In this document: positions 1 to 38,321 of the stretch, in pieces
Position numbering within the stretch: the first letter of the stretch is position 1
Layout of the letters: each line of letters opens with the position of its first letter
Source of the DNA: Piscirickettsiaceae bacterium CG07_land_8_20_14_0_80_44_28
GTDB taxonomy: Bacteria; Pseudomonadota; Gammaproteobacteria; Thiomicrospirales; Thiomicrospiraceae
DNA: 38,321 nt
Reading direction: 5' to 3'
NCBI GenBank assembly: GCA_002779995.1
Contig: PEWX01000085.1
Location: 1 to 38,321 of the forward strand
The notes under the pieces: generated by a model
Databases searched by the model: none
The model's input: only the letters and a program-made list of their open reading frames with translations
Told to the model about the DNA's origin: nothing
Program-made: the position numbers and the translations under genes

Positions 1-67
1 GGAACTTATCGCTCATGAATTTTTCACTTTCTCGGGGATTTTAAATACCTAGCGAGTTTAACATTTT

Positions 68-619
68 ATGGTCGGAAAGTCCGACAAGCTGCTAGCTTTG
101 ATATTGGGTTTAATGCCCATTTCAAAAGCAAAAGCACAAGCACAAACATAAGCACAAGTTTGTGAACCCGCCATTATCCGGACCACACCCGATAGCGATT
201 TTACTGTGCATAACAATGGCACGGTAACCCATAACCCCACTGGCTTAATGTGGCAGGTTTACCTAGTGGGTCAGACATGGACTAATGATTCCTGTTGGGG
301 GACTGCCGCAACGCATACCTGGCTGCATGCCTTATAAGTGCCTCAAACCCTCAATAGCCAGGGGGGCTATGACGATCATACCGATGGGCGTTTACCGAAT
401 ATAAAAGAACTGGCCTCTATAGTAGAGCTGGCGTGCTATGATCCTGCACTCAATGCCACCATTTTTAAAACTGCGCCGTTAAGCTTTGTTTGGTCGGCCT
501 CGCCGTATGCTGACTTTAGTGGCAGTGCGTGGGGTGTCTATTTCAATGATGGCAGCGACTACAACGATTATCGCGACTACTACGGCAATTATGTGCGTCT
601 CGTGCGCAGCGGACAGTAA
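68..619 (+). pseudogene. DUF1566 (Lcl_C) secreted protein, broken by two stops
   Basis: Reading from the ATG at 68 gives a short basic start and a hydrophobic stretch (LLALILGLMPIS) ending in a KAKAQAQ segment, like a signal peptide. It continues in the same frame into a DUF1566 domain, with NGTVTHNPTGLMWQ early, then GRLPNIKELASIV, VWSASPYA and a C-terminal YVRLVRSGQ before the natural stop at 619. The frame is interrupted by TAA at 149-151, inside a run of GCACAA-like repeats, and by TAA at 335-337. No frameshift is needed to join the pieces, so the damage is two nonsense changes. The stretch 536-592 has 19 consecutive codons ending in C or T and encodes mostly Y, N, D, G and S, as in variable regions of diversity-generating retroelement targets. 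No strong ribosome site precedes the ATG. A GTG at 338 could start a shorter product, but it would lack secretion. Confidence 0.75.
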
Positions 620-917
620 CTTTGGCCGCGGAACGGCTTTTGTCAATTGGAGGCGTTATTGGATATTATTAAACTGTATCAAACAGAGAATGGATGGATG
701 ATTTTCCACTGACCCTCAATGACTAACCCCTGTTGCATATCTAGGGGGTTCAGGTATTCTTTGCGCATTGGTATGCGCTGATCTTCCTGATCCGCTTCCT
801 AAGCGGCTTGCAGCGTTGATATTGGGATGATTTTCATGTGCCCGAGGTGGTTGGTGGTTGATGTCGCTGCTGTCTCGCATGGTTTTTCACCATTATTTCA
901 ATGTGTCAAAGTTTCGC
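620..917. other. Intergenic region without a convincing gene
   Basis: No recognisable gene is present. A GGAGG at 649-653 precedes a 17-codon frame starting TTG at 659 and stopping at 712, which I cannot assign and which may be a gene remnant. A short perfect inverted repeat, CCGCTT-cct-AAGCGG, lies at 792-806, but it has no T-run and is not a convincing terminator. Confidence 0.5.
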
Positions 918-946
918 TTGCCAGAGATCTGTATGTAGTATAGTAT
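918..946 (+). promoter_or_regulatory. Candidate sigma-70 promoter of the regulator-hyf operon
   Basis: TTGCCA at 918-923 and TAGTAT at 941-946 are separated by 17 bp, which fits the -35/-10 layout with 5/6 and 4/6 matches to consensus. The start point would be near 953, about 50 bp before the ATG of the XRE-type gene. The AT-rich stretch just downstream (about 946-965) could hold an operator for that regulator. This is a motif-based call only. Confidence 0.45.
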
Positions 947-1004
947 TGTCAATATTTTATATATCAACAGCCCTATACAGTCTATCTATTAAAATGAAAC
1001 GCAT

Positions 1005-1259
1005 ATGATTACTCTCGCTCCGATCCGTGCTGCCCGCGTCCTGTTGGGTTTGGGTCAGCGTCCACTAGCCAAAATCGCCGATTTCTCCTTATCCACTATT
1101 CAACAGATGGAAGCCATTGATGAGCCGGTACGCGGCAATGTGGCATTCGTGGCTAAAGTAGTGGATGCGCCGGAACGGGCCGGGGGTATGGCAAGTGCGG
1201 GAGACGGTCGTGGGATGTGTCTGAAGGTCTTTGGGAAGGAGGCGCCGGAACAATGGTGA
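1005..1259 (+). CDS. Small XRE-type helix-turn-helix regulator
   Basis: This 84-residue protein begins MITLAPIRAARVLLGLGQ and continues with an HTH-like segment: QRPLAKIADFSLSTIQQME, then VRGNVAFVAKVVDAPERAG. That matches the short single-domain XRE/Cro-type regulators with an RAAR-LLGxxQxxLA pattern and a recognition helix around SLSTIQQME (residues about 28-36). These proteins usually bind operator DNA as dimers. The gene overlaps the start of hyfB by 7 bp, so it is almost certainly cotranscribed with the hyf genes and is their best local regulator candidate. The C-terminal 20 residues after ERAG diverge from the usual GVEL-type ending, so the tail may have been altered when it was joined to hyfB. 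The target is inferred from position only. Confidence 0.7.
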   Translation: MITLAPIRAARVLLGLGQRPLAKIADFSLSTIQQMEAIDEPVRGNVAFVAKVVDAPERAGGMASAGDGRGMCLKVFGKEAPEQW

Positions 1260-3259
1260 TTTCTCCCTTGTTACTGGCCGGTGTGGCGGTTGCGCTGGCG
1301 CTATTGTCCGCGCTGGTGTCGCTGTTTTCGGCTCGGCTGCCGTGGTTGTTGCGCCGCGTGGTGACGCCCTTGTTTACCCTAGCCGGGCTGGCTGCCCTTG
1401 CCGCCGGGCTGGGAACGCTGATTCAGGGCGGGGTCGCAGTCACTCAGCTGCCCTTGGGGTTGCCCTGGCTGCCTTGGGGCGTGCGCCTGGATGCTTTGTC
1501 CGGTTTCTTTCTCTGTTTAATTGGCGTGGTTAGCTTCGCCGTGGGTCTGTATTCCCCCGGTTATGTGCGCAGCTTTGAGAAAGAATGCGGTTCTTTGCCG
1601 GCGCTAGGGGGTTTTTCCGGTCTGTTTCTGACTGGGATGTTACTGGTGGTGTTGGCGGATGATGCTTTTCTGTTTATGGTAGCCTGGGAGCTGATGTCTT
1701 TATCTAGCTATTTTCTGGTCGCCTTTCATCATAACCAAGCCGCCAACCGTCGTGCGGCATTCCTTTATCTGCTGATGGCTCACATCGGCGGCTTGGCCAT
1801 TCTGCTGGGTTATGGTGTGCTGGCCTCGTTTGGCGATGGCTTTGCCTTTGACGCCATGCGTCAGGCAGATCTCTCTTTTGGCTGGGCCAGTGTTGCCTTT
1901 GTGCTGGCTTTCGTTGGCTTCGGTATGAAAGCGGGTCTGGTGCCACTGCATGCTTGGCTGCCCGAAGCTCATCCGGCGGCACCGTCGCATATCTCGGCGC
2001 TGATGTCGGGGGTGATGCTCAAGGTAGCGGTATACGGATTCATCCGCGTGGTGTTCGACCTTATCGGCCAGTTCCACTGGCAGTGGAGTGTGGCGGTGCT
2101 GGCTATCGGTAGTGTTTCGGCCTTGATGGGGATTCTTTATGCCTTGATGCAAAATGATCTGAAGCGGCTGCTGGCCTATAGTTCTGTGGAGAATATCGGC
2201 ATTATCTTTATTGCGTTGGGCTTGGCGATGCTGTTTCTGTCAACCGGTCATCCCGTGGTGGGTAGCGTCGCCTTTGTCGCCGCGCTCTATCACAGCATCA
2301 ATCACGCGGTGTTTAAAAGTCTGTTGTTCATGGGGGCGGGCGCCGTGCTGCACACCACCCACGAGCGAGATCTTGAGCAGATGGGCGGGCTGTTGCGGCG
2401 TATGCCTTGGACTGGGTTGTTTTTCTTGGTTGGCTGTATTTCCATCGCGGCGTTGCCACCCTTCAACGGCTTCGTTTCCGAGTGGCTGACTTTTCAAGCG
2501 GCATTGCAGGCTTGGCAGCTGGACAGCGGGGTGCTTCGCAGTATGGTGCCTATCGTTGCGGCGGTACTGGCCATCACCGGTGCCTTGGCGGCGGCTTGTT
2601 TCGTCAAAGTCTATGGCGTGGCCTTTCTCGGCCAGGCTCGCAGCCGCCATGTGCGCCGCGCGCGCAAGGTGCCTTTTAGTATGCGTCTCGGCCAAGGGGT
2701 GCTGGCGCTGATGTGTTTGTTACTGGGGCTGTTGCCGACCGCCTTTATCGACCTGCTGAATGCCGTGCCGCAACAGGTGTTGGGTCATGGTCTTGCTCAG
2801 GCCTCCGCTCACGGCTGGCTGTGGCTGACGCCGATCTCTGCCGAGACGGCCAGTTACGGGGCGCCGTTGGTGGCTATCATCCTAGTGATCGCCCTCATGC
2901 TGGGTCTTTGGTTATTAGGCCGCGGGATTCGCCGTGTGCGTCGTTGTGATGCTTGGGATTGTGGTTTTGCGCCGCCGACCCCGGCGATGCAGTACACTGC
3001 CAGCGCCTTCGCGCAACCAATCCGTCGGGTGTTTGGAATGTTGTTCCATATTGACGAGGGCAGCGAGCCACAGCCGGACGGACGATGGCGTTATTATCTG
3101 AACGTGCGTGACCGCGCCTGGGGATTGTTCTACCTGCCGGTGGCGGCACTTGTGGAGCGTGCTTCTCGGCAGGTCGTGCGCCTGCAATCCGGTAATATCC
3201 GCACCTATCTGGGCTGGACTCTGGCGACTCTGCTGGTGTTGTTATGGCTGACGGCATGA
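1253..3259 (+). CDS. hyfB: Hydrogenase-4 type antiporter-like subunit HyfB
   Basis: This 668-residue, highly hydrophobic protein belongs to the NuoL/MrpA/HyfB proton-translocating family. Membrane segments fill most of its length. Hallmarks seen are the glutamate in AWELMSLSSYF (Glu146), the lysine in GMKAGLVPLHAWLPEAHP (Lys226), and a later SSVENIGI segment with HSINHAVFKSLLF. These residues line the ion path in related complexes. The chosen ATG at 1253 has AAGGAGG at 1236-1242 in front of it, and an upstream in-frame start at 1217 would lack such a site. The gene overlaps the XRE-type gene upstream and hyfC downstream. Base composition is clearly more G+C-rich than the urease genes that follow. 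It probably couples electron or ligand chemistry in the HyfG/HyfI arm to ion movement. Confidence 0.9.
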   Translation: MVISPLLLAGVAVALALLSALVSLFSARLPWLLRRVVTPLFTLAGLAALAAGLGTLIQGGVAVTQLPLGLPWLPWGVRLDALSGFFLCLIGVVSFAVGLYSPGYVRSFEKECGSLPALGGFSGLFLTGMLLVVLADDAFLFMVAWELMSLSSYFLVAFHHNQAANRRAAFLYLLMAHIGGLAILLGYGVLASFGDGFAFDAMRQADLSFGWASVAFVLAFVGFGMKAGLVPLHAWLPEAHPAAPSHISALMSGVMLKVAVYGFIRVVFDLIGQFHWQWSVAVLAIGSVSALMGILYALMQNDLKRLLAYSSVENIGIIFIALGLAMLFLSTGHPVVGSVAFVAALYHSINHAVFKSLLFMGAGAVLHTTHERDLEQMGGLLRRMPWTGLFFLVGCISIAALPPFNGFVSEWLTFQAALQAWQLDSGVLRSMVPIVAAVLAITGALAAACFVKVYGVAFLGQARSRHVRRARKVPFSMRLGQGVLALMCLLLGLLPTAFIDLLNAVPQQVLGHGLAQASAHGWLWLTPISAETASYGAPLVAIILVIALMLGLWLLGRGIRRVRRCDAWDCGFAPPTPAMQYTASAFAQPIRRVFGMLFHIDEGSEPQPDGRWRYYLNVRDRAWGLFYLPVAALVERASRQVVRLQSGNIRTYLGWTLATLLVLLWLTA

Positions 3260-4209
3260 TGTTTATCGAATGGCTACTGGCCTTTGTGCAGGCGCTACTT
3301 TATGTTGCCCTGGCGCCCTTGCTGGTGGGGTGGATACGCACACTCAAGGCGCGTCTGCAGAACCGCCGTGGTCCCTCTGTGTTGCAGTCCTACCGGGATC
3401 TGTACAAGTTGTTCGCCAAGGAGGCTCGCATGGCGCATAGCGCCTCGTTGCTGTTCCGCGCCGCGCCCTATATCGTTTTTGTCGCCACCTGGTTGGCCGC
3501 CGCCGCCGTGCCCTTTGTGACCACTAGCCTGCCGACCGCCGCCATGGCGGATGTCATTGTGATCGCGGGTCTGTTGGCGCTGGCGCGCTTTTTTCTGGCT
3601 TTGGCTGCTATGGATGTGGGCACTGCCTTTGGTGGCATGGGCGCCTCGCGCGAGATGTTCGTCTCGGCGTTAGCAGAGCCCGCTATGTTGATGGCCGTGT
3701 TCACCCTGGCCATGACCGCACACAGTACCAATCTGGCCAGCATGATGGATTATCAATTGTTTAATGACCCGGTACTGCGTCCCTCTTATATGTTTGCCCT
3801 AGCCGGTCTGGTGTTGGTGGCCGTGGCCGAGACCGGACGTATACCGATAGATAATCCCGCGACCCATTTGGAACTAACTATGATACACGAGGCCATGATT
3901 CTGGAATACTCTGGACGACACCTAGCACTGATGGAGTGGGCGGCGCAGTTGAAGTTGCTACTTTATGGCGTGTTGCTGGCCAATGTTTTTTCCCCCACCG
4001 GCATTGCCACCACCACTGACCCCGGCGCCCTAGGTCTGGCGCTGGTCGTGGTTATGTTTAAGCTCGCCTTGCTGGGTGTGGCGCTGGCCATCAGCGAGAC
4101 GGTACTCGCCAAGATGCGTTTGTTCCGGGCGCCAGCCTTTCTTAATCTGGCTTTGCTACTGACGCTACTGGGTCTGCTCAGTCATGTCATCCTAGAGGTG
4201 GGCGTATGA
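3256..4209 (+). CDS. hyfC: NuoH/HyfC-like membrane anchor subunit
   Basis: This 317-residue membrane protein is of the NuoH/HyfC/HycD family, which connects the hydrophilic arm to the ion-pumping subunits. Seen are NRRGPSVLQSYRDLYKLFAKE near residues 35-55 and ETGRIPIDNPATHLELTMIHEAM in the middle, the acidic loop that is diagnostic of this family. About eight hydrophobic segments are apparent. The ATG at 3256 forms an ATGA overlap with the hyfB stop. An ATG at 3244 and another at 3259 are alternatives and change only the first few residues. The next gene starts inside the stop of this one, implying translational coupling. Confidence 0.88.
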   Translation: MMFIEWLLAFVQALLYVALAPLLVGWIRTLKARLQNRRGPSVLQSYRDLYKLFAKEARMAHSASLLFRAAPYIVFVATWLAAAAVPFVTTSLPTAAMADVIVIAGLLALARFFLALAAMDVGTAFGGMGASREMFVSALAEPAMLMAVFTLAMTAHSTNLASMMDYQLFNDPVLRPSYMFALAGLVLVAVAETGRIPIDNPATHLELTMIHEAMILEYSGRHLALMEWAAQLKLLLYGVLLANVFSPTGIATTTDPGALGLALVVVMFKLALLGVALAISETVLAKMRLFRAPAFLNLALLLTLLGLLSHVILEVGV

Positions 4210-4892
4210 GCCTCGGCGAACTGCCCTTTCTGCAGCAGCTGACGCTGGTATTGGCCGCAGTTGTGCTGTTTACCTCGTTCGCGCTACTGGAGCAGGCACG
4301 GTTGGTGGCGGCCATCCACGCCTTCGCTTGGCAGGGGCTACTGGTGGCCATGGTAACAGCGATTGTCGCCGCCAGTGGCGGATACCCCCATCTGTTTTTT
4401 TCCGCCGCGCTCACCTTGGGGCTGAAAGTGCTGCTGATCCCCTGGATGCTGCACCGTCTGGTGCACCGGCTTCAGCTGGATCGCCATCGCGAGCCTTTGC
4501 GCAGACCGGCGCTGATCACTATGGCGGCGTTGGCACTGGTGATTTTTAGTTACTGGCTGGTATTGCCGCTGGTGCAGCAGGAGCTGCTGTTTACGCGCAA
4601 CATTGTCGCAGTGAGTCTGGCGGTGGTGCTCATCGGCCTGTTGATGATGGTGATCCGTGCCCAAGCCGTGGTTCAGGTGCTGGGCTTTATGTCCATTGAG
4701 AATGGTTTGTTTCTGGCGGCGGTCTCCGCTACGGGTGGTATGCCTCTGGTGGTGGAGCTGGGCGTGGCATTTGACGTGCTAGTCGCTATGGTGCTGTTCG
4801 GCGTGTTTTTCTTTCAGATCAGCGAGAGTATCGATTCGCTCGATGTGGATCGTCTGAACAGCCTGACCGAAAGGGCGGAGGAGGAGTCATGA
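4206..4892 (+). CDS. hyfE: HyfE-like membrane subunit (NuoK-related)
   Basis: This 228-residue membrane protein has a NuoK-like core toward its C-terminus, including FMSIENGLFLAAVSATGGMPLVVELGVAFDVL. The glutamates in SIEN and VELG correspond to the conserved membrane glutamates of NuoK/HyfE. The N-terminal half adds extra membrane segments, as is usual for HyfE. It ends in a short charged tail (LTERAEEES). The start overlaps the hyfC stop (ATGA), and the stop overlaps the hyfF start, so the genes are tightly coupled. The product would sit between HyfC and the antiporter-like subunits. Confidence 0.85.
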   Translation: MSLGELPFLQQLTLVLAAVVLFTSFALLEQARLVAAIHAFAWQGLLVAMVTAIVAASGGYPHLFFSAALTLGLKVLLIPWMLHRLVHRLQLDRHREPLRRPALITMAALALVIFSYWLVLPLVQQELLFTRNIVAVSLAVVLIGLLMMVIRAQAVVQVLGFMSIENGLFLAAVSATGGMPLVVELGVAFDVLVAMVLFGVFFFQISESIDSLDVDRLNSLTERAEEES

Positions 4893-6361
4893 GTGCGCTT
4901 TCATGGATTCTGATTCTGCCGCTGGCAGGTGCACTTTTGCTGGCGATTATTCGCAACTTGCAATGGGCCGGCTGGCTTAACGTACTGATCTCCACCGCGA
5001 CCTTTATCGCCACCTTGGCACTGGCCTTCACCGTGGTCGAGGAGGGCGTATTGCTCAGCGGCCTATTTCGTGTCGATGACTTTAATGTCTATCTGCTTGT
5101 GCTGACCGCCTTTGTCGGCATGACCACCACCATTTTCTCTCGACCCTATATGCAGCATGTGTGCGACAGCGGCCGTATTAACCATCGTGGCATGCGCCTG
5201 TATCACTCCATGTTTCAGACCTTTATGTTCACCATGCTGCTGGCGCTGTCGACCGATAACCTCGGCGTGCTGTGGGTCTCGGTCGAGGGCGCCACCTTGG
5301 CGACGGTGTTGCTGGTGTCGTTGTACCGTACCCCGGAGGCTATCGAGGCAGCGTGGAAGTATTTCATTCTCTGTGGTGTGGGTATTTCTTTGGCTCTGTT
5401 TGGCACAGTGCTGATGTATTCTGCCGCCCAGCATGTAATTGCGGATCCTGCCGCAGGCTTGAGCTGGAGCACACTGTATGGCGTGGCATCGCAATTGGAA
5501 CCGTCCATCATGAGTCTGGCGTTTGTTTTTCTGCTGGTAGGTTACGGCACTAAAATCGGTTTGGTGCCGATGCACCAGTGGCTGCCGGATGCGCATTCGG
5601 AGGGTCCCACGCCTATGTCTGCGGTGCTATCCGGACTGCTACTCAATGTCGCGCTCTACGCGGTGGTACGCCTGAAGATGCTGGTGGATGGCTCGCTGGC
5701 GGCTACCGCTTCGCCCCATCTCGCGGGGAATCTGTTGATGGGCTTTGGTCTGCTCTCGTTTATCGTCGCAGGGCTATTCCTGCACCGACAACGCGATATC
5801 AAGCGTATGTTCAGCTATTCCTCTATTGAACACATGGGCTTGATGACCTTTGCTTTCGGCCTCGGCGGACCGCTGGCCACCTTCGGCGCGCTGTTGCACA
5901 TGCTGGTGCATTCGCTGACCAAGTCGGCTATTTTTATTACCGTAGGCCATGCTACGCACATCGCCGGCACCCAGTCCATTGATCATATCCGTGGCCTGAT
6001 CCGTACCCAGCCGGCGGTGGGTTGGGGGCTGTTGCTAGGGGTCGCCGCCATCGCCGGTTTTCCACCCTTTGGCGTGTTTACCAGTGAGTTTCTGCTGCTC
6101 ACCGCCACCATGCAGTCGCAACCTTGGCTAACGCTGGTATTGTTGACGGGGTTGGCGGTGGCCTTTGCAGGGCTGTTCCGGCACCTACACCCCATGGTCT
6201 ATGGCCCGGTTCCAGAAGGCCAGCAACCGGTCTCCGCCAATATGCTGCCGGTGGCCGTACATCTCGGGCTGGTGTTGTGGCTGGGGCTGTCCATCCCCGA
6301 TTTTCTGGCACGCTGGCTGGATCGGGCCACCGAATTAATCACTGGGGTGCATCTACTATGA
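4889..6361 (+). CDS. hyfF: Hydrogenase-4 type antiporter-like subunit HyfF
   Basis: This 490-residue membrane protein is the second antiporter-like subunit of the cluster. Family marks are WVSVEGATLATVLLVSLY, with the membrane glutamate, YGTKIGLVPMHQWLPDAHSEGPTPMSA, with the lysine, and YSSIEHMGLMTFAFG followed by HMLVHSLTKSAIF. A GGAGGAG precedes the ATG at 4889, which overlaps the hyfE stop. HyfD, the third antiporter-like subunit of the E. coli Hyf set, is absent, as are HyfA and the ferredoxin-like HyfH. The complex is therefore a minimal B-C-E-F-G-I type. The length is normal for HyfF, and the stop overlaps the hyfG ATG. Confidence 0.88.
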   Translation: MSALSWILILPLAGALLLAIIRNLQWAGWLNVLISTATFIATLALAFTVVEEGVLLSGLFRVDDFNVYLLVLTAFVGMTTTIFSRPYMQHVCDSGRINHRGMRLYHSMFQTFMFTMLLALSTDNLGVLWVSVEGATLATVLLVSLYRTPEAIEAAWKYFILCGVGISLALFGTVLMYSAAQHVIADPAAGLSWSTLYGVASQLEPSIMSLAFVFLLVGYGTKIGLVPMHQWLPDAHSEGPTPMSAVLSGLLLNVALYAVVRLKMLVDGSLAATASPHLAGNLLMGFGLLSFIVAGLFLHRQRDIKRMFSYSSIEHMGLMTFAFGLGGPLATFGALLHMLVHSLTKSAIFITVGHATHIAGTQSIDHIRGLIRTQPAVGWGLLLGVAAIAGFPPFGVFTSEFLLLTATMQSQPWLTLVLLTGLAVAFAGLFRHLHPMVYGPVPEGQQPVSANMLPVAVHLGLVLWLGLSIPDFLARWLDRATELITGVHLL

Positions 6362-7953
6362 GTCGTTTTAACTGGCTAGCCGAATACCTCGCCCGTCTCG
6401 AAGAGCAACGGGTGAGTGTACGCAGTGGTGATGCGGCATGTCTGTCGCCGGCACACTGTCTGTTCCTAGATGCCGAGGACTGGGGTAAGGCGGCGCGGGT
6501 TGCCGCCGAGTCCGGTTTTCGCTGGGCAGGCATCTGGGGCGACCCTGTCGCGGAGGGTATTGTGATTCGCGCCGCGCTCGTGCAGGGGGGGGATTACCTG
6601 GTACTCGTGACCGAGGTGCCGCTGAAAAATCCGCTAATCGCCTCCCATACACCCCCTTTCCCGGCCGCCAATCGCATGGAACGACACCTTCAGGATCTGC
6701 TCGGTATCGGTTTCCTGGATCATCCTGATGATCGCCGCTGGACTCGCCACCAGGCCTGGCCGGAAGGCCGCTATCCGCTGCGCACTGATTTCCCCGTGGC
6801 TGGAGAGTCTCAGCGGCGCACGCCCGCCGACAGTGACTATCCCTTTGTGCAGGTGCTGGGCAGCGGTGTCTATGAGATCCCTGTGGGACCGGTTCACGCC
6901 GGTATTATCGAACCCGGTCACTTCCGCTTTCAGGCGGTGGGAGAGGAAGTGTTGCAACTGGAGGCGCACTTAGGGTACGTGCACAAGGGCATCGAGAAGA
7001 TCGCCGTGGGGCGCGACCCCGTTGGACTGGCTCGTCTGGCGGGGCGGGTTTCCGGCGACACCACGGTGGCGCATACTTGGGCGGCCTGCATGGCGATGGA
7101 GCGTGCCGCCGGGGTGGTGGTGCCGGCGCGTGGGCTGGTGATCCGAGCCGTGCTCGCCGAACGCGAGCGCATTGCCAACCATCTGGGCGATATCGGCGCT
7201 ATCTGTAATGATGTGGGTTTCGCCTTTGCCCAACTACAATTTTCGCGGCTGCGTGAGCAATGGCTGCGCGACAATCAGTCTGTATTTGGTCACCGTCTGC
7301 TGATGGACTGCATTGTCCCCGGCGGGGTGGGGTGTGATCTAGGCGATCAGCACAAGGCCGCATTACAGTCGTCATTCGGGGTGCTGTCGCGGGAGCTGGA
7401 TGATTTGTTGCCCATTCTCGATGACCACTCTTCGCTGGAAGATCGGCTGGTCAGCACCGGTACGTTCTGTGCCACTGACGCAAAACGGCTGGGCGTGCTG
7501 GGTTACCTAGGCAAGGCCAGTGGTCAGGATTATGACGTGCGGCGCGATCATGGCTATGCGCCTTATGATGAACTGGAGGTCGCCTCACCTTGTCGCGACG
7601 AGGGCGATGTGGCTGCTCGGCTGCAGATTCGCGCCGATGAAATCCGCGATTCCTTGCAATTGCTGGATCGGCTGTTACAGCGTCTTCCCACAGGACCGGT
7701 AGGGCTGCCCTGGCCCGATCTTTCTAAACCGCAACGGCCTGCCGTGGGGCTTGGTGTAGTAGAAGGCTGGCGTGGTGAGATCATCAGCTATGTGCGTTTC
7801 GATGCGCATGGGCGCGTGGCGCGCTTTTTCCCACGAGACCCGAGCTGGTTTTCGTGGCCGGCTCTGGAACAGCTCATCCGGGACAATATCGTGCCCGACT
7901 TCCCGGTGTGCAATAAATCCATTAATGGCTCATACTCTGGGCAGGATCTGTAG
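6358..7953 (+). CDS. hyfG: HyfG-like large subunit lacking NiFe ligands (Ehr type)
   Basis: This 531-residue subunit combines a NuoC-like N-terminal domain (about residues 1-150) with a NuoD/hydrogenase large-subunit domain (about 160-531). The fold is recognisable from PVGPVHAGIIEPGHFRF, LGYVHKGIEK and AERERIANHLGDIG. In NiFe enzymes the first cysteine pair lies in an RxCGxC motif, but here the position reads GRVSGDTTVAH (SGDT, 232-235). The C-terminal DPCxxC motif is replaced by DFPVCNKSINGSYSGQDL, with a single cysteine at 518. It therefore cannot hold a NiFe site in the usual way and matches energy-converting hydrogenase-related (Ehr) or complex I-like large subunits. The ATG at 6358 overlaps the hyfF stop. 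A longer upstream reading exists but runs inside hyfF. No hydrogenase maturation genes are nearby. Confidence 0.88.
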   Translation: MSRFNWLAEYLARLEEQRVSVRSGDAACLSPAHCLFLDAEDWGKAARVAAESGFRWAGIWGDPVAEGIVIRAALVQGGDYLVLVTEVPLKNPLIASHTPPFPAANRMERHLQDLLGIGFLDHPDDRRWTRHQAWPEGRYPLRTDFPVAGESQRRTPADSDYPFVQVLGSGVYEIPVGPVHAGIIEPGHFRFQAVGEEVLQLEAHLGYVHKGIEKIAVGRDPVGLARLAGRVSGDTTVAHTWAACMAMERAAGVVVPARGLVIRAVLAERERIANHLGDIGAICNDVGFAFAQLQFSRLREQWLRDNQSVFGHRLLMDCIVPGGVGCDLGDQHKAALQSSFGVLSRELDDLLPILDDHSSLEDRLVSTGTFCATDAKRLGVLGYLGKASGQDYDVRRDHGYAPYDELEVASPCRDEGDVAARLQIRADEIRDSLQLLDRLLQRLPTGPVGLPWPDLSKPQRPAVGLGVVEGWRGEIISYVRFDAHGRVARFFPRDPSWFSWPALEQLIRDNIVPDFPVCNKSINGSYSGQDL

Positions 7954-7962
7954 GATGGAATC

Positions 7963-8469
7963 ATGCTGAGAATATTAAAAAAAATCTGGCGTACCGGCAC
8001 GCTCACTGAAGCGGCTCCGCGCGATAGTGAACTGGAGGCTTTGGGTCAACAGCTCAAGCGTCATATCGACCGGCGTTTTCGCGGAAGTCTGGCTATCCGC
8101 CAAGTGGATGCCGGTTCCTGCAATGGCTGTGAACTGGAGATACACGCCCTCAACAACCCCTATTACGATATCGAGCGCTTCGGTGTGCACTTCGTTGCTT
8201 CGCCGCGCCACGCCGATGCACTGCTGGTGACAGGACCGGTCTCCCGGCATATGGAAACCGCCTTGCGCCGCACCTGGATGGCCACACCTTCGCCCAAGTT
8301 CGTGATCGCTGCCGGTAGCTGCGCTTGTGACGGCGGTGAGTTCGGTATCTCTTATGCCAGTTGTGGCGCGGTGGAGAACGTCATCCCGGTGGACGTGAAG
8401 ATCCCGGGTTGTCCACCGACACCGCAAGACCTGCTGCAAGGGATACTGGCGGCGTTGAGCCAGAAGTAA
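7963..8469 (+). CDS. hyfI: NuoB/HyfI-like iron-sulfur subunit
   Basis: This 168-residue protein is of the NuoB/HyfI small-subunit family and would carry one [4Fe-4S] cluster next to HyfG. The four expected ligands are present: Cys53 and Cys56 in GSCNGCE, Cys120 in AAGSCACDGG and Cys150 in IPGCPPTPQD. The motif ERFGVHFVASPRHADALLVTG is typical of the family. The cluster-binding machinery is thus intact although the large subunit lacks NiFe ligands, which argues for electron transfer, or at least a structural cluster, in the complex. It starts 9 bp after hyfG with AGGATGGA in front. It is the last gene of the G+C-rich operon. The downstream 190 bp hold only a 37-codon frame (8500-8613) that I cannot assign. 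Confidence 0.88.
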   Translation: MLRILKKIWRTGTLTEAAPRDSELEALGQQLKRHIDRRFRGSLAIRQVDAGSCNGCELEIHALNNPYYDIERFGVHFVASPRHADALLVTGPVSRHMETALRRTWMATPSPKFVIAAGSCACDGGEFGISYASCGAVENVIPVDVKIPGCPPTPQDLLQGILAALSQK

Positions 8470-8623
8470 GCGATGAGCCCTGCCTAAAGTTGCAGTTCAG
8501 TGTTGAACCCGCATCCTACTCGAGTTGCAATAATTGGCTTAGAAACCCTACAAGAATACTTGACCATTACACGTTTTTGTGGAGCCTGTAAACAGGTTTG
8601 TAATCGCCACTGAATGTATCGGC

Positions 8624-8629
8624 TATAAT
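8624..8629 (+). promoter_or_regulatory. Candidate -10 element for the lipoprotein gene
   Basis: A perfect TATAAT lies about 30 bp before the ATG at 8660. No good -35 hexamer sits at the ideal distance; the nearest, TTGTAA at 8598-8603, is 20 bp away. The start point would be near 8636, in an A+T-rich leader. Confidence 0.35.
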
Positions 8630-8659
8630 CATTTTTTTTAATCTTATGAAGGAAAATTT

Positions 8660-9112
8660 ATGCAGTTACCCTCTATCAAATTTCTATTGTTATTCATCGC
8701 GATTTTTTTCGTCATTTCATGTAGTTCAAGTCCTATAAAACCCTCTGAAGGGGTTGAAAAAGAGATCAGTGCCGGCGCCTCAAAAGACATTTTGATGGCA
8801 CGGTCATTAGCTTGGGTAGAAAAAAGACGTATAGATCGTCAATCAATCGTAAAACTGAACCACCAACAAGATGGGATCATTATCGGAACAGGAATCACAA
8901 CCATTGAAAATTCATTAGAGCTGAAAAATGTGTTTCGTTTTGTGATGACAATAAAGGTTGAGGATAATCGGGCAAAAATTATTTTAAACAATATCGCGCT
9001 TGTGGAAGGGGTTACGGACGAGTCATTTGAAGGCACGCTTAAATTGGTGATGGCAAATTTAACAAACATAGCAGAGTCTTATGAAAGAGCGATTACGACA
9101 GAGGTAAAGTAA
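8660..9112 (+). CDS. Small lipoprotein, DUF4468-like
   Basis: This 150-residue protein starts with a lysine-containing N-terminus, a hydrophobic stretch and a lipobox-like VISC followed by SSS, so it is a predicted lipoprotein. The rest resembles the DUF4468 (TBP-like fold) family: LAWVEKRRIDRQSIVKLN, then GIIIGTG, followed by alternating beta-strand-like segments. AAGGAAA precedes the ATG. Base composition drops sharply to A+T-rich compared with hyfI, marking the end of the G+C-rich block. The function is unknown and no neighbour is clearly linked to it. The domain assignment comes from pattern similarity only. Confidence 0.6.
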   Translation: MQLPSIKFLLLFIAIFFVISCSSSPIKPSEGVEKEISAGASKDILMARSLAWVEKRRIDRQSIVKLNHQQDGIIIGTGITTIENSLELKNVFRFVMTIKVEDNRAKIILNNIALVEGVTDESFEGTLKLVMANLTNIAESYERAITTEVK

Positions 9113-9227
9113 GTTTACTTTAGCGAGTTTTAGAATTTAAGAATTAAGATTTTTTTGACGATGGCGGGCGGTGCCATGCGGATCGTCAGATTGAAAAATC
9201 AAACTTGATTTAACTTTTTTACTTTTT

Positions 9228-9268
9228 GAGACCTTTTTATTCGTGTAGCCATCTCGTGCAAAGGTCTC
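9228..9268. mobile_element. 41-bp mini inverted-repeat element (MITE remnant)
   Basis: The element begins GAGACCTTT and ends AAAGGTCTC, a perfect 9-bp terminal inverted repeat. The right part, TTTTTATTCGTG...CCATCTCGTGCAAAGGTCTC, is almost identical to the right end of the 160-bp element at 24029-24188. It is flanked by TTTTT on both sides, which could be a 5-bp target duplication but is weak evidence in such a T-rich setting. It is best read as an internally deleted relative of that element. Confidence 0.55.
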
Positions 9269-9966
9269 TTTTTTGATGTCTTAATAGAGTTTGCCGCGAT
9301 ATGGGCTTGCCTCCTATCTGAAGTGTTTGTGGAAATGCTTGAGATAGGGCGCGAGTCCCAGACAATTCCTAGTAACGTAATGCCCCGTACAAAGTGCGAT
9401 GATAGTTTGATCATCCCCCTGGGGTTGACACGTCTTTTGGTACCTAGTACCGGTGCATTTTCTTCAAATCCAATCTAAATGAATTTTGTAATACATTCAA
9501 ATCATTAATTATAAGTGCATTTAAGTATGTATTTATAAAGCGTCCAAACTCATCTCGTTTAACAAGCCTTTTGTTACGGTCTGTAGGCGGATATTGAGCC
9601 GTATCATCAATTTCGTTTTCAGTTTATCGTTGTTATTTTGACGTGTGCGTGGTTGCACCAAAATAGAACGGAATCCGCTGATAATAGGCGTTATGTTAGG
9701 GATGGATTGAGTTGCTATCACCAAGGTTGATTATTTAGTGCATTGTTTTGTAAGGTTTGTTTTGTTTTGGCACCTACCTTTCTATGAAAACCTATAAGGT
9801 TTTAAGTCGAGCTGTGATAACGATATTGTGGTTGAGGGCAAAAAGCCAATGTTTTAGGTTACTAATTTACCCTCCTGTCGAATATATTTTGCGTATAGAT
9901 TGAATTAGATAATAGGAAAAGGGGAGGTTGGCTCTTTTTTGTTCACAAAAAGGTGTAAATATTGAT
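9269..9966. other. Long A+T-rich spacer upstream of the urease operon
   Basis: No supported gene was found in this stretch. A minus-strand frame of about 59 codons ends at 9444, but I do not recognise it. GGTACCTAGTACC at 9439-9451 is a small palindrome. Two possible control sites for ureD lie here: an NtrC-like half palindrome TGCACCA at 9654-9660 and an imperfect sigma-54 box at 9768-9783. Confidence 0.45.
9768..9783 (+). promoter_or_regulatory. Weak sigma-54-like element before ureD
   Basis: The sequence is TGGCACCTACCTTTCT. The -24 half TGGCAC is perfect, but the -12 half has TTTC instead of TTGC, losing one near-invariant base. An NtrC-like site with a good left half (TGCACCA) but poor right half lies at 9654-9670. 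It would give a leader of roughly 170 nt before ureD. It is plausible only because amiE and urtA carry better versions. Confidence 0.3.
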
Positions 9967-10797
9967 ATGGCGCTTCAGGAGGGTTGGCGAGGTTTTTTAT
10001 CTTTTTCTTTTGTTGACGTTAATGGTAAAACCGTCATAAAAGACAGAAAACACTTTGGTCCATTGGTTCTTCAAAGACCTTATTATCAAGAAATTGATCG
10101 CCCTAGTGTGTTGGTGCTACATCCTCCGGGGGGCGTGGTGGGAGGAGATGCGCTTGAGGTGAATGCAACCTTTCAACCAGGCTCAAAAGGGAGTGTCGGT
10201 ACGCCTGCTGCGACCAAATTTTATCGAAGTGATGGTCGTTTGGCGACCCAAATGCAAACGGTTACTTTGACAGAAAATGTAGAAGTTGAATGGCTACCGC
10301 AGGAAACCTTGTTTTTTAATCGATCCCGAGTAATTAATTCACTGAAATTCGTTTTAAGCAAGGCCAGCAATAAGTTAATAGCCTGGGATGTCGTCGGTTT
10401 GGGGCGTCCTGCCAGTGGTGAGGGGTTTGAACAGGGAGAATTGCAACAGTCGCTGGAAGTCTGGGTTGAAGACAAATTGATTTTTGTAGATCGGTTGAAA
10501 ATTTCACCACAGACTAACTTGTTAACCAGTGCCAGTGCTCTGGCAGGAAATGTTCTCTTCGCAACGGCAGTGTTTTATCAAAACGAATTCAGTGAACAAA
10601 AAAAATTATTGGAACTTTTACAGGCGGTTGAATGGCCGTTGCCAGTGGGTGTGACACAGATGAATTCTTTGGTGGTGATGCGAGTATTGGCATCGGAGCT
10701 TGATGAAATAAAGCAGGTATTGTTTGACGCATGGAAAATCGCCAGGCCTGCCATTTTAAATGTCCCGGTGGTCAAGCCGAGGATTTGGAATACATAA
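9967..10797 (+). CDS. ureD: Urease accessory protein UreD (UreH)
   Basis: This 276-residue protein is of the UreD family, the scaffold that with UreF and UreG delivers nickel to apo-urease. The signature [11 protein letters not shown] is present near residue 45, with [12 protein letters not shown] before it and [10 protein letters not shown] after it. I start it at the ATG at 9967 because the family begins close to GWRG. An upstream in-frame TTG at 9928 follows GGGGAGG with no spacer, so it is unlikely to be used. It is the first gene of the ureDABCEFG operon, and ureA follows after 14 bp. Length is close to the family norm. Confidence 0.88.
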
Positions 10798-10811
10798 ATT
10801 ATGGAGGCTGT

Positions 10812-11114
10812 ATGGAATTGTTGCCGAGAGAGAAAGATAAATTATTGCTGTTTACGGCTGGGCTGGTTGCCGAAAGGCGTTTAAATCGGGGGGTGAAATT
10901 AAATTACCCAGAAGCGGTTGCTTACATCAGCTGTGCGATCTTAGAGGGGGCTCGTGATGGAAAAACGGTGGCGGAACTAATGGATTTTGGCACAACTATT
11001 TTGACCAAAGAGGATGTCATGGACGGTATTGCAGAAATGATTCACGAGGTTCAGGTGGAGGCTACTTTTCCTGACGGTACTAAACTGGTGACGGTTCACC
11101 AACCCATTGTATAG
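10812..11114 (+). CDS. ureA: Urease gamma subunit
   Basis: This 100-residue protein has the typical bacterial gamma-subunit length and start ([20 protein letters not shown]), with [11 protein letters not shown] and a closing VHQPIV. Three separate structural genes (ureA, ureB, ureC) are the common bacterial arrangement. GGAGG at 10803-10807 precedes the ATG at 10812. A longer reading from 10731 overlaps ureD and is not needed. The subunit forms part of the (UreABC)3 urease core, which hydrolyses urea to ammonia and carbamate. Confidence 0.95.
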
Positions 11115-11125
11115 GAGGCAATAAA

Positions 11126-11455
11126 ATGATTCCTGGAGAGATGATTGTTCAAGACGGCGAAATAGAATTGAATGGGGGTCGAGAAACAATAGAGGTGGTG
11201 GTTGCAAACTCGGGTGATCGTCCAATTCAGGTTGGTTCACATTACCATTTTTTTGAAACCAATACCGGCTTGGTGTTTGATCGCGAGCTGGCTAAGGGGT
11301 TTCGTTTAGATATCCCGGCAGGTACGGCGGTGCGTTTTGAACCGGGGCAAAAACGACGGGTTCAACTGGTTAAGGTCGCTGGCAAACAAATCATTTATGG
11401 CTTCAATCAGTTAGTCATGGGGTCACTGGGAGGGCAAGATGAGTTATCAAATTGA
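11126..11455 (+). CDS. ureB: Urease beta subunit
   Basis: This 109-residue protein begins [20 protein letters not shown] and contains [15 protein letters not shown] and [15 protein letters not shown]-like segments (here [15 protein letters not shown]), which are standard for urease beta chains. AGGAGG precedes the ATG by a normal distance. Its end overlaps the start of ureC by 17 bp, so translation is probably coupled. It is a structural rather than catalytic subunit. Confidence 0.95.
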
Positions 11456-13145
11456 TCGTAAAGCTTATGCGGAAATGTATGGTCCCACCGTGGGAGATAA
11501 AGTTCGATTAGGTGACACGGATTTGCTGATTGAAGTGGAAAAGGATTTCACAACCTATGGTGAAGAGGTCAAGTTCGGCGGGGGTAAGGTTATTCGTGAC
11601 GGTATGGGTCAAGGTCAGCTATGTGCAGATGAAGTCGTTGATACGGTTATTACCAATGCCTTGATTCTCGATACTTGGGGGATTGTAAAAGCTGATATCG
11701 GTATCAAGGATGGGTTGATCGTTGCCATCGGTAAGGCAGGGAATTCGGATATTCAGCCGAATGTGGATTTTGAAATCGGTGCCGGCACCGAAGTTATTGC
11801 CGGCGAAGGTCAAATTTTAACCGCTGGCGGTATTGATTCCCATATTCACTTTATCTGTCCGCAACAAGTTGAAGAGGCGTTAATGTCTGGCATCACGACT
11901 ATGTTGGGTGGTGGAACGGGTCCCGCCGCAGGGACTAATGCAACCACTTGTACTTCTGGTGTTTGGTATATGCACCGTATGTTGGAAGCGGCTGAAGGAT
12001 TGCCGATGAATCTTGGCTTTTTGGGAAAGGGCAATGCATCCTTGCCCGCACCACTGATTGAGCAGGTTGAAGCCGGTGCGATGGGTCTCAAGTTGCACGA
12101 AGACTGGGGGACGACGCCAGGCGCAATTGATAATTGTTTGAGTGTGGCTGATAAATACGATGTGCAGGTGGCAATTCATACGGATACGCTTAATGAATCG
12201 GGTTTTGTTGAGAATACCTTGGCCGCTTTTAAGGATCGAACGATTCATACTTATCATACCGAAGGTGCCGGCGGTGGCCATGCCCCGGATATTATCAAAG
12301 CCTGTGGTTTTGCTAATGTATTGCCCTCATCGACAAATCCGACACGTCCTTTTACCGTGAATACAATTGATGAGCATTTGGATATGTTGATGGTCTGCCA
12401 TCATCTCGACCCGAATATTGTCGAAGACGTTGCCTTTGCTGAATCGCGAATTCGTCGCGAAACCATTGCCGCCGAAGACATTTTGCACGACTTGGGGGCT
12501 TTTTCGATGATTGCTTCTGATTCGCAGGCAATGGGGCGTGTGGGTGAAGTGATTACTCGTACTTGGCAAACCGCCCACAAAATGAAACAACAGCGCGGCT
12601 CATTAGCGGAAGCGGGTGAAAGCAATGATAATTTTAGAGCGAAACGTTACGTTGCTAAATATACAATTAACCCAGCGATTACCCACGGTATGGCGGATAT
12701 TGTCGGCTCGGTTGAAGTTGGCAAATTGGCAGATTTGGTGTTGTGGAAACCGGCATTTTTTGGTGCTAAACCTTCTATGATTATTAAGGGAGGGATGATT
12801 GTTGCTGCGCCGATGGGCGATGCCAACGCTTCTATACCAACGCCACAACCGGTGCATTATCGTAATATGTTTGCAGCACAGGGCAAGGCGATTTTTAAAA
12901 CGTCAATTACTTTCGTATCGCAAGCAGCGTTTGATAAAGACATTAAGGGGCAATTGGGACTGGAGAAAATCATCCGCCCAGTTTCAAATACACGAAACAT
13001 CAGTAAAAAAGATATGGTTTTGAATGATTTGCAACCGGATGTTTCAGTCGATCCAGAAACTTATGTGGTTAAGGCGGATGGTGAGCTATTGACTTGTGAA
13101 CCGGCAGAAACCTTGCCTTTGGCGCAACGGTATTTCTTATTTTAA
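11439..13145 (+). CDS. ureC: Urease alpha subunit (catalytic, nickel-binding)
   Basis: This 568-residue catalytic subunit has all active-site residues in place. The nickel ligands are His135 and His137 (SHIHF), the carbamylated Lys218 with His220 (GLKLHEDWG), His247 (AIHTD), His273 (YHTEG) and Asp361 (SDSQAMGR). The flap cysteine and histidine are Cys320 and His321 (MVCHHLD). Numbering is offset by one from the Klebsiella enzyme. The protein is full length, ends in the usual RYFLF, and appears fully functional. GGGAGGG precedes the ATG, which lies inside the end of ureB. Together with amiE and fmdA it makes ammonia and inorganic carbon available, which would suit an autotroph. Confidence 0.97.
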
Positions 13146-13158
13146 TATAGGTGGCAAA

Positions 13159-13602
13159 ATGAAAGAGTATACCAAAATCCTCGATGAGGGCTTGCCGAGC
13201 AATGCACAAGAGTTGGTTTTGACGTTCAAGCAACGTGAAAAAAGTCGGTTAAAGGTTTCGCTTGCGACTGGAGAAGAAATCGGTTTGTTTCTGCCTAGAG
13301 GTTCGATCTTAAAAGAGGGGAGTGTGATTGCTTCTGATTCCGGTGCGTATTTGAAAATTGTCGCAGCACCCGAAAAAGTGTCGACAGTTACATCCGATGA
13401 CGGTCATTTGCTGTTGCGAATCGCGTATCACTTGGGAAATCGTCATGTGCCTTTACAGGTCGAGCCGACCTGGTTGCGGTACGCACATGATCATGTATTG
13501 GATGACATGGTTAGACTGCTTGGGGGACAAGTGGTTGTAGAAGATCAGCCATTGCAGCCTGAAAGCGGTGCTTATGGCGGCGGCCATAGTCACGATCATT
13601 AA
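13159..13602 (+). CDS. ureE: Urease nickel metallochaperone UreE
   Basis: This 147-residue protein has the UreE layout: an N-terminal peptide-binding half with LPRGSILKEG and a metal-binding half with AYHLGNRHVPLQ and RYAHDHVLDDM. The C-terminus carries a short histidine-rich tail (GGGHSHDH) for nickel. AGGTGG precedes the ATG at 13159. A longer upstream reading overlaps ureC and is not needed. It ends directly against ureF with no spacer. Confidence 0.93.
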   Translation: MKEYTKILDEGLPSNAQELVLTFKQREKSRLKVSLATGEEIGLFLPRGSILKEGSVIASDSGAYLKIVAAPEKVSTVTSDDGHLLLRIAYHLGNRHVPLQVEPTWLRYAHDHVLDDMVRLLGGQVVVEDQPLQPESGAYGGGHSHDH

Positions 13603-14265
13603 ATGCCAAGTTCTTTGCTCAGGTTGCTGCAATTATCCAGTCCGACATTGCCCGTCGGTGCCTATGCCTATTCTCAGGGCGTGGAAGCGGCAGTGCATGC
13701 TCAAATCGTAACCGATGAAGTCTCCGCGTTAAGTTGGATTCAAGATGTGCTAATGAATGGTTTGGTTTACGGTGATCTTGCATTATTAAGTCATTTCTAC
13801 CAGGCCTGGTCAAAAAAGGATTATGAAAAGCTGCAAACCTATTCGGCATTGAGTTTGGCGATCAGAGAAACCGCAGAACTCAAGCAAGAGGATCAGCACA
13901 TTGCCAAGGCGTTATTGCGATTGGCGGCTCCTCTTGAAGTCGATATCTTTAAGACACAGATATTTGAGAAAACCTATTCTTTGGTATTTGCAGGGTTTGC
14001 ACAGCACTGGAAGGTTCCGCTGGAAGAGGCATTACAAGCATTCGCCTGGAGTTGGATGGAAAATCAGGTGGCCGCTATGATAAAGTTGGTTCCGCTTGGT
14101 CAAACACAAGGCCAAAAATTGATATTGAAAATGGATACTGCTATTCAGCAAGCCGTGCAGTTGGCACAAGAGGTTCCGATAGCGCTTATTGGAAACAGTT
14201 TGCCACACCTTGCAATTTTAAGTAGTCAGCATGAGATTCAATACAGTCGTCTATTTAGGTCTTAA
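13603..14265 (+). CDS. ureF: Urease accessory protein UreF
   Basis: This 220-residue, mostly helical protein has the UreF marks LLQLSSPTLPVGAYAYSQGVE at the start and SWMENQVAAMIKLVPLGQ in the C-terminal half. It acts as the gatekeeper that controls UreG GTP hydrolysis in the UreDFG complex. Its ATG follows the ureE stop immediately, so coupling is likely. A 44-bp gap with AAGGAA separates it from ureG. Confidence 0.93.
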   Translation: MPSSLLRLLQLSSPTLPVGAYAYSQGVEAAVHAQIVTDEVSALSWIQDVLMNGLVYGDLALLSHFYQAWSKKDYEKLQTYSALSLAIRETAELKQEDQHIAKALLRLAAPLEVDIFKTQIFEKTYSLVFAGFAQHWKVPLEEALQAFAWSWMENQVAAMIKLVPLGQTQGQKLILKMDTAIQQAVQLAQEVPIALIGNSLPHLAILSSQHEIQYSRLFRS

Positions 14266-14309
14266 AAGAATTTATGGTATAGGATAAGCAAAACAAGATA
14301 AGGAATATT

Positions 14310-14912
14310 ATGAAACCAGCACTGAGATTAGGCATTGGCGGTCCCGTCGGTTCGGGGAAAACTGCGCTGGTGGAAGTTCTCTGTAAGAGAATGCGCGACA
14401 AGTACGATTTGGCCGTGGTGACGAACGACATTTATACCAAGGAAGATCAGCAGATTTTGATCCGTCAGCAGGCGCTTTCTGAAGATCGAATTGTGGGTGT
14501 CGAAACCGGTGGATGTCCACACACGGCAATCCGTGAAGATGCATCCATGAATTTGACGGCCATTGAAGGGTTACAGGAACAGTTTGAAGGGCTGCAAATG
14601 GTCATTATCGAATCGGGGGGGGATAACTTAAGTGCAACCTTTAGTCCCGAACTGTCGGATTTAACCATTTATGTGATTGATGTGGCGGCGGGGGATAAGT
14701 TGCCGAGAAAGGGCGGGCCGGGCATTACGCAATCAGATTTGTTGGTAATTAATAAAATCGATTTGGCGCCTTTTGTCGGCGCAGACTTGGCGGTGATGGA
14801 TCGAGATACTAAAATTCAGCGTAGAGACCGACCTTACGTTTTTACCAACCTAAAAACCCAGCAAGGCGTGGATGAGATTGTCGAGTTTATTGTTGATAAA
14901 GGAATGCTTTAA
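14310..14912 (+). CDS. ureG: Urease accessory GTPase UreG
   Basis: This 200-residue SIMIBI-class GTPase has the P-loop GPVGSGKT (residues 11-18), [10 protein letters not shown], the nickel-binding CPH motif (Cys69-Pro70-His71 in [13 protein letters not shown]) and [13 protein letters not shown]. It drives nickel insertion into urease. AAGGAATATT precedes the ATG at 14310. The next gene, a nickel permease, begins immediately after its stop. All expected urease maturation genes D, E, F and G are thus present. Confidence 0.96.
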
Positions 14913-15560
14913 ATGATGGAATTCGGGCTTGTCATTATTTTCTGGTATGGAGTATTGCATGCCTTTGGGTCAGATCATTTGACCGCAATCGCGGATTTTT
15001 CAATTGGCAGACAAAGAAAAAAGGTGATGATGGTCACTTTGGGATTTGCGATTGGTCATGGGGTGAGTTTGTATCTGTTTGCCCTGCTATTGTCATCTTT
15101 GCAAGTTCCGGAAGGCTGGTTGGCCTACGGTGATGTCATTGCCTCCAGTATCATTATCTTAATGGGATTGTATTTGCTTTATTTGGTGGTGACGGATCGG
15201 ATTCATGTCTCTAAACACCAGCATGACGGTAGAGAGCATATCCACGTTTGGTTTGGTAAGCAGCACAATCATCGTTGTCCGTTTTTCAGTTGGCTATCCA
15301 CCTCGGCGATGCTCGGAATCATGATGGGGATGGGGGGTGCGCGGGGCATGCTAGTCAGTTTGTCAGCCATTTCCAGTGAGGATGTGAGTGGCTGGATGGT
15401 GTTAAGCTTTACGTTAGGCGTCGCCTTGGTGTTTATGGTTTTTGGTGTTTTATTGGCGATTTTGAATAGGAGGTTGTTGGGTTCCAAAGCATGGCTAAAA
15501 GGATCCTTTACGTTTGCAGGCCTGGTCTCCTGTTTGGTTGGCGCTCAGGCGTTTTTATAA
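14913..15560 (+). CDS. UreH-type nickel permease
   Basis: This 215-residue membrane protein has HAFGSDHLTAIADFSIGR near the N-terminus (His16, Asp21, His22). This is the metal-entry signature of nickel/cobalt transporters in the membrane UreH/NicO group, which is unrelated to the soluble UreD that is sometimes also called UreH. A histidine-rich loop follows at about residues 98-124 (HVSKHQHDGREHIHV and GKQHNH), then GARGMLVSLSA and more membrane segments. The ATG abuts the ureG stop, so it belongs to the urease operon and very likely supplies nickel for urease. Cobalt transport cannot be excluded from sequence alone. Confidence 0.8.
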   Translation: MMEFGLVIIFWYGVLHAFGSDHLTAIADFSIGRQRKKVMMVTLGFAIGHGVSLYLFALLLSSLQVPEGWLAYGDVIASSIIILMGLYLLYLVVTDRIHVSKHQHDGREHIHVWFGKQHNHRCPFFSWLSTSAMLGIMMGMGGARGMLVSLSAISSEDVSGWMVLSFTLGVALVFMVFGVLLAILNRRLLGSKAWLKGSFTFAGLVSCLVGAQAFL

Positions 15561-15573
15561 ACTTTAATCTATC

Positions 15574-15611
15574 TGCACGGGATGGTTTCTCTTTTGCACT
15601 ATTTTTGTGCC
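15574..15611 (+). promoter_or_regulatory. NtrC-like site pair upstream of amiE
   Basis: The strong site at 15595-15611 reads TGCACTATTTTTGTGCC and keeps the GCAC-N7-GTGC core of NtrC enhancers. A weaker site with an intact left half TGCAC starts at 15574, its centre 21 bp from the strong one. Paired NtrC sites on one face of the helix favour oligomer formation. The strong site's centre is about 147 bp upstream of the -24 element at 15749. Confidence 0.55.
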
Positions 15612-15715
15612 ATATCGCTTCTGTGAACGTGATTGACAGGGCGGATGTGTCTTTTTATTGTTAAGGCATGTTTTTTGATTCTTTATTTTTCTAGTTAAAA
15701 CAACTGCCTATCTGC

Positions 15716-15740
15716 TAATTTTTCCTTGTTGGAAAAATTA
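15716..15740. repeat. Perfect 10-bp inverted repeat before amiE promoter
   Basis: TAATTTTTCC and GGAAAAATTA are separated by the 5-bp loop ttgtt. It could end transcription from the urease operon or bind a protein just upstream of the sigma-54 promoter. The stem is A+T-rich and the following T-run is short, so neither role is certain. Confidence 0.5.
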
Positions 15741-15748
15741 ATTTTCTG

Positions 15749-15764
15749 TGGCACAAGTCTTGTT
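15749..15764 (+). promoter_or_regulatory. Sigma-54 promoter of amiE
   Basis: TGGCACAAGTCTTGTT matches TGGCACRNNNNTTGCW at all specified positions except the C of the -12 GC, which is T. Transcription would start near 15776, leaving a leader of about 120 nt with a small hairpin ATGCG...CGCAT at 15783-15800. The NtrC-like sites upstream support nitrogen control. No AmiR/AmiC-type regulators, which control amiE in Pseudomonas, are found nearby. Confidence 0.6.
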
Positions 15765-15898
15765 ATTGAATATGACCATTGGATGCGTTTTAGGGCGCAT
15801 TTAGTTTGATAGCGGCGGCATCCGTCAAAGCGGTGTTGGCGCTAAATCATAACGCAATCCAGTTTAAGTTCAGTTTTCAAATTTATGGGGTAAAAGTA

Positions 15899-16942
15899 AT
15901 GAGACATGGTGATATATCCTCCAGTAACGATACCGTGGGGGTCGCGGTTGTAAACTATAAGATGCCACGACTACATTCCAAGGCAGAAGTTTTAGACAAT
16001 GCCCAGAAAATTGCAGATATGATGATTGGTATGAAACAAGGTCTGCCAGGTATGGATTTGGTGATTTTTCCCGAGTATTCGACTCATGGCATTATGTACG
16101 ATGCCAAAGAAATGTACGACACCGCCTCGACCGTGCCGGGTGACGAAACGCGAATCTTTTCGGAAGCGTGTAAAAAAGCGAAAACTTGGGGAGTCTTCTC
16201 ATTAACGGGCGAACAGCATGAAGAGCATCCTAATAAAGCACCTTATAACACCTTGATTTTGATTAACGACCAAGGTGAGATTGTCCAGAAATATAGAAAA
16301 ATCATGCCGTGGTGTCCGGTTGAAGGTTGGTATCCAGGGGATAAAACCTATATCACCGAAGGGCCTAAAGGAATGATGATCAGTTTGATTATCTGTGATG
16401 ATGGTAACTATCCTGAAATCTGGCGAGACTGTGCAATGAAAGGGGCGGAATTGATTGTTCGATGTCAGGGGTATATGTATCCCGCTAAAGAGCAGCAAAT
16501 CATGGTTTCTAAAGCCATGGCCTGGATGAACAATACCTATGTTGCAGTGGCCAATGCCAGTGGCTTTGACGGTGTTTATTCATACTTCGGACACTCTGCG
16601 ATTATCGGCTTTGACGGGCACACCCTTGGTGAATGCGGCGAAGAAGATTACGGCATTCAATATGCGGAACTGTCTGTTTCTCAAATTAGAGATTTCCGGA
16701 AAAATGCGCAATCACAGAACCATTTATTTAAGTTATTACACCGTGGCTACACGGGTAAGATTAATTCTGGTGAAGAGGATCAAGGGGTTGCCGCTTGTCC
16801 TTATGATTTCTATTCAACTTGGATTAATGATCCTGATAAAGCCAGAGAGCAGGTGGAAAAAATCACCCGTAAGACGGTTGGAACAGCGGAATGTCCGATT
16901 GACGGTATCCCCAACGAAGAGACCCAAAAAGAGCACCGCTAA
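15899..16942 (+). CDS. amiE: Aliphatic amidase
   Basis: This 347-residue member of the nitrilase superfamily is very close to the Pseudomonas AmiE sequence along its whole length. It starts [20 protein letters not shown]. The catalytic residues fall at the expected numbers: Glu59 (FPEYS), Lys134 (KYRKI) and Cys166 ([14 protein letters not shown]). The enzyme hydrolyses short aliphatic amides such as acetamide to the acid and ammonia in the cytoplasm. I use the ATG at 15899 because the homologous start is exact; a longer frame from 15806 adds an unconserved leader. It follows a sigma-54 promoter and lies 24 bp before a VWA-domain gene. Formamide is also a possible substrate. Confidence 0.95.
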
Positions 16943-16966
16943 GCTCTGTGATTTGATGTTGTTTTC

Positions 16967-18712
16967 ATGCGATATACGCTTTTTTTAAGTGATGTACAAC
17001 GTCAATTAGAACTGACGCTATTAGCGATTTTCGAGAAGCACTTCCGAGTGCTTCCTCTCTTTGGTGATGGAATAGTGCCTACGATTTGTGAGGGCACTAT
17101 TCTTTTACCCGAATTCATTGAAGCAGAATCTGTGCAGGATGCCCAGCAATGCTTTCTCAGTGCCGCCCTCCACGGCGCAGCCCATCTTATTTATTCCTAT
17201 CCATTAGGTTCTTCTGGTCTCAATAATCGCCAGTTGGTGTTGATTTCTTTAATAGAAGATGCACGTGTTGAGTGGTTGGCGGACAGAAACTTTCCCGGTA
17301 TGTCGGCGTTTTTTCATCGTCACTTTGTTAAGTCACCTTCTGATGCTTTGGTGTTTGAAGAGATGGCCTATTCGGTGGCTTACGCCTTGGCGACAAAGCA
17401 AACGGTCTTTGAAAGCCGGTTTGTTTCTAAAGCCGTGAGATTGTTTAATCAGGCAGTCGCTGAAGATATTCATAATCCGCAGATTTTCAAAGCAATCGGA
17501 TTGGCATTAGCCAATGATATGGGTCAAATGCGAATCAGTATGAATGAAAAAGCCCCCTTTATTCTCGTGCCTTATCGAGATGATAACGCTTATCTGTGGA
17601 ATGATTATCAAGAAACCGATGTGGAAAATGATGCGCCTTTGGATGGTCAGGAAACCGCCAGTGTGACTGGCATGGCTTATAATGAAATTTTAGACGGCAG
17701 ATCGGTGTCCGAGTTCAATAAAGACGCTACTTTAGAAGAGGGATTGGTGTTTCAGGCTGTACAGGAGGATGCGCAGTCCAATCTTCTGAATCAGCCACAG
17801 TGGGTGAGTGAATTTGTCTACCCTGAATGGGATTACAAAATTGCACGTTGGAAACGCGACTGGTGTTCTTTAAATGAGTTTGTTTTTGCTGATGATTCTG
17901 AAAGCGCACTTGATCATCGAGTCGACAAGTATCGTTATTTTGTCAAGAAGCTTCAGCAAATTATCAACACTTATCCGTCACAAATGCATCGGCGGAAAAA
18001 GCAAGAAGATGGCAATGAATTAGATCTTGAGGCAATCATTCAATATAGGGTCGATTTCAAGATGGGTTGTGCCGGTGCTGAATCAAAAATCTATATTGAT
18101 CATGTTAAGGAAAGGCACCAAGAACTCTCATTGTTGGTTTTGCTGGATCTGTCGGAGTCCATGAATGATCTGGATATCGATAATGAAAACACCATTCTTG
18201 ATCTGACATTGGACTCGACAGTGGTGCTTTCAGAGCTATTGGGGTCACTCGGACACAGCTATGCATTCCATGGCTTTAATTCGAATGGTCGTGGTTCGGT
18301 ATCCTATTTCAATATAAAGGACTTCGATCAGGATTCTGAGACGTCATTGCGATCATTGAGTCAGGTTAAAGCTGGCTATTCAACTCGGATGGGCGCCGCG
18401 CTTCGCCATGCTTTTTACAAAATTTTAAAACGCCGAGAGCGGCATAAGTTGATCTTGGTGATTACAGATGGTCAACCGTCAGATATGGATGTCTATGATG
18501 ATCAGTACTTGATTGAGGATGCTGCTATTGCCGTCAATGAAATCGAATCATCTGGTTGTAAGCTATTCTGTTTGTCTTTGGATAAAAATGCCGATCGGTA
18601 TGTGCAAAAAATATTCAGGAAGGGACATTATGAAGTGGTCGAACGCCCCAGTAAGCTCCCTCTGGTTCTAACCAAACTCTATTTGAAAGTGTTTAAATCG
18701 TTTTTGGCTTAA
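16967..18712 (+). CDS. VWA-domain protein, CbbO/NorD-like
   Basis: This 581-residue protein has a C-terminal von Willebrand A domain. Its metal-ion site is visible as DLSES (Asp394, Ser396, Ser398), AGYSTRMGAALR and ITDGQPSDMD. The N-terminal two thirds contain GAAHLIYSYP, LIEDARVEWLAD and YPEWDYKIARWKRDWC, which resemble CbbO and NorD. Those proteins work with a MoxR-class AAA+ ATPase (CbbQ or NorQ) to remodel or activate a metalloenzyme or Rubisco. No such ATPase occurs in this window. The gene starts 24 bp after amiE and is transcribed with it, so a role in amidase or urease activation is an inference from position. The ribosome site is weak. Confidence 0.75.
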   Translation: MRYTLFLSDVQRQLELTLLAIFEKHFRVLPLFGDGIVPTICEGTILLPEFIEAESVQDAQQCFLSAALHGAAHLIYSYPLGSSGLNNRQLVLISLIEDARVEWLADRNFPGMSAFFHRHFVKSPSDALVFEEMAYSVAYALATKQTVFESRFVSKAVRLFNQAVAEDIHNPQIFKAIGLALANDMGQMRISMNEKAPFILVPYRDDNAYLWNDYQETDVENDAPLDGQETASVTGMAYNEILDGRSVSEFNKDATLEEGLVFQAVQEDAQSNLLNQPQWVSEFVYPEWDYKIARWKRDWCSLNEFVFADDSESALDHRVDKYRYFVKKLQQIINTYPSQMHRRKKQEDGNELDLEAIIQYRVDFKMGCAGAESKIYIDHVKERHQELSLLVLLDLSESMNDLDIDNENTILDLTLDSTVVLSELLGSLGHSYAFHGFNSNGRGSVSYFNIKDFDQDSETSLRSLSQVKAGYSTRMGAALRHAFYKILKRRERHKLILVITDGQPSDMDVYDDQYLIEDAAIAVNEIESSGCKLFCLSLDKNADRYVQKIFRKGHYEVVERPSKLPLVLTKLYLKVFKSFLA

Positions 18713-18770
18713 TATTGAAACCCAGAAAGATGATGATTGCGTTTCATGCATTTTTAGAAGAGACAGACAT

Positions 18771-18794
18771 AAAAAACCCCACCAATAGGTGGGG
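18771..18794 (-). terminator. Rho-independent terminator of the urt-fmd operon
   Basis: CCCCACC (18777-18783) and GGTGGGG (18788-18794) form a strong 7-bp stem with an AATA loop. On the minus strand the hairpin is followed by six T, so it ends the urt-fmd transcript. For the converging plus-strand gene the hairpin lacks a T-run but could still slow transcription. Confidence 0.85.
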
Positions 18795-18820
18795 CAGTAT
18801 TGGCGGGTTATTCATGTGGA

Positions 18821-19177
18821 TTAATGACTAATCATCCAAGGTCGCATTGAAGGAAACATTTTCTTTCCATCTGCTGTCCACATGAGTTTTGATTTACCTT
18901 TCTTATGGTATTGGCAACCACACCCTTGTTTGAGCTTTTCCGCATTCTCCGCACGACTGTCCACGGTGGATACCTGAGGTTCGTGCTGAGCCGTTTCATT
19001 TTTTTCAATGGCATCACGTTTTGCTGGCGCCATATTTAATACTTCAGGCGGAATCATAATGATTCTAGGAGATAAAGTCTGGCAATGCGGACATTGCGCA
19101 GGCTTATTGGAATCATCCATGGTCGCAAGTTCATAAAAGATACCATGATCTGGACACTTATAATCATAAACTGGCAT
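18821..19177 (-). CDS. fmdB: FmdB-family zinc-ribbon protein
   Basis: This 118-residue protein starts MPVYDYKCPDHGIFYE, the FmdB zinc-ribbon opening, with Cys29-x-x-Cys32 (CPHC) as the second pair. The first pair is Cys8-x-x-His11 instead of the usual Cys-x-x-Cys. A second cysteine cluster, GCGCQYHKKG, follows near residue 85. FmdB was described in Methylophilus next to formamidase as a possible regulator, and its biochemical role is unsettled. AAGGAG precedes the ATG, and it lies 10 bp after fmdA. It is the last gene before the terminator. Confidence 0.85.
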   Translation of the reverse strand: MPVYDYKCPDHGIFYELATMDDSNKPAQCPHCQTLSPRIIMIPPEVLNMAPAKRDAIEKNETAQHEPQVSTVDSRAENAEKLKQGCGCQYHKKGKSKLMWTADGKKMFPSMRPWMISH

Positions 19178-19187
19178 CGTAAACTCC

Positions 19188-20420
19188 TTACTTCAAATCA
19201 GCTGCTAAAGGGACTTGAACACTGTCGTCCACATGTTTTTTGGGGCCATCGGCACTTGGGTTTACATCGAACTTGAAGATGTCGGTCGGTAGCCATAGCG
19301 TTGCGCAAGAATTTGGAATATCAACCACGCCACTGATGTGGCCTTGAACTGGCGCCGTCCCCAATATTGAATAAGCCTGTGCACCAGAGTAGCCAAATTT
19401 CTTGAGATATTCGATCGCATTCAAGCAGGCTTGTTGATAGGCGACATTCACGTCAAGATAGTGTTGTTTCCCTTCCTCATCTACTGAGATACCTTCAAAG
19501 ATGAGGTAGTCGTCATAGCGCGGCGTGATTGGGCTTGGCTTAAAGATTGGGTTCTTGATGCCATATTTTTTCATACCATCTTTCACTAGGTTGACACGAA
19601 GGTGAATCCAGCCAGCCATTTCGATTGCGCCACAGAATGTAATTTCACCGTCACCTTGACTAAAGTGTAAATCCCCTACAGAAAGGCCGGCATCTTTAAC
19701 GTAAACCGGGAAGTAGACTTTAGAACCACGAGATAAATCCTTGATATCACAGTTTCCGCCGTGTTCGCGTGGCGGAACGGTGCGGGCGCCTTCTGCTGCC
19801 GCAGCCTTGGCTTCATCTGGCTTCATACGCCCCATGTGTGCTGTTTCAGCATAAGGCAGTGCTGCTAGCGGCGGGGTGCGCTCAGGGTCTGTATCAAAGA
19901 GTTCTTTTTCACGGGTGTTCCAGTCATCCAGCATCTTTTTGTCTGGTAGGCATCCAATCAGGCCTGGGTGAATTAAACCGGCAAATTCAACCCCTGGAAT
20001 GTGACGAGATTCGGTAAACATACCGTTGAAATCCCAAATGGTCTTTTGAGCCTCTGGGAAATGATCGGTTAAGAAGCCACCGCCGTTTTGCTTAGAAAAG
20101 AAGCCGTTAAATCCCCATTGACTGTCGTCAAAGGTGCCGATGTCTAAAATATCTACTTCAAGTAGGTCGCCAGGTTCAGCGCCCTCGATTCCAACCGGCC
20201 CTGACAAAAAGTGTACTTGAGTTAAGTCAACGTCACGAACATCGGAGGCATCATCATTGTTTTCGATCTGTCCACCTGTCCAATCCATACATTCGATGAT
20301 GAAGTCATCACCCGGCTTAACCATTGAAACCATCGGAATGTCCGGGTGCCAGCGGTTATGGATATTATCATGCTCGTAAGCAGATTTGTTAAGGTCTATT
20401 TTAATAATTGTTTCGGCCAT
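19188..20420 (-). CDS. fmdA: Formamidase
   Basis: This 410-residue protein belongs to the FmdA/AmdA acetamidase-formamidase family, which is unrelated to nitrilases such as AmiE. Family features include IHNRWHPDIP near the start, FLSGPVGIEGAEPGDLLEVDILDIG, the GLIHPGLIGCLP segment and PREHGGNCDIKDLSRGS, whose His, Asn and Cys are conserved in the family. It should hydrolyse formamide to formate and ammonia. AGGAG precedes the ATG. It lies 38 bp downstream of urtE, so the importer and the enzyme are made together, as in the Methylophilus fmd cluster. The length is normal for the family. Confidence 0.93.
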   Translation of the reverse strand: MAETIIKIDLNKSAYEHDNIHNRWHPDIPMVSMVKPGDDFIIECMDWTGGQIENNDDASDVRDVDLTQVHFLSGPVGIEGAEPGDLLEVDILDIGTFDDSQWGFNGFFSKQNGGGFLTDHFPEAQKTIWDFNGMFTESRHIPGVEFAGLIHPGLIGCLPDKKMLDDWNTREKELFDTDPERTPPLAALPYAETAHMGRMKPDEAKAAAAEGARTVPPREHGGNCDIKDLSRGSKVYFPVYVKDAGLSVGDLHFSQGDGEITFCGAIEMAGWIHLRVNLVKDGMKKYGIKNPIFKPSPITPRYDDYLIFEGISVDEEGKQHYLDVNVAYQQACLNAIEYLKKFGYSGAQAYSILGTAPVQGHISGVVDIPNSCATLWLPTDIFKFDVNPSADGPKKHVDDSVQVPLAADLK

Positions 20421-20458
20421 TTTGGTTCTCCTATTGTATAAATTTTACGGGGTTTAGG

Positions 20459-21148
20459 TTAAACAGATAAAAACGATGAAACTTTCTCTTCGTCAACTTC
20501 ATTGCGCGGCTGATCATGAATGATCTTGCCTTTTTCGATAACGATAATTCGATCAGCTACATCCAAAGCAAAGCTTAAAACCTGCTCGGAAACAATGATG
20601 GACAAGCCTCTTGAGTCACGGATTTCTTTTAAGGTGTGCGCCATTTCTTTAATGATTGAAGGTTGGATCCCCTCAGTAGGTTCGTCCAATAATAGAACAT
20701 CTGGATTACTTGCCAGTGCTCTGGCAATCGCAAGCTGTTGTTGTTGCCCCCCTGACAAATTGCCGCCTCGACGTTTTCTCATTTCGCGTAAAACGGGAAA
20801 GATATTGTATAAATCTTCTGGCACTTCGGTTTCCTTGGTGCTGGTCAGTCCGGTTTCAATGTTTTCCTGTACGGTCATGGTCGAAAAGATCATTCTCCCT
20901 TGAGGAACATATCCCAATCCTGCTTTGACACGCTCGTGGCTTTGCATGCCGAAAAGTTCTTTCCCCTCTAACTTAACGCTTCCCGATTTCGAAGGAATCA
21001 TTCCAATGAGAGATTTCATGAGTGTGGTTTTACCCATGCCGTTACGCCCAAGAATGGCGATGATCTCATTCTTTTTGAGGGAGAGATTTAAACCATTGAT
21101 AACCTCACTTTCCCCATAGGCGACATGCAAATCTTGTATATCTAGCAT
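20459..21148 (-). CDS. urtE: Urea/amide ABC transporter ATPase UrtE
   Basis: This 229-residue ABC ATPase of the branched-chain (LivF-like) group has Walker A GRNGMGKT, signature LSGGQQQQLAIA, Walker B VLLLDEP with TEGIQPSII, and an H-loop replaced by SEQ in IVSEQVL as is common in UrtE/LivF. GGGAG precedes the ATG. It lies 12 bp downstream of urtD. Together with UrtD it powers uptake through UrtB/UrtC. Confidence 0.93.
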   Translation of the reverse strand: MLDIQDLHVAYGESEVINGLNLSLKKNEIIAILGRNGMGKTTLMKSLIGMIPSKSGSVKLEGKELFGMQSHERVKAGLGYVPQGRMIFSTMTVQENIETGLTSTKETEVPEDLYNIFPVLREMRKRRGGNLSGGQQQQLAIARALASNPDVLLLDEPTEGIQPSIIKEMAHTLKEIRDSRGLSIIVSEQVLSFALDVADRIIVIEKGKIIHDQPRNEVDEEKVSSFLSV

Positions 21149-21160
21149 TTCTTTACTCCC

Positions 21161-21907
21161 TTAATGTCCCAGGTATACTTCAATAACTTTCGGATCGTTC
21201 TGAACCTTCTCCATTGAGCCTTCAGAAAGAACTTTTCCTTGATGAAGTACGGTGACTCTGTCAGCAATTTCTTCAACAAAATGCATGTCATGCTCAATAA
21301 CCAATACCGAGCGTTCTTTGGTGATTCGTTGAAGCAGTTCAGCTGTTTGCTTTCGTTCCGAAACAGACATCCCTGCGACAGGTTCATCCAGCATGAGTAG
21401 TTCAGGGTCTTGGATTAGCAGCATGCCAATTTCAAGCCACTGTTTTTGGCCATGACTTAACAGATTGGCAGGGCTACTCAGCATTTCTTGTAAGAAGATC
21501 ATCTGTGCGATTTCATTGACCTTATCGATGACTTCTTGGTCACGTCTAAACGTTAGAGCGCCCCAAACTTTTTTACCTCTCGGGTAGGAAAGCTCAAGGT
21601 TTTCGAAAACCGTCAAATCTTCATAGATAGATGGGTTTTGGAATTTCCGGCCGACACCTGCATGAACGATTTCATGCTCTTTGAGTTTGGTTAGTTCCTT
21701 TCCTTTAAATTTGATAGAGCCTTCAGTCGCTTTGGTGCGTCCGCAAATCAAATCCAATACAGTGGTTTTGCCTGCCCCGTTGGGGCCGATGATGACGCGG
21801 ATTTCTTGTTCTTCAATGTATAAAGACACATCATTTACCGCTTTGAAACCATCGAACGAAACGGTGAGTCCTTCAATAGTTAATACAAAGTCTTTTTGTT
21901 GGTACAT
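21161..21907 (-). CDS. urtD: Urea/amide ABC transporter ATPase UrtD
   Basis: This 248-residue ABC ATPase of the LivG-like group has Walker A GPNGAGKT, signature LSHGQKQWLEIG, which is characteristic of UrtD, Walker B LLMLDEPVAGM and H-loop IEHDMHFV. The ATG at 21907 has GGAG six bases in front. A longer in-frame start at 21931 adds eight residues but has no ribosome site. It pairs with UrtE. Confidence 0.93.
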   Translation of the reverse strand: MYQQKDFVLTIEGLTVSFDGFKAVNDVSLYIEEQEIRVIIGPNGAGKTTVLDLICGRTKATEGSIKFKGKELTKLKEHEIVHAGVGRKFQNPSIYEDLTVFENLELSYPRGKKVWGALTFRRDQEVIDKVNEIAQMIFLQEMLSSPANLLSHGQKQWLEIGMLLIQDPELLMLDEPVAGMSVSERKQTAELLQRITKERSVLVIEHDMHFVEEIADRVTVLHQGKVLSEGSMEKVQNDPKVIEVYLGH

Positions 21908-21941
21908 GGTTTTCTCCAATACCTTGGTCATTAAACGTTAA

Positions 21942-23057
21942 TTATTTTTTGGCTTTTTTGTCTTGTATCGCTTTTAATTTTTTATCTACCCAAGGCTGTA
22001 CATAGCTTTCGTAGATTCCAGCCAACCCTTTAGGAAAGGCTAGTACAACGGCGATAAACATAGCACCCATTGCGAACAGCCAGAGTTCCGGATAGGATTC
22101 AGAAAGAATCGTTTTTGCCCAGTTAACAATTAAAGCGCCGTAAATCGCGCCAAAGATGGAAAGGTTTCCACCGACGGCCGCAAAGATAACCATTTCGATT
22201 GACGGAACAATGCCAATCAGTGAAGGAGACATGAACCCAACTTGTAACGTAAACATGGCTCCCCCAATTGAAGAGAAAATCCCGGCAATACAGAAGATGA
22301 ATATTTTGAAGTTGGCCACGTCGTAGCCAGAGAATCGGACGCGATCTTCACTGTCTCTCATCGCCACTAGCAGTCGCCCTAGCTTACTTTTACGGATGTA
22401 TTGCGCCGCGACTAAGGTTGCTAATAGCAACATAACGTTTATGAAATACAATATATATTTGGCAGAATCGGTACGGATATCCCAACCATGTAACGTTCTA
22501 AGGTCGGTGATGCCATTAACCCCCCCAGTAAACCCTTGTTGACCAATAATCAAAATAGTCAGGATCGCGGCAATTGCTTGGGTAATGATGGCGAAATATA
22601 CCCCGCCTACACGCCGTTTAAACATGGCAGCCCCAATGATGTAGGCAAACAAAGCCGGTAAAGCAATGATGGCAAATAGGGTGAAACCAAAGCTATGGAA
22701 GGGTTCCCAAAACCAAGGGAGTTCCGTTAATTGGTTCCAGTCCATAAAATCAGGAATGCCCGGTGTTGACTGGATTTGGGTATTTTCCGGGTTAGAAGCC
22801 TCAAGCTTCAAAAACATCGCCATGGCATAGCCACCTAAGCCAAAGAAAATCCCTTGACCTAAGCTTAAGATGCCGCCAAGTCCCCAGGAAAGTACCAGAC
22901 CCAAAGCGACGAACGCGAATGTTAGATATTTTCCGATTAGATTTAATCTAAAAATATCAAACAGTATCGGTAACGCGACCAGCAGAATCGCAGCCAAGAT
23001 TAGAAATGATACGACATCATTTTTGGGGGCTAAAGAACGTAGTTTAGTTTGTAGCAT
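21942..23057 (-). CDS. urtC: Urea/amide ABC transporter permease UrtC
   Basis: This 371-residue membrane protein is of the LivM/UrtC permease family. It contains LGLVLSWGLGGILSLGQGIFFGLGGYAMAMFL, which is typical of UrtC, then GGVYFAIITQAIAAIL and RVRFSGYDVANFKIFIFC in the coupling region, and a lysine-rich C-terminus. It lies 13 bp after urtB. In Methylophilus the homologue is FmdF, which takes part in uptake of short amides and urea. Substrate preference between urea and amides cannot be fixed from sequence alone. Confidence 0.92.
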   Translation of the reverse strand: MLQTKLRSLAPKNDVVSFLILAAILLVALPILFDIFRLNLIGKYLTFAFVALGLVLSWGLGGILSLGQGIFFGLGGYAMAMFLKLEASNPENTQIQSTPGIPDFMDWNQLTELPWFWEPFHSFGFTLFAIIALPALFAYIIGAAMFKRRVGGVYFAIITQAIAAILTILIIGQQGFTGGVNGITDLRTLHGWDIRTDSAKYILYFINVMLLLATLVAAQYIRKSKLGRLLVAMRDSEDRVRFSGYDVANFKIFIFCIAGIFSSIGGAMFTLQVGFMSPSLIGIVPSIEMVIFAAVGGNLSIFGAIYGALIVNWAKTILSESYPELWLFAMGAMFIAVVLAFPKGLAGIYESYVQPWVDKKLKAIQDKKAKK

Positions 23058-23070
23058 TTTTGTAATTCTC

Positions 23071-23997
23071 CTAGCGACGAACTTTGAGTGAGAAGAGTCC
23101 TTGTGGACGCAGCATTAGGATCACTATGACCGTTAATAGAGTTAAGACTTTTGCCATAGAGCCACTTAAGAAAAATTCCATAATGGACTGGGCTTGTGAA
23201 ATACTAAATGCAGATGCGATGGTTCCCAGTAGACTTGCTGCGCCACCGAATACCACCACTAAGAAGGTGTCAACAATGTAAAGTTGTCCGGATGTCGGGC
23301 CAGTAGAACCAATCATCGTAAATGTGGCGCCTGCAATCCCGGCAATCCCGCAACCAAGCGCAAAGGTGAAACGATCGACTCGGGCAGTATCAATACCAAC
23401 GGCACCCGCCATGGCTCTGTTCTGAACGACTGCACGCGATTGCTTTCCTTTTCTGGATTTTTGTAAAAACAGGAACACACCCAAAGTGATAAACAAGGTA
23501 ATGACCATTACAATCATGCCGTTAACCGGGACCTCAATCATTTCACTCACTTGGAAGGAGCCCATCATCCAGTCAGGCAGGGTGACCCCGACCTCACGAG
23601 GGCCAAAAATGGTTCTATAAAGCTGTTGCAAGATCAAGCTTAATCCCCATGTCGCCAAAAGGGTGTCAAGTGGGCGCTTGTATAGGTGTCTAATCAATGT
23701 CCACTCCACCAACGCACCGAGTAAGAATGTGCCTATAAAGGCGAAAATAATGGCGATAAAAAAGTAAGCATCAAAAAGCTCAGGAAGATAGGTTGAGAAT
23801 AAATTTGACGTTAGGTAAGTGATGTAGGCACCAAGAATCATGAATTCTCCATGTGCCATGTTAATAACACCCATTTGGCCGAAAATAATCGCCAAACCGA
23901 GTGCCATCAACAATAATACCGAGAATAGGATAAGGCCTGAAAAGCCTTGCATCGCAAAAATTGAACCCAGTTCAGCCCATGTATAGTCAGCAAACAT
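23071..23997 (-). CDS. urtB: Urea/amide ABC transporter permease UrtB
   Basis: This 308-residue membrane protein is of the LivH/UrtB family. Marks are MALGLAIIFGQMGVINMAHGEFMILGAY near the N-terminus, IGTFLLGALVEW, TWGLSLILQQLYRTIFGPR and FGGAASLLGT. It is the short form: many proteobacterial UrtB proteins carry an extra periplasmic N-terminal domain that is missing here, as in FmdE-like proteins of amide clusters. This supports a dual urea and amide role. GGAGGG precedes the ATG. A 306-bp gap with a mobile element and hairpins separates it from urtA. Confidence 0.92.
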   Translation of the reverse strand: MFADYTWAELGSIFAMQGFSGLILFSVLLLMALGLAIIFGQMGVINMAHGEFMILGAYITYLTSNLFSTYLPELFDAYFFIAIIFAFIGTFLLGALVEWTLIRHLYKRPLDTLLATWGLSLILQQLYRTIFGPREVGVTLPDWMMGSFQVSEMIEVPVNGMIVMVITLFITLGVFLFLQKSRKGKQSRAVVQNRAMAGAVGIDTARVDRFTFALGCGIAGIAGATFTMIGSTGPTSGQLYIVDTFLVVVFGGAASLLGTIASAFSISQAQSIMEFFLSGSMAKVLTLLTVIVILMLRPQGLFSLKVRR

Positions 23998-24028
23998 TTA
24001 TTTTCCCTCCTGGCAGGTAAAATAATTT

Positions 24029-24188
24029 GAGATCTTTGCATGAGTGGGGCTCGAAAGAAAAATGTGGAAAAAATTCTCATATTGAGGCAAAAAACGCAGC
24101 GAATAGCCGGCTATTGGCCAGTTTTTAAACGAAAATATGGGAAATTTTAACCGTTTTTATTCGTGACTCCATCTCGTGCAAAGGTCTC
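24029..24188. mobile_element. 160-bp MITE-like element with 5-bp target duplication
   Basis: The ends are imperfect inverted repeats: GAGATCTTTGCATGAGTGG on the left and, as reverse complement, GAGACCTTTGCACGAGATGG on the right. The element is flanked on both sides by AATTT (24024-24028 and 24189-24193), which is the expected target duplication. It encodes no protein and contains a small palindrome ATAGCCGGCTAT-like core. It probably is a non-autonomous derivative of an insertion sequence elsewhere in the genome. It splits the urtA-urtB spacer. Confidence 0.75.
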
Positions 24189-24219
24189 AATTTAAGTAAA
24201 AAGTGGTTTTTTGGTTTAT

Positions 24220-24292
24220 TGCACCTAATTAAAGGCTCTGATGGTTTTAGAGCATTTAATTAGATGCAGCCCATCAAATAACAATGGGCTGC
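24220..24292 (-). promoter_or_regulatory. Two tandem hairpins after urtA
   Basis: An extended imperfect palindrome spans 24220-24268, with arms TGCA, CTAATTAAA and GCTCT and a 9-nt loop. A second stem, GCAGCCCA (24266-24273) with TGGGCTGC (24285-24292), overlaps it, so the two are mutually exclusive at their shared edge. Neither is followed by a clear T-run on the minus strand. They fit a partial terminator or mRNA-stabilising structure that lets the binding protein be made in excess over the permeases. Confidence 0.55.
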
Positions 24293-24303
24293 TTTCGGTT
24301 CGC

Positions 24304-25551
24304 TTATTGGTAACCTTTAGGGAATGGATTTGGTTCAATCAGCTCTTTGGATTCATAAACCACTTTAAACTGACCATCTTTCTTAGCATGACCAATACGT
24401 GATTTAGACCAAAGGTGATGATTAGGATGAACTTTTACATAACCTTCAGGCGCTGTTGTTAATTCGATACCGGGAAGGGTTTTACGAATCTTGTCGACAT
24501 CGAAAGATCCTGCTTTTTCAACGGCGGCTTTCCATAACCAAGGGCCAAGGTAGGCTGCTTGTGTTACGTCACCGATAACAATGTCATCGCCCCAACGTTT
24601 CTTGAACGCCTTCACAAATGCTGTGTTATTGTCGTTAGGTAAACTTTGGAAGTACTTCATTGAAGCGTATAACCCTTCAACGTTTTCACCACCAATCCCT
24701 AAGATTTCATCTTCTGTTACCGACAAGGTCAAAACTAAAGGTTTTTCTTTGGTTAGATCGATACCAGCCGCATTTAACTGCTTGTAGAATGCAACGTTAG
24801 ATCCACCAACAACTGTCGTAAAGATTACATCTGGTCTCTTAAGTTTGATTTTATTGATGACTGAGTTGAACTGAGTATGTCCTAGAGGATAGTACTCTTC
24901 ACCCACCACTTTCAAACCAAGCTTCTCGATGTGTTTGCGAGCGATTTTGTTAGAAGTACGTGGCCAGATATAGTCAGAACCAAGCAAGAAGAATTTCTTA
25001 GCGCCTTTTGTTTCTTTAGCCCAGTCAATCCCTTTAAGAATTTGCTGAGTTGCTTCTTGGCCTGTGTAAATTACGTTAGGAGATTGCTCTAACCCTTCAT
25101 AGAAAGTTGGGTAGAAAAGCATGCCGTTGTATTGTTCCATAACCGGTAAAACCGCTTTTCGTGAAGCCGATGTCCAGCAACCCATAATCGCAGCAACTTT
25201 GTCTTGAACCAGAAGTTTCTTCGCTTTTTCAGCAAAAGTAGGCCAGTCGCTGGCGCCATCTTCTTGGATGTATTTAATCTGTCGACCTAAAACACCGCCC
25301 GAAGCATTGATCTGCTCGATAGCCAGTTTTTCTGCCTGGATGGAACCGGTTTCACTAATCGCCATAGTTCCGGTAGCCGAGTGAAGAATACCAACCGTCA
25401 CCGTATCATCTGTAACGGATAGACCTGTTGTGTTAACGTCGGCGGCATAAGAGCTTGTCGCCAGAATCATCGCTGCAGGCAGTGCTGCTAGCCCTTTTAA
25501 TAAAGTACGGCGTGTTGTTCCTGGCCGACTTGAAGAAATCGTTTTTTTCAT
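24304..25551 (-). CDS. urtA: Urea/amide-binding periplasmic protein UrtA
   Basis: This 415-residue substrate-binding protein is of the UrtA/FmdD family. The N-terminus has a twin-arginine-type signal (TTRRTLLKG, Arg14-Arg15, then a hydrophobic stretch ending SSYAAD), as is usual for UrtA. Family segments are TVGILHSATGTMAISETGS, IKYIQEDGASDWPTFAEKA, IMGCWTSASRKAVLPV and FYPTFYEGLEQSPNVIYTG. It is the first gene of a minus-strand operon that continues with urtBCDE-fmdAB. A sigma-54 element and NtrC-like sites lie just upstream. It captures urea or short amides in the periplasm. Confidence 0.94.
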   Translation of the reverse strand: MKKTISSSRPGTTRRTLLKGLAALPAAMILATSSYAADVNTTGLSVTDDTVTVGILHSATGTMAISETGSIQAEKLAIEQINASGGVLGRQIKYIQEDGASDWPTFAEKAKKLLVQDKVAAIMGCWTSASRKAVLPVMEQYNGMLFYPTFYEGLEQSPNVIYTGQEATQQILKGIDWAKETKGAKKFFLLGSDYIWPRTSNKIARKHIEKLGLKVVGEEYYPLGHTQFNSVINKIKLKRPDVIFTTVVGGSNVAFYKQLNAAGIDLTKEKPLVLTLSVTEDEILGIGGENVEGLYASMKYFQSLPNDNNTAFVKAFKKRWGDDIVIGDVTQAAYLGPWLWKAAVEKAGSFDVDKIRKTLPGIELTTAPEGYVKVHPNHHLWSKSRIGHAKKDGQFKVVYESKELIEPNPFPKGYQ

Positions 25552-25615
25552 GAATTATAGCCTCGCTTGTTTCGAACATTCAGTGGTTAAATGGACATAA
25601 AGTCAGAGGTATAAA

Positions 25616-25630
25616 GCACTCTTGGTGCCA
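25616..25630 (-). promoter_or_regulatory. Sigma-54 promoter of urtA
   Basis: On the minus strand this reads TGGCACCAAGAGTGC, with the invariant GG and GC exactly 10 bp apart. The -24 half is perfect; the -12 half has GTGC in place of TTGC. Transcription would start near 25604, about 50 bases before the ATG. Confidence 0.6.
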
Positions 25631-25703
25631 AAATAAAAAAACACTTAATAAACAATATTAATATTTATATATCAGGGATTAATGAAGGAACAATATAGTA
25701 AAG

Positions 25704-25742
25704 TGCACGATATTGGTGCTACATGTGAGGTTATATGGTGCT
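25704..25742 (-). promoter_or_regulatory. NtrC-like site pair upstream of urtA
   Basis: On the minus strand 25704-25720 reads AGCACCAATATCGTGCA, matching 12 of the 14 fixed positions of TGCACCANNNTGGTGCA. A weaker site with an intact GCACCA half lies at 25726-25742, its centre 22 bp further upstream. The strong site's centre is about 83 bp from the -24 element. The arrangement mirrors that of amiE. Confidence 0.6.
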
Positions 25743-26047
25743 AAATAGATTGTTTTCACGACATTAAGGTCGGCCTATCATTTTCTCTTTACGGAGTGAT
25801 TTGGTTTTTGTTATGAAAGAGAAGGCATATAATTCAGAATTTATAACAACATAGTTTGTCATTTATCGACCCTATCCCTAGGCATACGGCAAAACTTAAG
25901 TGTCATCGCATCGGTTGGTTGTGCATAAAGAAACGCTATAACGACTTCAAACCTCTTAATGCTAAAATGGCCAGGCCTGGTTAAATTTTGGTTTCATAAT
26001 GGGGTTTGCCAGGCGGTAAGTAAATAAGCATTTAAAGGAAGTATTCA
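25743..26047. other. Spacer between divergent urtA and CAP-domain gene
   Basis: No gene is supported here. It holds one copy of the iterated palindrome (25971-25980), TATAAT at 25828-25833 without a good partner hexamer, CATAAT at 25995-26000, and the ribosome site AAGGAAG at about 26035-26041 for the next gene. Confidence 0.5.
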
Positions 26048-27436
26048 GTGGTGCTCAAACGGATTATTTTTGTGTTGATGGTGTCTATCAGTCTAGCCGG
26101 TTGCGGCGGTGGGGGATCTGACGCTGCGGCGGTGCAGGATTCTGACACACCGACGCTCAATGCCAGTACCAATCTGATAGACAGTGAGACACAGGTTGTC
26201 GTAGCGACAAATTTTAATCCCGTTACGGACACCCCCTTGAATTACTTGAACTATTTGCGAAGTTATGTCCAGCTCCCTGCCTATGTTGAAAATGCTACTT
26301 TATTGAAGTCTGCCAACGCCCATTTAAATTATATGTTGCATCATAATGCGTTAGGCCATGCTGAGGATCCCCAGAACAGCTTGTATTTTACGGGTAAAAC
26401 GCCTCAAGAACGCACCCATGCCGCCGGCTATCAGTGGCCTGGCGTGTCGGAAAATATCAGTTATAACAAGGCAAATTTTACCGGGTTGATTGATGAACTG
26501 ATGACCGCTGTTTATCACCGGATGAGCTTATTAGATTTTCAGAAAGATGAAATTGGCATTGCCTATAAAGAAGCGGCTGTGCCTAATAAGGACGATGATC
26601 CGATTTGGAGTGCGCTGGTGACCAATGCAGGCGTTTTTGCTTTGGTGGCATTATGTGATGCTGGCGGAGATGGTCAATCAGGATACCTGTGTTCAAACAA
26701 CGCCAAAATTTCAAAAACACGGTATCAATCAGAAATGGATGCTTTGGCGAAAAAAGCAGCGGATATGGTGGTGTGGCTTGCACCCAATAGCCAGGTGTTA
26801 CCGGCCTTCTTTGAAGAAACGCCTGATCCTTTGCCCGATTGCAAAGTGTCTGGCAATCCGATCAGTGTGCAAATCAATCCGTCAAAATTAGCAGACTATA
26901 CATTGTTACCCGATACGTTTCGGTTAATTGAAAAAGTAACGGGCGCTGAACTGGTTTTGAATCGCGTGTTATCGAATGTAACCGATCAACCCGATGCGGA
27001 AGCGGCTAATTGGAAAACGGCCGAAATGGAATGGTTTGCCGCTTTTCCGCAACAACGGCTTAAATGGCAAACTTTATATGAAGCCAGTTTTGATTATGTA
27101 TATAGTGGCCAAACCTGGACGAAAACCTGGCAATTCGTGACGCCTAGCTTCGATGGCGAGTTGATCGCCCTTTATCAAAATGCTCAATACGACTATCCCT
27201 TGGGACAAACCCTTTACATCTATGTGCCGCCTGAAAACTGTGCAGTGAATGCCAATAAATGGGCATCTAGTTACCAATATGACGCGCAACAGACGCCGGA
27301 GCTATCGGTTGAGGCGGTTGATCCCCAGACTTTGAAGTTGGTGGCTCGGCAAGTCAGTCAAATGACCTTAACCTTTACCCAAACCGATCTTAGTGGACAG
27401 GACTATATTAAGACCTTGAAGTTGAACATTCGTTAA
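26048..27436 (+). CDS. CAP (SCP/PR1)-domain lipoprotein
   Basis: This 462-residue protein starts with a GTG preceded by AAGGAAG. It has a lipoprotein signal ending in SLAGCGGGG, so the mature form would be lipid-anchored at Cys19. A CAP-like domain follows at about residues 60-200, seen in YLNYLRSY, LLKSANAHLNYMLHHNALGHAED and AAGYQWPGVSENISY. The remaining 250 residues form a beta-rich region with no assignment. Bacterial CAP proteins are extracytoplasmic and mostly of unknown function. The stop codon shares TTAA with the stop of the opposing GGDEF/EAL gene. Confidence 0.75.
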   Translation: MVLKRIIFVLMVSISLAGCGGGGSDAAAVQDSDTPTLNASTNLIDSETQVVVATNFNPVTDTPLNYLNYLRSYVQLPAYVENATLLKSANAHLNYMLHHNALGHAEDPQNSLYFTGKTPQERTHAAGYQWPGVSENISYNKANFTGLIDELMTAVYHRMSLLDFQKDEIGIAYKEAAVPNKDDDPIWSALVTNAGVFALVALCDAGGDGQSGYLCSNNAKISKTRYQSEMDALAKKAADMVVWLAPNSQVLPAFFEETPDPLPDCKVSGNPISVQINPSKLADYTLLPDTFRLIEKVTGAELVLNRVLSNVTDQPDAEAANWKTAEMEWFAAFPQQRLKWQTLYEASFDYVYSGQTWTKTWQFVTPSFDGELIALYQNAQYDYPLGQTLYIYVPPENCAVNANKWASSYQYDAQQTPELSVEAVDPQTLKLVARQVSQMTLTFTQTDLSGQDYIKTLKLNIR

Positions 27437-30270
27437 CCGGCCGGTGGCCATTTCTGAGCCTGAATCTGTGTTAACTTCCTGCTAAGGTTCGCTGCAGTTA
27501 ATGGCCGGTCGAAATAATATCCTTGAATAATCAGCTTGCTAAAGAGGCTTAAAACATCAAGTTCGGCCAAGGCCTCAACCCCTTCCGCAACCACTTTCAT
27601 ATCTAATGCCTGCGCCATTTCAATGGTGTGTTTAACAATCAGTTGATCGGTTGGATTGTTGAGCAGTTTTCGGATAAAGCCCTGATCAATTTTCAATTCT
27701 GAAAATTGCATTTGATCGATATAACTGAGATTTGAATAGCCGGTGCCATAATCATCCATTGCAAAATGAAAGCCGGAATTGCGAATAGTTTCAAAGGTTT
27801 CAAGCACGCGATAATCTTGGTGTATCATCACCGATTCGGTTACTTCAAATAGAATTTGTGGCGGATTGATGTGATACAGACTGGCTAAATCAACCAATTG
27901 TTGGGGCAGTTTTGGATTGCGAAGCTGTATTGCCGATAGGTTGATCGAGAGGGTTTGTGTCGTTAATAAACCGGCATCAAGCCATTTCGAAAATTGCTGA
28001 AAAGCCTGCTCGACCACCCAAAGCCCCACTGTTTCTATTAACCCCATTTCTTCCAGAATAGCAATAAATATCGCCGGAGAAACCGGCGATTGATTGGTGG
28101 GGTGCCACCTTAATAACACTTCTAAACCGGACAAGCGTTGATCCGTTAAATCAATTTGAGGTTGATAGACTAAGCTAAATTCATGGTTTTCAAGGGCGGT
28201 TTTTAAAGATTGTTGCAGTTGCAGTTTGATAACGGCATCTTGTCGCATGGTTTCGCTAAAAAACTGAAATGCCCCTTTCCGCTGGTTTTTTAAGTCATAC
28301 ATGGCGGTATCTGCGGCCTGAATAAGGCTATTGGCGGTGTTGCCATCGCGAGGGTAGAGACTTAATCCGATGCTGGCGGCGACTTGTAGCGTATAGTTAT
28401 CAATTTCAAAGGGCACGGCAAAAATCTTTTGCACCTGTTCTGCGGCCTGGCGCAGTTCTGATTCATTGCTCAGAGCGGGCATAAAAATAACAAATTCATC
28501 GCCACCGAATCGTGCAACCAAACCGGTCGCCAAAAAGGCTTGGTCAAGGCGTTTAGCAATCACCGCCAATAATTTATCGCCAATAACATGCCCTAAAGAA
28601 TCATTGATTGATTTAAAGAAGTTTAAGTCTAAAAACAGCACTCCAGCTAATGAATCAGAGGCGGCTTGCTGAAGCGCTTCCAAACGATTGTCAATGGTGC
28701 GATTGAGGAGCGCGCGGTTTGCCAGACCGGTTAACACATCATGATTTGCCAGGAAAATGAGCTTTTGTTCGGCCTCTTTGCGATGACTGATATCCGAGAA
28801 GATACCAATATAATGAGAAGGGCGGTCGTTTTGGTTATAAATGACACTGATATTAAGCCATTCAGGGTAAACTTTGCCATCTTTATTGCGATTCCAAATT
28901 TCTCCTTGCCAGCGACCGTACTGTTTTAAACTTTGCGAAAGCTTTTCATAAAAGGCACGATTGTGCTGCCCGGATTTTAATATGGAAGGCTTTTTACCTT
29001 GAACATCCTGTAACGTGTAGCCAGTAATGCGGGAAAAAGCTTGATTGACCTGTAATATATTGCGGTGATGATCGGTAATCATTACGCCGAGTTGGCTATC
29101 GGTAAAAACCGTGCTGAGCAGCTTCAGGTCGGTTACCATCTGATGAAGCGCATGAGACAGGATGCCCACTTCATCCTCGGAATCATAAAGGGGTAGGTTT
29201 TGTTCAACGGTTAATGAGGTGGATGAAGCGGTTAAATGAGGCTGAGAGGTGCTTTGAACGCTGATGTCATTGGCTGACTGTGTTAAGGCTTCTAACTTGA
29301 GCGTGGCATTTGAAACCAATCGCCAAATGAGCAGCGCCAGCAGCAACATAACCGTCACCAATACGATGAGCGAATGCTGAGCAAACATGACCAGGCCTGC
29401 TTGAATATGATGGCGGGTTTCGCGTGCCAACACCACCCATTGCAGCATATTATTGGATGGAGAGGAAATTTTTTCCGCAGCGGTTAAATAGCGGGTTTGA
29501 TCAGGCCAGGTTTCAATGGCTTGTCCTTGATCGGAACGGATGGCGTCTTGCAGTGCCTTTAAATGGTTTAACGTCACCGAAGTTGACGTTATTTGAGGGG
29601 TTCCCATTAATAGGCTGCCATCTTGTTTGGTCACCAGCAGCTCAACGTCTTCTAATAAAGGTGAATTGAGCAGTTTAGAACGCATTTCATACGCCCAGTC
29701 CCACCCTAAATGACCACAAATCACCCCAATCAGTTCGCCTTGATCGTTGTGAACGGGGACGGATACATCGACCAGTCGTAAGGGTAAATCATCCCATTGT
29801 GGTTTCGGCATGATCTTAGCCAGTAAAAAAGCATCATGGACACTGCCCAAGTGCACACCTTGTGACCCTTCCATAAACCAAGAGCGTTTGCGAACATTTT
29901 TGCCAACCAGTAAGTTATCTGTGCCAACCAGAATATTGCCTTGTGCATCGGTCATGCCAATCCAGGCATAATAGGGATAGCTGGCACGCAGTTGTTCAAA
30001 TAAGGCACGTTTTTCAGACAGCGGGGTTTGTTGAGAGCGGATGGCCTGTATGGCGCTGAGTAGTTGCATTTCATGTGCTCGGTTGTTCATGTCCTTATCG
30101 AGTTGATAGGCCATGCTTTTTGCGAGTTGAGACAATAAATCCAGTCGTGTTTGTTGCATTTTTTGAACGGAGACTTGCGCAAAATAGCCGGCTAGAATGA
30201 GTGTGCTGAGAAAGACCGCTAAAGACAAAAATATCGTTAGTTTGCCTCGCATGGATTTATAAAATGTCAT
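27433..30270 (-). CDS. CACHE-PAS-GGDEF-EAL cyclic-di-GMP protein
   Basis: This 945-residue membrane sensor has a first membrane segment at about 9-29, a periplasmic double-CACHE region at about 35-300 (YYAWIGMTDAQGNILVGTD), a second membrane segment at about 306-326, a HAMP-like linker, a PAS domain at about 395-505 (GVMITDHHRNILQVNQAFSR), GGDEF at about 515-680 and EAL at about 690-935. The GGDEF site is intact (RFGGDEF), but no RxxD inhibitory site precedes it. The EAL motif reads EVL, while DDYGTGYSN, KIDQGF and AEGVE are kept, so phosphodiesterase activity is still plausible. The net direction of cyclic-di-GMP turnover cannot be read from sequence. The ligand of the CACHE domain is unknown. 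Confidence 0.9.
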   Translation of the reverse strand: MTFYKSMRGKLTIFLSLAVFLSTLILAGYFAQVSVQKMQQTRLDLLSQLAKSMAYQLDKDMNNRAHEMQLLSAIQAIRSQQTPLSEKRALFEQLRASYPYYAWIGMTDAQGNILVGTDNLLVGKNVRKRSWFMEGSQGVHLGSVHDAFLLAKIMPKPQWDDLPLRLVDVSVPVHNDQGELIGVICGHLGWDWAYEMRSKLLNSPLLEDVELLVTKQDGSLLMGTPQITSTSVTLNHLKALQDAIRSDQGQAIETWPDQTRYLTAAEKISSPSNNMLQWVVLARETRHHIQAGLVMFAQHSLIVLVTVMLLLALLIWRLVSNATLKLEALTQSANDISVQSTSQPHLTASSTSLTVEQNLPLYDSEDEVGILSHALHQMVTDLKLLSTVFTDSQLGVMITDHHRNILQVNQAFSRITGYTLQDVQGKKPSILKSGQHNRAFYEKLSQSLKQYGRWQGEIWNRNKDGKVYPEWLNISVIYNQNDRPSHYIGIFSDISHRKEAEQKLIFLANHDVLTGLANRALLNRTIDNRLEALQQAASDSLAGVLFLDLNFFKSINDSLGHVIGDKLLAVIAKRLDQAFLATGLVARFGGDEFVIFMPALSNESELRQAAEQVQKIFAVPFEIDNYTLQVAASIGLSLYPRDGNTANSLIQAADTAMYDLKNQRKGAFQFFSETMRQDAVIKLQLQQSLKTALENHEFSLVYQPQIDLTDQRLSGLEVLLRWHPTNQSPVSPAIFIAILEEMGLIETVGLWVVEQAFQQFSKWLDAGLLTTQTLSINLSAIQLRNPKLPQQLVDLASLYHINPPQILFEVTESVMIHQDYRVLETFETIRNSGFHFAMDDYGTGYSNLSYIDQMQFSELKIDQGFIRKLLNNPTDQLIVKHTIEMAQALDMKVVAEGVEALAELDVLSLFSKLIIQGYYFDRPLTAANLSRKLTQIQAQKWPPAG

Positions 30271-30319
30271 CTGGGTATCCGTTACTTATAAATGGGGTGG
30301 CGCTATTAAATGAATTACG

Positions 30320-31522
30320 TTACTGGCGACGGGTGACTGCCGTGCCATCTTCAATAAGATCACTTGGGTAGTTGATCACTGGGTTATTCTCTGTTAGTCC
30401 TGATAATATTTGGGTTGCCAGTCCGGTACGTTTACCAACCGTGATCCGCTTACGCTTGGCAAGCCCGTCTTCAACCGTAAAGACTGCCCAACCGTCTTGA
30501 TAACGAAAAATTGCACTGGACGGAACTTGTAAAACGGCTTCTTGGTGCCATAGCACTATCTCGGCTTCAACGCGATAACCATCGCCTAATCGCTGCCAGT
30601 CTTCTTCAGGGGAGCTAAAGTCGCAAATAATCAATACGCGCTGTTCTTCCACTCCCAATGCCGATACCTTGGTAAACCCAATGGGCTCGATGCGTTTGAC
30701 AATGGCTGTAAGGGTTTTATCTCCGCCCCAGCGATGAATATAAACGGTCATGCCTGGGCGAATCTTGACCGCATCGGCTGACAGCACATCAATTTCAATT
30801 TCTAAAGCAGACGGATCGCCCACCTCCAATAAGGCTTCGCCGGTTTGCACCGGACCTTCACACTGACGAGACACTTTTAAAACCTTGCCATCAATTGGTG
30901 AAGTCACCTGAACACGCTCCAACGGCTGATTTTTTTGCGAGGCAGCAGAATATTCTAATGTGGTTAGCGCCGCTTGCAGTTCATAGCGTGCTACCTCAAC
31001 ATTAAACTCAGCAGAGCGTCTGGCGGCGCTGGCGGTGAGCACGTCAGTTTTGGCTTGCTGGAAAGCTTCCTCAGAAACCAGGTTTTTTTTAACTAAAGGT
31101 TGGTATCTGTTGAGTTTATCCACCGCTAATTGTTCTGCGGCTTTTGCTGCACCGGCTTGTTCTTGAGCTGCGCGTACAGCAGATTTCGCCGCCGAGACTT
31201 GGGCTTGCGCTTGTGCACGGCTACGTGCATCCAGTACCGGCGAGGCGAGGGGGGTGATACCCATTAACACTTGTCCTTGAGTGACCTCATCGCCAACTTT
31301 TAAATGCAAACGACAGGTCATGCCATTGACGGGGGCAGAAATAACATAGCGATCAATCACCCGCGTTTGCCCCTCCGCTTCAATGGAAACCGTCAGCGGA
31401 GCCTGCTTTGCATGTGTCGTTTCAACCAAAATAGGCTGTGGCCAGAATCCCCAAACTAATAACCCCATGCCAAGCAGGATAAAAACAGCCAGGCCTGGGT
31501 GATTTCGTATCAGTTGGTACAT
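30320..31522 (-). CDS. HlyD/RND-type periplasmic adaptor of an ABC exporter
   Basis: This 400-residue adaptor has one N-terminal membrane anchor (about residues 8-27), a biotinyl-lipoyl-like half around VSAPVNG-type sequence (VISAPVNGMTC) and VTSPIDGKVLKV, a long alanine- and glutamine-rich helical hairpin between them (about 100-190), and a C-terminal beta domain. The ATG at 31522 has AAGGAG in front. A longer reading that starts inside the permease gene is rejected. It follows the permease directly and likely bridges it to a TolC-like outer-membrane channel, which is not in this window. Confidence 0.85.
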   Translation of the reverse strand: MYQLIRNHPGLAVFILLGMGLLVWGFWPQPILVETTHAKQAPLTVSIEAEGQTRVIDRYVISAPVNGMTCRLHLKVGDEVTQGQVLMGITPLASPVLDARSRAQAQAQVSAAKSAVRAAQEQAGAAKAAEQLAVDKLNRYQPLVKKNLVSEEAFQQAKTDVLTASAARRSAEFNVEVARYELQAALTTLEYSAASQKNQPLERVQVTSPIDGKVLKVSRQCEGPVQTGEALLEVGDPSALEIEIDVLSADAVKIRPGMTVYIHRWGGDKTLTAIVKRIEPIGFTKVSALGVEEQRVLIICDFSSPEEDWQRLGDGYRVEAEIVLWHQEAVLQVPSSAIFRYQDGWAVFTVEDGLAKRKRITVGKRTGLATQILSGLTENNPVINYPSDLIEDGTAVTRRQ

Positions 31523-31524
31523 GA

Positions 31525-33888
31525 TTACTCCTTCGCTTTTAATACCGCAACCATATCTAAATGGGCTAGGTTGCGCCAAATCAGCCCCCCTGAAATCAGA
31601 GAGGAAACGATGACCACCAGTGCAGAAAATGCATAAACATCGATGCCCAAAACCAGTGGTATGCGATATAAATCCGAATCGAAATTAAAGGCCAAATAGG
31701 CGCATAACCCATAGCCAATTAAAAAGCCTAGCGGAATGGCAATGAAAGTCAGTAATGCCATTTCTCCCAGTAAAATAAAGGCCACTTCACTGCGCCGAAA
31801 GCCGAGCACTCTTAGGCTGGCCAATTCGCGATGTCGCTCAGAAAGGGCGATTCGCATACTATTATATACCACCCCAAAGGCAATGCTGCCGCCTAACAGG
31901 GTGCTGATAAAGGTAAAAAACAAAATGGTTTCTTCCATGGTTTCATTAAAACCGTCAATGGCGGCACGCTGTTCAACCACGCCGACCACCTTTGGCATGT
32001 TTTTGAGTTTGGCATATAACGATTGTTGCGCATCCTCGTCAACAGTCAGTAGGGCACCGGAAATCACATTGCCTTCCTTGAGTAGGTGGTTCAAGGTATC
32101 ACGATGCATATAGGCGTTGAGCCCAACGTATTCTTTGACAATGCCGGCAACGGGGACTTGTAATATCGGGCGTTTGCCGTCCAACACCTCAATGGTCATC
32201 AGATCATTGAGTTTTAGGTGTAATTTTTGCGCCAGATAGTCGGTAATCACCACCCCCTCTTTGGGAATGTGGATTGGCGATAGATTGGCATCCAGCAAAC
32301 GTCTTAACTCGCTATTTGGCTCAATGCCTTGAACCCCGGTACGATAACTGCGATGTTCATGTCTTAAACGGGCATTTACCCTGCGCAGACCTTCAGCATA
32401 TTCAACACCTTCTAAACTTTGCAGCGAATAGAGTGCATCTTTGGCGCTGGGTTCCACAAAAAAGACCATCATATCTTCCCGCTGACTGAGTTTGTATTGC
32501 ACATCAATCATGTGGTTGATCGCGCCTTCCTGAAAGCCGCCGACCATCATAATGCCAAATGCCATGCTAATGCCTAAACTGGTCAGTAGGGATTTAAGGG
32601 GGCGGCGCTCCAGATGACGCAAAATCATGCGTGTGGGCTGTGAAAATAGCGTTTGTAGCCCCCAACGCTCGATAACGGTTGGGCGGTAAATGGCCACTTG
32701 TTCCGGGCGCATCCCTTCGGCGGGAGGAAGCTTGATGGCTTTGCGCACGGCATAGACAGTACCGATGAGTGCGACACCAATGCTGACGATGCCGGCACTG
32801 ACCAATACCCAAGGTTTGAGTTCATAGACTAAGTAAGGAAAACTGTAAAATTTGCTATATAGCTCACTCATACTGGTGCCCATCCAGATGCCTAGAAAAG
32901 TGCCGATGATAATGCCAAACACGACGATCATTAAAATCAATTTGCTGTAATGTACACCCACTGCTAGGTTGCTATAACCAAAGGCTTTTAGGATGGCTAT
33001 TTGTTCCCTTTGTAAGCTGATTAAGCGGCTCACGACCACATTGAGTAAAAAAGCGGCCACGGCAAAAAAGATAATGGGAAACATCGTTGCCATATTTTGC
33101 AATTGTTTCAGTTCTTCATCCAGAAAACGATGTGATAGCTGGTCATGTCGGTCAATGGCACCCGTGCCGCCATAGGGTTTGAGTAGATCGTCCAGCTGCT
33201 CAATAACGGCTTTTGGCTCGATGTTTCGATTGAGTTTAAGGGTGACATTATTAAAGGCACCTTCCATATCATAGGCGCTGGCAAGCGGTTTACGCGCGAC
33301 CCACATCACGCCGTAACGTTGATAATCCGGGAACATCGCCCCAGGTGCGATTTGGTAGATATATTCCGGTGACATGCCTTTACCAACAATGGTTAAGGCT
33401 TGACGGCGACCATTGATAATCGCCCAGATTTTATCCCCCAGTTCAAGTTGATGCGCCTTGGCAAACTCCACACTCATGACAATTTCATTATCGCGGCTGG
33501 GATCAACCAGACGACCTTGCGTTAAAAATAATCGATTCATTTGGCGTTCTTGATGCCTCGGTAATGAAATCATGTGACCACTAACGGGGTCTTTAAAGCC
33601 AGGAACGTCTAGGTTGACATAGGTCACCACCCGGGTTTCGACCCTAGCGACACCGGGAATATCTTCAATGCGCTGTGCTAAGGACATAGGTGCCCGTGTC
33701 AAATTCGCAAAGACATCCGCAAACTGGTGAACGCGATAATAGCTGTCTCGGGTTTCTTTAAGCGAGTCATAGGTACTCAGGGACATAATAAAAATGGCAA
33801 CCCCACTGACAATAACCATGGCAATGGCCAGCGCTTGCATGCGCATATCCCACAGTTCGCGCCATAATTTGATGTCAATGGCTCTCAT
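31525..33888 (-). CDS. FtsX/MacB-type ABC exporter permease
   Basis: This 787-residue permease has two FtsX-like membrane modules. The first has FFAVAAFLLNVVVSRLISLQREQIAILKAFGYS (about residues 270-300) with a preceding periplasmic region (about 45-240). The second has ERHRELASLRVLGFRRSEVAFILLGE near residue 700 and a periplasmic region at about 470-640. One membrane segment sits at each start of a periplasmic part. It works with the ATPase encoded upstream and the adaptor encoded downstream. The substrate is unknown. Confidence 0.85.
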   Translation of the reverse strand: MRAIDIKLWRELWDMRMQALAIAMVIVSGVAIFIMSLSTYDSLKETRDSYYRVHQFADVFANLTRAPMSLAQRIEDIPGVARVETRVVTYVNLDVPGFKDPVSGHMISLPRHQERQMNRLFLTQGRLVDPSRDNEIVMSVEFAKAHQLELGDKIWAIINGRRQALTIVGKGMSPEYIYQIAPGAMFPDYQRYGVMWVARKPLASAYDMEGAFNNVTLKLNRNIEPKAVIEQLDDLLKPYGGTGAIDRHDQLSHRFLDEELKQLQNMATMFPIIFFAVAAFLLNVVVSRLISLQREQIAILKAFGYSNLAVGVHYSKLILMIVVFGIIIGTFLGIWMGTSMSELYSKFYSFPYLVYELKPWVLVSAGIVSIGVALIGTVYAVRKAIKLPPAEGMRPEQVAIYRPTVIERWGLQTLFSQPTRMILRHLERRPLKSLLTSLGISMAFGIMMVGGFQEGAINHMIDVQYKLSQREDMMVFFVEPSAKDALYSLQSLEGVEYAEGLRRVNARLRHEHRSYRTGVQGIEPNSELRRLLDANLSPIHIPKEGVVITDYLAQKLHLKLNDLMTIEVLDGKRPILQVPVAGIVKEYVGLNAYMHRDTLNHLLKEGNVISGALLTVDEDAQQSLYAKLKNMPKVVGVVEQRAAIDGFNETMEETILFFTFISTLLGGSIAFGVVYNSMRIALSERHRELASLRVLGFRRSEVAFILLGEMALLTFIAIPLGFLIGYGLCAYLAFNFDSDLYRIPLVLGIDVYAFSALVVIVSSLISGGLIWRNLAHLDMVAVLKAKE

Positions 33889-33894
33889 GGTCGG

Positions 33895-34629
33895 CTACCA
33901 GCTCAGGGCTTGCGCTTGGATGCGCGAATCGTTTTGTTGAATATCGACAATCTGGCCGTCGGTTAACTTAATGACTCTATCGGCCATACTGGCAATACCG
34001 GCATTATGGGTAATGATGCTGGTGGTGGTGCCCAGTTCCTGATTGATTTTCGCCAAGGCTTCTAAGACCTTGATGCCTGTTTTAGAGTCGAGGGCGCCAG
34101 TGGGTTCATCACAGAGTAACACATCGGGATTTTTGGCAATGGCGCGCGCAATAGCGACCCGTTGTTGCTCGCCGCCGGATAATTGTGCGGGGAAATGGTT
34201 GAGTCGATTCTCTAGCCCCACCAACTCAAGTGCCTCAGCCGGGGTCATGGGTGATTTAGCGATTTCGGTGACCACGGCAACATTTTCTGCTGCGGTGAGA
34301 CTGGGAATGAGATTATAAAACTGAAACACAAAACCGACGTGAAAGCGGCGATAGTCGGTTAGCTGCGCTTCAGTGGCTTGGCTTAAATCGAGCGAAAGTT
34401 CCTTGCCTTGATAGAGCACTTGGCCTTGGGTAGGCGTATCGAGACCGCCAAGAATATTCAGCAAGGTCGATTTACCACTACCCGACGCGCCTAATAAAAC
34501 CGAGAGTTCGCCCTGGAAGAGTTCCAATGAAACCCCTCTTAAAGCATGAACGGACACTTCGCCCATTTGATAGGTTTTGGTAATCTGATTGACTTGAAAA
34601 ACAGGACGGTTATTCTCAGTCGTTGGCAT
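33895..34629 (-). CDS. LolD/MacB-type ABC exporter ATPase
   Basis: This 244-residue ATPase has Walker [10 protein letters not shown], signature [12 protein letters not shown], Walker [14 protein letters not shown] and H-loop THNAG, the pattern of the LolD/MacB group. I start it at the ATG at 34629; a GTG at 34647 is possible but has no ribosome site. The start lies inside the end of the BFD-like gene, so the two are coupled. It lies 6 bp before the permease gene. Confidence 0.87.
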
Positions 34630-34867
34630 CAGCAGACTCTCTTTCACAAAGGTGGTTTAGCAGGCTTTCAACTTGTCGGCGGCAGCAACCATTGCCATCA
34701 GACGCAGAGGTTTGTTGTTGAACCTGTTCGAGGGTATTGGCGCCCGCAACAATGGCTTTGATAATATCCAGTTTAATGACTTGGTTGCAAACGCAGAGCG
34801 GTTGATCTAAATCCTTTTTTAGGAGTTCCGGCAAATTTGCCAGCGCCGTTGTCAAAGGTTCACTCAT
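34616..34867 (-). CDS. BFD-like [2Fe-2S]-binding domain protein
   Basis: This 83-residue protein resembles bacterioferritin-associated ferredoxin (BFD) domains. [20 protein letters not shown] gives the CxC pair (Cys25, Cys27), and a second pair lies near [14 protein letters not shown] (Cys61, Cys62). In typical BFD domains the second pair is spaced C-x2-C, so the adjacent cysteines here are unusual. AGGTGA precedes the ATG at 34867. It overlaps the ABC ATPase gene by 14 bp, an odd partner for an iron-sulfur domain. The protein could sense iron or redox state for the exporter, but that is inference. Confidence 0.7.
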
Positions 34868-34990
34868 GTTTTTCACCTGCTTGTTCTGCCATGCCAAATT
34901 TGCTACAACTGCTTGCTATTGTAACGTGTTATAGGGTAAAACATGACCCTTTACTGTTGTCTGTCAGCCTTAAGAGTTATAAAACACCAG

Positions 34991-35875
34991 ATGAATCTAA
35001 AACAGCTTATCGCTTGGTCACACAGCGACCAACCCAATACCCTGAAAGTCCTGCCCAGTCCGTTTGCTGACAGCAGTCATCATATTTTATTGCAACAGTT
35101 TGATGACCATATCGAAGTGATTAAAGGGCTAAGAGATGATGCGCAAGACAGTCCATTTTGGCAAGGAATGCATCAACTATTTGGGGTAACGCTAAGCCAA
35201 CAAATTGCCGCCTTTGAAACCTGTTACCCTTGGTTGGCACAGCATACCCCTATCCCGCTGCCATGTTGGTTACAGACGGTTTATAATGCCGACGCTCAGC
35301 CCTGTGGGGTTAGAACCCATTTTTTGGCAGGGCAACCCACTCAAACTGAACCGCTAGAACAAGCGATGGTTGAGCAACTTGCAGATCATTTATATCATTG
35401 GCACAACCTAAGTAGCACCAGATTTGGCGGTTTGCAACAGCCACAAGGCGAACGCCAAAGCTGGCCAAAGCAATTACAAGATTTTTTGCAAACCTTACCC
35501 GACGCGTCTATCAGTCAGCGACAATTAAAACAGCAAAGCTTGCAGCCGTTAGCAGCGCACCCGGAAGCATTTATGCCCGAACAATTTGGGGTGATTATGC
35601 CCGATTTACGCTGGGATCAGTTTTTAGTGGAAGCTGGGCGCTTAGCCTTAACCGATTTGGATGCGGTGGTGTTTGGGCCGGTGGCGTTAGAATGGGTGCT
35701 GTTAGAAGCCTTGTTGACCGAGCAACAAGCCAATTGGTTTCTAAAAGCCTATCCTGAGCGCCCACCAACCCTTGCGCCAGTGCGCCAAGTCTATCGCGCG
35801 GTGCTGTGCCAACTGCAAGTATTCGGTGAACAAAACGCCCAGGCCTGGTTAAATTTCCCCACTTGGTTTGATTAA
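34991..35875 (+). CDS. APH/choline-kinase-fold protein, degenerate motif
   Basis: This 294-residue protein has a C-terminal pattern like the aminoglycoside phosphotransferase fold: GVIMPDLRWDQFLVE followed by LALTDLDAVVFGPVALEWVLLE. The first corresponds to the catalytic HGDxxxxN loop, but His is replaced by Met and Asn by Gln; the second to the metal-binding D loop. Kinase activity is therefore uncertain. Its neighbours are a PnuC-family permease and a YkoF-like protein, so a thiamine or nucleoside-type substrate is plausible. I use the ATG at 34991; an in-frame ATG at 34943 with AGGG in front is an alternative adding 16 residues. It ends directly against the opposing pnuC gene. Confidence 0.5.
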   Translation: MNLKQLIAWSHSDQPNTLKVLPSPFADSSHHILLQQFDDHIEVIKGLRDDAQDSPFWQGMHQLFGVTLSQQIAAFETCYPWLAQHTPIPLPCWLQTVYNADAQPCGVRTHFLAGQPTQTEPLEQAMVEQLADHLYHWHNLSSTRFGGLQQPQGERQSWPKQLQDFLQTLPDASISQRQLKQQSLQPLAAHPEAFMPEQFGVIMPDLRWDQFLVEAGRLALTDLDAVVFGPVALEWVLLEALLTEQQANWFLKAYPERPPTLAPVRQVYRAVLCQLQVFGEQNAQAWLNFPTWFD

Positions 35876-36493
35876 TCAAGCGGTTTTTTGGGCGTGTAGC
35901 TCTTTTCGCCAAGTCAGATAGCCGATAATGGCGAGCACAAAGTAGAGCATAAACATCACAATGGTCAGGTAGAAGCCACTGAGCCAGTAGAGATACATGG
36001 CGGCGGAGTTAATCACCAGCCAGTAGAGCCAATTTTCTAGGAGTTTACGTGCCATCAAATAGGTATTGAGCACCGAAAAAATCATCACCCCGGCGTCTAA
36101 ATAGGGGGCGGCCGAATAGTTACCACTTTGCAAATAACTGCCTATGCCCCAAGTCAATAAACTGCCGAGTAGCAAAAAGGATAGGTGAAACCCAAAAGTT
36201 TGTTGGTGAACTTGAATGGCTTTGTCGGATTGTGGCGGTTGGTGCCAAAGCCAAAAGCCGTAAACCGCCATAGCAAGGTAGTAGGCGTTGAGCAGCGATT
36301 GTAAAGGCAATTGGGCTTGCCAAAACAAAATGGTATAGATGAGTGTGCTGACAAAAGCGCTGGGCCATGCCCAGATAGATTGGCGGATCGCCAAAATCAC
36401 ATAAGCAATGCCAAGCAACGTTGCAATGGCTTCCCAACCGGAAAGTGCCGCAAGGGCGGTTAGCGCTTCATCGAAAAAATTAGACGTCTCCAC
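35876..36493 (-). CDS. pnuC: PnuC-family vitamin permease
   Basis: This 205-residue membrane protein has the PnuC family pattern: LLGIAYVILAIRQSIWAWPSAF at the start, YYLAMAVYGFWLWH in the middle and YLDAGVMIFSVLNTYLMARKLLENWLYW followed by GFYLTIVMFMLYF in the second half. PnuC proteins move nicotinamide riboside or, in PnuT, thiamine by facilitated diffusion with later phosphorylation. The YkoF-like neighbour and the TonB receptor favour thiamine or a precursor. The start is a GTG at 36493 that overlaps the end of the preceding gene by 14 bp. Confidence 0.8.
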   Translation of the reverse strand: METSNFFDEALTALAALSGWEAIATLLGIAYVILAIRQSIWAWPSAFVSTLIYTILFWQAQLPLQSLLNAYYLAMAVYGFWLWHQPPQSDKAIQVHQQTFGFHLSFLLLGSLLTWGIGSYLQSGNYSAAPYLDAGVMIFSVLNTYLMARKLLENWLYWLVINSAAMYLYWLSGFYLTIVMFMLYFVLAIIGYLTWRKELHAQKTA

Positions 36494-36755
36494 AATTGTC
36501 TATGTCCGCTTTGGATCGATCGGTGCCGAGCAGTTTAATCACAAAAATGGTTTTAGGATTTTGTTTGAGCACCTTCTCCACATCTTCGGTCAGGGCGTTC
36601 ATGAGGGTGCGATAGTCGCCAAAGATTTGGGTGCTGAGGGCGTTTCTTTCAATATGAATATTGGCGTGACTTTCCAAATCAGCAATAAAGGCCAAGATGG
36701 CGGGGCAATAGTGATCTTGAAGCGGGTACATGCTGATATCAATAGATGCTTTCAT
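36480..36755 (-). CDS. YkoF-like thiamine/HMP-binding protein
   Basis: This 91-residue protein resembles the thiamine/hydroxymethylpyrimidine-binding YkoF and MTH1187-type family. It begins MKASIDISMYPL and contains PAILAFIADLE, then NALSTQIFGDYRTLMNALTEDV, with the characteristic LSTQIFGDY segment. I use the ATG at 36755, which has GAGAG in front; a GTG at 36770 lacks a ribosome site. It overlaps pnuC and lies 85 bp downstream of the TonB receptor gene, behind a terminator-like palindrome. Confidence 0.72.
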   Translation of the reverse strand: MKASIDISMYPLQDHYCPAILAFIADLESHANIHIERNALSTQIFGDYRTLMNALTEDVEKVLKQNPKTIFVIKLLGTDRSKADIDNCGDV

Positions 36756-36804
36756 GGGGTTTTCTCTCACAGAAGGTTGTTAAGGTTGATTCAAAAAACG
36801 GATA

Positions 36805-36828
36805 AAAACGACCAGGCCTGGCCGTTTT
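36805..36828 (-). terminator. Terminator-like palindrome built on CCAGGCCTGG
   Basis: AAAACG-a-CCAGG and CCTGG-c-CGTTTT form a 24-bp palindrome with one mismatch. On the minus strand it runs into TTTTT just after the TonB receptor stop. It would end or reduce transcription into the YkoF-like gene. It contains a copy of the iterated palindrome described separately. Confidence 0.55.
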
Positions 36829-36840
36829 ACCCCGCCATGC

Positions 36841-38321
36841 CTAAAAATTCATACTGGCCGTCAGACCAATCTGACGCGGATTCCCAAGACGAATATATTG
36901 TTCGGTGATGCTATAGGTTGGTTCATTTTCAAAATAATAGCCACGGGTTGCATAGCGTTCATCTGTTAAGTTTTTCGCCCAAAGCGCCACTTCCCATTGC
37001 TTGGTTTGATAGCCAAGGCGGGCATTCGCCAATTGATAGGGCTGAGATTTTTGTGAATGAGAGGTGTCAAAATAAAACGCATCCACCGCAGTGGCTTCTA
37101 AGCGCGCAAAGTAACCTGTAGGGTGGCGATAGTGGGTGCCGATGGTTGCTTGATAATTGGGCGCATGGGCTTGGTCACGGTTGCTGATGCTAAAGGCGCC
37201 CGACGCAGAAGTGCCTTTAACATTGGTGTTGAGTAAGCCCAGTGTTGAGAACAGTTGCCATTTTGGGGTCATCTGCCACTTTAGGTCAGCTTCTAAACCA
37301 CTGTTGGTGGCGGAGTCGAAATTTTCGGTGTAATACACATAGTTGTTGCCAACATAGGTGTAGCCTTCAAATTGCGGCTGACTGCGATTCATGTGAAATA
37401 AGGCAATATGGGTCGATAAGGTGTTGTCAAAAGTGTTGGCTTGATAACCGATTTCGGTGTTAATGACCGTTTCTGTATCGAAATCGCGCAAGGCTTCATC
37501 GGCAATCGCCAGTCCGGTATTCACGCCGCCGGCTTTATAGCCCTGAGAGACGGTAACGTAAGCGGATCGCTGCGGGCTAAAGTGCTGAGTCAGACTGATA
37601 TTGGCACCCACCATACTGTCAGTCGGTCGGTAAGATTCGGCATTGTTATTATCATATTGCGCTTGGTGTTGTTCGATACGCAAACCGGTCGATAGGGTGG
37701 TGTTTTCTGCAACTTGGGTGTCTAACTGACCAAACCCGGCGGTTTTAATCACTTGATAGTCACTGCTTAAATCAGTGCCGTAATTATCCGTGGTGTGATT
37801 GGCTTCATCCATTTGGGCAATATAAGCGCCGACCAACCAGTCAGTTGTGTCGTTAAACAGTTTGGCTTGCGGTTCGGAAATCAAGCGAATTTCTTGGCTT
37901 AAGGTTTGGCGATCCTTGAGGTTTTGATAAACATAAGTATTGTCCCCGGTTGTATGATAGCCATTGTATGCCCAGTCGCCATCATAGCTGTAGGTCATGT
38001 CGGATTGACCCAGGGTGGTGATGCTGACAAGGGTCATTTGTTCGCCAAACCACTGATATTTAATCGCCCCCGCATTGCTTTTTTGTGTATCTTTGCCCGG
38101 TTCGTCAGAATGGGTGGTAAAGGTATTGTCTAAAGACCAGGCATCATAACCATTGTCGAGATTGGCGTGTAGCAGTGTCACATCTAATTGGCTGGTGTCG
38201 CTGGGGAAAAAACGTAATTTACCCCGGGCATTCAGTTCGTCTTTGCCATTGGTGTCAGTTCGATTTAAATAATCGTTTTTCATAAAGCCATCGCTTAGAT
38301 GTTTTTGGATGGCAATGCGAT
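36841..38321 (-). CDS. TonB-dependent outer-membrane receptor, 5' part cut off
   Basis: The C-terminal 493 residues of a TonB-dependent receptor are present. The frame stays open to the window edge through RIAIQKHLSDGF, so the methionine at 38283 is internal and the plug domain lies outside. Barrel features include KLRFFPSDTSQLDVTLLH, NTEIGYQAN, DLKWQMTPKWQLFSTLG and a closing GNPRQIGLTASMNF with terminal Phe. The genes downstream (YkoF-like, PnuC) suggest a thiamine-type substrate. Any riboswitch in front of this gene would also lie outside the window. Confidence 0.88.
   Translation of the reverse strand, partial: RIAIQKHLSDGFMKNDYLNRTDTNGKDELNARGKLRFFPSDTSQLDVTLLHANLDNGYDAWSLDNTFTTHSDEPGKDTQKSNAGAIKYQWFGEQMTLVSITTLGQSDMTYSYDGDWAYNGYHTTGDNTYVYQNLKDRQTLSQEIRLISEPQAKLFNDTTDWLVGAYIAQMDEANHTTDNYGTDLSSDYQVIKTAGFGQLDTQVAENTTLSTGLRIEQHQAQYDNNNAESYRPTDSMVGANISLTQHFSPQRSAYVTVSQGYKAGGVNTGLAIADEALRDFDTETVINTEIGYQANTFDNTLSTHIALFHMNRSQPQFEGYTYVGNNYVYYTENFDSATNSGLEADLKWQMTPKWQLFSTLGLLNTNVKGTSASGAFSISNRDQAHAPNYQATIGTHYRHPTGYFARLEATAVDAFYFDTSHSQKSQPYQLANARLGYQTKQWEVALWAKNLTDERYATRGYYFENEPTYSITEQYIRLGNPRQIGLTASMNF

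Follow-up and report, generated by a model that had tools for sequence, protein, structure and literature searches.

An orphan VWA protein of the CbbQO/NorQD class paired with aliphatic amidase: a probable amidase adaptor

In the CbbQO activase of Rubisco the CbbQ ring is the motor and CbbO is the client adaptor, which binds Rubisco by way of its MIDAS at an acidic residue of the enzyme's surface (PMC4660213). In NorQD a finger is placed in the pore of the ring, and rotation has been proposed to strain the linker between the VWA domain and the N-terminal domain (PMC13036017). Very few clients are known for MoxR/VWA machines of this kind, namely Rubisco, nitric oxide reductase and some respiratory complexes. 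An amidase has been placed in their company on a Pseudomonas veronii plasmid and in Burkholderiales, where amiE is accompanied by genes for a CbbQ/NirQ/NorQ-type ATPase, a NorD-like protein, amiC and amiR, and where the ATPase and the NorD-like protein were suggested to act in assembly or activation of the amidase (PMC13209695, 2026). That paper gives no survey, tree or mechanism, and apart from it no link between an amidase and CbbQO, NorQD or MoxR proteins was found in the open-access literature.

The window, by which we mean the whole stretch of 38,321 nucleotides analysed here, contains a urease cluster followed by amiE, a gene for a VWA protein and then the convergent fmdB, fmdA and UrtA-E-type transporter genes. 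The features around amiE are as follows.

15749 to 15762, forward strand: sigma-54-like promoter core TGGCAC-N5-TTG, a consensus match 5' of amiE
15899 to 16942, forward strand: amiE, aliphatic amidase of 347 residues (NF009802), the proposed client of the adaptor
16967 to 18712, forward strand: gene for the amidase-linked VWA protein, the probable adaptor, 581 residues, ATG start, PF00092, CbbO/NorD class

AmiE scores 722.7 bits against NF009802, for which the cut-off is 427, and is therefore unambiguously an aliphatic amidase, of full length and with the catalytic residues E59, K134, E142 and C166 all in place. The TTG at 15806 is merely the mechanical start of the open reading frame, the gene itself running from 15899 to 16942. 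Both premises of an earlier note, made from the letters of this DNA, hold: the coordinates of the reading frames confirm that the VWA gene begins 24 bp after the amiE stop codon, and a scan with the AAA_5 profile found no gene for a MoxR-type ATPase in the window, the sole match being the P-loop of UreG, below the cut-off. The sigma-54-like site lies 150 bp 5' of the amiE ATG. A similar site is present at 124–152 bp in four relatives and is absent from the remaining relatives compared; judged by sequence, a nitrogen-type promoter for a putative amiE–VWA transcript, as the note had it, is plausible. The resemblance to the P. veronii operon lies in the combination of an amidase with a CbbQ_C ATPase and a NorD-like protein. 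The difference is that there the ATPase is encoded inside the operon, whereas the locus in the window has none and would probably share one with Rubisco. The suggestion that this could be an undescribed system therefore survives in part, the operon of amiE, ATPase and NorD-like protein having been mentioned (PMC13209695), while for the orphan form, the link to CbbQ with sharing of the motor, the phylogeny and the N-terminal signature no description was found in the open-access literature.

The pairing, which the note had seen in one sequence, is kept in other genomes. Within the family of the window amiE is present in 9 of 63 genomes, and an ortholog of the VWA gene is found in the same nine, directly downstream of amiE in all of them with a spacing of 14–34 bp; the pair recurs in other families. 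The hypergeometric probability of such co-occurrence among 63 genomes is 4e-11, ignoring phylogeny, and together with the shared genomes and the strict adjacency this rules out chance pairing. Because the surroundings vary between genomes (G007, for example, has no urease genes beside it), the amiE–VWA pair is to be regarded as a stable unit. The two proteins evolve at different rates, AmiE being 93–98% identical among the family carriers and the VWA protein 43–80%. The dN/dS of the VWA gene is nevertheless about 0.15 between the window and its nearest relative, G012, and about 0.04 between G052 and G043, so that the gene is fast-evolving yet constrained, under purifying selection, and a pseudogene is ruled out for the copy in the window.

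The VWA protein has PF00092 in its C-terminal part (8.6e-10, above the cut-off) and matches no NCBIfam family above cut-off. The AlphaFold model of the full-length protein has a mean pLDDT of 77.5, and an AF2 model of the N-terminal domain has a pLDDT of 90. The following parts can be distinguished.

16967 to 17599, forward strand: N-terminal domain, residues 1–211, with the CbbO-type HxxxH (H69, H73)...EDARVE (97–102)
17606 to 17788, forward strand: predicted disordered linker, residues 214–274, with pLDDT below 50 in the full-length model
17798 to 18706, forward strand: finger plus VWA domain, residues 278–580, matching the VWA domain and finger of NorD
18146 to 18160, forward strand: MIDAS motif DLSES (D394, S396, S398), completed by T473 and D501

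An equivalent linker is carried by NorD (PMC9976466, PMC13036017). In a profile comparison the C-terminal half matches NorD with an E-value of 6e-70, and residues 281–577 of the model superpose on the VWA domain and finger of NorD (9qh6_G) with a Z of 29.0 and an rmsd of 4.5 over 282 aligned residues. The MIDAS residues are invariant across the representatives of amiE-linked VWA proteins, CbbO and NorD, and the elements EWDY and ELDL of the finger and C-terminus, common to all three groups, are likewise kept. The N-terminal domain separates these groups: the signature HxxxH...EDxR[ILV][ED] is present in 41/41 amiE-linked VWA and CbbO-clade proteins and in 0/10 NorD or Nitrospira proteins.

For the N-terminal part of CbbO no homology was reported by Tsai et al, 2015 (PMC4660213). 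In a VIA-align comparison of the N-terminal domain the top rows are mostly metallopeptidases (selecase, abylysin, aminopeptidases), but the best Z is just 5.9, and Foldseek with this domain alone gave no match with an E-value below 0.2. The domain has HxxxH plus a glutamate 24 residues on, with a second position that is never glutamate in the sequences tested. The HExxH site of an active zincin metallopeptidase is missing from all N-terminal domains tested, and a zincin without catalytic activity is one possible identity for this domain in CbbO and the amidase-linked VWA proteins.

In a tree of the C-terminal core the Rubisco-linked CbbO proteins form one clade (100/99) that excludes every amiE-linked VWA protein, and NorD makes up another. 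The amidase-linked proteins belong to neither clade; they are spread over several weakly supported branches, among them long ones, of which those of G616, G655 and G577 are unreliable. Identity with CbbO or NorD is ruled out by this position. The description of the protein as CbbO/NorD-like is thus right as to class, by sequence and by predicted structure (Z 29.0), but it is a member of neither clade. The locus agrees, since it is one of urease, amiE, fmdA and urt genes and not of Rubisco and cbbQ; the CbbO of this genome is encoded on contig C118 with CbbQ and CbbM, and no norB was seen near the VWA gene.

With CbbQO the protein shares the N-terminal HxxxH...EDxR signature, the finger, the MIDAS-bearing VWA domain and, by its presumed use of CbbQ, an ATPase partner of CbbQ_C type; CbbO aligns to it over nearly the full length at about 30–34% identity. 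It differs in being linked to amiE and not to Rubisco, in having an N-terminal part about 195 residues shorter and in lacking an ATPase gene at its own locus. With NorQD it has in common the N-domain, the disordered linker, the finger and the VWA domain with MIDAS (Z 29.0); unlike NorD it lies outside the NorD clade, is not linked to norB and has the CbbO-type N-terminal signature, which is missing in 8/8 NorD sequences. It is a real and conserved variant of the MoxR/VWA adaptor class and is probably functional. In the same tree VWA proteins of about 1000 residues from Nitrospira (L087–L110) are sister to NorD, and no CbbQ/NorQ-type gene is found with them within the fetched DNA.

Wider surveys were made by scanning the contigs of named genomes with a nine-sequence VWA alignment and by searching for AmiE in class and phylum samples; use of the order of G188 as the source of a larger sample gained only three genomes. 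Close relatives of the gammaproteobacterium of the window in the survey include Hydrogenovibrio sp. SC-1 and Thiomicrorhabdus. Outside the family too, proteobacterial amiE genes frequently have a VWA gene of this kind downstream, by itself or together with one for a CbbQ-type AAA+ protein, and four arrangements are seen overall. The VWA gene without a linked ATPase occurs in the family of the window and in several other gammaproteobacterial families, with the exception that in G042, from the same family, the order is amiE–VWA–AAA+. The order amiE–CbbQ-type AAA+–VWA is that of Azospirillum, Ottowia, another member of the Comamonadaceae and other groups. Some amiE genes are followed by a ClpB-D2-like AAA+ gene, which we take to be the AmiB of the Pseudomonas-type amidase operon, and others are solo, having neither VWA, CbbQ-type ATPase nor AmiB. 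AmiB resembles the present case in that an AAA+ protein is encoded directly after amiE, but it belongs to AAA_2 with the ClpB_D2-small family, no VWA partner is seen and its AmiE falls in a separate clade. Since this alternative is itself an AAA+ of ClpB-D2 type, amiE has repeatedly been paired with AAA+ machinery. The VWA loci themselves (29 examined, in fetched stretches that differ in length) all have amiE, usually immediately upstream, whereas urtA is near 21 of them, fmdA near 19 and ureC near 9.

The tree of AmiE sorts by partner. All eleven AmiE proteins of the AmiB type (11/11) fall in one clade (100/99), those with a VWA protein only form another apart from one solo exception (96/86), and those with ATPase plus VWA, or solo, form a third (99/97). 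Two residues of AmiE, E257 (16667–16669) and E340 (16916–16918), are acidic throughout the VWA-only group (18/18) and not in most other AmiE proteins; they are candidates for contact with the adaptor, or else mere markers of the clade. As MIDAS ligands on AmiE they were set aside, as the pattern may just mark the clade.

Several plasmid records carry a triad annotated as aliphatic amidase, CbbQ/NirQ/NorQ/GpvN protein and VWA protein, and in other plasmid records its members are spread inside one cluster. Ottowia thiooxydans (L232, L129) has two separate amiE–ATPase–VWA triads in one genome. On a plasmid of Acidithiobacillus caldus ATCC 51756 (L238, 7141–8931) the VWA gene behind amiE has decayed: two stop codons interrupt its frame, its MIDAS is damaged and it is annotated as two separate coding sequences; insertion sequences lie alongside and there is no AAA+ gene at this locus.

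An ATPase encoded elsewhere, as the earlier note had supposed, is the best-supported motor for the protein in the window, and the best candidate is the CbbQ of the Rubisco locus. The genome encodes a single ATPase with a CbbQ_C domain (G000:C118:9040-9819), beside cbbM (form II Rubisco) and cbbO, and this CbbQ carries the GRxL[LI]x4T (H2i) motif that in NorQD contacts the finger (PMC13036017). The other AAA_5 proteins of MoxR size in the genome are frames of 337 and 357 residues on contig C11. CbbQ is found elsewhere in the genome in 17/17 cases where the amiE–VWA locus has no ATPase (65–72% identical to the G042 query). Nine CbbQ loci outside the family were inspected, and within the fetched DNA cbbO is present at 8/9 and rbcL at 5/9; at that of G188 neither lies within 6 kb. 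Where the ATPase is linked, a second is present in only 4/12 genomes, and in one of these four the additional ATPase is itself part of another amiE triad. The association of unlinked CbbQ with absence of a linked ATPase has a Fisher P of 1e-4 by genomes, but only 0.02 to 0.11 in an earlier, smaller set collapsed to families, and a strong CbbQ match is found in about 35% of the class sample, so that ancestry is a real confounder of the co-occurrence. The orphan form is mostly found in autotroph-rich gammaproteobacterial lineages. Linked ATPases are CbbQ-like wherever present, and that of G042 nests inside the CbbQ proteins of form-I Rubisco loci from its own family (96/86), as expected if a shared CbbQ had been duplicated into the amiE operon; this hint is independent of the co-occurrence. 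Since no dedicated ATPase gene is linked to the VWA gene of the window, sharing of CbbQ in trans is suggested, and CbbQ as the shared motor would seem plausible to likely.

We therefore consider it probable that the VWA protein acts as an adaptor of the CbbQO/NorQD class specific for the amidase and uses the Rubisco activase CbbQ in trans, most likely to reactivate AmiE. What the sequences establish is the pairing, its conservation, the domain architecture, the position in the tree and the co-occurrence with CbbQ; from these we infer the physical partnership with CbbQ, AmiE as the likely client and the chemistry of the repair. By analogy with NorQD the finger and the C-terminus of the VWA domain would dock in the CbbQ-type ring, most likely that formed by CbbQ from the cbbM/cbbO locus, and by analogy with CbbQO the MIDAS would attach to an acidic residue of hexameric AmiE. 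Hydrolysis of ATP would then put strain on the amidase by way of the VWA domain and the N-terminal domain, and this remodelling would most likely bring AmiE back to activity from a non-productive state. For the aliphatic amidase of Pseudomonas, older enzymology reportedly described a slow dead-end complex with urea. The blocked state might be a slowly dissociating complex of urea, or something similar, in the active site, which would fit a locus for the uptake of urea and amides.

Acetamidase activity is seen in a strain in which the sole amiE operon lacks both the ATPase and the VWA gene (PMC13209695), and this, with the solo amiE genes, indicates that the adaptor is not absolutely required for AmiE in general; for the same reasons reactivation, or stabilisation in certain conditions, is favoured over obligatory assembly. 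That the adaptor and a CbbQ-type ring act a single time, in folding or assembly of the AmiE hexamer, with no later repair, would seem somewhat unlikely in the face of related AmiE proteins without a partner and the active partnerless strain, although such a role draws on the same genetic evidence as reactivation, assembly or activation of the amidase has been suggested before (PMC13209695) and NorQD, the closest solved structure, is a maturation machine for nitric oxide reductase (PMC9976466, PMC13036017). AmiE, as an enzyme of the nitrilase superfamily, also lacks a metal cofactor that would have to be inserted. The motor might instead be one of the MoxR-like AAA+ proteins of contig C11, or there might be none, with the VWA protein inhibiting AmiE or serving it as a passive scaffold. 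The presence of AAA_5 proteins of MoxR size in the genome and the absence of a linked ATPase from all of this clade but G042 are compatible with this, but we regard it as unlikely, given that the genome has a single CbbQ_C-domain protein, that every linked ATPase is CbbQ-like, in G042 a duplicated CbbQ, and that the finger and MIDAS are retained.

The client might also be another product of the locus (urease, the formamidase FmdA or the UrtABCDE transporter), with the linkage to amiE reflecting a shared nitrogen operon. Proximity of fmdA to 19/29 and of urtA to 21/29 VWA loci would suit this, as would an Ancylobacter plasmid on which the ATPase and VWA genes adjoin those of urease and amiE lies about 5 kb beyond. 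Only amiE, however, is present at 29/29 loci, usually immediately upstream, and the AmiE tree tracks the type of partner, making another client distinctly improbable; urease, which the earlier note had named as a possible target beside the amidase, is disfavoured and ruled out as first choice by ureC being near only 9/29. It is more improbable still that the adaptor is a degenerating remnant, on its way to being lost after the loss of its ATPase. It does evolve much faster than AmiE (43–80% against 93–98% identity), and the A. caldus plasmid copy, with its two in-frame stops and damaged MIDAS, is decayed, but the window gene is intact, with dN/dS of about 0.15 and 0.04, and the adaptor is kept by every amiE carrier of the family.

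If the VWA protein is an amidase adaptor driven by CbbQ, one CbbQ would serve two unrelated clients in a cell, Rubisco through CbbO and the amidase through the orphan adaptor, a proposal that we put forward tentatively and rate at a little short of even. In that case one MoxR ring could stand in for another as motor, with VWA proteins as swappable client adaptors that link carbon fixation to the use of organic nitrogen, and an adaptor that borrows the motor of another enzyme would offer a testable case of AAA+ adaptor swapping. The amidase would have gained AAA+ helpers at least twice, as the ClpB-like AmiB and as the CbbQ type with VWA, which would parallel the several activases of Rubisco. 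A metal-free hydrolase as client would widen the role of these machines and favour conformational remodelling over metal insertion as their common task.

At the other end of the window, positions 1–8500 form a block rich in G+C, with 52–61% against 40–48% elsewhere, which was possibly acquired horizontally. Its reading frames, with genes named by eye, resemble a membrane complex of the hydrogenase-4/formate-hydrogenlyase type.
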